Below the pieces are notes generated by a model that saw only the letters and a program-made list of their open reading frames with translations, did no database searches and had not been told where the DNA came from. Positions 1 through 64,000 of a stretch of DNA of 64,000 nt are shown here, in pieces. Numbering within the stretch: position 1 is the first letter of the stretch; every line of letters begins with the position of its first letter. Made by a program: the position numbers and the translations under genes. Source of the stretch: Bacteroidota bacterium (GTDB taxonomy: Bacteria; Bacteroidota; Bacteroidia; NS11-12g; UBA955); the NCBI GenBank assembly GCA_005798825.1, contig SYIL01000015.1, positions 42,437 through 106,436 of the forward strand, in the 5' to 3' direction.

Positions 1-2962
1 GAATAGACGCGCGTTCTAATACTACCCTATTAATTACATCAATTGTTGTTATTTTTCCTTCAATTTGCAATACAGGGGAGGTGTTTTTATCGTTTCCCTT
101 TACCTTTAGTGTCGCATTATCAGCTCCACTAATCGAAAATAATCCATACCCTTTGCCAATATTACTCCATTTCATTAAGCCCGTAGAGAATCCTGAATCC
201 GCAATACAATTTATCACAGTATTCGAATCAAGAATGAGTTTGCCTTTGATGTGCAACATTGCTCCCAAACCATTCAAACGAATATTTACATTTTTCCCCA
301 AATGAATAATAGCGCCCTCTTCAATTATAACAGATGTCCCTTCACCAATAATAAAATTACTGCCATCCATCAAATTCAACTCCGCACCACTAGAAACTAT
401 TAATTTAGAACATTTGGCTTTTAATTGCAAAAGGCCTCCCTTTTCAATTAACAGTTGCGCTGATTTTGTAAGTCGTAGCGTTGTTATTTGTTTTCCCTCA
501 CTTCCCGAGCCTATTTCTATTTTTGCTCCGTTTTTTACACAAACGGTAGATGGTGTGCAGGTGCCTATATAAAAATCACGGTTTTTCAATCTAACAAGTG
601 TAACAGAGTCTTCATTCGATACAGTAGGTGAACCAGACCAATCATTAATTTTAAGAACTCCACCATCAAAAACCGTTACATTTTCTAAAAAACGATCGCG
701 CAAGCCTCCAAAAAAAACTGTATTTTTTATTTCTGTTAACCCCGCTCTGGTCAATTGCAGTATCTGTTGTAACAACCAATGTGTATTGCCAAATTTGGAT
801 GAATCAAAAAATACATGGTCTTGATTTTTAGATTGCGAAAAATATGCGTCAAAGGGGGTGGAATACAGTTGTTGCCATCCACTACCAACTTGTGTTTTTA
901 AGGGTAAACGCCAATTTTTTTCACCGTCTTTTATATTTAGCGCACTCCATGTAGGCACAAAACTTGTTTTTTTACAAAATAATTTGCTTTCAACAAAACT
1001 CTGTGCCAATTGACTAAGATCTCCAATTTGAGCCAACCCAGAACTACTTGAACCTGGTAAAAAGTCATAGCCCAAACTTTTCGAATCGACATACCATGTT
1101 TTGTCTTTTTTGATATTTGATTCAAAAACAGCAACGGCTTTTTTAGACTCACGACCGGAGACCAATGTAGTTGCATGGCAAAAAAGTTTTGCATCCATCG
1201 TTGGGATCAGAAGTGCTGCCAAAACCAGCCATTTAATCCCCGTTTCTTCTGCAAGAGATGTCAATTTTTGTTTAAGCCCATCCCTAAACTTAAACTGGGC
1301 CATCAAATCGCCTGGAACCAAATCCATACCATCTATTTTGGAATGTACTTTAGACATATCACTGCCATTGACAATTGCCAATTTATAAGGAATTATAGGA
1401 AACAATTGCAGTGATGGGTTGGATAAAAATTGAACATATTGGTTATGAGGTTTGTCGATTTGGGTGTAATGCATAAAGAGTGTCTGCTTGCTTGCTGGAC
1501 GATCTAACATACGCACTTTTATGTCCTTTGTTAAGCCTAAAAAGTCGCTAAAATATGACATTGTAGCCTGTAAAGACATTGGAATATTTGCACCTAAAAA
1601 CGGCGTATCAAATGCAGTAAAACTGCGAATACACATTGCGTTTGAGTCTGATTCAAGTAACGTTAAGGCAGTTCTCGCAACAAGACCTCCCATACTTGCT
1701 CCCAATACATGTATTTCTTTACCGCACAGTCGATTTGAAATTTTTTTGAGGACTTCCGCAACGACAACGGCATTGTTTTCTATGTAATCTGCTCCATCCC
1801 AAAAATCGACATACACAATATCAAATCCCGAATCCAAATACATTCTAATTATCTCTGGAGTAAATTGAATAGCAGGCCAGTCTTCCCAAAATTTACCATC
1901 TACATTCCATTGTTTCCCTTTTAATAAGTCCAAATACCCTGTATTTCCGCATTTCCCATCCCTGTAACCTGTTGGATGGGCTTTATAACCAAAATCAATG
2001 CCCTCAACAAAAACTATCGGCCGCCGCAAACAGGTATTTGGACTGCCATCTGCATCTTCATTTAAGCCGAAATGAATCGTGATGTGCGCTCCAGAATTTG
2101 TCCATTGTCCATTGGCACCCATAAAATTATGAGACACATCAAATTGCTCTATCGGTTGATTGAATAATACCTTTTCCCATTCATGCTCATTAAAGTGAAT
2201 ATTGATAATCGACCAAGAAAATAGCCTTGCCATTCCGAATGAAAATGACACAGGAGGATTTATTTTGAGGAATCTATAATTTGCCTGCTCTGCCTCGAGC
2301 CATATATGACAAAGGTTGAGTCCTTTCTGAATACCCTTAAGTGCCACTACTTGATTCATTATCAAGGGTGTTTCATTTCCATTCACAGTAATGCCAATCT
2401 GTATATTGGAATCCAAAAAGTGATTGCCAAAAATAAAACGCGAGTCCAAAACAACCCTTGTGTAGTTTGCACTCCACCGCAAACTCATCGGAGTTGCCAT
2501 AAAAATATTGTGGCGGTTAAAATCCGACTTAACCAGAACCCTTCTTTCCTCCAACATGGCGCTATCCTGATTTACTGTATATCCGTCTCCCAGCCAAAAA
2601 GAGTCTGAAAGTTCATCGCATTGTGCATCTACAAGCAGAATGGGAACGATACCTTTTTTTAGGTATTCATGGGTCCAAACCAGCAAACTATCCCATTGGT
2701 TGGGATCGGGTCTTTCTTGCACTTTGGCATATTCCAAAATCCTCAAAAGTTCCTCTGCATTATCTAAAACGATTGTATCACTTCCAATACCTCCCGTATA
2801 TTTTTCAATATCAAGTTGGGGACAGCTAATATCCAATAAACGATTGATCGGTGCTTTTGCTAAGTTCAATCCACGGAAATATCCCTGGTAATTCTTCATA
2901 AAAGTTTGGGCGTGAATCTGCGAACCCAACACCAGTAAAATGAAAAGTATTTTTTGTTTCAT
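1..2962 (-). CDS. Secreted alpha/beta-hydrolase-like protein with repetitive (possibly beta-helix) C-terminal region; partial, runs off left edge
   Basis: Not in ORF track (no stop in window). Minus frame starting ATG at 2962 reads MKQKILFILLVLGSQIHAQTFMKNYQGYFRGLNLAKAPINRLLDISCPQL (signal peptide); contains KEIHVLGASMGGLVARTAL (GxSxG nucleophile elbow) at ~1676-1720; segments checked stay open to position 2. Confidence 0.8.
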   Translation of the reverse strand, partial: MKQKILFILLVLGSQIHAQTFMKNYQGYFRGLNLAKAPINRLLDISCPQLDIEKYTGGIGSDTIVLDNAEELLRILEYAKVQERPDPNQWDSLLVWTHEYLKKGIVPILLVDAQCDELSDSFWLGDGYTVNQDSAMLEERRVLVKSDFNRHNIFMATPMSLRWSANYTRVVLDSRFIFGNHFLDSNIQIGITVNGNETPLIMNQVVALKGIQKGLNLCHIWLEAEQANYRFLKINPPVSFSFGMARLFSWSIINIHFNEHEWEKVLFNQPIEQFDVSHNFMGANGQWTNSGAHITIHFGLNEDADGSPNTCLRRPIVFVEGIDFGYKAHPTGYRDGKCGNTGYLDLLKGKQWNVDGKFWEDWPAIQFTPEIIRMYLDSGFDIVYVDFWDGADYIENNAVVVAEVLKKISNRLCGKEIHVLGASMGGLVARTALTLLESDSNAMCIRSFTAFDTPFLGANIPMSLQATMSYFSDFLGLTKDIKVRMLDRPASKQTLFMHYTQIDKPHNQYVQFLSNPSLQLFPIIPYKLAIVNGSDMSKVHSKIDGMDLVPGDLMAQFKFRDGLKQKLTSLAEETGIKWLVLAALLIPTMDAKLFCHATTLVSGRESKKAVAVFESNIKKDKTWYVDSKSLGYDFLPGSSSSGLAQIGDLSQLAQSFVESKLFCKKTSFVPTWSALNIKDGEKNWRLPLKTQVGSGWQQLYSTPFDAYFSQSKNQDHVFFDSSKFGNTHWLLQQILQLTRAGLTEIKNTVFFGGLRDRFLENVTVFDGGVLKINDWSGSPTVSNEDSVTLVRLKNRDFYIGTCTPSTVCVKNGAKIEIGSGSEGKQITTLRLTKSAQLLIEKGGLLQLKAKCSKLIVSSGAELNLMDGSNFIIGEGTSVIIEEGAIIHLGKNVNIRLNGLGAMLHIKGKLILDSNTVINCIADSGFSTGLMKWSNIGKGYGLFSISGADNATLKVKGNDKNTSPVLQIEGKITTIDVINRVVLERASI

Positions 2963-3129
2963 ACCCAGATCCTCCAAATATTATGTTGCGCCGCCGGAAA
3001 GCGAATTTCAACCCACAATGCTTTGTTATACCCAACGTTAAAATTTCCCGGACTACTATCAGGACAAGAAAAATACCTCCCATCCCGGTTCACCCATACA
3101 TCACTGTTTTTAATTTGCTTTTCCATCAT
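2959..3129 (-). CDS. Small 56-aa protein, overlaps downstream hydrolase start by 4 nt
   Basis: MMEKQIKNSDVWVNRDGRYFSCPDSSPGNFNVGYNKALWVEIRFPAAQHNIWRIWV*, ATGA overlap with ATG at 2962; below the 60-aa cutoff of the ORF track. Confidence 0.5.
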   Translation of the reverse strand: MMEKQIKNSDVWVNRDGRYFSCPDSSPGNFNVGYNKALWVEIRFPAAQHNIWRIWV

Positions 3130-3301
3130 TTCATATTTTTAAATTGTCCCAACAAAAATGGAGGTGACGCTTCTTTGATCACTGTCAATTATTCCCAATA
3201 CTCGGCACCCAAAAAATTAATATTTGTAATTTTTGCAATTTCCTTGGGTGTTTCAGCCCATTTTGTTGTGTTAATCAAAAACCATTTTAAAATCAAAATT
3301 T

Positions 3302-4282
3302 ATGCGAATGATCGACACATTTACCCAACTGCTTCACCAGAAAACAAAACAACAAGGAATGAAAACTGCGAATATCGTTGCTGATATTCTGTGCATCTCA
3401 CAAGACTCGGCCTATCGCCGAATTCGCAACCCACTATCATTAAGGGCTGATGAATTAATGAAACTGGCAAAAGAATTTAATATTGATCTAAATACACTTG
3501 TCAATATGGGTCATAACTGGTTTCAAGGGGAGTTTAAATCTATAAATAGTACCTATACAACCCACCACTATTATGCAGATTTAAAACATTACATGCAAAA
3601 AGCCATCGAACGGCCCAATAGTTTTATATCTATCGGTGCAAGAGAAATCCCCTTGTTTTACAATTTTTGGTTTCCCGCATTGGCTTCGTTCAAGGCCTTT
3701 ATTTGGAGCCGCGATTTCTTGGGTAATCCAACGCTCAGAAACAGTCCTTTTCACGCAGGCATAATGCCTGAGGAAAAGAATTTCGAATCCTTAAGTACAC
3801 AGTATATGAATATTGCGAGTGAAGAAATTTGGAGCTACGAAACCCTGTTTAGCACCTTGTATCAAATCAAACACTATAAAGAATGCGGATTGTTTGCAAA
3901 TGAAAATGAATACAAAGCGGTACTTGATGAGTATGATTTATTGATTGATCATATCCACGAACAAGCAGAAAAAGGTAAAAAACTTCATCCCTATCAACCG
4001 CATATCCAAGGAGCCGATTATCATTTGTATTTTACACCCTTAGTAAACAATGACAATACATTCATTGTAAAAACCATTCGCGACAGCGTGGCATTAATTT
4101 GTTCTCAAATGAATGGTGTGTTGATTAGCGATTGCGAACACTGGGTAAATTCTGCACACCATTGGTTGGAAACATGCAAAACCAATGGGACTTTATTAAG
4201 TGTAACTGGCAGTGGCCCTCGAAATCGCTTTTTGCGACAAGAATATTATGGTAAGAAGAAATTGTTGGGGCTAAACCAGTAA
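3302..4282 (+). CDS. Helix-turn-helix (XRE-like) transcriptional regulator
   Basis: N-terminal HTH-like MKTANIVADILCISQDSAYRRIRNPLSLRADELMKLAKEF; 326 aa. Confidence 0.65.
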   Translation: MRMIDTFTQLLHQKTKQQGMKTANIVADILCISQDSAYRRIRNPLSLRADELMKLAKEFNIDLNTLVNMGHNWFQGEFKSINSTYTTHHYYADLKHYMQKAIERPNSFISIGAREIPLFYNFWFPALASFKAFIWSRDFLGNPTLRNSPFHAGIMPEEKNFESLSTQYMNIASEEIWSYETLFSTLYQIKHYKECGLFANENEYKAVLDEYDLLIDHIHEQAEKGKKLHPYQPHIQGADYHLYFTPLVNNDNTFIVKTIRDSVALICSQMNGVLISDCEHWVNSAHHWLETCKTNGTLLSVTGSGPRNRFLRQEYYGKKKLLGLNQ

Positions 4283-4294
4283 GGTGATTCAGAC

Positions 4295-5131
4295 TTATTC
4301 GAGGTTAAAAACAATATTGTCTATAAGGCGAACAGTTCCAATATAACCTGCGAAAACCAATGCATGTTGCGAATTGGTATCCAATAAGGAGGCATTTTCT
4401 AAAGTTGGTAAATGAACCCAATTCAAATATTCGGTTACAATTCCCTTGGATTTTAGATGGGCAATTTGGGTGCGTCGATCAGCATGAAAATTCTGAATAT
4501 TTCCTCGAAGTGCAAAAAGAGATTTCGATATTTCAGCAGCGTTTTTTCTATCGTCAACAGACAAAAGAGTATTTCTAGAGCTCATCGCCAATCCCGATTC
4601 TTCCCTATGTGTTGGAACCATGTGGAAGCAAATATCTTGAAACTCTTGGTCGAGCAATTGACGAACTACCAGGCATTGCTGTAAATCTTTTTGTCCGAAA
4701 TACACCGAATTGGGCTTGATAAATAAAAATAATCGAAATAAAACCTGAATTACGCCATTAAAATGACTGGGCCGATATTTGCCCTCAAATCGCTCGCCTA
4801 AATCGTGTAAATCAACTTGAATATCTTGAATACCCGCATTGTATAATTCATCATGACTCGGAATAAGAACTGCGTTTGTTCCCGCATTTTCCAAAGCCAG
4901 TAAATCGGACTCTATCGTTCGTGGATAATTTTTTAAATCCTCTATATTGTTGAATTGTAAAGGATTAATAAATATACTAACCAATGTAAACGCTCCATTT
5001 TTTTGCGCTGCCTTCACGAGTGCACAATGGCCTTCGTGCAAAGCACCCATAGTTGGAATAAAGGCAATCGGCTTACACAAAATATTCTCTTTTGTAAAAT
5101 CTAACTCTTTGAGACTTTGAATAAGCTTCAT
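4295..5131 (-). CDS. panC: Pantothenate synthetase
   Basis: IPTMGALHEGHCALV, SIFINPLQF, VYFGQKDLQQ, SSRN motifs; internal Met (5131) preferred over 5182. Confidence 0.95.
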   Translation of the reverse strand: MKLIQSLKELDFTKENILCKPIAFIPTMGALHEGHCALVKAAQKNGAFTLVSIFINPLQFNNIEDLKNYPRTIESDLLALENAGTNAVLIPSHDELYNAGIQDIQVDLHDLGERFEGKYRPSHFNGVIQVLFRLFLFIKPNSVYFGQKDLQQCLVVRQLLDQEFQDICFHMVPTHREESGLAMSSRNTLLSVDDRKNAAEISKSLFALRGNIQNFHADRRTQIAHLKSKGIVTEYLNWVHLPTLENASLLDTNSQHALVFAGYIGTVRLIDNIVFNLE

Positions 5132-5215
5132 ATTTATTGACAAAACGCTGGAGCAAATAACGATTTTTTCAATGTTCTTCAAAAATTGTTATTTCAAATT
5201 CCAATTTTTTTATTA

Positions 5216-5223
5216 TACTTTTG
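5216..5223 (+). promoter_or_regulatory. Bacteroidota -7 promoter element (TACTTTTG)
   Basis: Matches TAnnTTTG 33 nt upstream of ORF at 5256. Confidence 0.5.
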
Positions 5224-5255
5224 TAGTCTTTTTCTACACATAGACCACCAAAATT

Positions 5256-6050
5256 ATGACTCAAACCAAAAAACGTGTTCTGTTTGTAAGTTCAGAAATG
5301 TCTCCCTTTTTAGAGACCTCCCCTTTGGCAACCATTGCCAGGATGTTGCCCCAAGCTTTGCAAGAACAAGACAATGAAATTCGAATTCTTGTTCCGCGAT
5401 TTGGTGTTATAAATGAGCGAAGAAATCGACTTCACGAAGTTGTTCGCCTCTCCGGAATCAATATTTCTATCGATGACAATGACAATCCGCTGGTCATCAA
5501 GGTTGCGTCTATACCCCAAACCAAGATGCAAGTCTATTTCCTAGACAACGAAGACTACTTTCACCGCAAACATGTTTTTCGGGATGACAAGGGAAAATTA
5601 TTCGATGACAACGACGAACGAACCATTTTTTTCTGCAAAGGGGTATTAGAAACCGTAAAAAAATTGGGCTGGTCTCCTGAAATTATTCACTGCCAAGGTT
5701 GGATGACCAGTTTGATTCCTGTTTACTTGAAAACACTGTATAAAGATGAACCTGTTTTTAGAAATACAAAGATTGTTTTTAGTGTGTATTGTGACCAAGA
5801 TAAGGTTACGCTTGGAAACGATTTCTCACGTAAAGCAGGTCTGAATGTAATAGAAGTTAGTTTTGGTGAAGCGAGTGTTGATGACATGAATATTGGTGCA
5901 GTTAAACATTCAGATGCGATTGTAACAGCAAGTGAAGAAGCTCACCGGGTTGTTGAAGAGCACTTAGAAAACAAAATCGTAATGCGCCACAGTGATGACA
6001 ATACCGCCTCACAATATACCAGCTTATACGAACGCCTTTTAACTTGTTAA
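5256..6050 (+). CDS. Standalone glycogen/starch synthase N-terminal (GT5-like) domain protein
   Basis: KKRVLFVSSEMSPFLETSPLATIARMLPQAL and IIHCQGWMTSLIPVYLK resemble the GT5 N-terminal domain; only 264 aa. Confidence 0.75.
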   Translation: MTQTKKRVLFVSSEMSPFLETSPLATIARMLPQALQEQDNEIRILVPRFGVINERRNRLHEVVRLSGINISIDDNDNPLVIKVASIPQTKMQVYFLDNEDYFHRKHVFRDDKGKLFDDNDERTIFFCKGVLETVKKLGWSPEIIHCQGWMTSLIPVYLKTLYKDEPVFRNTKIVFSVYCDQDKVTLGNDFSRKAGLNVIEVSFGEASVDDMNIGAVKHSDAIVTASEEAHRVVEEHLENKIVMRHSDDNTASQYTSLYERLLTC

Positions 6051-6054
6051 ATCA

Positions 6055-7380
6055 GTGTTTGTTCGAATTGCCCCTTTTTTAATAGTGCTATTTGTAGGTC
6101 TTATTTCTTGCACCAAAGAAAATGGCAATATTGTTATATCAGGTCAAAATCAAAAAGACAAGCTTTCGCTATTTCGCACCGATACCTTGTCGCTGATAAC
6201 CCGAACCATCAGGGAAGATTCATTGCCCGGAAACAACCTCAGTTACGCTCTTCTTGGAGAATTAAACGATCCAGTCTTGGGGAAAAGCAAAGCCAGTTTA
6301 TTCGCAAAAATGAACATCATTGAACCCGAAAACAATTTTCCGAATACCCGCGAACCCGACTCTGCCATACTCTATATTCCCCTTGTAGAGGGTATGAATT
6401 TTTACGGAAATCGTGGTTCTTCACAACATCTTAGAATTTATCCCCTAAACGAAACAATCACCGCAAGCAATGTTTATTATCAAAACCAAACTGTTCAATA
6501 CCATCAAAACAATGTATCAGATTATTTCGGAAGCCTATACCTTCAAAAGATTGATTCCATTGGTTATCGAAAAACCAAAATAGCACTAAAACAGGGATTG
6601 ATTGTGAAATTGAGTAAAGCGTTTGCGCGGTCACTGATGCAAATGCCTGCAGAAGCATATAAAAACAATGAAGGCCTGGCCAAATATTTCAAAGGGATTG
6701 CCATTATACCAGAAAATGATGAATTGCTCCCAGGAGAGGGTGGACACGCTGTCTTTGACATCACCAATACCCAATCGATCAACTCACGTGCCAAAATTCT
6801 GTTATATTACAATGACACATCCACATTTGTATTCGGATTTGATGGAAAATCTGCCTCTGTAAACAATGGACAAACGGGTCCCTATCCTCCAAAAATTGTT
6901 GAACAACTCTTAAACCCAAAGGGCCACTTCAAAACCACCTATGTTCAGGCATTGTGTGGACTAAAAACACAAATAGAAATCCCCTATTTATTGAATTTAA
7001 TTAATCAAGGAAATATTGGAGTTAATAACGCCGAATTGTATTTATATACCAACAATATCAGAAATGCAACCTATTTTGCCCCCCCGCGTATGAACATTTT
7101 TCAACCAAATTCGAAAACCGGAAAACGAAATAAATTCATTGCAGATGCATTAGAATCTCTTGGCAGTTTTGGAGGTATTTACAATGAAACTGGCCACTAC
7201 TACAAATTTGTAATTACCCGCCATTTGCAAAATGTCCTAAATGCCAAAGCGTTTAATGGTGAAGATATTAATTATGGATTGTTTTTTGCTTTACCAAGTG
7301 ATAACCCTGTAATTGGGGCAAGAACAGGTATCGATCATACAAAAACACGGTTAATCATTACCTATACAAAACCGAATTAA
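6055..7380 (+). CDS. DUF4270 family lipoprotein
   Basis: GTG start, lipobox LFVGLISC, YALLGELNDPVLGKSKASLFAKM pattern. Confidence 0.8.
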   Translation: MFVRIAPFLIVLFVGLISCTKENGNIVISGQNQKDKLSLFRTDTLSLITRTIREDSLPGNNLSYALLGELNDPVLGKSKASLFAKMNIIEPENNFPNTREPDSAILYIPLVEGMNFYGNRGSSQHLRIYPLNETITASNVYYQNQTVQYHQNNVSDYFGSLYLQKIDSIGYRKTKIALKQGLIVKLSKAFARSLMQMPAEAYKNNEGLAKYFKGIAIIPENDELLPGEGGHAVFDITNTQSINSRAKILLYYNDTSTFVFGFDGKSASVNNGQTGPYPPKIVEQLLNPKGHFKTTYVQALCGLKTQIEIPYLLNLINQGNIGVNNAELYLYTNNIRNATYFAPPRMNIFQPNSKTGKRNKFIADALESLGSFGGIYNETGHYYKFVITRHLQNVLNAKAFNGEDINYGLFFALPSDNPVIGARTGIDHTKTRLIITYTKPN

Positions 7381-7400
7381 CACCAAATTGTTTCTACACT

Positions 7401-8273
7401 ATGGGAAACCGAAATCCATACCAATTGGTCAGTAGAGAATGGCAACCAGAAGATACCCATTTCGTTGTGAATGATGTGGTTATTGGCAAAGATTTGATGA
7501 TGATTGCAGGACCGTGTGCTGTGGAAAATCGAGAACAAATTTTTACGATTAGCGAGTACTTGTCTAAATTTAATATCAAATTCCTTCGGGGCGGAGCATA
7601 TAAGCCACGAACAAGTCCCTATTCATTTCAAGGATTAAAAACAGAAGGCTTGCAATTGTTGAGAGAGGCCGCAGATAAATATAACATGGCGGTAGTTTCT
7701 GAAATTATGGGCAACGAAAAAATAGAAGAACTTTGCGACTATGCTGACATATTGCAAGTAGGTACTCGCAATATGCAAAATTACACATTGTTAAAAGCAT
7801 TGGGAAAAATAAAGAAGCCTATATTATTAAAGCGCGGAATGATGAGCACCATTGAGGAATGGTTATTGGCAGCAGAATATATAATGAGTAGTGGCAACGA
7901 AAAAATCATTTTGTGCGAAAGGGGAATTAGAACATTTGAAAATTCTACAAGAAATACCTTGGATATTTCAGCGGTTCCTTTGTTAAAATTATTGAGCCAT
8001 TTGCCTGTAATCATTGATCCGAGCCAGGGAACAGGTATGCGTGAATTGGTGACTCCGATTTCTTCAGCCGCCATTGCCGCTGGTGCAGATGGGTTAATTA
8101 TTGAGGTTCACAATCAGCCCAATGAAGCACTGAGTGATGGCGACCAAAGTTTGTACTTGGACCAATTTAGCGATTTACTTCCCCTTTTGAAAAAACAAGC
8201 AGCTTTTCGAAATAAACGCTTTGATTATGACCGCGTATCCAAGCTTTCCCCGTTAAAAAACGATTTGGTTTAA
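7401..8273 (+). CDS. aroF: 3-deoxy-7-phosphoheptulonate synthase
   Basis: MMIAGPCAVENREQ, FLRGGAYKPRTSPYSFQG, ILLKRGM, IIDPSQGTG. Confidence 0.92.
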   Translation: MGNRNPYQLVSREWQPEDTHFVVNDVVIGKDLMMIAGPCAVENREQIFTISEYLSKFNIKFLRGGAYKPRTSPYSFQGLKTEGLQLLREAADKYNMAVVSEIMGNEKIEELCDYADILQVGTRNMQNYTLLKALGKIKKPILLKRGMMSTIEEWLLAAEYIMSSGNEKIILCERGIRTFENSTRNTLDISAVPLLKLLSHLPVIIDPSQGTGMRELVTPISSAAIAAGADGLIIEVHNQPNEALSDGDQSLYLDQFSDLLPLLKKQAAFRNKRFDYDRVSKLSPLKNDLV

Positions 8274-8514
8274 CTGTATGGAATCCACGCCAGAAACCCT
8301 ATTGGTGTAAATCAACGGTAATTAAAAGCAAGCTGTTTTTCTGATCCTATATTTTTGGGTTTTGGTTCGGGCCGTTTCTACTCGCGAAGTATTTACTTTT
8401 ATACCATGGAACCGCATCAAATTTTTGATAACACTAGTTCCATTTCAAACAGTGGTTTGGTTTTAGGATCTCTGACCATGGCGTCCAATTGATACTTTTA
8501 AAATACGCGTTTTG

Positions 8515-9501
8515 TTAAATACCTCTTTTCAATACCCAAAATGGTGCATTGTGGGCATTGAATTTTTTGTAAAATGCCGCCACACTTTCAATACTGCTTC
8601 CTTCAAAGTCTAAGACCATATTCTGGTTTTTATAGGATTGAATTACATGGTTTATAATGCCGTGCATAATACCCAAGGTTTTGCCTTTCAGGGTGGGTCC
8701 TGCACAGACATAATGCAAATAACCCGGTTCGTTTTTATTGCCCTGAGTACTCAGAAAAATTGCAGCACCCAACAGGTCATCATTTTCAGAGTGCGCCGAT
8801 AAGGTAAACGCATTTAATTCGGTTTTTTGACAAGCCAGTGCAAAGATATCATAGGTTTTTTGACTGATATCCGGGTTCAAGTGACCCCAAGCGGAACGAT
8901 ACGTTTGAATCACTTCATGGTATGCAATTGTGTTTTTTGTGTACCGAATTTCCATTGATTCGAGTGCTTTGATATTTTTCTGGGCGTCTTTGTTGAATGG
9001 CTTAACGAGCCAAAGCGGCAGTATGAAATTGTCTTTTTGCTGCAATACCCCCCGCTGTACAAATTGCTTTATACATGATAACAAAACCATCCTATTGGGT
9101 TTTGGAGGATTAAAAATTGCATTCCCATCCACACCGCTTGGTTTATCTTTAATCGCAAAATAGGGATTCAGTTGCAACCTTACCCGAATAAATCGCCAGG
9201 GAATTCTTTTAATAAATGCCTGAGTGCCTATGTGTTCATCATTGCCAAATGCGCCTAGTTGCTGACAAAAAGGAGGCTGCACGATATATTGAAGACCCCA
9301 TTTTTTTTTGATAGGAAGCGGAAATACTGCCTCATAGTCTCCATAAATTAGGGCGTCCCATTTTCCATTGCATACTACATCCAAATAATTGCTGTGGGCA
9401 TAGGCCAAATGTGGCTTTCCGGCTGAAATACAGAGATTCCATTTGTCTTTGTTTATGAAGTTATGGGATACATAACAAATTTTTTTGTCTCCCTGTTTCA
9501 T
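8515..9501 (-). CDS. GNAT/FemAB-like acyltransferase
   Basis: VQPPFCQQLGAFG, LDFEGSSIESVAAFYKKFNA; overlaps the stop of the upstream deacetylase-like gene. Confidence 0.6.
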   Translation of the reverse strand: MKQGDKKICYVSHNFINKDKWNLCISAGKPHLAYAHSNYLDVVCNGKWDALIYGDYEAVFPLPIKKKWGLQYIVQPPFCQQLGAFGNDEHIGTQAFIKRIPWRFIRVRLQLNPYFAIKDKPSGVDGNAIFNPPKPNRMVLLSCIKQFVQRGVLQQKDNFILPLWLVKPFNKDAQKNIKALESMEIRYTKNTIAYHEVIQTYRSAWGHLNPDISQKTYDIFALACQKTELNAFTLSAHSENDDLLGAAIFLSTQGNKNEPGYLHYVCAGPTLKGKTLGIMHGIINHVIQSYKNQNMVLDFEGSSIESVAAFYKKFNAHNAPFWVLKRGI

Positions 9502-10967
9502 GGTTCCAACCATTTATTTATTACCGAACCCCAACCTTTCCAAGGAAAACAATCTGCGACCGATTCATTGTGGAAAATAAAACAAAAATCCCCTCCCAAT
9601 GCGTGAATAGATGTTTTTAATTTTTCTCCCAACGCAATCGATTCATGGGGGCTTAAACGCAAGTATAATTTGCAGGTAACATCCATAATACAAAAAGGGT
9701 GAACCAGCATCTTTGTAGATTTTTCTGCCACTAAGTCATACCAAGAAAAAGGAAAACTGGTACCCGCCCGAAAACCTACGGCGTCGGGATAACCCATACT
9801 CCAGTCGTGCTCAATGCCGAGCTGGTTTAGCTTGCGATAGCTTGAAGGAAAGTGAAGATTGATATAATGTAATCTTGCGTGCAGTACTTTTTTCCCAGTA
9901 TATCGGGTTAAATAATCAAGCTCTTTTCCCCAAACCTCATCTGGGTTTGAATGTTCTGTTGGGACTTGATATGAGGGATGTAATCCAGTAGCATTGGCTC
10001 CAAGGACCTTGACAGCGCCTAAAATGGAGCTTGCCAAATGCTTGTTATCCAAAGAGATTTGTTTGTTGATCTGAGTGCGTTTATTGCTGAGTAAAAAAAA
10101 CACCTTGCTGTTATTGCTTTCAGCCAACAAAGGAATGGTGTATTTCAAGGGGTGATAAGGATCAATTTTACCAAATAAAACAGACAATCTATCGGTTATT
10201 AACATAGGTCTGGTCATTAAATCTTGCAATGTACTGGCACAATACCTTGCGAAGGATCTACCTCCAAAGCGCAACGCCATATCGATATCAGCCGTAGCAC
10301 TTGTACTTGGTTTTCTTGGAATATTGACACCCATTTGGGAAAATAAAAATGCAATTGCTTTGTCTACGATGGGAATGTCAAGCCAGCCCAAAGTTGAAAG
10401 GTGGCTGTATTTGGCTTGAAATCGAGCGTGTTGATCGGGCGGAAAAGTGCGGGATTTTTTCAAAACAGCCCCCCCCCCTTGCTTGCCATTGTGTAAAGAT
10501 TGAAGCGTGGCCCATTGGTATTCTTCATAGCGAGAGATGCACCAAAAAATATGGGCAAACACATCAAAACTCAAATGATCAACGCCTATTTCTTGTGTGT
10601 TTTCAGAAATAAAAAGTCCCTCAAGCGAATCAAAAGGAAGTGCATGTTTAGATGCTGTTACTGAAATAATGCCATCGGAAGGTGTCCAACCCCATTCTCT
10701 GGTGTTGGTTTCGAACAAAAACCCCCCATTGGGAATGAACAGAAACCCCAAAGGTTTTTGGGTTTGTAGCGTTCGCATCCCCTGCAAAAAAGATTCCTGA
10801 TTAAAGCACTCGGTTTTGGCATAAACAAGTTTAATTGCTGCTTTACTCCGCACAAAATCGTCCCAGTTGTCAGTAGTTTCAAAAGACAATTGGCCTCGCA
10901 AAACAAATACTTCATCGAGTATGTAGTCGAGTCGTCGAGATTTTTGATCATTAAACAATAACACCAT
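9498..10967 (-). CDS. Polysaccharide deacetylase-like protein (DUF7033-type N-terminus)
   Basis: [26 protein letters not shown] and [17 protein letters not shown] typical of Bacteroidota deacetylase-like proteins; start at internal Met 10967. Confidence 0.6.
10469..10478 (-). repeat. G10 homopolymer tract within coding strand
   Basis: Ten consecutive C on + strand; encodes QGGGA on - strand and is consistent with the ORF translations on both strands. Confidence 0.9.
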
Positions 10968-10996
10968 GCTTGTTTTGCGTATTATTGTGCAAAATA

Positions 10997-12133
10997 ATGA
11001 AGGTTGCACTAATCACGGGCATAACTGGTCAAGACGGGGCGTATTTGGCCGAATTTCTTTTGAAAAAAGGCTATGAGGTCCATGGAATCAAACGCAGAAG
11101 CTCATTGTTTAATACAGAAAGGGTGGATCATATCTACGAAGATCCCCATATTGAAGGTGGACATTTTAAACTGCATTTCGGCGATTTAACCGATTCCACC
11201 AATCTAATTCGCATTATTCAACTGGTTCAACCCGATGAAATTTATAATTTGGGGGCTATGAGCCACGTTCATGTCAGTTTTGAAATACCCGAGTATACCG
11301 CCAATTGTGATTCCCTGGGCACCTTGCGCTTATTGGAAGCCATCCGGATTCTCGGACTTACCCAAAAAACCCGCATCTATCAGGCCTCAACCTCAGAACT
11401 CTATGGTTTGGTTCAGGAAATACCCCAAAAGGAATCCACTCCTTTCTACCCCAGAAGCCCTTATGCAGTCGCAAAAATGTACGCATTTTGGATTACGGTC
11501 AATTATCGAGAAGCCTATGGTATGTACGCCTGTAGTGGAATTTTGTTTAACCACGAAAGTCCGGTTAGGGGCGAAACATTTGTTACCCGTAAAATAACTC
11601 GTGCTGCTTCGCGTATCGCGCTGGGCCTCCAAGACAAATTATATTTGGGCAACCTAAATTCCAAGAGAGATTGGGGACATGCTAAAGATTTTGTTGAGGC
11701 AATGTGGTTGATTTTACAACAAGAAAAGCCAGAAGATTTCGTAATCGCCACAGGTATAACGACAGAAATTAGAGAATTTGTCCGCCTGGGATTTCAATAC
11801 TTGGGTATAGATTTGGCGTTTAAGGGAGAAGGCATTGATGAAATTGGATATGTTTCCGTCATTAATGCATCTGTTTTTGAGCGCACTACAGGCCAAAAAT
11901 GTGCCTTAGTCGTTGGACAAGAACTTGTCTTTGTTGACAAAAAATATTTTAGACCCACAGAAGTAGATTTGCTCATCGGGGATGCCACCAAGGCAAAACA
12001 AAAACTGGGATGGTCACCAAAGCATAGCTTACATGAACTGGTGATTGACATGATGAAAAGTGATATACTGCAAATGCAAAAAGAGTTGTACTTGAAAGAT
12101 GGAGGGTTTGAAACCAAGAACTATTTTGAGTAA
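10997..12133 (+). CDS. gmd: GDP-mannose 4,6-dehydratase
   Basis: [53 protein letters not shown]. Confidence 0.97.
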
Positions 12134-13065
12134 TGGATAAAAGCGCAAAAATTTACGTTGCGGGGCATGGGGGAATGGTTGGTTCTGCAATACTACGTGA
12201 ATTGGTCTTACAGGGTTACAACAATTGTGTGGCCAGGACATCTGCCGAGTTAGATCTTCGTGACTCTTCAGCCGTTGCTGAATTTTTTGCAAAGGAAAAA
12301 CCCGAATATGTTTTTATAGCAGCAGCAAAAGTCGGCGGTATTTTTGCAAATAATACCCAACGGGCCAATTTTATCTATGACAACCTATCCATTCAAAACA
12401 ACCTGATTCACAATGCCTATTTACAAAAAGCAAAAAAATTGTTGTTCCTGGGAAGTTCTTGCATTTATCCAAAGCTCGCTCCCCAGCCGCTCAAAGAGGA
12501 ATACCTGCTCACCGGTTTATTAGAACCTACGAACGAGCCCTATGCCATTGCAAAGATTGCGGGTATAAAGATGTGTGAAGCATACCGAGACCAATACGGT
12601 TGTAATTTTATATCTGCGATGCCAACAAATATGTATGGCCCAAATGACAATTACCACCCCGATAACAGCCATGTTTTACCCGCCCTCATTCGCAAATTTC
12701 ACGAAGCAAAGACACGCAATGCAAAAAAAGTAACGATTTGGGGAGATGGTAGTCCAATGCGTGAATTTTTATTTGTAGACGATTTGGCAAATGCACTGCT
12801 TTTTTTAATGTGCAATTACAACGCCCGAGAATTTATCAATATTGGATATGGAAGCGATATTGCGATATTGAACTTAGCACAAACAATCGCCAACATAGTG
12901 GGCTATGACGGAAAGATTGATTTTGATCTGACAAAGCCAAATGGTACACCCAGAAAATTGTTAGATAGCAAGCGAATGAATTCCTTGGGTTGGCATGCAA
13001 AAACTGATTTAAAAATAGGTATTCTGCGGGCCTATCAAGACTTTTTGTCGAACCAAGGCCAATAA
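12133..13065 (+). CDS. fcl: GDP-L-fucose synthase
   Basis: [50 protein letters not shown]. Confidence 0.97.
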
Positions 13066-13070
13066 AAAAC

Positions 13071-13078
13071 TACCTTTG
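13071..13078 (+). promoter_or_regulatory. -7 promoter element (TACCTTTG) for gap
   Basis: TAnnTTTG match; ATG at 13104. Confidence 0.55.
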
Positions 13079-13103
13079 CAAAACATTTAAAAATTAAACA
13101 ATC

Positions 13104-14087
13104 ATGAAAGTAGCCATCAATGGTTTTGGCCGTATTGGCCGCCATGCCTTTAAATTTCTTTTGAACACGCCCGGAGTGGATGTTGTTGCCATCAATGATC
13201 TAACCGATAATGCCACACTTGCGCATTTGCTCAAATATGATTCTGTTCACGGAAAATTTTCCGGAACAGTATCATCCGATTCAGAATATTTAATTATCAA
13301 TGGCAAAAAAATAAAAGTGCTTGCCGAAAGAGACCCGAAAGCACTTCCATGGGGTGCTATGGGCGTAGACGTTGTATTGGAAAGCACGGGCATTTTTACT
13401 GACTCTGCCAAAGCTGCAATGCATTTGGAAGCAGGCGCCAAAAAGGTTGTTATTTCTGCTCCTGCTACTGGCGATGTAAAAACTGTTGTTTTGGGAGTAA
13501 ATGACCAAATCATTGATGGCACTGAAACCATATTGTCTAACGCCAGTTGCACAACAAATTGTTTGGCTCCGATGGTAAAGGTTCTTGACGATGCCTTCGG
13601 GTTCGAGCAAGGTTTTATGACCACCATTCATGCCTATACTGCCGATCAAAATTTGGCAGATGCGCCACACAAAGATTTGCGAAGAGCCCGCGCAGCCGCA
13701 TACAGTATTGTTCCTACCAGCACAGGCGCTGCCAAAGCGGTTGGATTGGTTTTGCCACATTTAAAGGGGAAACTGAATGGAAATGCGATGCGTGTTCCCA
13801 TCCCCAACGGATCCGTTACAGATTTGGTTTGCACCCTAAGAACAGCCGTAACAGCTGAGCAAATCAATGCTGCCATGAAAATCGCTGCAGATGGGCCTAT
13901 GAAAGGAATATTGGAATACAATACAGATCCTATTGTAAGTATAGACATCGTCGGAAACACACATTCTTGTATTTTTGACGCTGATTTAACCCAAGTGATA
14001 GGCAATACTGTTAAAATAGTGGGTTGGTACGACAACGAGACAGGGTATAGTGCCCGCGTTTCAGATTTAATAGCCAAAATAGGATAA
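13104..14087 (+). CDS. gap: Type I glyceraldehyde-3-phosphate dehydrogenase
   Basis: [41 protein letters not shown]. Confidence 0.97.
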
Positions 14088-14096
14088 TTACGCTCG

Positions 14097-15581
14097 TTAA
14101 TTGACGAGTACCGAAATTGAGCCTAAGGTTTTAACCCTAACCCAAAGAGCCTCCTTTTGCAAACTCCATCCCTCTATTTCCAGGGATTTCAAAGAACCCC
14201 GCAACATAATATTTCCATCAAGGGTTTGGTTCAGCGATTCATGGATTGATTTTTTGGTAAGCAATACCAAATCACCAATATCAAAGACCATTTGCGATTC
14301 TAATTTTTTTCGAATGGTTTCATCCAATATCCATTTGGCTGTTTTTATCAGCACATTTTTGGTTGCAACATCATAGGCTATATTTTTGAGGACAATCTGA
14401 TTGTTTGAGGCTATAAACTCAGGAACGCCCAGCAAATAAAAAGTACCTTTTTTGCTCCCAGAAAAACCAACTTCAATACCCAGTTTTTCTTTTACCGGAA
14501 ACAAACGCAATCCAGTAATTGTAATTTTATCTCTTCCCAATGCATAGGTTTCATTTTTGAACACTTCAAATAACTGTAATGATAAACTGTCATAATTGAG
14601 TTTGAGGTCTGTATATACAGCAAATCCATCTCCTTTATTATAGGGACTGAGTTTCGGTAAAACAATTAGAGGGGTATTCCATGGAGTACTCTGAATAGCT
14701 GGTAAGGCAAGTAAAGAAACTGAGAAATATAAAAACGAACCATCCATATTGAGTTCTCCAATGCTCATGCTTTTGGGCTGAAAACGAAGATACCCTGTAT
14801 AGGGGATGAAAATATCTTCCTGTAGGGCTTTCCATACCGGGGCTACATAAGGTCTTAGGTCTTGTTTACCAATATCGACATCAATCATTGTGGCCAATTT
14901 GTCGAGTTCGGGTGTTAATTGCCTAACCAATAAATCGTTGATATTAATATTGGCAAAACTCACATTGCAAGGATCAATAGGTGTAAAACTGGTAAATGAA
15001 GTACTTGATTTAATGTGGTAATCTAACAGCAGATCGACATCACTTTTAAGGGCAATTTTTGCCCTGCGAAGGGGTTCATTCCAACCACAACTAAATGGAA
15101 TTGAAGGAATTATACAGTTGTCAAACAGACATTTTGGGCAATATGATCCTGTAAATCCATAGGATACATCCAATGCCAAATAAACCGTTTTTGCTGTCCC
15201 TGAAACTCTTATGGGTTCACGTGTAAGCCTGTAATTATAGCGCAAACCCGAACAAGGCTCTTCAGCCCCCGTAAACTCTTTTTGAAATGATTTGTCAGCC
15301 ATTGTAACAAAAGGCTTTAAGGCTACCTTTATCGGAATATTGATCACTGATGAAACGGTGGGTAATGGTTTTGGAAACTCTATTTGATTGGATGCTTCAG
15401 GTGGACTGGGCTTAATGGTTCTGCAGCCAGATATAATCCCAAAAACAAGTATCGTGTTTAGGATTGAAAGTGTTTTTTTGTTTGTCTTAAACGGGGTAAA
15501 ATTTCGTCTACATTTTTGTAAAAACTCCAATTGAGGCGAAATTCTCCATGCGGAATTCCATTGTATTACACTGCGGTTCAT
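14097..15581 (-). CDS. DUF4403 family lipoprotein
   Basis: Lipobox VFGIISGC; RYNYRLTREPIRV; overall DUF4403-like layout. Confidence 0.7.
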   Translation of the reverse strand: MNRSVIQWNSAWRISPQLEFLQKCRRNFTPFKTNKKTLSILNTILVFGIISGCRTIKPSPPEASNQIEFPKPLPTVSSVINIPIKVALKPFVTMADKSFQKEFTGAEEPCSGLRYNYRLTREPIRVSGTAKTVYLALDVSYGFTGSYCPKCLFDNCIIPSIPFSCGWNEPLRRAKIALKSDVDLLLDYHIKSSTSFTSFTPIDPCNVSFANININDLLVRQLTPELDKLATMIDVDIGKQDLRPYVAPVWKALQEDIFIPYTGYLRFQPKSMSIGELNMDGSFLYFSVSLLALPAIQSTPWNTPLIVLPKLSPYNKGDGFAVYTDLKLNYDSLSLQLFEVFKNETYALGRDKITITGLRLFPVKEKLGIEVGFSGSKKGTFYLLGVPEFIASNNQIVLKNIAYDVATKNVLIKTAKWILDETIRKKLESQMVFDIGDLVLLTKKSIHESLNQTLDGNIMLRGSLKSLEIEGWSLQKEALWVRVKTLGSISVLVN

Positions 15582-18500
15582 TATTCTTGAATGGATATAG
15601 GGAAACTTATATTGGTAGATGACCCCAAAAGGGTTAGGATATACATTCCCGGTGCAACGTGTTCAACATCAATGTCAAAATTTGAAGATTTTATTTCTCC
15701 CAATCCCACAATATTGCCACACAGATCAAATAATTTCCAGTTTGATTGCAAAGTACTGCCAAATATCGTGAGACTTTTGGTTGCAGGGTTGGGAAATACC
15801 TTAATTGCAATCGATTTGCCATTTATAACTGTGTTTGTTTCAACCAATAAACCAAACGATAGCGTGTCATTGTTTGTATTTCCATCCAATGAATTCAATA
15901 AAAATATTTTTAGCAAATAGGCACCAGGATCTGAAAAAATGAGGGATTTGTTGCTGGCAATCCAGGCAGAATCTTGGGCGACCAACTCTCCAATAGCAAT
16001 TGTGTCTGAGAATAGAATACTGTTTTGGGAGAGGTTATAAATAGCGTAAACAATCTGATTTTTTTTGCTGTTTCGAACCAATCCCCAGTTTTTCAATTTA
16101 ATTTTAGGATGGCGAATTGAATCTCCCAAAACAATCAGGGTTTTGCCATTTGGACTTTGGGCTTCTACCAAGCCTATGTCTTGCAACAGCTCAACTTTCC
16201 CTTGAATAGAGAATGTGTCATTGAATATATTTTGGTCTTCATAGGATGTTGTGAGAACCGATACGCTAAAGTCTCCAATTTTATTAAATGCGTGTTGTGA
16301 ATCAAACAAGAGTGTATCCTTGCCACGGCCTTCAATTTTTGTTACTTTAGATTGATAAAACGTTCGATCTGTACCTTCAAAAATCGAAACAGAAACCAAC
16401 ACTTTTCTGATAGAATCTGCGCCTTGATTTTGTACCAGAACCCCTATTTTTCTGATGGAGTCTTTGGCATCAAAAGGTTTATTCTCTGGTATTAGCCAAA
16501 CAAATCCAGGGTATGCATCCTTGCCCACAACACCATAAAAACGAGACACTAGGGTGTCATTACTGCGCATTATATCCAAACCCAAATTTGTGTAGGTGCG
16601 GTGAGTAAACATTCCCACATTAACCGGCCTAAAAGTTGGAGAAAATACAACAGTATCCGATTTTCCTGAATCCAGCGTAATGTTTTTACTGTCAAAATAC
16701 AAGCGATTGCCAGCGTATAAAATTTCGCACATGACGGGTGCAGTATTCTTTAAATATCCATTATTGCGAACCAATACCTTTGGAGAAATAGAAGGATTTC
16801 CTAAACTTAATGAATCATTTGTTTTGGGATTTGTGATTCGAATGGCTTCGAAATCATAGGGTTTGCCTACATTAAAATACACCACCAATGAATCATTATC
16901 AGCAAACAAATCAAGGTAATAACGCGTTTTAATTACAATTTTATACAAGCCCAACTGACTCGGCGTAAATGTTTTACTCATGGTCAGAAAACTCCCGAAC
17001 AAACCCTGTAAATAGGCCTTGGTAGAATCGTAATAAAGCAATTTACCCGAAGGGTCAATAATGGAACAATAAAATGGAACATTAAACGCAGGTATTAGTC
17101 CATCGTTGTATACATAATAGGTTAATTTTAACGCTTTTCCTTTGGTATGGAACAACAATGGATCAGGCGAACGCAGAGAGTCAATGCCAATATCAACCAA
17201 TTTGCGCACAAAAAAATTGCGGGTTTGGGTGTCATTTTTGGTATAGGCATCCTTGGCCAATCCCGTTATAAATAAGATTTTTAACTTCCCCGTATCACCA
17301 CATTTATAGGTGGGCCAATACAGTATTTTTGACTGAAATTTCGGCAAACTTAAAAATTGTACTTGGTTGTAAACCAATTTACTACCCTGAAAAATCATAC
17401 AACGTGCCGAAAATGACGGCGTGTTGTCATATCCAACATTTAATATATTTGCCAAGGGCATCAAGGTATCGGTTTTATAAGTATACCCAGAATTTTCTGT
17501 TGGTTCGTAAACACCCGCAACCATTACATCTTTTTTTACGCCCACGTAGAACTTGCGGATTTGGGTGTCATTGTCAACAATTTTATCATCAGATTTTTTT
17601 ACGATAATCATGAGCAAATGCTCACCAAATGATTTGGGGAAATAGGTTTTGGGGAATACATATTTACGTTTAATACCACTGGTGAGGGTGTCTCGAATAG
17701 TATTCTTGTACAAACAACTTCCACCATTCCAAATTTCACAACGTATGTCAAAGCTGTCTTTGGCGTCTTTAACACCAATATTGCCAACAATTCCTGCCGG
17801 GGCAAGGGTATCAGTGGTATATTGATTGATGCTGTCCTTGGGATTGTCTGCAGAAATTGAAGCAATATCGATGTCGGCTTGTATTCTGGGCTCAATAAGA
17901 AATTTAAAAGGCGCACCTGGTGAAAAATCCAACCAATTTGTATCGCCCAATGGCTCAGCATAGAAAAATGTCCCTGGCCGAACAGGTTCTTCAATTTGGT
18001 ATCCAAAAGAAACATTGTTTTTTCCCAATTGTCGAACCCCAACATAAAAAGATCTATTTATGGAGACGGGTTTTTTAAAATCAAGAATATAGTTTCCTGT
18101 TTTGCTTATTAAGGAATCACTCTGGTAAATGAGGGATCGGGGTTTGTTTAATATGCTGTCGTGCGACCAAATTGCCACCCTAAATGGCTGTCCTCCAGCA
18201 CCAAATGAAACCGTAACTTGGTTGATGTATTTGGGTTGATTGGAAGAGAATTTGGCCACAAAATCGCCATTGGTAGCATTAAATCCAATCCCTCCGGGCG
18301 CGGGAGAAAGGTTAACATTTCGATAGCTATATACATTTGCATTGCCAAGCCGGTATGAGGAACCCGTATTGTTAGATGCATTTTTATCATTGCATTCAAC
18401 ATATACCGTGTCGAGTCCCGAATTACTCGGCAAAAGTGAAGGCACACGAACCAGCGATTCTTCACCCGGGAGCAAATCGATCAGAAAACTGTCCTTTTGA

Positions 18501-19309
18501 TTGTTGAATCCTTGGCTCCGTGTATACACGCGAAAGTTTTTTAGTGTGCGTTTTCCAACATTTCTTATTAACGCCTTAACACTATCCGGCCGGCCCAAGG
18601 GTAAAGGTATTTTTCCAAGTGTATACACTTTATTGATGGCCAGATCGTATTGAATTTTAGGAAAATTTAGAATTATGGTCGGGTGATAACTACTGCTAGA
18701 AGGCAAACTATCGGAAGCCTTTAGTCCAATAGCATATTTTACTTGATTTGCCGAATAGCCCGAAACCGAGGCAGCCCCTTCAAAATTCCATTCAAAAGCT
18801 ACAGTTTGTTTTTTAGTCTGTTTGTATTCAGCAAAAATTGCGATATTTTCACCTTTTAAACTGTCGTATTCAAAAGATTTAACATTCAAAGGCAAACGAT
18901 AAAATTTTTCCTCCTTGCCTATATAATTTCCTGGAGAGCCACTGAAAACCAAAATGCTGTTTTTCGTTTCGTCGGGAAAATACAGTTTCCCCATTCCAAA
19001 ATCATTTCGAGAAGTATTTTGAATCCACAGCGTAAATTGGGTATTTAAATTTGGGGCTGCGCCAAGCAAGTGATAAAACTCAACGGAAGTAATGGTGTCT
19101 TTGTCGTTGAGATTTCCCAAAACAGATTTTGGGAATATATAGGCAAACCTTGAAACTTGGGTGTCGCGGACAGTATTGGAGTTCATAGGCCCACCCAGAC
19201 TTCCGCTATAAGCACCATCGCCAATTTTTATGTATTGCGCTTGGCTTAAACCAGAACCAAAAAAAACCAAACAACATACAAAACACCTATAAAACTCTTT
19301 CAACCACAT
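15581..19309 (-). CDS. Large T9SS type A sorting domain protein with CARDB-like repeats
   Basis: Signal peptide; C-terminus IKVFPNPATKSLTIFG...GMYILTLLGSSTNISFPISIQE; seven repeats starting D(I/L/V/F/A)... Confidence 0.8.
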   Translation of the reverse strand: MWLKEFYRCFVCCLVFFGSGLSQAQYIKIGDGAYSGSLGGPMNSNTVRDTQVSRFAYIFPKSVLGNLNDKDTITSVEFYHLLGAAPNLNTQFTLWIQNTSRNDFGMGKLYFPDETKNSILVFSGSPGNYIGKEEKFYRLPLNVKSFEYDSLKGENIAIFAEYKQTKKQTVAFEWNFEGAASVSGYSANQVKYAIGLKASDSLPSSSSYHPTIILNFPKIQYDLAINKVYTLGKIPLPLGRPDSVKALIRNVGKRTLKNFRVYTRSQGFNNQKDSFLIDLLPGEESLVRVPSLLPSNSGLDTVYVECNDKNASNNTGSSYRLGNANVYSYRNVNLSPAPGGIGFNATNGDFVAKFSSNQPKYINQVTVSFGAGGQPFRVAIWSHDSILNKPRSLIYQSDSLISKTGNYILDFKKPVSINRSFYVGVRQLGKNNVSFGYQIEEPVRPGTFFYAEPLGDTNWLDFSPGAPFKFLIEPRIQADIDIASISADNPKDSINQYTTDTLAPAGIVGNIGVKDAKDSFDIRCEIWNGGSCLYKNTIRDTLTSGIKRKYVFPKTYFPKSFGEHLLMIIVKKSDDKIVDNDTQIRKFYVGVKKDVMVAGVYEPTENSGYTYKTDTLMPLANILNVGYDNTPSFSARCMIFQGSKLVYNQVQFLSLPKFQSKILYWPTYKCGDTGKLKILFITGLAKDAYTKNDTQTRNFFVRKLVDIGIDSLRSPDPLLFHTKGKALKLTYYVYNDGLIPAFNVPFYCSIIDPSGKLLYYDSTKAYLQGLFGSFLTMSKTFTPSQLGLYKIVIKTRYYLDLFADNDSLVVYFNVGKPYDFEAIRITNPKTNDSLSLGNPSISPKVLVRNNGYLKNTAPVMCEILYAGNRLYFDSKNITLDSGKSDTVVFSPTFRPVNVGMFTHRTYTNLGLDIMRSNDTLVSRFYGVVGKDAYPGFVWLIPENKPFDAKDSIRKIGVLVQNQGADSIRKVLVSVSIFEGTDRTFYQSKVTKIEGRGKDTLLFDSQHAFNKIGDFSVSVLTTSYEDQNIFNDTFSIQGKVELLQDIGLVEAQSPNGKTLIVLGDSIRHPKIKLKNWGLVRNSKKNQIVYAIYNLSQNSILFSDTIAIGELVAQDSAWIASNKSLIFSDPGAYLLKIFLLNSLDGNTNNDTLSFGLLVETNTVINGKSIAIKVFPNPATKSLTIFGSTLQSNWKLFDLCGNIVGLGEIKSSNFDIDVEHVAPGMYILTLLGSSTNISFPISIQE

Positions 19310-19350
19310 TTTTATACAAACCTACGCGAATTTGATTAACATGCCGATTC

Positions 19351-20190
19351 ATGTACGTAATTTGCAATGCATTGAACAAGCAACTACTCATACAAGAAAT
19401 TCGTGCCAAGCAATCATTCTTGTGTACCGGACTCGATTCCCAAATTGAAAAACTTCCAATCGGGCTAGAACGAAACGGGCAAGGATTGATGACTTTCAAC
19501 CGCGATATTATAGACGCAACCAAAGCCCATAGTGTGGCCTATAAAATTAATACAGCTTTTTATGAGCAATATGGGAAATCGGGTTGGGAGTGGATGGAGC
19601 AGACGCTCAATTATTTGCCAAGCAATACATTTAAAATTGCCGATGCCAAACGAGGGGATATTGGCCATACCAGTTCTATGTATGCCAAAGCATTTTTTGA
19701 AACACTGTGTTTTGATGCCATAACTGTCTCTCCCTATATGGGTGAAGACAGCATTCGGCCCTTTTTAGAATTTACTGGTAAATGGGTAATTTGCTTGGCC
19801 CTTACCAGCAATGTAGGGCATGCAGATTTTCAATTAGACGATTACCGAGGAAAAAAATTATACGAGCGGGTCATAGAATCCGTTTGCAAATGGGGCACTG
19901 AAGAGAATCTGATGTTTGTGGTGGGGGCAACCCGTTTTGATCGCTTCAAAGAGATTCGAAAAATAATTCCCGACCATTTTTTGCTGGTGCCTGGTGTAGG
20001 AGCCCAAGGTGGTGACCTGGAAAGCATAAGTCTCCTTGGCGCCAACCAAGAAATAGGGCTATTGGTGAATTCATCCCGCAGTATTTTATATGCTTCCAGT
20101 GGAAATGATTATGCCGCTTCTGCAGAATCGGAAGCAGCAAAAATGGCATTACAAATGGCAAAATTGATGACGAAACTGTCTCTACAATAA
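19351..20190 (+). CDS. pyrF: Orotidine-5'-phosphate decarboxylase
   Basis: FLCTGLDSQIEKLP, IADAKRGDIGHTS, LLVPGVGAQGGDLES. Confidence 0.95.
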   Translation: MYVICNALNKQLLIQEIRAKQSFLCTGLDSQIEKLPIGLERNGQGLMTFNRDIIDATKAHSVAYKINTAFYEQYGKSGWEWMEQTLNYLPSNTFKIADAKRGDIGHTSSMYAKAFFETLCFDAITVSPYMGEDSIRPFLEFTGKWVICLALTSNVGHADFQLDDYRGKKLYERVIESVCKWGTEENLMFVVGATRFDRFKEIRKIIPDHFLLVPGVGAQGGDLESISLLGANQEIGLLVNSSRSILYASSGNDYAASAESEAAKMALQMAKLMTKLSLQ

Positions 20191-20267
20191 ACCATCATCT
20201 CCTATATTTGGATTACTATTCAACCATACAAGCCCTGCGGAGGTTTGTATATAACTCCATAAAAACT

Positions 20268-20957
20268 TTATCCCCGGGGTTTTAGGGGGCGAATTTCGAC
20301 GTTTACATTGTGAAAATTGCTTGGTGTTTCCAAGCAAAAAATAATTTGTGACGCAACGTCTTCGGGCATCAACATGTTATCATGCGCAGAAATGGTTTCA
20401 CTGTGTCGAAAGAACTCTGTTTTGACAGATCCAGGGTAAATACAAGTAACCTTAATCCCAAAATCTCGAACCTCTTTGTACAAGGCTTCGCTAAATCCCC
20501 TCACCGCAAATTTGGTAGCGCAATAAGCACTAACTTGCTGGTATCCCTCTAAACCAGCAATTGAAGAAATATTTATTATATGCCCTACACCTTGTTTTTT
20601 CATGCTTGGCAATACCAAGCGTGTAGCATAAAACAGGCCTGTTACGTTGGTATCAAACATTTCCTGCCAATGTTCAATCGGTATTTCTTCGCAAAATCCA
20701 AAGTATCCCAATCCTGCATTGTTGATTAAAATATCTATTTTCCCGTGTTTGGATACAATGCCCTCGAAGGAGAGACGAAGGCTTTCTAGATTGCTTACAT
20801 TGGCTTTTATGCAATTGAAATTTTGATTTTGTACGGGGCAATCACCACGACATATTCCATACACAATTGCACCTTTGGCCAGCAATTGATTCACTGTTTC
20901 TAGGCCGATGCCTTTATTTGCTCCTGTTACAATGGCAATAGTGTTTTTTAGGATCAT
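20268..20957 (-). CDS. Short-chain dehydrogenase/reductase
   Basis: IVTGANKGIGLETV, INNAGLGYFG, SSIAGLEGYQQVSAYCATKFA; start at internal Met 20957. Confidence 0.9.
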   Translation of the reverse strand: MILKNTIAIVTGANKGIGLETVNQLLAKGAIVYGICRGDCPVQNQNFNCIKANVSNLESLRLSFEGIVSKHGKIDILINNAGLGYFGFCEEIPIEHWQEMFDTNVTGLFYATRLVLPSMKKQGVGHIINISSIAGLEGYQQVSAYCATKFAVRGFSEALYKEVRDFGIKVTCIYPGSVKTEFFRHSETISAHDNMLMPEDVASQIIFCLETPSNFHNVNVEIRPLKPRG

Positions 20958-21985
20958 TGTATTTTGTGCTTGAGTAGGTTTAACATTGAGTTTTCTTTTT
21001 GTTCCCAATCCCATACAATGGAATCTGAAGGTGTGTTTCTTGGGAAATAACTATGCGCGTAGGTTTTGTCATAATAGACGAGCAAAGTTGTTACCCAGAG
21101 TGTAAAATTTCCATCCAACAATGCTTGCTGTGCCAATTGTTCATTTTGTCCGCCCAATCGTTTTCTCAATTTTGAGGTTCGTTCTTGCAATTGATCCAAC
21201 GGGAGATGGCTATATTCCTTTAGAATTCGTTGAATTCTTGTAGATTTCGGCACTTCTATTTTTATGATTTTTGCGGATTGCATTTGGAGCCATAAGGATT
21301 CTGGAATTACACAATGGCCAATCATTTTACTTTCATTCTCAACAAACACCGACGCGGTCGAATCAAATTTTGCCCATTCTAGGGCTATAGAATTTTCAAA
21401 TACTTCACTTCTGGGTTGCGCCGGCAGGCCTATTCCCCCCAAGGCACTTCCCTTGTGAGAGGCAAGGCCTTCAAGGTCTAACACCGACAAACCTTTTTTT
21501 CGTAACATGTGCAATATTTCCGTTTTACCACTTCCTGTAGTGCCAGACAACAATACAATAGATTTTGGAAGTTTGAGTGTTTCCAATACCCACTGACGAA
21601 ACGATTTATACCCTCCGAGTACGACATAGCACTTTCTTCCCGACCATTGCATAAAAGTAGCAGCTATCTGACTGCGAAGTCCACCACGCCAGCAATAAAA
21701 TAATAAGGGTTTGCCTTGGGTATTCTCTAACAGTAAGAAGCTTTGATACAGTGCGTCAAACCTTGGACCTACCAAATGAAGTCCTCTTCCCACGGCCATT
21801 TCACGGCCTTTCTCTTTGTATATTGTTCCTACCGATATTCTTTCTTCGTTGTTTAAAATGGGGATATTCACAGCTCCAGGGATATGGGCTCTTTCAAATT
21901 CCGACTCACTGCGAACATCTACCCAAGTATATAAAGACTGTTGTAAAAGAGCCCCATCAATCTCCAATACTTTTGCAATGCTCAT
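20954..21985 (-). CDS. mnmH: tRNA 2-selenouridine synthase
   Basis: Rhodanese YCWRGGLRSQ plus P-loop LLSGTTGSGKTEIL. Confidence 0.93.
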   Translation of the reverse strand: MSIAKVLEIDGALLQQSLYTWVDVRSESEFERAHIPGAVNIPILNNEERISVGTIYKEKGREMAVGRGLHLVGPRFDALYQSFLLLENTQGKPLLFYCWRGGLRSQIAATFMQWSGRKCYVVLGGYKSFRQWVLETLKLPKSIVLLSGTTGSGKTEILHMLRKKGLSVLDLEGLASHKGSALGGIGLPAQPRSEVFENSIALEWAKFDSTASVFVENESKMIGHCVIPESLWLQMQSAKIIKIEVPKSTRIQRILKEYSHLPLDQLQERTSKLRKRLGGQNEQLAQQALLDGNFTLWVTTLLVYYDKTYAHSYFPRNTPSDSIVWDWEQKENSMLNLLKHKIQ

Positions 21986-21995
21986 GGATATAGTA

Positions 21996-22304
21996 TCAAA
22001 GAATTATTTCCAATAAGCTTCTATAGGCAAGGATGCTGTTTCCATATTTTTCTTGTGTTTTTGCTTGTAAAACAGACGCATGGAACCTCTTGTATTTTTC
22101 GTAATCGGCCATTGATGCTGCCGTGTATTGTATGGCGTAATTCACTCCCTCGTTGTCGGAAGATTCAGTGAGCAGTTTCAAAATTTTGTATTCCAAAAAA
22201 CAACCCGTACCCATCACCTCTGGGATATGCTCAGTTGACATCCAACTCAGCCATTCTTCAGAAATACTGGGGTTGAGATTGCAGGTCACGTTGTAAACGA
22301 TCAT
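21996..22304 (-). CDS. DUF4286 family protein
   Basis: MIVYNVTCNLNPSISEEWLSWMSTEHIPEVMGTGCF. Confidence 0.8.
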   Translation of the reverse strand: MIVYNVTCNLNPSISEEWLSWMSTEHIPEVMGTGCFLEYKILKLLTESSDNEGVNYAIQYTAASMADYEKYKRFHASVLQAKTQEKYGNSILAYRSLLEIIL

Positions 22305-22305
22305 T

Positions 22306-22557
22306 CTATATTGCTTTAATCCGAATGATATATCCCTCCATGATGAGATTGGCTAGTAACTTGGTACATGCTGTTTCACAAAAAACCCTTGCTTCGTCAG
22401 CAGATTTGGCTTCAATATCCAGTGTGATAAATTTACCAATCCGCACATTGCTTGCGGTATGGATGCCAATTTTTGGTAACCCATTGGCCACAGCTTTGCC
22501 CTGTGGGTCTAACAATCCCTTTAGGGGCAATATTTCAATTTCAGCGTTAAACTTCAC
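22306..22557 (-). CDS. purS: Phosphoribosylformylglycinamidine synthase subunit PurS
   Basis: KFNAEIEILPLKGLLDPQGKAVANGLPKIGI...NVRIGKFITLDIEA, ACTKLLANLIMEGY. Confidence 0.88.
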   Translation of the reverse strand: MKFNAEIEILPLKGLLDPQGKAVANGLPKIGIHTASNVRIGKFITLDIEAKSADEARVFCETACTKLLANLIMEGYIIRIKAI

Positions 22558-22587
22558 AATACAAACCTACAGCAAAATCCCTAAAAA

Positions 22588-23316
22588 ATGGTGTACTTTG
22601 CCACTGTGAATTTTTCGATGCCTAAAAATGTCTTTGCCTTGTTTTTCATAGGAATATCCATTCTTTCTTGTACCAATAATACAACTTTACCTGTGAGGGA
22701 TAAAAAGTCATTCAAAAAACAAGCGATCTCGCCCAATTCTATTGTATCAGCAGATGAAAACTTGGTTGGGATGTCTGAAGGAATTTTGGTTAAAGAAATT
22801 GAACGCAAAGAATTAGAGTTGCTGGGAATATGGCAAAAAATTCCCCTGAAAGATCTTCAAACTGCAATACGCCTTTCGACGGGTAAAATTCTTACTCTAA
22901 TAGAAGAAAATTCATACCGACTCGATGGACCCCTTATGATTCTCTATAAATCTGTCCCTAAAGAAGGAAATGTGGATGTGTTTATTGGTATACCCATCAA
23001 AAGAAATGAAAGTGCAAATCACCTTAAAACTGGAGTTTCCGAAATAACAAACGCGTCGGGAAAACAAGTATTTGTGCTCGAAACAATTGCACCGGGGAAA
23101 TATTATAAAGCAACCGTGAATGCTGCTCCCGGCGAATCTTTGCCTAAATGGCAACGATTTATTTTGCTTTTGCAATCGCGTAAGCTTCCCAATATTGAGA
23201 AGATATTGTCTAAAAATATACCCTCGTATTCCTTTATTGAATATTATGGTGATTCGCGCAATTCCGAAATGACTAGCCGGATAGAACAAACAACTCTATT
23301 AATCAAAATGCCTTGA
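22588..23316 (+). CDS. Lipoprotein of unknown function, possibly GyrI-like effector-binding fold
   Basis: Lipobox ISILSC; GKYYKATVNAAPGESLPKWQRF. Confidence 0.6.
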   Translation: MVYFATVNFSMPKNVFALFFIGISILSCTNNTTLPVRDKKSFKKQAISPNSIVSADENLVGMSEGILVKEIERKELELLGIWQKIPLKDLQTAIRLSTGKILTLIEENSYRLDGPLMILYKSVPKEGNVDVFIGIPIKRNESANHLKTGVSEITNASGKQVFVLETIAPGKYYKATVNAAPGESLPKWQRFILLLQSRKLPNIEKILSKNIPSYSFIEYYGDSRNSEMTSRIEQTTLLIKMP

Positions 23317-24365
23317 AAAAGATACCCCCATATCTCCAAAAAGGTGACTGTGTTGTATTGATATCTCCGGCGCGCTGTGTCGATAAAAAAGATTTGTTGT
23401 CCTTTGAAAAATGGGTTACTGATCAGGGATGGGTTTTGGAATATGGCTCTTATGTATTTGGAAAATCAAACCAATTTTCATCAAATGATACCCAAAGGGC
23501 ACAAGATTTTGTATGGGCTATTGAACACAAAAAAGCCAAAGCCATCTTTTGCGCAAAAGGGGGATATGGTTCTATCCGAACCCTTGAGGCTCTTGAAACA
23601 CTATATTCACAGAAAAATCATTCAGGAAATTTATTGGTATCGGATAACCTAGCTGACGCATCTACCTTGGAAATTTCTTCCATGGCCTCGTCAACTCAAA
23701 AAAACATACAATACGATTCCAATCCAATCCAAGTAAACTGGGGATTGGCATTTCAAAAGATACTCTCAGACGCTAATCCCAAATGGCTGGTGGGATTTAG
23801 TGATATTAGCACACTTCATTTGGCCTTGCAAAAAGGAAATTGGGCTTCGATTCACGGCCCTCTTGCTTCACAATGGGCTTCTGGTAATGCGGGAATAATT
23901 GCTGGGGCAGAACAACTGTCAAAGGTGTTAACAGGAGAGAGTGTAAAAATCGATTTGAGTAACTGTACAAGTATACGCAATCACTCTTTTGAAGGAGAAA
24001 TTGTGGGTGGAAATCTTAGCTTGATTTATGCATCATTGGGTACACCCTTGCAACCAAAGTGCCGGGGCAAAGTATTGTTTATTGAGGATATAGACGAGTA
24101 TTTGTACCATGTAGATAGAATGTTGAGGGCCTTAAAATTGGCCGGCTTATTTGAGGGTCTTCAGGGATTGATTATTGGAAGTATGATAGATATGAAAGAC
24201 AATATTGTTCCATTTGGTTACACAGTTTCACAGATGGTTTGCGAAATTCTTGCGGAGTATGATTTTCCAATTTTATTCGACGCACCCATGGGCCACGGAC
24301 AGCAAAATTGTGCAATTAAATTCGGCGTAAACTGTACCTTTGATAAAACATTTCTTAATCAATAA
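23313..24365 (+). CDS. LD-carboxypeptidase (MccF-like, S66)
   Basis: LQKGDCVVLISPA, FCAKGGYGSIR, NPKWLVGFSDISTLHLAL, GEIVGGNLSLIYASLGTP, LFIEDIDEYLYHVDRML. Confidence 0.9.
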   Translation: MKKIPPYLQKGDCVVLISPARCVDKKDLLSFEKWVTDQGWVLEYGSYVFGKSNQFSSNDTQRAQDFVWAIEHKKAKAIFCAKGGYGSIRTLEALETLYSQKNHSGNLLVSDNLADASTLEISSMASSTQKNIQYDSNPIQVNWGLAFQKILSDANPKWLVGFSDISTLHLALQKGNWASIHGPLASQWASGNAGIIAGAEQLSKVLTGESVKIDLSNCTSIRNHSFEGEIVGGNLSLIYASLGTPLQPKCRGKVLFIEDIDEYLYHVDRMLRALKLAGLFEGLQGLIIGSMIDMKDNIVPFGYTVSQMVCEILAEYDFPILFDAPMGHGQQNCAIKFGVNCTFDKTFLNQ

Positions 24366-24373
24366 CCCATCCT

Positions 24374-24868
24374 TTGATTTCTTCTAAAACCTATATAGCC
24401 TTTACAAAATTTGTTGTTGTTGGTGGATTAAGTTTTATCCTAGACATGGGATTATACTACGCATTTAGCCAAATCACCTTAACATTTATTGCAAAAGCCC
24501 TCGGTGTGGGTGTGGCTACTTTGTTTAATTATAAGTGCAATAAATATTGGACCTGGGAAAGTAAAAAATCAAAAACGCAATTGTTTAAACCCAGCGAAAC
24601 TTTAAAAAAATACCTTGTCCTTTACACATGTAGTGGCTTAATCAATGTTGTTTCCAATGAGTTTTTTTTGAGGACATTGCCCGATTGGGAATTACAACTG
24701 AATATGCTTCAATCACCCCAATTAACAATGGGACTATTTGCCGTAAAATTTGACAAACTTGCGGCTGTTCTTGGTGCAACTGCATTGGGTATGGGAATCA
24801 ATTTTTTGGGGCAAAAATTGTGGGTATTTGTTAAACCACATGATGGCGCTATTGAAAACAAGACATGA
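24374..24868 (+). CDS. GtrA family membrane protein
   Basis: KFVVVGGLSFILDMGLYYAFSQ, FNYKCNKYWTWES. Confidence 0.85.
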   Translation: MISSKTYIAFTKFVVVGGLSFILDMGLYYAFSQITLTFIAKALGVGVATLFNYKCNKYWTWESKKSKTQLFKPSETLKKYLVLYTCSGLINVVSNEFFLRTLPDWELQLNMLQSPQLTMGLFAVKFDKLAAVLGATALGMGINFLGQKLWVFVKPHDGAIENKT

Positions 24869-24881
24869 TCCCCTAACTTTG
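24852..24881 (+). promoter_or_regulatory. Bacteroidota-type promoter TTG-N19-TAACTTTG for ricT
   Basis: TTG at 24852-24854, TAACTTTG at 24874-24881, spacing 19; overlaps the 3' end of the GtrA gene. Confidence 0.55.
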
Positions 24882-24906
24882 AAAAAATACATTTTGTAAG
24901 AAAATC

Positions 24907-26457
24907 ATGGCTTGTGCATCTTGTGGAACCAAAAAAGGAAGCTCTCCGGGAGGTTGCAAAAGCAATGGTACATGTGGTACCACTGGTTGCAATGCACTCA
25001 ATGTTTACGATTGGTTCAAAGACATGGATCTGCCCGAAGGATACAAACCCTTTAATATTGTTGAGGTTCGTTTTAAGGGTTCTCGCAAAGAATTTTTTAG
25101 AAATACAAATAATATAGAATTGTATACTGGTGACTATGTTTGTGTAGACAGCAGCATAGGGTATGATATTGGTACTGTTTCTGCAACAGGAGAAATTGTT
25201 CGATTACAGCTAAAAAAATACCGTGTTCGGGAAGATTCTTCTGAACTGATGGGTATTCAACGCGTTGCCAACGAGCGCGATATGGAAAAGCATGACGAAG
25301 CCAAAAGCAAAGAAAATGCTACACTCGAACGCGCAAGAACACATGCCTTTGGTTTAAAATTGCAGATGAAAATCAGCGATATAGAAATTCAGGGAGATGG
25401 CAGAAAAGCCATATTTTTTTATACAGCAGAAACCCGTGTTGATTTTCGAGAACTCATAAAAAAATATGCAGATGATTTTAAGATAAAAATCGAAATGCGT
25501 CATATTAATTATCGCGAGGAGGCTTCTCGACTCGGTGGTACTGGTGTTTGTGGCAGAGAATTATGTTGTAGTACCTGGCTAACCGATTATAAACAAGTCA
25601 ATACTGGAGCGGCCCGTGTTCAAAATTTAAGTATTAATATGGAAAAATTGGCCGGGCAATGTGGTCGGTTAAAATGCTGCCTAAATTTTGAATTAGATCA
25701 ATATATTGAGGCGACGGATGCGTTTCCCAAAGCAAAAATCATCAAACTCGATACAGTAAATGGGTTTGCTTATGTGCGCAAAACCGATATTTTAAAAAAA
25801 TTGATGTGGTTTTCCTATGAAGACAACCAAACATGGGTGGCACTATCTGTGGCTAAAGTCAATGAAGTGCTGGAAGAAAATCGTGGAGGCCTAAAATCTT
25901 TGGCTTTGCAAGATTTGGCACCAGCCAGTGCTGTAATGGAACAGCTAACAGCCAATCAATTGGGACAAACCATCGATTTTATTGGAAACAGCGAATTGTT
26001 AAATGACGATGAATTCCATTCTTCCTCTCAAGACACGACTTCGCGAAAAAACAATGTTCCTCGCAATTCAAAAGGTCTTAAAGGCAATCGTTCTGACAAC
26101 CGCGGTCCCAGACCGGACAACCGTGGGCCCAGACCGGACAACCGTGGGCCCAGACCTGCGGATAAACCCAAAAATACAGGTCTTGCAGACAACCGCGGTC
26201 CCAGACCAGACAACCGCGGTCCCAGACCAGACAACCGCGGTCCCAGACCAGACAACCGTGGGCCCAGACCAGACAATCGCGGGCCCAGACCAGACAACCG
26301 TGGGCCCAGACCAGACAACCGTGGGCCCAGACCAGACAACCGTGGGCCCAGACCAGACAACCGTGGGCCCAGACCAGACAACCGTGGGCCCAGACCAGAC
26401 AACCGTGGGCCCAGACCAGCGGATATACCCAAAAATACAGGTCCTGCAGACGATTAA
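24907..26457 (+). CDS. ricT: PSP1 domain protein (RicT/YaaT-like) with repeat-rich C-terminus
   Basis: CGRELCCSTWL, LAGQCGRLKCCLNFEL; C-terminal DNRGPRP repeats. Confidence 0.9.
   Translation: MACASCGTKKGSSPGGCKSNGTCGTTGCNALNVYDWFKDMDLPEGYKPFNIVEVRFKGSRKEFFRNTNNIELYTGDYVCVDSSIGYDIGTVSATGEIVRLQLKKYRVREDSSELMGIQRVANERDMEKHDEAKSKENATLERARTHAFGLKLQMKISDIEIQGDGRKAIFFYTAETRVDFRELIKKYADDFKIKIEMRHINYREEASRLGGTGVCGRELCCSTWLTDYKQVNTGAARVQNLSINMEKLAGQCGRLKCCLNFELDQYIEATDAFPKAKIIKLDTVNGFAYVRKTDILKKLMWFSYEDNQTWVALSVAKVNEVLEENRGGLKSLALQDLAPASAVMEQLTANQLGQTIDFIGNSELLNDDEFHSSSQDTTSRKNNVPRNSKGLKGNRSDNRGPRPDNRGPRPDNRGPRPADKPKNTGLADNRGPRPDNRGPRPDNRGPRPDNRGPRPDNRGPRPDNRGPRPDNRGPRPDNRGPRPDNRGPRPDNRGPRPDNRGPRPADIPKNTGPADD
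26095..26157 (+). repeat. Three 21-bp tandem repeats (DNRGPRP)
   Basis: gacaaccg(c/t)gg(t/g)cccagacc(g/t) x3. Confidence 0.95.
26188..26418 (+). repeat. Eleven 21-bp tandem repeats (DNRGPRP)
   Basis: gacaaccgtgggcccagacca-type unit x11, nearly identical at DNA level. Confidence 0.95.
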
Positions 26458-26778
26458 CAATAATACAAATTCTCAGCCCCAAGAAATTGCCTATGGGGTT
26501 GTGACGGTATCCCCTTGTTTTGTTACCCCCCTTCTTTTTTTTGTGTGTAACTCGTTCCGCAGCTGAACATTTAGATTTGAAACCAACTCTTATCTACTAC
26601 CTGATTTTTTGTATACATTGCGCCAAACCTGCAGGAATTTTTGACTTCCCCTATTTACTTTCAGTTTTTTATCAAAGGGTAGGGCATTCAACTTAAATTG
26701 AATCGGTCGTGCAGATATGATGCCCTCGATGTCTCAAGGGTTTTGAAATTTCGTAATTAAAGGTTCCACTACAAAATG

Positions 26779-26786
26779 TATCTTTG
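26779..26786 (+). promoter_or_regulatory. -7 promoter element (TATCTTTG) for asnS
   Basis: TAnnTTTG match 29 nt upstream of ATG 26815. Confidence 0.45.
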
Positions 26787-26814
26787 TAGTACCCGATAAA
26801 AGATTCATATTTCA

Positions 26815-28359
26815 ATGTCTGCTCCCGATTTTCAAACACCTGCACATTCCATTCAATTTCTTTCACAATGTATTGATCAAACAGTTGTTTTAAGGGGGTG
26901 GGTGGCGAATAAACGAGAGGGTAAAGGCATTGTATTCATCTTACTACGAGATGGAACAGGTTTTTGCCAGTGTGTTGTGTCCAGCGGAAGTTCCAATGAT
27001 GCCTTCCTTGAGATTGCTCAGTCTGTCAGCCTTGAAACTGCCCTGGTAATAAAAGGTCTAGTGAGGGCGGATGAAAAACAAATGGGTGGTTTAGAAATAC
27101 AAGTCAACCAAATCGACATTGTGGGCGAGTCTGATAACTACCCCATTGCAAAAAAAGAACATGGTATAGAATTTTTAATGGATCAGCGACATCTTTGGTT
27201 AAGAAGTTCTCGCCAATGGGCCATTATGCGTATCCGAAACACCATCATTTTTTCAATTCATGAATATTTTCAACAAGCGGGTTTCGTTCAAATGGATGCT
27301 CCAGTGTTTACCAGCAATGCATGTGAAGGTACAAGCACACTTTTTGAAACCGAATTTTATGGTGAGCAAGCATTTTTGAGCCAAAGTGGACAATTATATG
27401 GAGAAGCCATGGCCATGGCGATGGGAAAAATATACACCTTCGGCCCCACCTTCAGGGCTGAAAAATCGAAAACTCGCCGCCATTTATCTGAATTCTGGAT
27501 GATAGAGCCAGAGATGGCTTTTTGTGATATTTTTCAAAACATGAATTGCATCGAATCTTTTTTGCATTTTGTGGTAAAAAAAGTTCTTCTCAATTGCAAA
27601 ACCGAATTAGAATCGATTGGGCGGGATACAAAAATATTGGAGAGTAGTTTGGGGGGGTTTCCCAGAATGACGTATGATCAAGCTGTTCGAATCATAAAAG
27701 GTGAAGAGAATGTTGAGGGGATAAACAGCATCGAAAGCTTGCAAAACGAACTCTCATCAACAACCTTAAAACTTCAATCCATACAAGAAGAAATCGCTGT
27801 GCGAGAGAGAAACCTTGCCCAACCCGGACTGAAAAAAGGCGAAATTGCCTTCCATCAAGGAAAAATTGTGCAATTAAAACAAGATAAAAACGACACAGAA
27901 GAAAACCTGCGAAATATTCCACAGTGGATAGACAGCGCTAAAAACTTTACATACGGTTCAGATTTCGGTGGCTCAGATGAAACTGTTTTAACGAGGCTCT
28001 TCGATAGGCCGGTGATGGTATATGATTGGCCACATGAAATAAAAGCTTTTTATCTGAAACGTAATCCCGAAGATTCTCGCTTTGCCCGTGGAGTAGATGT
28101 TCTGGCTCCAGAGGGTTATGGAGAAATTGTTGGCGGCGGAGAGAGAGAAACTGATGCGCAATTGCTTAGTGAAAAAATTCATGCGCATAATTTACCCATG
28201 GAATCATTTGGCTGGTACCTGGATTTGCGTCGATACGGATCTGTTCCACATGCTGGATTTGGTCTAGGATTAGAAAGACTGGTTACCTGGGTTTGTAAAT
28301 TAAAACACGTAAGGGAAAGCATTCCATTTCCTAGAATGTACGGCCGCCTAACACCCTAG
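26815..28359 (+). CDS. asnS: Asparagine--tRNA ligase
   Basis: VVLRGWVANKREGKGIVFILLRDGTG, FTSNACEGTSTLFET, GLGLERLVTWVC. Confidence 0.96.
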   Translation: MSAPDFQTPAHSIQFLSQCIDQTVVLRGWVANKREGKGIVFILLRDGTGFCQCVVSSGSSNDAFLEIAQSVSLETALVIKGLVRADEKQMGGLEIQVNQIDIVGESDNYPIAKKEHGIEFLMDQRHLWLRSSRQWAIMRIRNTIIFSIHEYFQQAGFVQMDAPVFTSNACEGTSTLFETEFYGEQAFLSQSGQLYGEAMAMAMGKIYTFGPTFRAEKSKTRRHLSEFWMIEPEMAFCDIFQNMNCIESFLHFVVKKVLLNCKTELESIGRDTKILESSLGGFPRMTYDQAVRIIKGEENVEGINSIESLQNELSSTTLKLQSIQEEIAVRERNLAQPGLKKGEIAFHQGKIVQLKQDKNDTEENLRNIPQWIDSAKNFTYGSDFGGSDETVLTRLFDRPVMVYDWPHEIKAFYLKRNPEDSRFARGVDVLAPEGYGEIVGGGERETDAQLLSEKIHAHNLPMESFGWYLDLRRYGSVPHAGFGLGLERLVTWVCKLKHVRESIPFPRMYGRLTP

Positions 28360-28444
28360 CCCTCATATTAATGGGGCTAAAATTTCCCCTCAAAAATTAT
28401 TGTTTTTTTTACACAAATTATTAACATGTTGTTGTGGTAGATAT

Positions 28445-28452
28445 TATATTTG
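28445..28452 (+). promoter_or_regulatory. -7 promoter element (TATATTTG)
   Basis: TAnnTTTG immediately upstream of ATG 28459. Confidence 0.4.
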
Positions 28453-28458
28453 CTCCTT

Positions 28459-29190
28459 ATGAGCACCTCAACCCGTCATCTTATTCTCAATCGCTGCTTC
28501 GATGCGATCCAAGCCAATGGTTTTGAGACCCTAAGAACCGACAAAGAGATTGCGCGATTAAAGATTACCAAAGGGGCTTTTTACCATTATTTTCCAAACA
28601 AATTAGAATTGGGATATGCCGTTGTTGATGAAGTAATGCTTCCTTTTTACACTGCGAAATGGGCGCCACTAATTGATATTGAGAACGGTATTCCTGCTGC
28701 AATTCATTCTATTTTGGAAACAGAAAAAACAAAGGCAACCGAAACCACTATAAAACGAGGTGATGTTCTCAGCAATTTGATATTAGAACAAAGCCATTCA
28801 GACGAGTTGTTTCGTCAAAAATTGGAAATCGTAAACGAAGTACAAATAAAAATTTTACAACGTGCAATTATGATTGGACGGGCTGCGGGTGAATTAAAAA
28901 ACCAAACCGATGCGAGGTCTATGGCTCTTTATATTATAGGCCAGGTGATGGGTTGTTATACAATTGGTAAAGTGCGGGCTTCAAAAGAAACATTTGTGAG
29001 TATGGTCGGAACCCTGCAAAAACAATTAAATGAAATTTTGATACTGCATCCCACAGCGCCATTATTTGCATCTAATGCCAGTCAAATGCCATCTTCTTCA
29101 AACCACGAACCCTCGCCGCAAGATTCTATAACAGCAAAACCGACAGAAAAAAAAGCTTCCAAGGGTAAATGGTTTTCTAAAGGTCGTTAG
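28459..29190 (+). CDS. TetR/AcrR family transcriptional regulator
   Basis: MSTSTRHLILNRCFDAIQANGFETLRTDKEIARLKITKGAFYHYFPNKLELGYAVVDE. Confidence 0.85.
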   Translation: MSTSTRHLILNRCFDAIQANGFETLRTDKEIARLKITKGAFYHYFPNKLELGYAVVDEVMLPFYTAKWAPLIDIENGIPAAIHSILETEKTKATETTIKRGDVLSNLILEQSHSDELFRQKLEIVNEVQIKILQRAIMIGRAAGELKNQTDARSMALYIIGQVMGCYTIGKVRASKETFVSMVGTLQKQLNEILILHPTAPLFASNASQMPSSSNHEPSPQDSITAKPTEKKASKGKWFSKGR

Positions 29191-29326
29191 ATATCCCTAC
29201 AGTTTGTGTTTTTCGGGGCAAATTCATACTTGAATTTTCTATTTTACTTACCCAATATTTCCAGTGAAGAACCTGTTTTACGCTCTTGTATGGTCGTATG
29301 TTTTTTTATGGTGTAACAATGCGCTA

Positions 29327-30388
29327 TTACCCTTTATAAAATTTGTCACAATGCCGTTGCCAATTCCAAGCATCTGTCATCATTTCGTCTAAATTTCTCT
29401 TTGCCTTCCAACCCAAAATAGAATTCGCTTTTTGGGTATCCGCCCAACTGGCTACAATATCACCAGCCCTGCGTGGACCAATTTTATAGTTTACCTTTTC
29501 ACCTGTAACGTCTTCAAATGCAGTAATAATTTCTAATACTGAATACCCAATACCGGTTCCAACATTAAAAACTTCAAACTGTTGGGTTGAGGGGTCATTT
29601 TCCTCATTGCCGTTTATATCAAACCCAATACCAGAAATTAAACGGTTAATAGCAACAACATGTGCCTCGGCCAAGTCCATGACGTGGATGTAATCTCGAA
29701 TACAAGTGCCATCTTGGGTACTATAATCACCCCCGTGAACCGTAAGCAAAGAACGTATTCCGGATACCGTTTGGGTAAGATAGGGGACAAGGTTATTCGG
29801 AATACCCGAAGGCAATTCTCCGATGCGGGAACTAGGATGTGCGCCCACAGGATTAAAATACCGCAAGCACTCTACCCTACACCAATTGAGGTCTCTCAGG
29901 ATGGTCTCGGCCATCTGCTTTGTTGCGCCATAAGGACTTGCGGCGGAGAGGGTCGGGGTAGATTCCTTAAATGGCACCGCCTGGGCTTCACCGTATACAG
30001 TACAGCTACTACTAAAAACCAATTGATGACAAGATTCTGCTTTCATTACTTCAAGAAGATTCAACAATCCCCCTACATTATTTTGATAGTACAGTAAGGG
30101 TTCTTCCACACTTTCACCAACAGCTTTATATGCCGCAAAATGAATCACTGCAACAGGTTTTTGCTGCGCAAAAACCTGTTGCATCAATATTTTGTCATTT
30201 ACATCGCCACAAACAAAAAAAGGCTTGTAACCGATCAACTCAGTTAATGCGTCTAACACCTCAATGCGAGAGTTGTGTAAACTATCGACAATAACTGGCT
30301 CAAAACCCGCCTCGTGTATGCATACAACTGTGTGTGAACCGATAAAGCCCAATCCGCCAGTTACCAATATTTTTCTTCTTTCAGCCAC
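29327..30388 (-). CDS. galE: UDP-glucose 4-epimerase
   Basis: ILVTGGLGFIGSHTVVCIHEAGFEPVIVDSLHNS, SSSCTVYGEAQAVPFKES, SPYGATKQMAE. Confidence 0.95.
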   Translation of the reverse strand: MAERRKILVTGGLGFIGSHTVVCIHEAGFEPVIVDSLHNSRIEVLDALTELIGYKPFFVCGDVNDKILMQQVFAQQKPVAVIHFAAYKAVGESVEEPLLYYQNNVGGLLNLLEVMKAESCHQLVFSSSCTVYGEAQAVPFKESTPTLSAASPYGATKQMAETILRDLNWCRVECLRYFNPVGAHPSSRIGELPSGIPNNLVPYLTQTVSGIRSLLTVHGGDYSTQDGTCIRDYIHVMDLAEAHVVAINRLISGIGFDINGNEENDPSTQQFEVFNVGTGIGYSVLEIITAFEDVTGEKVNYKIGPRRAGDIVASWADTQKANSILGWKAKRNLDEMMTDAWNWQRHCDKFYKG

Positions 30389-30399
30389 GTTAAATCAAA

Positions 30400-30990
30400 T
30401 TATTCCAATTTTATTACAGTTCCATTTACCAATTTGTATGCCTCTTTACTTGCCAAGCAAATCGCATTGCCGTTAGAATCAAATTCTAAGCGCTCACCAA
30501 ACGAACTTACCCATCCCGAAAATCTGGCTGGATTTCCGATTACCAATGCATAATCTTGAACATCCCTTGTTACAACCGCACCCGCACCAACAAATGCATA
30601 TTGACCCAATGTTAGACCACACACAATACTTGCGTTCGCTCCAACCGTACAACCCTTTTTCAGAAACGTTGATTTAAACTCGCTTTTGCGGTTTATATGC
30701 GCCCTGGGGTTACTAATATTTGTAAACACCATACTGGGACCCAAGAAGCAGTCATCTTCTATAAAAACACCACTGTAAAGACTAACATTGTTTTGTATTT
30801 TAACCCCATTGCCAATAACTACGTTGTTGTCTACAAATACATTTTGTCCCAGCGTACAACGGGCGCCAATTTTACTTTTTGCACTTACATGACAAAAATG
30901 CCATATTTTGGTGTCCTCGCCAATTTGTGCCCCAATATCAATAATGGCAGATGGATGGGCAAAGAAAGGCGATGATGAATTGTTATTCAT
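30400..30990 (-). CDS. Left-handed beta-helix (hexapeptide) N-acetyltransferase, WbpD/WlbB-like
   Basis: IGEDTKIWHFCHVSAKSKIGARCTLGQNVFVDNNVVIGNGVKIQNNVSLY hexapeptide repeats. Confidence 0.85.
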   Translation of the reverse strand: MNNNSSSPFFAHPSAIIDIGAQIGEDTKIWHFCHVSAKSKIGARCTLGQNVFVDNNVVIGNGVKIQNNVSLYSGVFIEDDCFLGPSMVFTNISNPRAHINRKSEFKSTFLKKGCTVGANASIVCGLTLGQYAFVGAGAVVTRDVQDYALVIGNPARFSGWVSSFGERLEFDSNGNAICLASKEAYKLVNGTVIKLE

Positions 30991-31078
30991 GACGTATGCA
31001 AATAGTATAGAACAAATTTACGCTTTTTGTTCCCTTCCTTTCAAATGGATGTCTACACGCGGATTCTCTGCTTGTCAA

Positions 31079-32746
31079 TCAAATACCAGCCAGGCTTAAA
31101 ATCATGAAAAACAATCCTGCAAGCAATGCACTCACAGGAATGGTAATTAGCCAAGCAATCAGCAAACTGCGGGTTACTCCCCAGCGAACTGCACTCAACC
31201 TCTTGGTGCTTCCCACCCCAATAATTGCTCCTGTAATTGTGTGGGTTGTAGACACAGGAATCCCCATTTGCTCGGTCAAAAACAAGGTAATCGCTCCAGC
31301 AGTTTCGGCACTTACTCCTTCCAAAGGCGTCACCTTGGTAATTTTGGTCCCCATGGTTTTAATAATTTTCCAGCCTCCACTCAAGGTACCCAATCCAATG
31401 GCTGTATAACAAGCGAGCGGAACCCAATTGGGTAGCTCCCTAAACTCATGAATACTTCCGCTAGCAATCAATGTTGCACCAATAATACCCATCACCTTCT
31501 GTGCGTCATTTCCACCATGTCCAACTGAAAATGCTGCACTTGATACCAATTGTAATTTCTTAAACATATTTGACATTCGCGAAGCAGTGGGGGTTTTAAT
31601 CCGTTCACACCAGATGTAACATACTATAAAAATACCAATAATAGTCACAATAGACCACAACAAAATTCTATTGTCGGCCCTTTCTAACTCTTCCTTTAAC
31701 CCTTTTTGAATGTTCACATTAAAACCGCTGCAAAATTTATCATAATCACCAATTTTGGTGATTCCCAATTGCAACGCCACGGCGTGAGCAGTACTATCGG
31801 GACCAATCATAGAAAAATTATTGAAAATGGGTTTGCATGAATCTAAAATGGCAATATTGGCCTCATAGCGAAGCTTAACAGATGGATCGTAAAAAGTGGC
31901 TTTTCTTAGAAAGTCAATCTTTAATTTTTTGGAAACAATGTCTTTTAACTTGCTAACTTCTAGATATTTTAAATCAACTTGGCTCGCTATTTTAGCAGCT
32001 ATACTATCCGAACCCAGTTTGTCAAAGTCAGCTAACAAGTGTCTGGTAGCTTCAAAATTGGCAAGCGCATGGCTGTATTTTCTTCGTACCTCCATATCAT
32101 TGGAGTCCTTTATTAATTCTTTTTTATACTTATCAATTTTATAGAATTTTGATAAATTATCCTCTAGTTTACTGGCTCTAAATGAATTAAAAATAAAAAT
32201 TAAACCCATCGTTGCTATCAAAATCAATCCAATCTTTCCATACACATTTCTTCGAATCGTTACAAGGGTAATCACTATCGAAATAAACATTCCAATCAAT
32301 GGGGCGAGAATAATAAAATATATCGTTTTGGTGATTTTATCCATTTCTACAACCTCTCCAAATGGAACCCAAGCACCGTTGAACCAACAAGCATGGGCGA
32401 AAGCCGCTCCAGCAAAACCCCCTATTAATGTGTGACTAGAAGAACTGGGAATGCCATACCACCAAGTTAATAAATTCCAAAAGATAGCCGCAAGTAAACC
32501 CGCCATAATTACCTGTAAAGTAATATAGTTGTCTATTACGGTTTTGGCAATGGTGTTTGCTACCGCATGGTCTTTAAAAATAAAAAAGGCCACAAAATTA
32601 AAAGTTGCTGCCCACAATACTGCCTGCAGTGGGGTAAGCACTTTGGTACTTACAATTGTAGCAATAGAATTGGCGGCATCGTGAAATCCGTTGATAAAAT
32701 CAAAAATCAACGCCAATACAATAATTACAATTACTAAAGTTGTCAT
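31079..32746 (-). CDS. Inorganic phosphate transporter (PiT family) with large central insert
   Basis: FDFINGFHDAANSIATIVST and SVGHGGNDAQKVMGIIGA signatures. Confidence 0.93.
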   Translation of the reverse strand: MTTLVIVIIVLALIFDFINGFHDAANSIATIVSTKVLTPLQAVLWAATFNFVAFFIFKDHAVANTIAKTVIDNYITLQVIMAGLLAAIFWNLLTWWYGIPSSSSHTLIGGFAGAAFAHACWFNGAWVPFGEVVEMDKITKTIYFIILAPLIGMFISIVITLVTIRRNVYGKIGLILIATMGLIFIFNSFRASKLEDNLSKFYKIDKYKKELIKDSNDMEVRRKYSHALANFEATRHLLADFDKLGSDSIAAKIASQVDLKYLEVSKLKDIVSKKLKIDFLRKATFYDPSVKLRYEANIAILDSCKPIFNNFSMIGPDSTAHAVALQLGITKIGDYDKFCSGFNVNIQKGLKEELERADNRILLWSIVTIIGIFIVCYIWCERIKTPTASRMSNMFKKLQLVSSAAFSVGHGGNDAQKVMGIIGATLIASGSIHEFRELPNWVPLACYTAIGLGTLSGGWKIIKTMGTKITKVTPLEGVSAETAGAITLFLTEQMGIPVSTTHTITGAIIGVGSTKRLSAVRWGVTRSLLIAWLITIPVSALLAGLFFMILSLAGI

Positions 32747-32765
32747 CGTGCACTAATTGTGAGTA

Positions 32766-33413
32766 TTACGCATACTTTACAATGATGGTTTCAATTACAT
32801 TTCCAACATCTTCACATTTATCAGTAGCAATCTCCATGACGGTATAAACTTCTCGCTTACGAATCAATTCTTTGAAATCATTTTCTGTATCAAATAGACT
32901 CTTTATACTCATGTCAAATACATTGTCTGCATGGTTTTCAAAACTATTAATTCGAACTAAGCTTTCCATAATTTTCTCTGGACGCTTTAATTCTCGCAAT
33001 TGTAAAACCGCTTTGCCAACTTCCTTAGAGCTTTCCATAATTATTTCAGCCAAGCTCCGAATACCTTGATCATTGGGGCTTACACCGTGAAATTCCATTT
33101 TTTTGCATGAAGCGTAGATATAGTCAGCAACATCATCCATGGCTGAAGCCAAATAATGAATATCTTCACGGTCAAAAGGCGTAATAAAATTTTTGCCCAA
33201 TTCGATAAAAATATTGTGGGTTATCTCGTCATTTTTGTGCTCGAAATCTTCGATTTGCTTACTAATGGACAAACGCGTTGCGGGATCAGACTCAAACACA
33301 TATTGGTGGAGCAGTTGTCCCATTTCTGTGACGTTTAACGCTGTTTTTTCAAACAAACTAAAAAATATTTTGTCCTTGGGTAAAAAAATATTGAAAATGT
33401 TGTTTAATGCCAT
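32766..33413 (-). CDS. DUF47 family phosphate transport regulator (PhoU-like)
   Basis: FITPFDREDIHYLASAMDDVADYIYAS. Confidence 0.92.
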   Translation of the reverse strand: MALNNIFNIFLPKDKIFFSLFEKTALNVTEMGQLLHQYVFESDPATRLSISKQIEDFEHKNDEITHNIFIELGKNFITPFDREDIHYLASAMDDVADYIYASCKKMEFHGVSPNDQGIRSLAEIIMESSKEVGKAVLQLRELKRPEKIMESLVRINSFENHADNVFDMSIKSLFDTENDFKELIRKREVYTVMEIATDKCEDVGNVIETIIVKYA

Positions 33414-33627
33414 GATAATTTATTCAATGATAAATTTTTTTAAAGAAATAAATACATTTAAAACAAATAGATAACAATAAATTAACATGCGCTTATTCCA
33501 AATTCTACAAAATCAGGAAATTTACACAACCTAATAAAAAAATTACCCAAGTTCGACCATTCCAAATTTGCCCCAGTAGAACAAGGGAATAGTGAAGTTT
33601 TATTGTGTTCGAATACGGTGCCCATCA

Positions 33628-33999
33628 TTATTGGGTGGCGGTTTTCTGAACCCTTTTTAACAACCCCAATACTTGGAATTGAAAATCTACATATGCAATC
33701 CTAGAAATCAGTCCGCACCCAAAACAGGATTCTATAATACGCAATAACTGAAAACAATCGGCTCGGACACCCTGAATGGTTTCATACACATTGGATTTAC
33801 AATTATTGTGTTGTACAGAATCCTGAAAATACAATTCAAAATTTATGTTTACATTCAATACTTCTTTTCTATTATCTGGCTCACCCGCAAACAGTTTTTT
33901 TGGTTTTTTGTAGGTACTGTAATTTACAAACTGTGGGTGTGTGGTTTTGATAATAAAATTTGCAGCCCCAGAAAATTCTCGCATAGCCTTGGATTCCAT
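33628..33999 (-). CDS. Hypothetical protein
   Basis: 123-aa ORF filling a gap; no recognised family. Confidence 0.4.
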   Translation of the reverse strand: MESKAMREFSGAANFIIKTTHPQFVNYSTYKKPKKLFAGEPDNRKEVLNVNINFELYFQDSVQHNNCKSNVYETIQGVRADCFQLLRIIESCFGCGLISRIAYVDFQFQVLGLLKRVQKTATQ

Positions 34000-34081
34000 G
34001 ATGCAAAATAATGCACCTGCAATTGTACCATCAACGATTACCCGTTTTTATTCGCTTATTCTTTTATTGTATCCTGTTTCC

Positions 34082-34111
34082 AAAAAAAAGAAGGCGCCAT
34101 TTGGCGCCTTC
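34082..34111 (-). terminator. Rho-independent terminator downstream of susD-like gene
   Basis: gaaggcgcc-attt-ggcgccttc perfect 9-bp stem (34090-34111), followed on - strand by a U-tract (34082-34089). Confidence 0.85.
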
Positions 34112-34133
34112 TACAAAGGAAAAATAAAAAAAT

Positions 34134-35498
34134 TTATTTGAACAATTCCAACGCGTCAAATAATCCAGCGCCCTTAGGGGTGTTTTTATTCGAATTGATC
34201 TCTGCTTGGGGATACAAAAATCTGGCTGGCAAACTTGTCCCTTTATATGGAGTTACACCCACCAAATTGCCAGTTCTGCGCACATCACAAAACGTTTCGA
34301 TTTGACCAAATAAAGAAACATATTTCTCGACCAAAATCTCTTTAAGCATCGCTTCGCCTACAGTGGCTCCTTTGATTAAAGATCCCGGCCCAAAATCAGC
34401 AATATCATAAGGCATATAGGAACCATAGCTTGCGTTGAGCTCGGCCCTTACATTGTTCAAATTAACAAGTGCGGCAGCCGAATTTCCAATTCGTTGGTTG
34501 CATTCTGCCAAAATAAGTTCATTTTCGGCATAAGAAACCAATGTGTAATTACTTGTTGGTGTGAATATTCCATCGAAGAAATTGGGGTCTAAAGCAGTGT
34601 ATGAATATTTGCCATTGTAAAAATAATTATAAAATCTTTTTGTCTCTGTTGTTTTTACATTATTCCTTGTTTTTCCTTTTGCGGAAGCAGCCGTATCTAA
34701 CAAGGGAGAAATATAAGAACCATCACAACCCAAATATCCACCACGATTGTAATCTAAAAAATCGTAGAAAATATTCCATGCACCCGGTGACTCAGTCGCG
34801 TGGTTGGCATACATGTCTCCACCTTTTTTGATTCCCTTTGCAGCTGCAGCTGCAGCCCCGGCATAATCTTTCATGCGCAGGAGTGCTCGGGCTTTTAGTG
34901 TGTTTGCTACTTCATCCCATTTAAAAGAACCAGCATAAGGAACTGACAAAGCATTTCCACTGGCTTTACCCATTGAAGAGTCCAACAAATTGATGCAATA
35001 CTTGTGTACATCCAACATTTTATCAAATGTTGGTTCATTAATACCGTCAATACATGCCTGTGTGTTGGGTATATCTCCCCATAAACCAGACAGTGTAAGC
35101 AACAAATGCGCCTCTGTTATACTGGATACTGCCATAAGTACCTTGTTGTTGCTTTTGGCTGCTGCTGCACGAATTATTCTACACTGGGCCAGGCCATCTA
35201 TGTATGCGGTTGACCAACCGGAATTAAAATCTCCTGCCGTCATGCTATAGTCTGAATAAGACAAATATTGCCTATCCGCACCCTTAAAATAACCACAAAA
35301 CATTCCTGCAGTCCGGGAAGATTCACCTTCATTGAGCATAACGTTTGCCAATTGTGCACCCGTTAGCATCAAACTTGCATCAGCTCCACTGAACTGATTG
35401 GGGTTTGTTTTATTGATGTCATTAATTTCTTTTTTACAAGAACTAACACCCAACAACAAAGCAAAACCGATTGTTACTATAATTGATATTTTTTTCAT
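34134..35498 (-). CDS. SusD/RagB-like lipoprotein
   Basis: Lipobox LLLGVSSCKKE; NPNQFSGADASLMLTGAQLA; RMKDYAGAAAAA; SYAENELILAECNQR. Confidence 0.9.
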   Translation of the reverse strand: MKKISIIVTIGFALLLGVSSCKKEINDINKTNPNQFSGADASLMLTGAQLANVMLNEGESSRTAGMFCGYFKGADRQYLSYSDYSMTAGDFNSGWSTAYIDGLAQCRIIRAAAAKSNNKVLMAVSSITEAHLLLTLSGLWGDIPNTQACIDGINEPTFDKMLDVHKYCINLLDSSMGKASGNALSVPYAGSFKWDEVANTLKARALLRMKDYAGAAAAAAKGIKKGGDMYANHATESPGAWNIFYDFLDYNRGGYLGCDGSYISPLLDTAASAKGKTRNNVKTTETKRFYNYFYNGKYSYTALDPNFFDGIFTPTSNYTLVSYAENELILAECNQRIGNSAAALVNLNNVRAELNASYGSYMPYDIADFGPGSLIKGATVGEAMLKEILVEKYVSLFGQIETFCDVRRTGNLVGVTPYKGTSLPARFLYPQAEINSNKNTPKGAGLFDALELFK

Positions 35499-35509
35499 GA
35501 TTTAAATAA

Positions 35510-38500
35510 TTATAAATTAAATTTAATATTGAACATATAGGACTTAGTTCCTGGATTGGTAAAATAGTCTAATCCTCTTCCGTTTGATACCCCTGTTAAG
35601 TTTAATTCTGGATCAACCCCTTTAAATGGTGTCCACAAAACCAAATTTCTACCCGTGAAACCCACAGAAGCAGACGGGATGTGAAATAAGTCGCAAATGC
35701 TGCGAGATAACTTGTAACTAAAAGACAATTCTCTTAAACGAACCCATGATGCATCATTAATAAAATCTTCGTTTACTGGTCCAAATCCACCACCTAAACT
35801 CTGGTACCAAGCCTGATTCAACAATACATTGCCAGCACCAAAATCTTTCAAATTCCCCCTAACGGTGTAGTTTCCGCTGGCATCCATAACTCCCAAAGCG
35901 CTAACCTTTTTGCCTGAATAGTCAAGCACTTTATCCGCTTCGGCCGCAGTCATGGTAACTTCAGTAGCCGTTTCTGGGCTAACACCAAAATAGTTTAGTA
36001 CACCAGAAGTTCCGCCCCACATTTGATTTCCCTGGCTGGTTTCAAACAACATGTTAAACGTCAAATCTTTGTAATTTCCATTCACACCGATACTGGCACG
36101 ATATTTTGCATTTGGATCACCCGAAACACCTTCTTCAACAGCTGCCTGCGGAAATCCATTCGCATCTAATACCAATTTGCCCTCGTTTTTTTCGAACATG
36201 CCACCCCAGAAAACACCCATCGCGTGGTCTTTCACAGCCCTTGAAGAAGTGCCCGTAAATCCTGCCAAGAAAACAGAATTGGTACCACTCAAATCGGTAA
36301 CATTGTTTTTATTGCTTGACACATTACCGTACAAATTCAAATTTAAATCTTTTGTTGCAACCAGGTTTAAATTCATGTCTATTTCAAAACCCTTGTTTGT
36401 CATAGAAGCTGCGTTTTTCCACTGGCTAGAATAGCCTGAGGATGGTGCAACATCAACAGCCAAAACGATGCCCGTAATTTCGTTGGTATAATACGTTACG
36501 CCCAATGAAAGTTTGTTTTTGAGCAATTTTAAATCTGTTCCCAACTCAAATTCTGTTTTCTTTTCGGGCCTAATATCTGGATTTCCTTGGACACTACTTC
36601 TCGCATAGGTTCCTCCAAATTGAGCACCGTCTAGGGTTTCACCCCATCCAGAACTAGAGCCCGCTCCTACATAATTTGTATTCCATATATAGGCTGGAGG
36701 CGCTGTACCCACTTGACCTGCTGAAAACCGTAATTTTCCATTATTTAGAAAATCGCTTTGGCCAAGATCTTTGGTAAATTCATAGGCCATAGAAGCTCCC
36801 ATTGTTAAAAAACGGTCTGCGAAAGTACTTGATGCTTCGCTAGCTGAGGAAACTTGTAGAAAATATTTGTCTTGAATATCAAAATCCAACACGCCATATA
36901 CTTGGTTATTAATTAATAAACGATTGAAGTTGAATGGATTTTGATTTGTCGACGTGGCATTGATAAACGCAAAGCGATCTTGATTTTTAATAATAAACTG
37001 ACTTGCCGTTCCACCAATTTCCATTAGGCTTCTTTTGGTATAAATATACCCTAAAGTCGTATGTAAATTTATACCCTTGTTACCCAAAAGGTTTTCAAAA
37101 TTACTTTGATTGATGGCATGAAAATTCAATACCGTCTCTTGTAAAAAATCATCTGTGAAACTGCCATTTGCCTGACTTCCACCAGAAAGAACAGGGAAAT
37201 AGGTTATTCTGTGATCCGTTGAAACATCGTATCCTGTGCGAACAGTAAATAAGGAGTTGGGTTTCCATTGATATTTGATTTCTGGTGTAACTGTAACGCG
37301 CGTTACATCACTTGTATTGGTTTGTTTATTCAATGTCCAGCCAGGGTTGTTGTAGGAAGGTTGTATGTCCCCCAAATACCTGCGATACCCTCTGTGGCTA
37401 TTGAACGTCGCTACTCCAGCAGCGTTGTAATATGTTCCAGAATAATCTGTATTGTCAAAATCGGGGGCGGTTCTTAAATACCCCAAATATAAACCATCTA
37501 AATTTGATCCCTGTTGAATGCGGTTAGATGTGCTTTTGGAAAGAAAACTATTCATAGAAAGACTCAACTTATCATTCAACATGTGGTTGAAATTTAATCG
37601 GCCAGTAGTTCTATGATAATCTGAAGTTCCATTTAACACGCCGGTTTGATTCCAATCTGAAGCACTAAAGTACATATTGCTCCTTGCATTGCCTGAAGAA
37701 ATTGAAATGTTGTTGATCCAGGTCTGTCCTGTGCGGAAAACCTGTTCTCTGTTTCGATCATTATACACGGTTTGGTCTCTTTTCTGAAGGATTGGGTAAT
37801 AAACACTACCATCATCTGCTACAAACTTGTTCGCAGTGGTTCGGATCGAGTCTGGACCACCCTTTCGATTAGAAATTTTATCCCCCCAACTACCTGGGGC
37901 ATTCGCAGTCCATTTTCCAGCATTGCCCTGACCGTAAATTCCCTGTTTTTCGTATTCCCTATTGACCTTGTCAAAAGAAAGTGTCGATGAAAATTCTATA
38001 TTCATTCCAGATTTACTGCCTTTTTTGGTTGTAATTACAATTACACCATTGGCGGGTGCAGAGCCCCAAATAGCGGCGGCGGCAGCACCTTTTAAAACAG
38101 AAATTGATGCAATGTCTGAAGGGTTTAAATCGTTTAGGCGAGATTGCTGAACAACACCATCGGTTCCTTGCCCAAAACTTGAATTACTTATAGCAACACC
38201 ATCAATAATAATTAAGGGTTGGTTGCTACCGGAAATTGTGTTTTGACCTCTAATCTGAATAAAAGCACCCGACCCAGGATCTCCTGCATTTTTGGTTATG
38301 GAAACATTGGATGCTTTTCCAGACAAGGCCTGTATAACACCACTTTCACCTGAAGACACCAATTTTTTTCCAGCAACACTGGAAACTGAATGTCCGCTTT
38401 TTCTGACACTAGACAAAGTGCCATTCGCATTTACTGAGACTTCGCCTAAGTTAAGGGTGTCTTCAGTGTCGTTGTTTGAGCCACTGTTTTGTGATTGTCC

Positions 38501-38554
38501 CGGAATCATCAATCCAAAAGCCAATCCCATGATAAATAAGTATTTGTATTTCAT
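35510..38554 (-). CDS. SusC/RagA-like TonB-dependent outer membrane protein
   Basis: VIQALSGKASNVSITKNAGDPGSGAFIQIRGQNTISGSNQPLIIIDGV; SISVLKGAAAAAIWGSAPANGVIVITTKKG. Confidence 0.95.
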   Translation of the reverse strand: MKYKYLFIMGLAFGLMIPGQSQNSGSNNDTEDTLNLGEVSVNANGTLSSVRKSGHSVSSVAGKKLVSSGESGVIQALSGKASNVSITKNAGDPGSGAFIQIRGQNTISGSNQPLIIIDGVAISNSSFGQGTDGVVQQSRLNDLNPSDIASISVLKGAAAAAIWGSAPANGVIVITTKKGSKSGMNIEFSSTLSFDKVNREYEKQGIYGQGNAGKWTANAPGSWGDKISNRKGGPDSIRTTANKFVADDGSVYYPILQKRDQTVYNDRNREQVFRTGQTWINNISISSGNARSNMYFSASDWNQTGVLNGTSDYHRTTGRLNFNHMLNDKLSLSMNSFLSKSTSNRIQQGSNLDGLYLGYLRTAPDFDNTDYSGTYYNAAGVATFNSHRGYRRYLGDIQPSYNNPGWTLNKQTNTSDVTRVTVTPEIKYQWKPNSLFTVRTGYDVSTDHRITYFPVLSGGSQANGSFTDDFLQETVLNFHAINQSNFENLLGNKGINLHTTLGYIYTKRSLMEIGGTASQFIIKNQDRFAFINATSTNQNPFNFNRLLINNQVYGVLDFDIQDKYFLQVSSASEASSTFADRFLTMGASMAYEFTKDLGQSDFLNNGKLRFSAGQVGTAPPAYIWNTNYVGAGSSSGWGETLDGAQFGGTYARSSVQGNPDIRPEKKTEFELGTDLKLLKNKLSLGVTYYTNEITGIVLAVDVAPSSGYSSQWKNAASMTNKGFEIDMNLNLVATKDLNLNLYGNVSSNKNNVTDLSGTNSVFLAGFTGTSSRAVKDHAMGVFWGGMFEKNEGKLVLDANGFPQAAVEEGVSGDPNAKYRASIGVNGNYKDLTFNMLFETSQGNQMWGGTSGVLNYFGVSPETATEVTMTAAEADKVLDYSGKKVSALGVMDASGNYTVRGNLKDFGAGNVLLNQAWYQSLGGGFGPVNEDFINDASWVRLRELSFSYKLSRSICDLFHIPSASVGFTGRNLVLWTPFKGVDPELNLTGVSNGRGLDYFTNPGTKSYMFNIKFNL

Positions 38555-38659
38555 AGTTTAAAATTAGATTATCTTTCAACTTTAAGTTAATAATTTTACA
38601 AATACAAACATTATTAATAAAAAATGGGTTTTATATCAATTAACTGTCACTATTATTTG

Positions 38660-38671
38660 CCCCCCCCCCCC
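38660..38671. repeat. C12/G12 homopolymer tract upstream of susC
   Basis: Twelve C on + strand, 105 nt upstream of the susC-like start. Confidence 0.9.
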
Positions 38672-38707
38672 GCAAACCTTACTAGCATAAAAAGATTGCT
38701 AACGCTT

Positions 38708-39850
38708 TTACTTCAAAATATCGCGAGAAATAACGATGCGTTGCATTTCACTTGTTCCCTCATAAATTTGGGTAATTTTTGCATCTCGCATCATACGTTC
38801 TACGTGATACTCCTTCACATAACCATATCCTCCATGTATCTGAACCGCTTCAATCGTTGTTTTCATAGCTACTTCAGAGGCAAACAGTTTTGCCATCGAA
38901 CTTGCTCTGTCAAAATCAAGGCCTTGGTCTTTCATCCAAGCAGCTTTAAAGCACAGAAGACGAGCTGCCTCTATTTCTGTGGCCATATCTGCCAATTTAA
39001 ATGCTATGGCTTGATGATTCATAATCTCAGTGCCAAATGTTTTGCGCTCTTTTGAGTACTTCAGGGATAATTCATAGGCCCCACTGGCAATGCCCAAAGC
39101 CTGTGCTGCTATGCCAATTCTTCCGCCGCTGAGAACTTTCATGGCAAACTTAAATCCAAATCCGTCTTCTCCTATGCGATTTGTTTTGGGTACCTGAACA
39201 TCCTGAAACATTATGCTATGTGTATCACTGCCACGTATTCCCAATTTGTCTTCTTTTTTTCCAACCGTTACACCATCCCATCCTTTTTCAACAATAAAAA
39301 CGTTAATGCCTTTGTGTTTCTTTTCAATGTCAGTTTGGGCAATAACAATATAATAATCCGCAGAATTTCCATTGGTAATCCAGTTTTTTGTTCCGTTCAA
39401 TACATAATGATCCCCCCTGTCTATTGCCGAAGTCTGTTGGCTGGTTGCATCACTTCCAGCCTCAGGTTCGCTCAATAAAAAAGCGCCCAGTTTATTTCCA
39501 CTCGCCAACGCGATTAAATATCTTGTTTTTAGTTCTTCACTGCCATAATGTTCGAGTCCCCAACAAACCAAAGAGTTATTTACACTCATACAAACACTTG
39601 CAGAGGCATCTATTTTTGAAATCTCTTCCATTGCTAAAACATAAGAAATTGTATCCATCCCCCCACCCCCATATTTGGGATCAACCATCATTCCCATTAA
39701 GCCCATTTCGGACATTTTTTTTATTTGTTCTGTAGGAAATTTTTGAAGGTTGTCACGCTCAATAACCCCAGGTAACAATTCTGTTTGGGCGAACTCCCGG
39801 GCTGCCTGTTGCACGGCTAAATGCTCCTCGGTTAAATCAAAATCCATCAT
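38708..39850 (-). CDS. Acyl-CoA dehydrogenase
   Basis: FLLSEPEAGSDATSQQTSA, YSKERKTFGTEIMNHQAIAFKLADM, QIHGGYGYVKEYHVERMMRDAKITQIYEGTSEMQRIVISRDIL. Confidence 0.95.
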   Translation of the reverse strand: MMDFDLTEEHLAVQQAAREFAQTELLPGVIERDNLQKFPTEQIKKMSEMGLMGMMVDPKYGGGGMDTISYVLAMEEISKIDASASVCMSVNNSLVCWGLEHYGSEELKTRYLIALASGNKLGAFLLSEPEAGSDATSQQTSAIDRGDHYVLNGTKNWITNGNSADYYIVIAQTDIEKKHKGINVFIVEKGWDGVTVGKKEDKLGIRGSDTHSIMFQDVQVPKTNRIGEDGFGFKFAMKVLSGGRIGIAAQALGIASGAYELSLKYSKERKTFGTEIMNHQAIAFKLADMATEIEAARLLCFKAAWMKDQGLDFDRASSMAKLFASEVAMKTTIEAVQIHGGYGYVKEYHVERMMRDAKITQIYEGTSEMQRIVISRDILK

Positions 39851-39887
39851 GTATTATCAATTATTGGTTGTTGTAAAATTATTATAT

Positions 39888-40124
39888 TTATTGGTTATCT
39901 CTCCATTCATAAACCCATTGTGCTTGAATCATTTCCAAATGTCCCTCATTGCTTTCTTCTCGACTTCCTTCAAAATTTGGTGTTTCCAATATCCACTCGA
40001 GTAATTCAGTAAATCGAATGCGATATATTTTTGTTTCTGAGAAATCATCTCCGAATCGTTCGTACAATTTTATGGCAATGTCTTCGTAATCAGTCCATTT
40101 AATGGGGGGTTCGTACATCTGCAT
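39888..40124 (-). CDS. iscX: IscX-like Fe-S assembly protein
   Basis: IKWTDYEDIAIKLYERFGDDFSETKIYRIRFTELLEWILETPNFEG...LEMIQAQWVYEWRDN. Confidence 0.9.
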   Translation of the reverse strand: MQMYEPPIKWTDYEDIAIKLYERFGDDFSETKIYRIRFTELLEWILETPNFEGSREESNEGHLEMIQAQWVYEWRDNQ

Positions 40125-40177
40125 TGTGGGTGGGTTTCTATATTATTGCGACTGATGTTGTCTGAAAATTGGCTTCA

Positions 40178-40507
40178 TTAATGTCCTATGATTCCGGTTT
40201 GGTCGGGAATAACTGCAATAATATTGCCCAATTTTTCGAGCTTGCATTGGCAAGCCAAACGACTTGTATATTTTGGATTTCTGGCTCGGTCTACATATTC
40301 TTCTTCCCGATCACTCATTTCAGGCAAAAATTCTTCGCCACTTTCTACATAAATATGACAAGTGCTACAACCACAAACACCCCCACAATTATGATTTAAC
40401 TGAATGTCGTTTTCTATGGCAACATCTAAAATGGATTCGCCCAGGTAAACATCAACCCTAAGGTCTTCTTTGTTTTTCTGTTCAAAACGAAATGTAATAC
40501 TGGCCAT
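40178..40507 (-). CDS. fdx: 2Fe-2S ferredoxin (ISC type)
   Basis: HNCGGVCGCSTCHIYV, SRLACQCKL cysteine pattern. Confidence 0.9.
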   Translation of the reverse strand: MASITFRFEQKNKEDLRVDVYLGESILDVAIENDIQLNHNCGGVCGCSTCHIYVESGEEFLPEMSDREEEYVDRARNPKYTSRLACQCKLEKLGNIIAVIPDQTGIIGH

Positions 40508-40579
40508 ATAAGATACAAAATTAACCATTTGAATCGGCATTGCTTGTATACTTATTACTTTTACTGTGGTGAAAATTTG

Positions 40580-40587
40580 TATATTTG
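40580..40587 (+). promoter_or_regulatory. -7 promoter element (TATATTTG) for nusB
   Basis: TAnnTTTG match 13 nt before ATG 40600. Confidence 0.4.
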
Positions 40588-40599
40588 AGCTTTCGTTCT

Positions 40600-41583
40600 A
40601 TGATATCTAGAAGACTGGTGCGCATCAAAGCCCTTCAAGCGCTTTATTCCTTCCAACAAGGAAATTCGATTTCGGATTTTGATTGGACGCATCTTGGTAG
40701 TGATCAGATTCGCTTCATAGACAAGGCAAAGGAAAACCTTGCGGATTGCATCTGCCAAAGTCATGCTTTTTTTCTTTTTTTGCTCGACCTTCCCTATCAA
40801 CTATCCCAACACCTACTCGAAAAGCAGGCCATTGAAAAAAGCAAATATTTCCCTGATACTGCTAAGATTAGGGATTTGTCCTTGCTTGATCGAATGCCCT
40901 TAATTAAACACCTTCACCTTGCCATTGGCAAAGTAGAAAATCAGCAGTTTCCTTTTGTATGGTCGGAATTATCAAAAAACTTTGACGCTTGGTATGAGTG
41001 GATGAATGAATGGGAGTTTGTTTGCGATATTTCCATATTTGACAATCCTAGTTTTGATCAGCAACAAGTTTTTTTGGAGGAATTCTATGCTTCATTCTTT
41101 GAAACAAAGGAGGCTTTTTTTGATACTTTGTCGGAGTATTATCCATCCTGGGGTGATGATGAATTATACACAACGCGGGAAATTGAAAAAACCCTTCAAG
41201 GCGCAACAGAAAATGGACATGTTTCCATTCTTGACTCTCCCATAAAAAATACCGAAGAAATTGAAATGGCCATTCTGTTGTTTGAAATTACTGCAAAAAA
41301 CAACTCGGTATTCGAGGCTCAAATAGCAGAAATTACAGACAATTGGGATCCTTCTCGCATCGCTGTGATGGATATGTTGATCATCAAATTAACACTAACA
41401 GAATTTTTATATTTTCCAACAATTCCACCAAAAGTAACCATCAATGAATACCTCGAAATTACAAAAAACTATAGCACACCCAATAGCTCTCGCTTTGTAA
41501 ACGGAGTACTTGATAAGCTGCGCATTGTTTTGGATGAGCAGGGATTAATACAGAAAGTTGGTCGGGGTTTGCGGGAAAAATAA
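40600..41583 (+). CDS. nusB: Transcription antitermination factor NusB
   Basis: SRRLVRIKALQALYSFQQG; C-terminal LTEFLYFPTIPPKVTINEYLEITKNYSTPNSSRFVNGVLDKL. Confidence 0.92.
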   Translation: MISRRLVRIKALQALYSFQQGNSISDFDWTHLGSDQIRFIDKAKENLADCICQSHAFFLFLLDLPYQLSQHLLEKQAIEKSKYFPDTAKIRDLSLLDRMPLIKHLHLAIGKVENQQFPFVWSELSKNFDAWYEWMNEWEFVCDISIFDNPSFDQQQVFLEEFYASFFETKEAFFDTLSEYYPSWGDDELYTTREIEKTLQGATENGHVSILDSPIKNTEEIEMAILLFEITAKNNSVFEAQIAEITDNWDPSRIAVMDMLIIKLTLTEFLYFPTIPPKVTINEYLEITKNYSTPNSSRFVNGVLDKLRIVLDEQGLIQKVGRGLREK

Positions 41584-41594
41584 TCAATGGCTTT

Positions 41595-42242
41595 TTATTC
41601 TTGCCCCAATACAATGCAATTGTGTGTGTTTAGTACTTGTTTTATTAGGGGTGCTTTTCCGTCATTTAAAATTGTGTATTTGCATAAGGCTTTCCATTTT
41701 TTCTCGGGCCATTGCGCTTTAAGTCGTTTGCTTGTCTGTGAAGCGCTAATAGAATCGCGCTGCATGATTCTCTCGTAAATCAAGGGTTTGGGTGCGAGCA
41801 CACCAATAACAAAATCAAGTTCCTTATACGATCCCGTCTCAAATAATATTGCGGCTTCCTTCAATATATACGGGGTTTTTCCATCATTTTTTTGCGTGCA
41901 CCAGGCATTAAAATCCTCTAATAAAAGGGGGTGTACCAATTTGTTCAGTGCTTGTCGTTTTGCAGTATCAGAAAAAATTGCTTCTGTAATCCATTTTCGG
42001 TTGAGCAGCCCATCCGCAAAATAGGCAGCGTCTCCCAACAGTTCTATCACAGCCCGTTTCAACCCCAAATGCGTTACATAGAGTTTTTTGGCTTCTGTAT
42101 CTGCATTGTACACTGAAATCCCGAGTTGTTCGAAGATTTGGCAAACGGTGGTTTTTCCGCTCCCCATGTTTCCGGTTATTCCTATTCTAAGCAATGCAAG
42201 GAAAATTGGTTTATCCTGGGGTGCTGTTGGATGGATATCCAC
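41595..42242 (-). CDS. coaE: Dephospho-CoA kinase
   Basis: IGITGNMGSGKTTVCQIFEQLGISVYNADTEAKKLY. Confidence 0.95.
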   Translation of the reverse strand: MDIHPTAPQDKPIFLALLRIGITGNMGSGKTTVCQIFEQLGISVYNADTEAKKLYVTHLGLKRAVIELLGDAAYFADGLLNRKWITEAIFSDTAKRQALNKLVHPLLLEDFNAWCTQKNDGKTPYILKEAAILFETGSYKELDFVIGVLAPKPLIYERIMQRDSISASQTSKRLKAQWPEKKWKALCKYTILNDGKAPLIKQVLNTHNCIVLGQE

Positions 42243-42522
42243 TCTGTGTCATCTCCATACTCACGGCAGATTTCTCTATTTTGGCTTTTCCTTCCTCCAT
42301 CTCGACAACAAAGTGAGCGTCTAAAACTGAAATTATTTTGCCGTGAATGCCACCCGTTGTTATTATATGATCGCCCTTTTTTAGCACTTCCAAAAACTTT
42401 TTTGCCTTTTTTTGCTTCCGCATCTGTGGCAAAATCATAAAAATAAAAAAAACAGCCATGATTAATAACATCATTAGCATTGGGGATTGGGTTGGGGCTG
42501 GGTTGGTTTGTAATATATTCAT
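42211..42522 (-). CDS. yajC: Preprotein translocase subunit YajC
   Basis: FIFMILPQMRKQKKAKKFLEVLKKGDHIITTGGIHGKI. Confidence 0.93.
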   Translation of the reverse strand: MNILQTNPAPTQSPMLMMLLIMAVFFIFMILPQMRKQKKAKKFLEVLKKGDHIITTGGIHGKIISVLDAHFVVEMEEGKAKIEKSAVSMEMTQSGYPSNSTPG

Positions 42523-42672
42523 GGTTTGGATTGGTTTGAAGGGTTTATGGTTTGGTGTAGCGAGGCGTGGCGTGGTTAGTGGTTTTTTACAAATTCCATC
42601 TATTTACAACTATTGGGTTCTTTATTAACACTGCTATTATAGCCTTTATTGGGATAGTTTGTTTTGCACTAT

Positions 42673-43191
42673 TTAGTGGTCCTCTTGGTTTTGAGCGGCA
42701 TCCACCTCGTCTGTGGCATTGCCTTCTTTGGCAAAAACATAGGCCTTAAATTTTAATACCACTTGAGACGTTTTACTATTGTCTAACTGAACTGTAATGC
42801 TTTTTTCATTCAAAATGCCCATGGGTCCGCCTCGGCCAGCACTGTTAAATGTTGCCGTTACCTTTCCCTTTTTTCCTGGAGCCACAATATCCTGCGTATA
42901 CTCTGGGGTCGTGCATCCACATTGGGCTGTTACTTTAGAAATGCTTACAGGGGCCTTGCCCGTATTGGTGAATGTATAGGTGTGTTGCACCATTTCACCC
43001 TCCTGGATATTTCCAAACAAAAAAGAAGTGTCTGCAAATACAACATCACCCAGGATTGTTTTTGATGTGTTTTCTGGATTTTGTGCATTCGCGTTGTTTC
43101 GTTCGATATCATCTGTATCAAACTTGTTGTTGGTACAGGATGTCACACAAAAAATTATCCCCATTAAAAATTGACTACAGCGAGAGTACAT
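42673..43191 (-). CDS. DUF1573 domain lipoprotein
   Basis: FLFGNIQEGEMVQHTYTFTNTGKAPVSISKVTAQCGCTTPEY. Confidence 0.9.
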   Translation of the reverse strand: MYSRCSQFLMGIIFCVTSCTNNKFDTDDIERNNANAQNPENTSKTILGDVVFADTSFLFGNIQEGEMVQHTYTFTNTGKAPVSISKVTAQCGCTTPEYTQDIVAPGKKGKVTATFNSAGRGGPMGILNEKSITVQLDNSKTSQVVLKFKAYVFAKEGNATDEVDAAQNQEDH

Positions 43192-43210
43192 GTTTCAAAT
43201 TTACGATTTT

Positions 43211-43987
43211 TTAATCTCTAAATACGGGTTTTTGCTTCTTAAGGAATGCCCCAGTTCCCTCAACAAAATCAGGCGTGCCAAACGCTTCACCAAATTCATA
43301 GATTTCGCGTTGCATACCATTTACATTTGGTTTGAAATAATCATTTATGCATTTTATAACTTTCACAACTGCGCTAGGGCTCATTGTACTAATTTTTTCA
43401 CAGAGTTTTTTGGCTTCTTTTATTAATTCTTCTTGTGAAACTACGCTGTTCACCAACCCCCATTGAAATGCTGTTTGGGCGTCTATTGGAACTCCTGTCA
43501 ACAACATTTCCAAGGCCCTTCCTTTGCCTATAAGTTGAACCAATCGTTGGGTTCCCCCATATCCTGGTATTACACCTAAATTCACTTCTGGTTGGCCAAA
43601 TTTGGCATTGCTTGAAGCAATTCGCATGTGACAAGCCATCGCCAATTCACAGCCACCCCCCAATGCAAAACCATTGACAGCTGCAACCACAACTTTGCTT
43701 GCGTTTTCTATTGCGTCCATTACATCGTGACCATCCGCACTCATCCTTGTAGCTTCATCAATACTAAAATGGGTAAATTCAGAAATGTCGGCTCCTGCAG
43801 CAAAGGCTTTTTGGCCTTCTCCCGTTAAAATCATCGCATGTACGGTAGCGTTTTCGCTTCCCCATTCGACAGCTTGTTTAATCTCACTCAAAGTTTCTAG
43901 GGTTAGCGCATTCATTTTACTTTCGCGATTAATTTTAATCACCATAATATTATTGGCTATCTCCGTAATAATGTTATTGTATGACAT
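43211..43987 (-). CDS. Enoyl-CoA hydratase/isomerase
   Basis: FAAGADISEF, AAVNGFALGGGCELAMACHMRIAS, GVIPGYGGTQRL. Confidence 0.95.
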   Translation of the reverse strand: MSYNNIITEIANNIMVIKINRESKMNALTLETLSEIKQAVEWGSENATVHAMILTGEGQKAFAAGADISEFTHFSIDEATRMSADGHDVMDAIENASKVVVAAVNGFALGGGCELAMACHMRIASSNAKFGQPEVNLGVIPGYGGTQRLVQLIGKGRALEMLLTGVPIDAQTAFQWGLVNSVVSQEELIKEAKKLCEKISTMSPSAVVKVIKCINDYFKPNVNGMQREIYEFGEAFGTPDFVEGTGAFLKKQKPVFRD

Positions 43988-44092
43988 GGTTGTTGATCGG
44001 TTTCTGTGGGGTGGTTGTTATTGACAAGGTAATGATGTAATATTATAAGCTCTTGCCAATTGCTTCTGCTATCTTCTTGTTCCCAAATTGGT

Positions 44093-44512
44093 TTAGTGCT
44101 TCCTATTTGCTTCGGCCCATTCTTGTATATAGGCAGCTATTTCTTGTGTTTTGGTTCCGGGGGGAAACAACTGGGCCACGCCCAAATTATTAAGCACCCC
44201 TACATCCTTGTCTGGTATGATGCCACCACCCGTTAGCAAAACATCATCCAAACCACTTTCTTTCATAAGTGTCAATATTTTGGGGAATATTGTGTTGTGC
44301 GCCCCAGACAATATACTCACACCAATAGCATCAACATCTTCTTGAATTGCCGTCTGTACAACCATTTCTGGGGTTTGTCTGAGGCCAGTGTAAACTACCT
44401 CCATTCCCGCATCGCGCAATGCTGTAGCGATAACTTTTGCTCCCCTATCATGACCATCAAGTCCTACTTTAGCTATCAATACACGAACCGGTCTATTTAA
44501 TATGTTGCCCAT
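44093..44512 (-). CDS. Standalone cobalamin (B12)-binding domain, methylmalonyl-CoA mutase C-terminal type
   Basis: [34 protein letters not shown] (DxHxxG), [18 protein letters not shown]. Confidence 0.92.
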
Positions 44513-44538
44513 TGGTCTATTTCACAAAAATACTATTT

Positions 44539-45438
44539 TCAAGGGCGATTGCCTACCAGTTTTCCTTTTTCATACAAAATCGCCAATTTGCTCGAGTCGA
44601 TTTTTAAACATTCTTCAAGGTCACCCACCACATTTAAACTATTAAATCGTTTCACGTGACTTGCCCTTGCTAAAAACCCGGTCAAATTGTCTTTTGCTTG
44701 TTTCCACAATAAAAGTGCGGCCAAAGAGGCATCGTCGGCCAACAAAAAACCTCTGCTTTGCAATGCCTCTGCTATAGCGCCGGCGAAAATGGTGTCTTCT
44801 AAATTAAACTGCTGCTTCCAACCAGCACAAAATAATACAACGTCGTTCGAATTCGTTTCTTCATGCAAGTGGCCTTTGTTTTGTTCCTCTACAAAAAAGG
44901 GGGACGATTTCTTATTGTGCATCGGCTCCGTTTGTTCGATGTCCTTGTTGGAAAATTTGAGCACCGCATTTGCGGTCGCCGTGAGATTTAAAAACGAACC
45001 AATCCATATTTTTTTTGCCCCTTCACACAGGGTTAACACCCGGGTTCCATTCGTGGTTGTAATTGCTAATTTTTTTCCTTGCACAGCCTCTGCGGTAAAC
45101 TCTTGTGGAGAATTCCCAAAATCAAACCCTTGAACCTTGTGACCATTTCGTTCACCAGCAATCAAATATCCCTGGGTTTTCATAGCCAATGTTTCTTCTA
45201 GGCTGCCCATCGGTATGACCTCATCGGCACCATTTTTGAGCATTACCACCATACTGGTTGTTGCGCGCAACACATCAATTACAACCACCTGCCTTTGAAA
45301 AATTTTGTGGGTGTTTTTGTTAACCAATGCGGGTGAAAGTAGGGTGTATACTTGGGGCATGTTTATAGGGGTTGTTTGATTTATGTTTCTTGATTGTCCA
45401 TCGATGAGCTCCGGGGAAGCAATATCATCTTCAAACAA
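44539..45438 (-). CDS. 2-phosphosulfolactate phosphatase family (ComB)
   Basis: QVVVIDVLRATTSMVVMLKNGADEVIPMGSLEE, GERNGHKVQGFDFGNSPQEF, TTTNGTRVL. Confidence 0.88.
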   Translation of the reverse strand: MFEDDIASPELIDGQSRNINQTTPINMPQVYTLLSPALVNKNTHKIFQRQVVVIDVLRATTSMVVMLKNGADEVIPMGSLEETLAMKTQGYLIAGERNGHKVQGFDFGNSPQEFTAEAVQGKKLAITTTNGTRVLTLCEGAKKIWIGSFLNLTATANAVLKFSNKDIEQTEPMHNKKSSPFFVEEQNKGHLHEETNSNDVVLFCAGWKQQFNLEDTIFAGAIAEALQSRGFLLADDASLAALLLWKQAKDNLTGFLARASHVKRFNSLNVVGDLEECLKIDSSKLAILYEKGKLVGNRP

Positions 45439-45482
45439 TATTTTTTAGGCATATTGAATTTTTTCTCGGATGGGGTTGGGGT

Positions 45483-46079
45483 TTAAGATGGGGTTAATGG
45501 GGGGTTGGGGAGCGTTAGGGGGGTGTTGGTGTAATTCATAGCAACCCCTATCCCACGCAAACAATATTGTAAAATTCCTTCGACACATCTTTCACATGCC
45601 ATCAATACGCTTGGTTTCTCTTCCTCTTTCCATTTACCCAATACGTATTCAACCTGATGTCCTTGCTCAAAATCACTGCCAATACCAAATCGCAACCGTG
45701 CATAATTTTCAGTATTCAAACTTATTTGTATGCTTTTTAACCCGTTGTGGCCACCATCACTTCCTTTGGCCTTTATCCGTAATTTGGCCAATGGGAGAGA
45801 CAAATCATCTGTAATAATAAAGATGTTTTCCAATGCGATTTTCTCTACTTGCATCCAGTAAGCAACCGCTTTGCCACTAATATTCATGTAGGTATTGGGT
45901 TTTAAAACCAACAATTTTTTGCCCTTGTGGGATAGGGTCGCCATTTTTCCATGCTTAACCGTGGTCCACTCTCCCCCAATTTTTTTTACCAAACAATCCA
46001 CCACGTCAAATCCTATGTTGTGTTTCGTGTGATGGTATTCTTCACCAATATTTCCAAGACCAACAATTAAATATTTCAT
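45483..46079 (-). CDS. pth: Aminoacyl-tRNA hydrolase
   Basis: MKYLIVGLGNIGEEYHHTKHNIGFDVVD, KPNTYMNISGKAV, DDLSLPLAKLRIKAKGSDGGHNGLKSI. Confidence 0.95.
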   Translation of the reverse strand: MKYLIVGLGNIGEEYHHTKHNIGFDVVDCLVKKIGGEWTTVKHGKMATLSHKGKKLLVLKPNTYMNISGKAVAYWMQVEKIALENIFIITDDLSLPLAKLRIKAKGSDGGHNGLKSIQISLNTENYARLRFGIGSDFEQGHQVEYVLGKWKEEEKPSVLMACERCVEGILQYCLRGIGVAMNYTNTPLTLPNPPLTPS

Positions 46080-46086
46080 GTTTTTC

Positions 46087-47376
46087 CTATTCTTTATTTT
46101 GGGCTTGTTCTTCCGGCTTTCCATCGCAGAGCTTTCCAGCCCTCCAGGCAGGAATAAGGGCACTAACTATTCCCAAAGCACTATTAAACAACAATATTAG
46201 CAACATGTCTTCGCTTCTCAATTCGACTGGATAAGAAATTGTAAGTGATCCTTGGGTTGTAACCAAACCAAATTTTTGCTGAACCAATACCACTATTGCG
46301 CCCACAACAAGACCGATGATTGTTCCTCCAACACTAATCCAAACCCCTTCCCAAAAAACCACTGCCCGTATAGCATTTTTTTTCAATCCCATATAGCTCA
46401 ACAACAAAAAGTCGTTTCGCTTATCCATAACCAACAATGTCAAAGCGCCCAACAAATTAAAAGAAATCAATAACAAGACAAATGCTAAAATCAAAAATGA
46501 TATCCGTTTTTCTGTGTTGAACATTTTATACAACAACAAATGTTGCTCTTGTGGATTTTTAAGCGTGTGTTGCTGATTCGATAACACAGCCAATATGTCT
46601 TTTTTTATGCGCTCAACTTTTTTTTTGTTTTCTCTAATACCCTCGCGCAAACCAAACTCCAGTTGGGTAATTTCATTGCCTGTGATGGGGTAATTGCCAT
46701 CACTGATTCCAAATAATTCACGGGCTTTTTCAAGTGCTATATATATGGTTTGATTGTTTTGTTCTTCGGGTAAACGCACAATGGCGGAAGGGATAAAATC
46801 AAACACCCTCAGGGCGTCACTTGAATGCAATCCTGCATCTTTGTCAACCACCATCAAAGAAATGGGCGCATCTATTTTGCCGACTCCCAAGCGATATACC
46901 AAGCCTTCTGACATTAAAGCCATATCTGCCAATGCACCCACCTTGTCTCGCTTCGGATCAAAAAAAATGGCTTCCCCAGCGGTTACAATCGAATCAAAAC
47001 ACATTCTTCGTCTAAATGCTGTGTCAACACCCACAACCTTACAAACCGTTTGTTGTTCGCCATAATGAACTATCGCCTTGCCCACAAAAACCCTTGAGAC
47101 CACCGAAACATCAGGTATTTTTTGGAGTTGTTGGAGTTGCTTGGTACTAAGTGAAAAAACCACTCCGGTTTTGGGGCTTAACAACAAATCGGGGTCAGTA
47201 TATTTATAGGATGAAAAAATGGTGGTTTCAAAACCATTGAGGGCACTAAGTAATATAACCAGTGCGACAGCGCCAATAGAATAGCCCACCAAAGATATCC
47301 CAGTAATAATATTTACAATACTTGGATTTGATTGAGAAAAAAAATATCTGCGCGATATGTTAAATGAAAGTTTGAT
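46087..47376 (-). CDS. FtsX-like/LolC-LolE family ABC transporter permease
   Basis: ORF track starts at a TTG (47292); the open frame extends upstream as IKLSFNISRRYFFSQSNPSIVNIITGISLVGYSIGAVALVILLSALNGFE; ATC (47376-47374) sits at the expected start. Confidence 0.8.
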   Translation of the reverse strand: MKLSFNISRRYFFSQSNPSIVNIITGISLVGYSIGAVALVILLSALNGFETTIFSSYKYTDPDLLLSPKTGVVFSLSTKQLQQLQKIPDVSVVSRVFVGKAIVHYGEQQTVCKVVGVDTAFRRRMCFDSIVTAGEAIFFDPKRDKVGALADMALMSEGLVYRLGVGKIDAPISLMVVDKDAGLHSSDALRVFDFIPSAIVRLPEEQNNQTIYIALEKARELFGISDGNYPITGNEITQLEFGLREGIRENKKKVERIKKDILAVLSNQQHTLKNPQEQHLLLYKMFNTEKRISFLILAFVLLLISFNLLGALTLLVMDKRNDFLLLSYMGLKKNAIRAVVFWEGVWISVGGTIIGLVVGAIVVLVQQKFGLVTTQGSLTISYPVELRSEDMLLILLFNSALGIVSALIPAWRAGKLCDGKPEEQAQNKE

Positions 47377-47431
47377 AGTGCACTTTTTTTACTAACGCTC
47401 AGGTTTTAACTACTGTGTTTTTGGGGTTGTG

Positions 47432-47782
47432 CTATTTGGGGTTGTTTATTGTTTTTAATAGCTCTTCCATTTTGGCAACATACTCTAGTGTATCATCTTC
47501 ATAAAAATGAAGATTGGGCATTTTTTTTACACTGTTTCTTATTCGTTGGGCCAATGCATGCCTTATGTCCTTATTACAAAAATCGAGCTGTGCCAAAATA
47601 CTGGCACGTTTGGGGTTGTTGTATAAAGAAATATAAATTTTTATATGTCCAAGGTCGGGGCTTACAGAAATATTGCTAATTGTAACGAACGCTCCAAGCA
47701 GCCATTCGTTTTTGTTACTATTAAATAACTCACCCAAATCACGTTGAATTTGTTTGCCAAATTTTTCTTGTCTAAGTCCCAT
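47432..47782 (-). CDS. rbfA: Ribosome-binding factor A
   Basis: MGLRQEKFGKQIQRDLGELF, LLGAFVTISNISVSPDLGHIKIYISL. Confidence 0.9.
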   Translation of the reverse strand: MGLRQEKFGKQIQRDLGELFNSNKNEWLLGAFVTISNISVSPDLGHIKIYISLYNNPKRASILAQLDFCNKDIRHALAQRIRNSVKKMPNLHFYEDDTLEYVAKMEELLKTINNPK

Positions 47783-47808
47783 TGTTAATACAAATATAGG
47801 TTCCAATA

Positions 47809-48234
47809 CTAAGACAAAAGTGAACGCAAGGCCAACTCATAGCCATGCAACCCCAATCCGCAAATCATACCCTTTACGGACCCCACCAATAGATCTGTTT
47901 TTCGCTCTGGTTCACGGGCGTAAATATTGCTAATATGAACCAAGACCACTGGCTTGGATATTGCCTTAACTGCATCGGCTATAGCAATGCTTGTGTGGGA
48001 ATATGCACCCGCATTTAATACTATCCCCAAACATCGCTCATCGGTTCCCGCTGCATGAATACTGTTAATGATTTCTCCTTCTATATTGCTTTGGGTAGTG
48101 CTGATAGCCAGAAAATTAAACCGCGCTTGAAGACCAATAAAATACTCCTCTAATGTTTGTTTTCCATATATTTCTGGTTCCCTACTGCCCGTGAGGTTTA
48201 AGTTGGGACCATTGATAATGATAACATGATTCAT
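47809..48234 (-). CDS. aroQ: Type II 3-dehydroquinate dehydratase
   Basis: IIINGPNLNLTGSREPEIYGKQTLEEY, QSNIEGEIINSIH, LNAGAYSHTSIAIADA. Confidence 0.95.
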   Translation of the reverse strand: MNHVIIINGPNLNLTGSREPEIYGKQTLEEYFIGLQARFNFLAISTTQSNIEGEIINSIHAAGTDERCLGIVLNAGAYSHTSIAIADAVKAISKPVVLVHISNIYAREPERKTDLLVGSVKGMICGLGLHGYELALRSLLS

Positions 48235-48301
48235 TGTACAAAGGTAGGTGCAAAAAATTACTGTGTCCTTGGTGTTTAATGAATTATTTTTGTTCACTTT
48301 T

Positions 48302-49333
48302 ATGGATAGGCCTGCTGTTTTTGTTACGGGTGCCACTGGTTTTTTGGGTGCTCATGTTTGTTGTTTGTTGTTAAAAGTGGGCTATAGGGTCACGTCATTG
48401 AGCCGTCATAAGGGGCCCTTTATTTTGTTTGATTCCATACATTCTTTTTACCAATTGCCTGCCGCTTTCCAACCCAAATGGGTTACGGGGGATTTGCTTG
48501 ACATGGAAAGTTTATTGGAACACATAATCGGTATTGAATGTGTTTTTCATTGTGCAGGGAAAATTTCTTTTGCCAAAAAAGATATACTTTCACTCATACA
48601 AATTAATGTTTTAGGTTCTCGTAACATTGTAAACGCTTGTTTATTTAATGGGGTGAAAAAGGTGGTTCATGTTAGCTCTATTGCTTCTCTCGGGGGGGGA
48701 TATAATGAAGGTGTAATCACAGAAGATTTGGATTGGGGTGATGGAAAATTCAATAGTAACTATGCCAAAAGCAAATACCTTTCTGAGCAGGAATTGTGGC
48801 GTGGAAAAGCGGAGGGTTTGGATGTTGGAATTATAAACCCAGGCGTAATTTTAGGTTTGGGAGATGGTAAAACTGGATCTAATCAACTGTATCGGATAAT
48901 TCACAAACAATTTCCTTTTTATGCCACAGGAGGCACGGGTTTTGTGGGTGTTGAAGATGTCGCAAAACTTATGCTGCTTGTCTATGAAACTGGTTTGTGG
49001 GGGAAACGTCATGTTTGTGTTTCTGAAAATATGTCTTACAAACAATTGGCTGAACAATTGGCTGAAACAATGGGGAAAAAACCACCCCATATTGGACTGA
49101 AAGGTCCCTTACTTTCGGTTTTGTTTCATTTTTCTAAACTCTGTGAATTTTTGCGTATTCAAATCCCAATTTCCAGTGAAACCATATTGGGGTCCTGTGC
49201 TACCGAGGTCTATAAAACCTTGAACGAGAATTCTATAGTAGGGTTTCACTCCACCCCCATTCGGTCTGTAAATTTTTATGCCTTGCAGGCAATGGGTTTG
49301 TTAAAGAAAGAAACAAGCGTGCACGACAATTAA
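48302..49333 (+). CDS. NAD-dependent epimerase/dehydratase
   Basis: VFVTGATGFLGAHVCCLLLKVGYRVTSLSR, HVSSIASLGGG, YAKSKYLSEQE. Confidence 0.9.
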   Translation: MDRPAVFVTGATGFLGAHVCCLLLKVGYRVTSLSRHKGPFILFDSIHSFYQLPAAFQPKWVTGDLLDMESLLEHIIGIECVFHCAGKISFAKKDILSLIQINVLGSRNIVNACLFNGVKKVVHVSSIASLGGGYNEGVITEDLDWGDGKFNSNYAKSKYLSEQELWRGKAEGLDVGIINPGVILGLGDGKTGSNQLYRIIHKQFPFYATGGTGFVGVEDVAKLMLLVYETGLWGKRHVCVSENMSYKQLAEQLAETMGKKPPHIGLKGPLLSVLFHFSKLCEFLRIQIPISSETILGSCATEVYKTLNENSIVGFHSTPIRSVNFYALQAMGLLKKETSVHDN

Positions 49334-49335
49334 TC

Positions 49336-49343
49336 TACCTTTG
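49336..49343 (+). promoter_or_regulatory. -7 promoter element (TACCTTTG) for purQ
   Basis: TAnnTTTG match 4 nt before ATG 49348. Confidence 0.4.
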
Positions 49344-49347
49344 TAAC

Positions 49348-50037
49348 ATGGTTAAAATAGGTGTTGTTATTTTCCCGGGGTCAAATTGTGATGCCGACCT
49401 AATTAAGGTTTTGCAAACCCGAACACCCAACCCTATTGTACGCCTGTGGCACAAAGAAACTGATCTGCAGTCGTGTTCACATTTGTTTTTGCCGGGCGGT
49501 TTTTCTTATGGGGATTATTTGCGAAGCGGGGCAATTGCTAAACTTTCTCCAATTATGCAGAGCATAAAAACCCATGCTGAAAACGGGGGATTTGTAATGG
49601 GGATTTGCAATGGTTTCCAGATTTTGTGTGAAAGCGGTTTGCTTCCCGGTGCTCTATTACGAAATGTAAATATGCGGTTTATATGCAAAAATATTTATTT
49701 GGTGCCTGGGTATGACCCATTGAACGCAGCTGGAAAATTACACCAATCAACCGTTTTGTGCGTTCCGATTGCACATGGTGAGGGTCGTTATTTTTGTGAC
49801 CATAAAACCCTTTCACAATTAGAAGAAAATCAACAAGTGTTGTATCGCTATTCTGATAAATTGGGTGCTATTTCCTTGGACTGTAACCCCAATGGTTCAT
49901 TAAATAATATTGCGGGTATTTGTAATTCTAGAAAAAATGTTTTCGGTATGATGCCCCATCCAGAGCGTTGCGCAACAAATTACCTTCTTAACCTCGATGG
50001 TTTAAAAATATTCAATACCCTTTTGGGGGCGGGGTGA
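49348..50037 (+). CDS. purQ: Phosphoribosylformylglycinamidine synthase subunit PurQ
   Basis: VVIFPGSNCDADL, FLPGGFSYGDYLRSGAIAKLSPIM, GICNGFQILCESGLLPGALLRN, GMMPHPER. Confidence 0.95.
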   Translation: MVKIGVVIFPGSNCDADLIKVLQTRTPNPIVRLWHKETDLQSCSHLFLPGGFSYGDYLRSGAIAKLSPIMQSIKTHAENGGFVMGICNGFQILCESGLLPGALLRNVNMRFICKNIYLVPGYDPLNAAGKLHQSTVLCVPIAHGEGRYFCDHKTLSQLEENQQVLYRYSDKLGAISLDCNPNGSLNNIAGICNSRKNVFGMMPHPERCATNYLLNLDGLKIFNTLLGAG

Positions 50038-50186
50038 GATTTGTTTTCTTGTTGAGATTTGTTTTTTTATCGTAATTTGTTTTTTTGATTGCTCGTATAT
50101 TTTCAACATTTTTTACAACATATTGGGGGCGTTTTACGTCTACTGTGTATAGTGTTTTAAGATTGCGTTACAAATATTAAACAACC

Positions 50187-50297
50187 ATGAAAACACAGTT
50201 AACCATTATCACTTGTAAGGGTTTGGGTACAAAACAAATATCCACCCCAAAACAACGAACCGACAAGGGTGTTTTCCAAACTGCTGCTGGTGTTTGA
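50187..50297 (+). CDS. Possible 36-aa small ORF
   Basis: MKTQLTIITCKGLGTKQISTPKQRTDKGVFQTAAGV* in an otherwise empty intergenic region. Confidence 0.3.
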   Translation: MKTQLTIITCKGLGTKQISTPKQRTDKGVFQTAAGV

Positions 50298-50302
50298 TAG
50301 TA

Positions 50303-51373
50303 TTAAAGTTGACTTTCTTTAAGTCTTTCTGCATTTTCTGCAACTTGAAGCGCATTTAATATTTCTTGAATATCGCCATTCATAATTGCTGATAAATTGT
50401 ACAGTGTTAACCCAATTCTATGGTCTGTTACTCTGCCTTGTGAATAATTGTAGGTTCTTACCTTGGCACTTCTATCTCCTGTACTTACAAGGGTTTTTCT
50501 TCGCAACGATATCGCTTCAATGTGCTTTTTATATTCAATTTCATATAATTTTGTGGCCAACATCTTCATGGCTTTTTCTCGGTTCCCGAGCTGATTTCTC
50601 TCGGTTTGACACACCACTACCAATCCTGATGGTATATGCGTTAATTGTACCTTTGTCTCAACTTTGTTTACGTTTTGACCACCAGCGCCCCCACTTCTAC
50701 TTGTCTCCATTTTAACATCTGCTGGATTGAGTTGAACATCTACCTCTTCAGCTTCTGGCATCACAACCACACTAACCGCCGATGTGTGGACTCTCCCTTG
50801 ACTCTCTGTTGCGGGAACCCTTTGCACCCGGTGAACCCCACTCTCATATTTTAATATTCCATAGGATCCCATTTGGGGTATTTCAAATATTATTTTGCTA
50901 AAACCTCCCGCCGTTCCCTCTGTTTCGTCTACAACGCCCATTTTCCAACCAATTCGGTCACAATATCGCTGATACATTCTGAACAAATCGCCCGCAAAAA
51001 TTCCTGCTTCATCTCCCCCTGTACCCGCCCTTATTTCAACAACCGCTGGTTTTGCATCCTCTAAATCTTTGGGTAATAATTGAAGACGAATTGTTTCTTC
51101 AAGTTGATATTGCATTGGTTCAAGTAATACCAACTCGTCCTTTGCCATATCTCGCAACTCTTTATCCTTTTCGTTGTTTAAAATTTCCCTTGCTTCTTTG
51201 ATTCTTTCAAACCAATTTTTATATTCATAATAAGACCCTACAAGATCCTCAAGGTCTCGATACTCTTTGTTGAGCTTGGTAAAACGTGTAATGTCTTGCG
51301 CAATTTCTGGGCTACTCAACAACAATTCTATATCTTTAAAGTGTGCGTAAACAGCTTCTAGTTTTTCCAACAT
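50303..51373 (-). CDS. prfA: Peptide chain release factor 1
   Basis: [44 protein letters not shown]. Confidence 0.96.
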
Positions 51374-51569
51374 GTATAGTACAAAGATACCTATTCAAAC
51401 CAAATGGTTATTGATACCCCGAATTTGCTCTTCCCACCTTGGTTTTCGTGCACCATTGCATTAAAAAAGTCCGTTGTGATTGGTTGGTTTCACGGTTTTT
51501 TTAATGTTTTTTTTCTCGGCATGTAAGGGTTTTTGGGGATTTGAGATACGGATATCAAGGTGGTTTTCG

Positions 51570-52364
51570 CTATGTATTTTCGCTTGGCCAGGATTTAATT
51601 TCAATTGTATTCCCCTCAAAAACTGCGTATTGCTGCGTATTTAACCAATCGCCTAGGTTTATATACGTTGCACCGCCAGTGAGTTTGATGTTTAGTGTTA
51701 AATGGCGATGGCCAAACACGTAAAAATTGGGCACCAAAACCTTATTGTCTTTGGTTTGGTTTTCACTCATTTGGCGGTGGTGGTTTTGCGCAAATTGGGT
51801 TAGATATTCTTTGGTATCTCCCATATAATTGCCCCCCATGGAATGCTTTTGGGAATGACGACTTCTTTTGCTTAAGAACTGTGCCATTCTTACACCGATA
51901 TCAGGATGTAAACAACGGAAAAGATATCTTGCGGGAGCAAACAAAAAAAACTTTTTTAATGCCCTATACATTCGCTCTTCACGGTGTAAGCCATCACCAT
52001 GGTGAAGATAAAAAACCTTGTCTAAGTACTCAAGTGTTGTGGGTTGGTGACATATTTCAACACCACATTCTTTTACCAAATAATCCAAATACCATAAATC
52101 ATGGTTACCCGGAAACACACACACCTTCACACCATTTTCTGTTGCGTTGGCAATACAAGCCAAAAATCTTACGAATCCTTTGGGAACAACTTTTTTATAC
52201 TCAAACCAAAAATCAAAAATGTCTCCCAACAAAAAAATTGTATGCGCATCTTTGGCTGCAAAATTTAACCAATCAACAATCTTTTTTTCTCTGATAATAG
52301 AGGTTTTTTCTGATGGAAAACCCAAATGAAAATCGCTGGCGAAATAAAGTTTTTTTCTTTCCAA
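51570..52364 (-). CDS. lpxH: UDP-2,3-diacylglucosamine diphosphatase
   Basis: YFASDFHLGF, LLGDIFDFWFEY, VFPGNHDLWYLDYL, YLHHGDG, VFGHRH. Confidence 0.9.
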   Translation of the reverse strand: MERKKLYFASDFHLGFPSEKTSIIREKKIVDWLNFAAKDAHTIFLLGDIFDFWFEYKKVVPKGFVRFLACIANATENGVKVCVFPGNHDLWYLDYLVKECGVEICHQPTTLEYLDKVFYLHHGDGLHREERMYRALKKFFLFAPARYLFRCLHPDIGVRMAQFLSKRSRHSQKHSMGGNYMGDTKEYLTQFAQNHHRQMSENQTKDNKVLVPNFYVFGHRHLTLNIKLTGGATYINLGDWLNTQQYAVFEGNTIEIKSWPSENT

Positions 52365-52373
52365 AATTCTTTT

Positions 52374-53375
52374 TTATACCCCTGTGAATTGAGACAATAA
52401 CCGTGTATCGTTTGTGAACATATCCCGAATATCGTGTATTTTATATTTAAGCATGGCTATTCTGTCGATGCCCATACCAAAAGCAAAACCGTTGTATACA
52501 TTAGAATCTATATTACACGCTGTTAATACATTTGGGTGAATCATACCACATCCCAAAATCTCTAACCACCCGGTCCCTTTGGTTAATTTTTTATTCTCTT
52601 CGGTATCTATTCCAGCCCAAATATCCATCTCTGCACTTGGTTCTGTAAAAGGAAAATAACTTGCCCTAAACCTAACCTTTGTTCCTTCTCCAAAAAATTG
52701 TTGTACAAAATAAAAAAGCGTTTGTTTTAAATCTGCGAATGTAACTTTTTTATCTACATACAAACCTTCCAATTGATGAAAAAAACAATTGCTTCTGGCA
52801 CTAATATCTTCATTTCTATATACTCTTCCTGGCATTATTATTCTCAAGGGCAACACCCCTTTTTTTAATTCTCTAATTTGAACCGAGCTTGTATGGGTTC
52901 TTAACATATTCAACCCTATAAAAAATGTATCCTGCATATCCCTTGCAGGGTGGTCTTCCTTAAAATTAAGCGCTGAAAAATTGTGATGATCGTCTTCTAT
53001 CTCAATTGCTTCTGCATAATCAAAACCCAATGACAAAAAAATACTCGATATTTTTTCTTCTACAATACGAATCGGATGCAAGGATCCTGGATTGTTTTGA
53101 TAGGTTGGAAATAATTTTTTATTATATCCTTGTTGTTGTTGGTTCTTACTGTGGTTATTCGTAACTGTATCCAGTGTTAATTTTTTTAAATCATTTAACA
53201 TTTCACCATATTTTTTTTTATCTACTGGTGGCAATAATTTAAAAGAATCAAATAAAAGTGAAACTTCTCCTTTCTTTGATAAAAAATCCAAACGAAATTT
53301 TTCTACTGTGTTTTTGTTGTCATCGAAAATAAAACTCAATACATTTTTTTCGCATTGTTGTATTTTATCAATCAT
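52374..53375 (-). CDS. pheS: Phenylalanine--tRNA ligase subunit alpha
   Basis: HPARDMQDTFFI, LRTHTSSVQIREL, HQLEGLYVDK, FAFGMGIDRIAMLKYKIHDIRDMF. Confidence 0.95.
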   Translation of the reverse strand: MIDKIQQCEKNVLSFIFDDNKNTVEKFRLDFLSKKGEVSLLFDSFKLLPPVDKKKYGEMLNDLKKLTLDTVTNNHSKNQQQQGYNKKLFPTYQNNPGSLHPIRIVEEKISSIFLSLGFDYAEAIEIEDDHHNFSALNFKEDHPARDMQDTFFIGLNMLRTHTSSVQIRELKKGVLPLRIIMPGRVYRNEDISARSNCFFHQLEGLYVDKKVTFADLKQTLFYFVQQFFGEGTKVRFRASYFPFTEPSAEMDIWAGIDTEENKKLTKGTGWLEILGCGMIHPNVLTACNIDSNVYNGFAFGMGIDRIAMLKYKIHDIRDMFTNDTRLLSQFTGV

Positions 53376-53708
53376 AAGACAAAAATACTCTACGCGTTTG
53401 TAATACCCAAGATAGATACACCCATAAATGCAATTTTTTATACAACCCAGTAATAATAAATTATATCATTAATTATTATAATTAATATTATATATTATAG
53501 CTATGTTGAAACCTTGATAAGTGTTATAAAAGTAAAAGTATGCATAAAATATAAAAACTAAGTATCAATATATCAATAATTTAATAATATATAAAACAAC
53601 AACAATAACAACCAAACCCAATAATTTACCCACGTTACATATTAAAAATGGAGCTGATAACAAATCAGTTTTCCACGCTCTTTCATTGTTTGATATAAAC
53701 GACAAAGT

Positions 53709-53724
53709 AGTTTCACGTGAAACA
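53709..53724. promoter_or_regulatory. parS-like ParB binding site
   Basis: AGTTTCACGTGAAACA; perfect 14-bp palindrome GTTTCACGTGAAAC, 15/16 to TGTTTCACGTGAAACA. Confidence 0.75.
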
Positions 53725-53728
53725 GTTT

Positions 53729-55468
53729 TTAATGAACGATTATACCAGAACTATACAAACTTATTTCTGGAAGTATAACTGTATTTTGAAGCTTAAAATT
53801 CACTCTCAAAGGCTTTTGTTGTATAAAAAACAATTCTGCACCTTCCATGAGTCTATTGGTTTTAAAATCAACAGCGTCTACTGTAGTAGTATGAAAACCC
53901 TCTTTGGCAACAGTATTGTTTATCCAACTGTAAAAAGAATATTCTCCTTCAGGTGCCAACAAAGACAGTGTACCCGCGAGGGTTTTTCTACTAACAGAAT
54001 CAAAATGATTAGGGTCAATATAACCAATAAAAGAAACGCCAGTACCGGATAATTTAAAAAAAACCCCCACATCGTTCGGGTTTTCCAATTGTAAGACACC
54101 CACATCTTGTATTTTAGATTTGGCCAATCCACGAACAATGGTTTTCTGCATAAACACTGGTGTAACAGGGATTTTTGGCAAATGAGGGTATTTGTAATCG
54201 GAGGGGGGCGAATCGATAGGAGATAAGGAATCCCAGTAACTTTTCAATGTATGGTTTGCCTGGGACTCACCCATCGCGGTGTCCGTCACCCACCAATTGT
54301 CGATTAAACTATTGTTTGTGGGAGAAAAATAAAGCGTATCGCCTGTTTGGGTTTTTATGTAACGGTAAACAATACCGCGATCATTAAAACACCTTTTTAT
54401 TTGTGCCGTACTTTTAAAAAAAGTATCTATATGCAAGAGATTTTTTACATAACCCAACATTTTTTTCTTGACCAATAACGTATCATTTGACCAGGACAAA
54501 TAGCGGCTTACATTAAGCCACTCATAAAACAAGGGAACCCCCACAACCATAGCATTACCCAAGCTGTCTATATACGCTGTTTTGAAAGTGTTGTTTATGG
54601 GGTAAAGGCTCGCAACAATTGTATCCTTAGAATCGATGGAACTGTAAAAAACCAAATAGGATTCATTGTTATCAATTAAAAAATTGTTGTTGTCGTTTTT
54701 TATAATAGTTGTATAAAATTGTTCATTACCCATACCCGAAAAGTGATAGATATTGTTTGGTAGATTTTCGGGTAAATAAATTTTTTGTCCCTGTTTTATG
54801 AAACAATTGTAAGTGCTTTTCTCACCCACGGTGGTTAAAACGCGAATAAAAATTTCTCCAGAATCTTTGCCTATTAACAATGTCGGGCATGCGATGGAAT
54901 TGCCTTCATTTAAGTCTTTAACAAAAGCGTTAAGATAAATAGTTTCGACGTGCTTGGGAAGTGTAAGGGTAATGGTATTTCTATAAATATTTTTTTTGAT
55001 TTGATTCGTGTCTGTGCTTGTGTTTGTATTCAAAATAATGGGAGAAGCCAAAACTTTACCTGTGGCTTGAATGTTTTCATTAAACACCAATCGAATCCTG
55101 GTTTTTCCTTTTGTGGGAGTATTTTCTATTGACATCAATACGGGCGCTGTGGTATCTTTTTCTCCCCCTTGGGGTTGAACCGGGTTTGCACAGCCTATGC
55201 CACCGCCCCCAAAAACCAACACCCCTCCCCATAGCATTACACAATGAAATCTACACAGTCCTAAAAAAAACAGTGAGCCATATTTGCCAAGCCTATATCC
55301 ATTTGCCAACCAACCACACAAAAGAAGCCAGGTTGTAAAATGCGCAACACCCGAAACACCCGAAACAACACCAACCGCCCACCCAAAACAATCACCACCC
55401 GTAAGATGTTTTTCAATGTGATTACGATCAAAAGAAAGGATTTTTTTACATGGGTTAGGGTTATTCAT
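53729..55468 (-). CDS. Ig-like (SbsA-type) domain protein
   Basis: CANPVQPQGGEKDTTAPVLMSIENTPTKGKTRIRLVFNENIQ; true start may be an internal Met near MLWGGVLVFGGGGIGC. Confidence 0.75.
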   Translation of the reverse strand: MNNPNPCKKILSFDRNHIEKHLTGGDCFGWAVGVVSGVSGVAHFTTWLLLCGWLANGYRLGKYGSLFFLGLCRFHCVMLWGGVLVFGGGGIGCANPVQPQGGEKDTTAPVLMSIENTPTKGKTRIRLVFNENIQATGKVLASPIILNTNTSTDTNQIKKNIYRNTITLTLPKHVETIYLNAFVKDLNEGNSIACPTLLIGKDSGEIFIRVLTTVGEKSTYNCFIKQGQKIYLPENLPNNIYHFSGMGNEQFYTTIIKNDNNNFLIDNNESYLVFYSSIDSKDTIVASLYPINNTFKTAYIDSLGNAMVVGVPLFYEWLNVSRYLSWSNDTLLVKKKMLGYVKNLLHIDTFFKSTAQIKRCFNDRGIVYRYIKTQTGDTLYFSPTNNSLIDNWWVTDTAMGESQANHTLKSYWDSLSPIDSPPSDYKYPHLPKIPVTPVFMQKTIVRGLAKSKIQDVGVLQLENPNDVGVFFKLSGTGVSFIGYIDPNHFDSVSRKTLAGTLSLLAPEGEYSFYSWINNTVAKEGFHTTTVDAVDFKTNRLMEGAELFFIQQKPLRVNFKLQNTVILPEISLYSSGIIVH

Positions 55469-55477
55469 GGGTATGAA

Positions 55478-57334
55478 TTATCTTCCAAAATGAACCAACA
55501 AAACCTGAATATCTACAGGATTTACACCACTAATTCTGCTCGCTTGACCAATGGTTGAGGGCCTTATTTTGTGCAATTTTTCTCTTGCTTCCAAACTGAT
55601 AGACGAAAATTTGTTAAAATCCAAATTGTGGGGGATAGTTATACCCTCTAATTTGCTCAATTTCTCGGCCTCAGCATTTTCCTTATTTATATAAGACTGG
55701 TATTTTATATAAATAAGAGCCCGCTCTTTTGCTTCGTTTTGATAGCCCAATAGTTTAATTTTAATATGGGGTATCTTTTCTAAGGTATCTAGTCCTATTT
55801 GTGGGCGAAGTAATAACTTGTGAGCACTTTGTTTTTCTGTAATTTCAACCCAGTCGCCAACATTGTCTTTCAACTCTGTGGGAGATACCTTAATTTGCTT
55901 TAGCAGTGTCAATATCTCTTGGGTTTGCGTGCGTATGTTGTTGAGTTCATCAACCCTTTGTTTGTCTGCTAGGCCAATGCCATGACCAATGGGTGTTAGG
56001 CGTTCATCTGCATTGTCTTGTCTAAGCGAGATGCGGTACTCTGCTCGAGAAGTAAACATTCTGTAGGGCTCTTCTGTACCCTTGTTTATTAGGTCATCGA
56101 TTAATACGCCGATGTACGCTTGATGTCTACCCAAAACAAGTGATTCTTTTTTCTGTAGGTTAAGGGCTGCATTTATTCCAGCCATTAAGCCCTGACAAGC
56201 GGCCTCTTCGTAACCCGTTGTTCCATTTATTTGACCCGCAAAATACAAACCACGAACCAATTTGGTTTCCAATGTGTTTTTGAGTTGGGTGGGATGAAAA
56301 AAATCATATTCTATAGCATAGCCGGGACGAAACATTTTGGCATTTTGAAACCCCGGTATTAATCTGAGAGCCCGCAATTGAATATTTTCCGGGAGAGAAG
56401 TGCTAAATCCATTTACATAGACTTCGCAAGTATTCCACCCTTCGGGTTCAACAAATATTTGGTGGCGTGTGCGTTCTGCAAATCTGTTTATTTTATCCTC
56501 AATGCTGGGACAGTAACGGGGACCCAATCCAGAAATGCTACCATTATACATCGGACTGTCTAAAAAACCCTCTCGCAAAACACCGTGAACTTCTTCGTTT
56601 GTATAGGTTATGTAACAACTTTTTTGAGAAAGCAAATCGTTTGTCGAAGGCAAATAACTAAACCTAGAATGCGGGGAATCACCCAGTTGTTCTTCCATTT
56701 TTGAGTAGTCTAACGATCGGCCATCTACCCTGGGAGGTGTTCCCGTTTTCATTCGGCCAACTGTAAAACCCAAGGCCAACAATTGTGCAGAAATTCCGAT
56801 TGATGCGTTTTCACCCATGCGCCCCCCACCAAAATTTTTTCTGCCTACATGTATGAAGCCATTTAAAAATGTACCGGTTGTCAAAACAACTTTTGTAGCC
56901 TTGAAGTGCAACCCCAAATCTGTAATAATACCAACAACCTCTTGATTTTCAATGAGTAAAGAAAATACACCATCTTGAAAAAAATCTATATTTTTGTTTT
57001 TTTCTAGGGTCAGGCGCCACTCTTCAGCAAATCGCCAACGATCACTTTGTGCCCTGGGGCTCCACATAGCCATACCCTTGCTTTTGTTGAGCATTCTAAA
57101 TTGTATCATGGTTTTATCGGTGATTATAGCCGACATTCCCCCCAAGGCGTCAATTTCTCTTATAATTTGACCTTTTGCCACTCCACCCATAGCTGGATTA
57201 CAACTCATTTTGGCGATTGTTTCCATATTCATTGTAACCAATAATACCTTACAACCCATTGTGGCTGCCGCATGGGCAGCTTCACATCCTGCATGTCCGG
57301 CGCCAACCACTATTATGTCATAGTGATTGTTCAT
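55478..57334 (-). CDS. mnmG: tRNA uridine-5-carboxymethylaminomethyl modification enzyme MnmG/GidA
   Basis: [75 protein letters not shown]. Confidence 0.97.
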
Positions 57335-57798
57335 GATTTGTTTGTTTTGATTTCAAGGGGGGCCGTTGTTGAATTGCGCCACAAAGATAAGAAGGCATCT
57401 TCTTTTTGTCGCATTTCCCGGTTTTCCTTGTGCGTTTTATCTTTATACCCCAATAAATGGAATAAACCATGAGCCATAACGCGCAACAATTCTTCTTGGT
57501 ATGGCGTTGATAGAACAAGGCTGTTTTCTTTGACCCGGTCTATTGAAATGTATATTTCACCGTCAATGGTTTGGTGTGATGAAGACAAATCGAAACTAAT
57601 CACATCTGTAAACGATGTATGTTTTAGATATTTTATGTTCATCTTCACTAGGGCATGATCGGTCAAAAAAACATATTGTAAACCCAACAAAGTCATATTG
57701 TGATCTCGTGTAATTGTTTGAACCAAGGATCGAAAAAGTTCTCGCCTTCCTGCACCAGCAAAGGAATTTTTACCACAGAATTTGATCTTTTGTATCAT
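57331..57798 (-). CDS. ybeY: rRNA maturation RNase YbeY
   Basis: [37 protein letters not shown]; 4-nt overlaps with both neighbours. Confidence 0.93.
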
Positions 57799-59657
57799 TC
57801 TAACAGCAGAAGTGTTCCATTTTTAGTTGCGTATTTGTTTCTATAGTCGGCAATCACGCGGTAAACATAGATACCCGGGATGGACAAGGGATAGGAAAAA
57901 GAATTGTCTTGATGTCCATTCCATCCAATAAGAGCATCCCCCTCAAATAGTTTAGCACCCCATCGATTATAAATAAACAGGGTAGACTCCCCAAGGCCAA
58001 TGGCGGGGTTGCTTATGCGAAAAACAGGATTTGCCCCATTGGGCTTGAAAGCGTTTGGTATCAACAAAGTATCTTTTTGCTTATCATATCCCAAAAAAAC
58101 ACCCAATTCGTTTGAAAAGGCAACAAATTCATCGCCCGTTATTGTTTTCACCACAATCCGAAACAACACTGGTCCGTATAGATCATTTGGGATGGTATAC
58201 TCCTTGTTTTGTGTTCTATACAACATGTTCCACGTGGAACCTATTTTTCTTTCTATTGTGTAATCGTATGTGTATGAACTATTTATACAATTCCAACCTA
58301 TATAGGGGTTCCATGTTAGGGTTCGATTATTTTCTAACAGAAGGGTGTTTTGGTGAACACATGAACTATCGTCCGACAACCCACAATCATTTTTTCTGAT
58401 AAGCCGGTAGCTGGCAATTTCATTGCTTGTTTTTGTTACATAGTCGAAATAAGAGAAGGGTTTCTGTTGGGTGTATTTTGCCAAATCAAACCAGGTTGAA
58501 ATGGTTTTTTTTTGAAGCGTAGCAACCGACCCCGCCCCAGACAAAAACCAGTCACCCGCAATTTCTATTTCGTTTGGATTTGTTACGCTGACAGTATACA
58601 AATGGGTTGTTGACGGATTGTTTTGTTGGTGGGTATACCGGTGTTTGACTGCATTTGAGCTTGAACTTATTTTTTCGCCCATCTTTTTGGCACGAATCAC
58701 ATAAAGCACACTTGAATTTACAGTGAATGTTGAATCAATAAAAACATAAGGTCCAGCAGGGTTATTTGTAGCAAGAGGGTCGACCTTTCCCAAAAGAAAC
58801 CAGGAGTTTTGGCTCGAATCAAACCGCCACACAGAATAATATTCTGTTTTCCAACCCAAATACGCCGACCATGTAAGGGTAGATTTCTTGGTACACCAAA
58901 AATTAGCATCTTGTTTAAGTGTTAGTAGAATTGGAGAGTGGTAATTACTTATTAAACCACCATTTAAACAACTATCAAAAGCTGCTATAGCAAATTTATT
59001 TCCCCCAATAGTTGTATTAAATGTACTGGCTGTAAAGACATGTTGTGTTTCTGTGACCTCGCCAGTTAAAACATTTCCCACACCATCATATTTAAATAGG
59101 CTGTATCCTTTTATATCACGCTCTTTTGGGATAGACCAACCCGCAGACATACATTGACTTTGCAATTCTACAGACACACTGTCTGGTTCAAATTGGTCTG
59201 GTGCTTTGTCATCAATAAATACATGGTTTGAAATCAAACTATCTTTGCCGGTACAAGAAAAAAATGTGGAAATATAAAATTCCCATCTCTTTTTATTCGG
59301 CAACGTAATTGAAATACTCGAAATGGACAGTGTGGTCGTTTCTGCCATTTTGGTCCATGGCGAACTTGCATCCTCCCTACCAAATACTGTATGGTTTCGA
59401 AAACTCCCGCAATTGTCAACTGCTGGCTCTAGGCTTAGTGTCAATATTGAGCTAGTACGGTCTAAACAAGCACGCCGCAATTTAACTGGTTCACTCACAG
59501 CTTGAAGGCAATGGATGCTTGTCCAAAACACAAGAAACCCCATGCTTGAAAACAGATGGATGTTTTTGATGGTGTTAAAAAAACGGTATAATTCCCTCGA
59601 TATCAATGCGTATGGTGTTGATGGTTGGTATGTATGTTTTGCCTGTCGGTTCGACAC
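57795..59657 (-). CDS. T9SS type B / gliding motility-associated C-terminal domain protein
   Basis: C-terminus LIPNAFKPNGANPVFRISN...TLFIYNRWGAKLFEGDALIGWNGHQDN...GIYVYRVIADY. Confidence 0.88.
   Translation of the reverse strand: MSNRQAKHTYQPSTPYALISRELYRFFNTIKNIHLFSSMGFLVFWTSIHCLQAVSEPVKLRRACLDRTSSILTLSLEPAVDNCGSFRNHTVFGREDASSPWTKMAETTTLSISSISITLPNKKRWEFYISTFFSCTGKDSLISNHVFIDDKAPDQFEPDSVSVELQSQCMSAGWSIPKERDIKGYSLFKYDGVGNVLTGEVTETQHVFTASTFNTTIGGNKFAIAAFDSCLNGGLISNYHSPILLTLKQDANFWCTKKSTLTWSAYLGWKTEYYSVWRFDSSQNSWFLLGKVDPLATNNPAGPYVFIDSTFTVNSSVLYVIRAKKMGEKISSSSNAVKHRYTHQQNNPSTTHLYTVSVTNPNEIEIAGDWFLSGAGSVATLQKKTISTWFDLAKYTQQKPFSYFDYVTKTSNEIASYRLIRKNDCGLSDDSSCVHQNTLLLENNRTLTWNPYIGWNCINSSYTYDYTIERKIGSTWNMLYRTQNKEYTIPNDLYGPVLFRIVVKTITGDEFVAFSNELGVFLGYDKQKDTLLIPNAFKPNGANPVFRISNPAIGLGESTLFIYNRWGAKLFEGDALIGWNGHQDNSFSYPLSIPGIYVYRVIADYRNKYATKNGTLLLLE
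58226..58241. promoter_or_regulatory. parS-like ParB binding site inside CDS
   Basis: TGTTCCACGTGGAACC; perfect 14-bp palindrome GTTCCACGTGGAAC. Confidence 0.65.
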
Positions 59658-59669
59658 CTAATTTTTGTT

Positions 59670-60992
59670 TTATGTGTCACCAGCAAGTACATGTATAAAC
59701 GATTCTTTGTGTAAATAATTGTTTGCCAAATGGTTTAGGTCTTTTGGTGATATTGCCCATATACTGGGCAATACGGTTTCAAAATAGTCGATATCTAAAC
59801 CCTGTAAGAGCAAGTGTTGAACCTTGCTGTTCATTGCAAAGGGACCATCAAAGCCACTCCTAAATTGACCCGCATAATATTGTTTTATTTTATTCAGAGT
59901 TTCCAATGGCATGATGGTATCTCTTAAATTTTGGAATATCATATCAATGGTTTCAAAGGATTCTTGAGTATTTGTGCTATTAAATTCGCCAGCAATGGTC
60001 CAGGTAAAATCTTTAAAGGCGGGTTGAAAATAAGATGAAACACCGTAAGTAAGACCTTTTTCTTCCCGCAACACTTGCATTAATTGGCTGCCAAAATAAC
60101 CCCCGAGACACATATTTAGGAGTGTGAACGCATGCTTTTCCTTTATGTTTTTTGGGGAAATATGGGCTACCATTTGTAAACTGACCTGATTTGTATTGGC
60201 CACTTTGTGCTTGATTACAGTATTGTCTATTGGCAGATTGAAACAATGTTGAAACGTTGGCACAGAAAAATCACCTCCAGGATAGGGACTCATAATTGCA
60301 TTCGTTTTCGCAACAATTTCTTTGTCAATATCTCCAGATAGAAAAAGCATACAATCCGAAATAGGTAAATGTTTCTTGCGGTAATTTAAAAGGCAAGCAC
60401 TGTTTATTTTTTGACAATCATCGGTATTTCCAAAGCGCGTGAGTGGATGATTTGGGCCGTAAAGTTTTTCCATAGATTTACGCAGTGCCCAATATTTAGA
60501 TGTTTTCTGTTGCCTTTCAAGTGATGCAGAATGAACCAATATGGCCGATGCAACCTCTTGTTCAGGATAGCAAGCCGCGGAGGCGTTTTCTAATAACCAT
60601 GAAAAAACTTTTTCAAAATGTTTTTTCATGCAACGCAACACAATCGAAGAACCCATAAAAAGGGTTTCGGTTTGGTGGGTGGCGCCCAAGTGATCAAACA
60701 ATTGTATAATCTCAACTTCTTTTCTTTTTTTTGTGCCAGCAAAAATCAAATCACCTGCAAGAGAAGATTGGAAAGCTTGTTTTTGATGAAAAGAACCTTT
60801 TCCCCAAAACAACTCTATTTGAACTACACCAGTTGATTTTGTTTCCGAAATATAAAGTGGATAACCGCCCAGCGTTTTTGTTATCTCAATGGGTGGTGCA
60901 TTGAGTGAAACAATGTTTTTGGTGATGGGTTTTATAGATCTATAATCGGTCATTTTTTTTGGGGTGATAGTAGATAACAGACACGCTTTCAT
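59670..60992 (-). CDS. M16 family peptidase-like, lacks HXXEH (likely non-catalytic partner)
   Basis: VQIELFWGKGSFHQ...SSLAGDLIFAGT; C-terminal M16 features MCLGGYFGSQLMQVLREEKGLTYGVSSYF. Confidence 0.85.
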   Translation of the reverse strand: MKACLLSTITPKKMTDYRSIKPITKNIVSLNAPPIEITKTLGGYPLYISETKSTGVVQIELFWGKGSFHQKQAFQSSLAGDLIFAGTKKRKEVEIIQLFDHLGATHQTETLFMGSSIVLRCMKKHFEKVFSWLLENASAACYPEQEVASAILVHSASLERQQKTSKYWALRKSMEKLYGPNHPLTRFGNTDDCQKINSACLLNYRKKHLPISDCMLFLSGDIDKEIVAKTNAIMSPYPGGDFSVPTFQHCFNLPIDNTVIKHKVANTNQVSLQMVAHISPKNIKEKHAFTLLNMCLGGYFGSQLMQVLREEKGLTYGVSSYFQPAFKDFTWTIAGEFNSTNTQESFETIDMIFQNLRDTIMPLETLNKIKQYYAGQFRSGFDGPFAMNSKVQHLLLQGLDIDYFETVLPSIWAISPKDLNHLANNYLHKESFIHVLAGDT

Positions 60993-62196
60993 CTGTAAGT
61001 GTTGCTGATGCGTCTGTTAAAACAGCCTTCAAACTAGCGTTTTCCAAATGAGAGACTTCTTTATTAATCCCTTCTAAATCCCCAGCATTTTCATAATAGC
61101 ACAGTTTTTGAGCCAGTTGCATTGGTTGAACAGCCTCAAAAAGCAAATGACTCAATTGCCTATTTATACACCCTTGCATTGATTTTTTCAATGTTGAAGA
61201 GGGCAAAAACAAGGATTTACAAACGTCGAGTAGGGCCTTTTCGCAGGTCAAATGTGAAACACCGTCATTCATTATACCATACAACACAAACAAACCTTCC
61301 GCTAAACCACGCATATAAAAACATTCTGCAGCATTGAGTAATTGTTTGCTTTTGACCAATTCAAGTTGAAGTGGAGAGACGTCAGACCCCCCCAACAGTT
61401 CAGCAAACAAGTCTAGGTTAATAGACCGAGGGTCTAAAAAAACAGGCCCCCTCCACACCAAAAAAACGGCAGGATTGGGACTTACATCAAGGGATTCCAA
61501 AAAACGGCGCGAACTTGGTTTTTTTTCCTGGAGATAGTTGTTTTGATTAGCAGACTCTAATTTTTTAATATCGCCAAACCACTTTTCGCACAACAGTTTT
61601 GTTTGGTTTAAGGAAATATCTCCTACAACAGAAACAATAGCATTTTGGGGACCATAAAATTGGTTGTAAAATGCTTGAACTTCTTCAAGGCTTGCAGTTT
61701 CAATATGTTCAATAGATTCTCCAATAGTCGGCCATCTGTAAGGGCTTTGGGAATAAACAATTTTGCGGATGTGGTGCCACAAAAATCCAAATGGCGCATT
61801 ATAGCATCGTTGTTTAAATTCCTCAACCACTACCCCCCGTTGAACAGAAAGGGATTTTTCATTTATGTTCAAAGATTTCATGCGATCGCTCTCAAGCCAA
61901 AATGCAGTTTCAATATTTTCGCGGGGCATTACCAAATGGTAATTGGTAATCTCGTTCGTGGTGAATGCGTTGTTTTGTCCACCAGCTTCTTCAACTTCTT
62001 TATCAAACAAGGGCACATTGGCGCTACCAGAAAACATTAAATGTTCAAAAAGGTGAGCAAAACCTGTTCGATTGGGAGATTCGTCCCGAGCACCCACATT
62101 ATACAATGTGTTCAATACAATTGTTGTTCTGCTTTTATCTTCAAGATGGATGACCCGCAGGCCATTTGACAATTCGAATTTTTTGTATGAATGCAC
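60940..62196 (-). CDS. M16 family zinc metallopeptidase
   Basis: NRTGFAHLFEHLMFSGS (HXXEH) at the N-terminus. Confidence 0.92.
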   Translation of the reverse strand: MHSYKKFELSNGLRVIHLEDKSRTTIVLNTLYNVGARDESPNRTGFAHLFEHLMFSGSANVPLFDKEVEEAGGQNNAFTTNEITNYHLVMPRENIETAFWLESDRMKSLNINEKSLSVQRGVVVEEFKQRCYNAPFGFLWHHIRKIVYSQSPYRWPTIGESIEHIETASLEEVQAFYNQFYGPQNAIVSVVGDISLNQTKLLCEKWFGDIKKLESANQNNYLQEKKPSSRRFLESLDVSPNPAVFLVWRGPVFLDPRSINLDLFAELLGGSDVSPLQLELVKSKQLLNAAECFYMRGLAEGLFVLYGIMNDGVSHLTCEKALLDVCKSLFLPSSTLKKSMQGCINRQLSHLLFEAVQPMQLAQKLCYYENAGDLEGINKEVSHLENASLKAVLTDASATLTDESVSVIYYHPKKNDRL

Positions 62197-62225
62197 GACA
62201 CAAAGGTACCAAATTCAAAAGAAGC

Positions 62226-62259
62226 ATAAAAAAGCCTTGTTGGGATTACCAACAAGGCT
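62226..62259 (-). terminator. Rho-independent terminator downstream of ssb
   Basis: agccttgttgg-gatta-ccaacaaggct perfect 11-bp stem with A-run on + side, i.e. U-tract on - strand. Confidence 0.85.
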
Positions 62260-62280
62260 CTTTCACTGTACAGTGTTTGA

Positions 62281-62670
62281 TCATTGAATTGTCAAGTTCT
62301 CTTCAGTACGGGCCTCATTCATCAAGACAGGCTTTCCTTTTGACTCAATCAGTAGAATGTTTTGTAGAACAACTTCCGTTGACTCTTTTTTTAGTCCATC
62401 AGTTCCGACATAAGACCGGTGTTGAAGCCTTCCTTCGACAGCCAATTTGGAACCTTTTTTAACCAATTTTTCCATTAAGCTTGCCAAAGAACCCCATGCT
62501 ACCAATCGATGCCATTGGGTGTTTTCAACAACACTTCCAGATCCCAACTTTACTTTTTCGCTGGTCGCCAAATTCACCCTTGCCATCTTTTTACCACCCT
62601 CAAACTCCCACACTTCGGGGTCAAAACCCACATTTCCAATTAATCTTACAGAATTTAATAAATTTTTCAT
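62281..62670 (-). CDS. ssb: Single-stranded DNA-binding protein
   Basis: NSVRLIGNVGFDPEVWEFEGGKKMARVNLATSEK, TQWHRLVAWGSLASLMEKLVKKGSKLAVEGRLQHRSY. Confidence 0.95.
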   Translation of the reverse strand: MKNLLNSVRLIGNVGFDPEVWEFEGGKKMARVNLATSEKVKLGSGSVVENTQWHRLVAWGSLASLMEKLVKKGSKLAVEGRLQHRSYVGTDGLKKESTEVVLQNILLIESKGKPVLMNEARTEENLTIQ

Positions 62671-62825
62671 AACTCTTTTTACACGTTAAATAACCAATTA
62701 ATATTTTAAATAAACCACGTGAAACAAACACAACGCCTTGGCCTTCAGATTTGTGATGAATCAACAGAGCAAAGATTAAAAGCAGTTTACAAGCATTCGG
62801 CGTCTAATTGTTTTTAATCGGATAT

Positions 62826-63029
62826 ATGTGTGTAGAAGCCAATTGTCACCTTTCACTTAGGTGCTATCGAGGAGAGGGCCACTTTGTTTTTCGTGCGAAA
62901 ACACACAACATCGGAGTTAATTTCAGCGCTATTGATAGGCCATTGATTAAAAGTCTAGGCTATCGATTGAGTCTTGAAAAAATAAAAAAGCATGACCGAA
63001 ATAAGATTTTGGGAGTTCTTAATCTATAA
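62826..63029 (+). CDS. Hypothetical small protein, weakly supported
   Basis: 67-aa ORF from ATG 62826 in an otherwise empty gap; no known motif. Confidence 0.2.
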   Translation: MCVEANCHLSLRCYRGEGHFVFRAKTHNIGVNFSAIDRPLIKSLGYRLSLEKIKKHDRNKILGVLNL

Positions 63030-63158
63030 AGGTGGTGGGTGTATAAAACCAGTTGGTTACCAATTCTTACTTGTAAGAAGCGCACAAAAGAAAAAATCGA
63101 AACGCCACACTTGGGGGTATGGGATTTAAAAATTGTTTTGAGTCAGAAACAGTAATTT

Positions 63159-63542
63159 ATGGAAACAGTATACAATGGTATTCAGCAATGTAAGGAGTGC
63201 GGAGATCGCTTGAGGGGTAGAGCGGATAAAAGATATTGCCATGACGCATGCAGAAGCGCATTTAATAACCGGAAAAACAAAACCCTGTTAGACCCAATAA
63301 AATCCATTAATACGGCATTGAATCGAAACCGAAAAATTTTAAAAGAAGCCTATGATGTATTTGGGGAAGAGAATTCTGTGAATGTAAGAAAATTGCTAAT
63401 CAAGGGATTTCTTTTTGATTATTATACACACATTCAGGATACAAGTGATGGAAAACACTATAAATATTGCTATGATTTTGGCTATGTGGAAAACAGTAAG
63501 GGTGAATATCTAATAAGTAAATACCCAGCGACTTACTTGTAA
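63159..63542 (+). CDS. Zinc-ribbon-like hypothetical protein
   Basis: N-terminal CKECGDRLRGRADKRYCHDAC (CxxC...CxxxC). Confidence 0.65.
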   Translation: METVYNGIQQCKECGDRLRGRADKRYCHDACRSAFNNRKNKTLLDPIKSINTALNRNRKILKEAYDVFGEENSVNVRKLLIKGFLFDYYTHIQDTSDGKHYKYCYDFGYVENSKGEYLISKYPATYL

Positions 63543-63568
63543 ACAAAGGCAACAGCTCTTAATTATAC

Positions 63569-63576
63569 TACCTTTG
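63569..63576 (+). promoter_or_regulatory. -7 promoter element (TACCTTTG)
   Basis: TAnnTTTG, 19 nt upstream of ATG 63596. Confidence 0.5.
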
Positions 63577-63595
63577 CAAATCAAATCAACGCAAA

Positions 63596-64000
63596 ATGGC
63601 AAAGTCTTCTAAAAAAGAACAAGGAAAAGGTAAAAAATTCCAAGATCGAATGCCAGGAGAAAAACGCAATCGCAAGATTGATGTGTCTAAGTCAGAATCA
63701 AAAAAACCCCAAATGCTTACGGAAAAGAGAGTTGATATCGGAAGGGGAGACAGTGCAAGACCGCCCCGCGATAATGGCTATGGACGAGGCGAGGGAAGAA
63801 AGTTTTCAGGAGAAAGTCGCAGCCCAAGAACAGTTGGCGACAATAGCGCAAGACCGCCCCGCGACAATGGCTATGGACGAGGGGAGGGAAGAAAGTTTTC
63901 AGGAGAAAGTCGCAGCCCAAGAACATTTGGCGACAATAGAGCAAGACCGCCCCGCGACAATGGCTATGGACGAGGCGAGGGAAGAAAGTTTTATCAAGAA
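63596..64000 (+). CDS. Arg/Gly-rich N-terminal repeat region of a protein truncated by the window (perhaps an RluB-like pseudouridine synthase)
   Basis: Not in ORF track (no stop in window): MAKSSKKEQGKGKKFQDRMPGEKRNRKIDVSKSESKKPQMLTEKRVDIGRGDSARPPRDNGYGRGEGRKFSGESRSPRTVG... Confidence 0.75.
   Translation, partial: MAKSSKKEQGKGKKFQDRMPGEKRNRKIDVSKSESKKPQMLTEKRVDIGRGDSARPPRDNGYGRGEGRKFSGESRSPRTVGDNSARPPRDNGYGRGEGRKFSGESRSPRTFGDNRARPPRDNGYGRGEGRKFYQE
63749..64000 (+). repeat. Tandem ~93-bp repeat (31 aa), at least 3 copies, continues past window
   Basis: Units start at 63749, 63839, 63932; core RPPRDNGYGRGEGRKFSGESRSPRT(V/F)GDN. Confidence 0.9.

Follow-up and report, generated by a model that had tools for sequence, protein, structure and literature searches.

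A predicted parS cluster around mnmG as the very probable centromere and replication-origin region of a Bacteroidota bacterium

The mnmG locus, its palindromes, and ParB

The window, meaning the whole 64,000-nucleotide stretch of DNA analyzed here (C6:42437-106436, the right edge of which is the contig end), carries a series of genes that all lie on the minus strand, in the order SSB, two M16-type peptidase genes, a gene with a C-terminal CHU_C signal, ybeY, mnmG, a lineage-specific gene, pheS, and a phosphoesterase gene. The features relevant to this report are collected in Table 1.

Table 1. Genes, predicted parS sites, and candidate origin elements at the mnmG locus, in window coordinates
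Feature	Position	Strand	Remarks
pheS, phenylalanyl-tRNA synthetase alpha	52374..53375	-	Pfam PF01409, PF02912; candidate oriC lies upstream
AT-rich intergenic region upstream of pheS	53376..53728	.	Candidate oriC/DNA-unwinding region; lowest-GC 300 bp of the contig mostly inside
Conserved DnaA-box-like pair and AT-rich tract	53468..53529	-	ttatcaaggtttcaacatagctataatatataatattaat; ~135 bp before pheS start; alignment of 21 relatives
DnaA-box-like word ttacccacg	53626..53634	+	Two mismatches versus TTATCCACA; no clear counterpart in relatives
DnaA-box-like word ttttccacg	53669..53677	+	In L128, the closest relative, TTTTCCACA occurs at a similar position
Predicted parS site C	53709..53724	.	AGTTTCACGTGAAACA; borders the AT-rich gap, immediately downstream of the stop codon of the lineage-specific gene
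Lineage-specific gene between pheS and mnmG	53729..55468	-	No Pfam match
mnmG (gidA)	55478..57334	-	Pfam GIDA PF01134, E 6e-162
ybeY	57331..57798	-	Pfam PF02130
Eroded site A directly upstream of mnmG start	57335..57375	-	ccttgaaatc where congeners read gtttcacgtgaaac (junction comparison)
Gene with C-terminal CHU_C type IX secretion signal	57795..59657	-	Pfam PF13585; host of site B
Predicted parS site B	58226..58241	.	TGTTCCACGTGGAACC; within the CHU_C gene, in-frame G-S-T-W-N

A preliminary description of this DNA had reported two parS-like 16-mers, sites C and B of Table 1. Their coordinates proved right. Each differs from the perfect parS sequence, TGTTNCACGTGNAACA, at a single one of its 16 bases, and within each the 14-bp core forms a perfect palindrome. 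The assembly (1,926,889 bp in 45 contigs, 91% complete) was scanned for the pattern GTTNCACGTGNAAC, which occurs exactly only twice, both times at the mnmG locus and 4.5 kb apart, so that the sites are clustered rather than scattered over the genome, where the same description had proposed to look for them. A second-order Markov model predicts 0.05 occurrences in 1.93 Mb (0.015 for the Y/R form), and simple arithmetic gives a probability of about 0.005 that two random sites fall within 4.5 kb of each other. The reversed control pattern had no match in the whole assembly. Two matches with one mismatch were found, both isolated, on other contigs, and with the palindrome broken. CACGTG cores do arise by chance, and when two mismatches are allowed the window holds 5 matches versus about 2 expected, which is the most that can be said for a chance origin. 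Against it stand the two exact sites, seen where a twentieth of a site is expected genome-wide, and the retention of their positions across genera and families (see below). The probability that the palindromes are chance occurrences is very small, and this explanation was dropped on the counts.

The preliminary description had made its reading depend on a parB gene, which is present. The genome encodes a single TIGR00180 ParB (E 4e-53), located immediately downstream of a ParA gene on contig C27, and this contig contains no parS. The protein aligns with solved ParBs of other chromosomes, and mapping of GKDRSTVNNYLRLLKLP...SMGHAR gives R173, N178, Y179, K184, G201, and R204 in Caulobacter numbering. 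Both parS-specifying residues are found in the alignment, the R in GKDR and the G in SMGHAR. R173 and G201 are absolutely conserved in ParB orthologs, and positions 179 and 184 are variable in ParB (PMC7383237). Noc-type sites were ruled out by the CACGTG core together with the R/G, not Q/R, residues of ParB. Judged from the DNA and the encoded protein, the palindromes are almost certainly parS, predicted docking sites for ParB.

Conservation of the sites across Bacteroidota and within a coding sequence

Conservation was assessed at the mnmG locus of named Bacteroidota genomes (80 loci). Sites are present in the 1 kb upstream of mnmG in 59 of these loci, and 123 of the 134 sites found lie in that interval, a 207-fold enrichment (123 sites in 78 kb of upstream sequence versus 11 in the remaining 1.45 Mb). 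Three control palindromes did not occur at all in the same 80 loci. Class-wide, the Y/R form of the motif was found in 106 of 119 genomes, with 1 to 12 sites each, and relatives typically carry two parS copies within 2 kb. All of the sites in the genome are at mnmG in Echinicola (five), Roseivirga (two), and Arcticiflavibacter (two); exact sites are absent from Dyadobacter, Siphonobacter, and Fibrella.

Three positions, A, B, and C, recur in the family of the window and its sister family. Position A, 10 to 50 bp before mnmG, is near-universal in site-bearing Bacteroidota loci. Position B, about 0.8 to 0.95 kb before mnmG and inside the CHU_C gene, is kept in both families. Position C, which borders the pheS intergenic region just past the lineage-specific gene, is confined to the genus of the window, where it is matched in six relatives (L016, L125, L126, L127, L128, and L130). 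The window keeps B and C, and A is eroded; intact A is also absent from the close relative Baikal-G2 (L015). The two palindromes had been presented as flanking mnmG, and they do lie on either side of it, but they are survivors of a three-site set, not a pair made for flanking.

The reading frame across site B in 30 genomes is (G/R/S)-(S/F)-T-W-N. The codons ACG-TGG-AAC are invariant and the flanking residues vary; serine (TCC) and phenylalanine (TTC) interchange, and parS is intact with either. The right half of site B is always GGAAC because GAAAC would create an in-frame TGA stop, whereas noncoding A sites use both half-site versions freely. Within their codon families, ACG, TCC, and AAC account for 12%, 10%, and 35% of codons in the window. 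Since the 30 genomes were listed for carrying the motif, the codon fixation is in part a sampling effect; the constant position and the Ser/Phe interchange are independent of the sample. In two further genomes (L104; L112/L138), the extra site is nearer mnmG and outside any open frame. The fixed ACG-TGG-AAC together with the Ser/Phe interchange indicates that DNA, not protein, is conserved here, and site B has the appearance of a selected DNA-binding site embedded in a gene.

The palindromes could instead be transcription factor operators for mnmG, pheS, or their neighbors that resemble parS by accident. Such a role would fit site A, which directly precedes mnmG in most site-bearing Bacteroidota loci, and site C, which is upstream of pheS. 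The motif is nearly absent from the rest of the genome, however, site B lies in coding sequence nearly 0.9 kb from mnmG, and some genomes carry 5 to 12 copies, often in tandem. In addition, both half-sites fit the parS consensus, and GC skew switches sign at this locus in relatives. We regard operators as highly improbable and ruled them out on the confinement of the motif to the locus, the in-gene site, and the tandem arrays.

Position of the replication origin and the gap upstream of pheS

The preliminary description had proposed from the sequence that the origin is nearby and had suggested checking this by GC skew. Skew on the window's own contig falls through the locus to a minimum at C6:105,182, near the contig end, with dnaA on contig C3 and parB on C27, both off the mnmG contig; at 45 contigs, this genome is too fragmented for skew to place its origin. 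The check did succeed in four relatives, in each of which the skew reverses its sign at the corresponding locus. In G040, a relative with a 2.41-Mb contig, sampled skew switches sign between 2.09 and 2.16 Mb, and the cumulative skew minimum of a 220-kb joined sequence, at 2,107,904, falls within the pheS gap, about 4 kb from the parS sites at 2,103,356 and 2,104,182. A second relative, G024, shows a sign change at about 0.36 to 0.45 Mb with parS at 0.402 Mb, an agreement within about 50 kb. Across the sites in Echinicola, skew rises from -0.076 to +0.095, and in Roseivirga it changes sign, with more scatter, at about 0.37 to 0.45 Mb, with sites at 0.387 Mb. Hymenobacter has no site at mnmG, and its weak skew changes sign some 0.3 to 0.5 Mb from that gene; therefore, the coincidence of skew and parS does not cover every genus. 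These sign changes support the origin-proximal reading, at a resolution of only about 5 to 50 kb. The distance from parS to dnaA is 0.85 Mb in G040 and 1.09 Mb in G024, and that to parB is 1.36 Mb and 1.26 Mb, all in contig coordinates (about 1.1 Mb for parB around the G040 circle). The usual origin landmarks thus fail, since in the two relatives checked neither dnaA nor parAB adjoins the origin.

The gap upstream of pheS is a candidate for the origin itself. Already described as AT rich over some 350 bp, it covers most of the 300-bp stretch with the lowest GC content in the 106-kb contig (C6:95745, 20.7% GC). The homologous gap in G040 contains the lowest-GC 300 bp of 220 kb (19.3%), at the skew minimum, and that in G024 has the second-lowest GC and the densest DnaA-box cluster of 200 kb. 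A classical scan for DnaA boxes (TTATCCACA, at most 1 mismatch) showed no box cluster at the gap in the window's own contig, and a model based on relatives was used for this reason. A conserved box pair lies roughly 100 to 200 bp before pheS in 22 relatives. In the alignment, the conserved block is found 100 to 150 bp before pheS (202 bp in one relative) and consists of two CCAC-type words, spaced 8 bp apart, and then an AT tract, as in TTATCCACGAATCCACAG (L053) and GTATTCCACATATCCACAG (L069), and the window's own pair, TTTCAACATA, is degenerate. Model R1, a sequence-only model of 21 relatives with the window left out, which included same-genus relatives and was picked by eye-guided patterns, ranks 53468-53529 on the minus strand first in the whole genome of the window, weakly (E 0.18; next best, 2.3). 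Within 592 kb, R1 matches only this place (E 0.011) and the G040 homologue, a training member. The two DnaA-box-like words previously noted in the gap (Table 1) both exist, but neither belongs to the conserved pair, which is on the opposite strand.

In the basal unwinding system of the Bacillus subtilis type, a DnaA-box pair is followed by DnaA-trios (PMC8287927). We scored DnaA-trios as at least three trios within 16 bp of a DnaA box. Trio-like triplets occur eight in a row in G024 (shuffle P = 0.0015) and six in L074. Runs of only two were found in L016, L125, L139, and L135, and the window's seven are without the CTA form, so that trios count as no more than a tentative feature here. An RNA leader was also considered for the pheS gap and rejected, as there was no Rfam match up to an E value of 0.5.

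It is conceivable, although unlikely, that the parS sites are real and replication starts elsewhere within tens of kilobases, the pheS gap being an AT-rich promoter with a conserved control element. The coarse resolution of the skew leaves room for this, as do the degenerate DnaA boxes of the window and the inconsistent trio repeats, and promoter-like sites are present in the gap at about chance level. However, the conserved element consists of DnaA-box-like CCACA repeats rather than promoter hexamers, no RNA family matches the gap, and in G040 the gap contains both the skew minimum and the lowest GC in 220 kb. A replication start in the gap is the reading that we favor.

Proposed mechanism and comparison with known systems

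Taken together, we conclude that this locus very probably serves the bacterium as its chromosomal centromere, in the form of a parS cluster, and as the region in which its replication originates. The basis for this conclusion is the identity of the sites, their uniqueness, their conservation in position and at the DNA level, the ParB residues, and the skew of relatives. For this organism we infer the binding and spreading of ParB, the action of ParA, the binding of DnaA, and the exact start point, as follows. ParB, encoded elsewhere in the genome, would load at sites B and C and spread from them over the ybeY-mnmG-pheS neighborhood. Replication most likely begins in the AT-rich gap before pheS; here, DnaA may attach to the conserved box pair and melt the AT tract next to it. 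With the start in this gap, the centromere would be copied first, and ParA would move the ParB-parS complexes apart soon after replication.

The predicted system resembles ParABS of B. subtilis and Caulobacter in its 16-bp palindrome, present in a few copies clustered near the skew-defined origin, and in its chromosomal ParA-ParB pair with R173/G201-type residues in ParB. It differs in that parAB are not beside parS, being on another contig here and about 1.1 to 1.3 Mb away in G040 and G024, in that one site lies in a secreted-protein gene, and in that the sites are tied to mnmG class-wide. The candidate oriC likewise shares with the B. subtilis type closely spaced DnaA-box-like words beside an AT tract, placement in the most AT-rich intergenic region, and a skew minimum in relatives. 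Unlike that type, it is upstream of pheS and far from dnaA, its boxes are 8 bp apart and degenerate in the window, and trios are clear only in some relatives. Other phyla have mnmG-rsmG-parAB origin regions in which mnmG is close to the origin and parS. The proximity of mnmG to origin and parS is common to those regions and this locus, but in the present case the mnmG block is bordered by ybeY and pheS, with parAB and dnaA located elsewhere.

A literature search, which did not reach the survey of parS sites by Livny et al. (2007), found no account of parS at the mnmG gene of Bacteroidota. Nor did the search, again exclusive of that survey, find a class-wide tie of parS to mnmG that lacks nearby parAB or dnaA, or an origin in the pheS promoter. 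The parts are of known kinds, and we do not claim the class-wide tie or the pheS-promoter origin as new. The locus, from an uncultured lineage, confirms known segregation machinery in a little-mapped group, in most of which mnmG keeps such sites.

On balance, we lean toward a broader picture in which, across Bacteroidota, the centromere is fixed at ybeY-mnmG with the origin adjoining it (here in the pheS promoter region) and dnaA and parAB far away, and in which the codons of a fast-evolving secreted-protein gene double as part of the centromere in this lineage. Site B would then illustrate neatly, in a natural setting, how selection on DNA can override protein sequence, with serine and phenylalanine exchanged under a fixed binding site. 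If a parS cluster is indeed fixed at mnmG, the centromere of these bacteria would be separate from its own genes, and the cluster would allow the origin to be located from sequence in a simple way in many draft genomes of the class, making read-depth estimates of growth rate easier to anchor.

Genomes lacking an exact parS

The exact parS sequence, GTTNCACGTGNAAC, was found nowhere in the genomes of Dyadobacter (mnmG locus L062), Siphonobacter (L029), Fibrella (L049), and the Cytophagales member represented by L070; it is present at mnmG in relatives. The site may have diverged or been lost in these genomes.

Variation in parS number and spacing

Two compared genomes, G096 and the Saprospiraceae genome G063, differ from the usual parS pair in carrying regular tandem copies. 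The two parS-like sites in a third genome, G117, are unusually far apart relative to the rest of the class.

The mnmG region of the G008 assembly is present as two divergent copies spread over four contig ends (L128 to L131), which indicates that this assembly probably combines sequence from two strains or species; the parS matches in it, four in all, make up two partial sets.

Coordinates of parS arrangements and of a protein repeat array
Feature	Location	Description
Tandem parS array	G096:C24:13203-13809	seven copies, spacing about 99 bp
Tandem parS array	G063:C18:31472-32085	seven copies, spacing about 100 bp
parS-like sites	G117:C11:168794 and 196333	separation 27.5 kb
RGPRPDN-type tandem repeat array	window 26100-26457	C terminus of the 24907-26457 gene

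Repeat-bearing gene in the window

The length of the RGPRPDN-type array may differ among strains.
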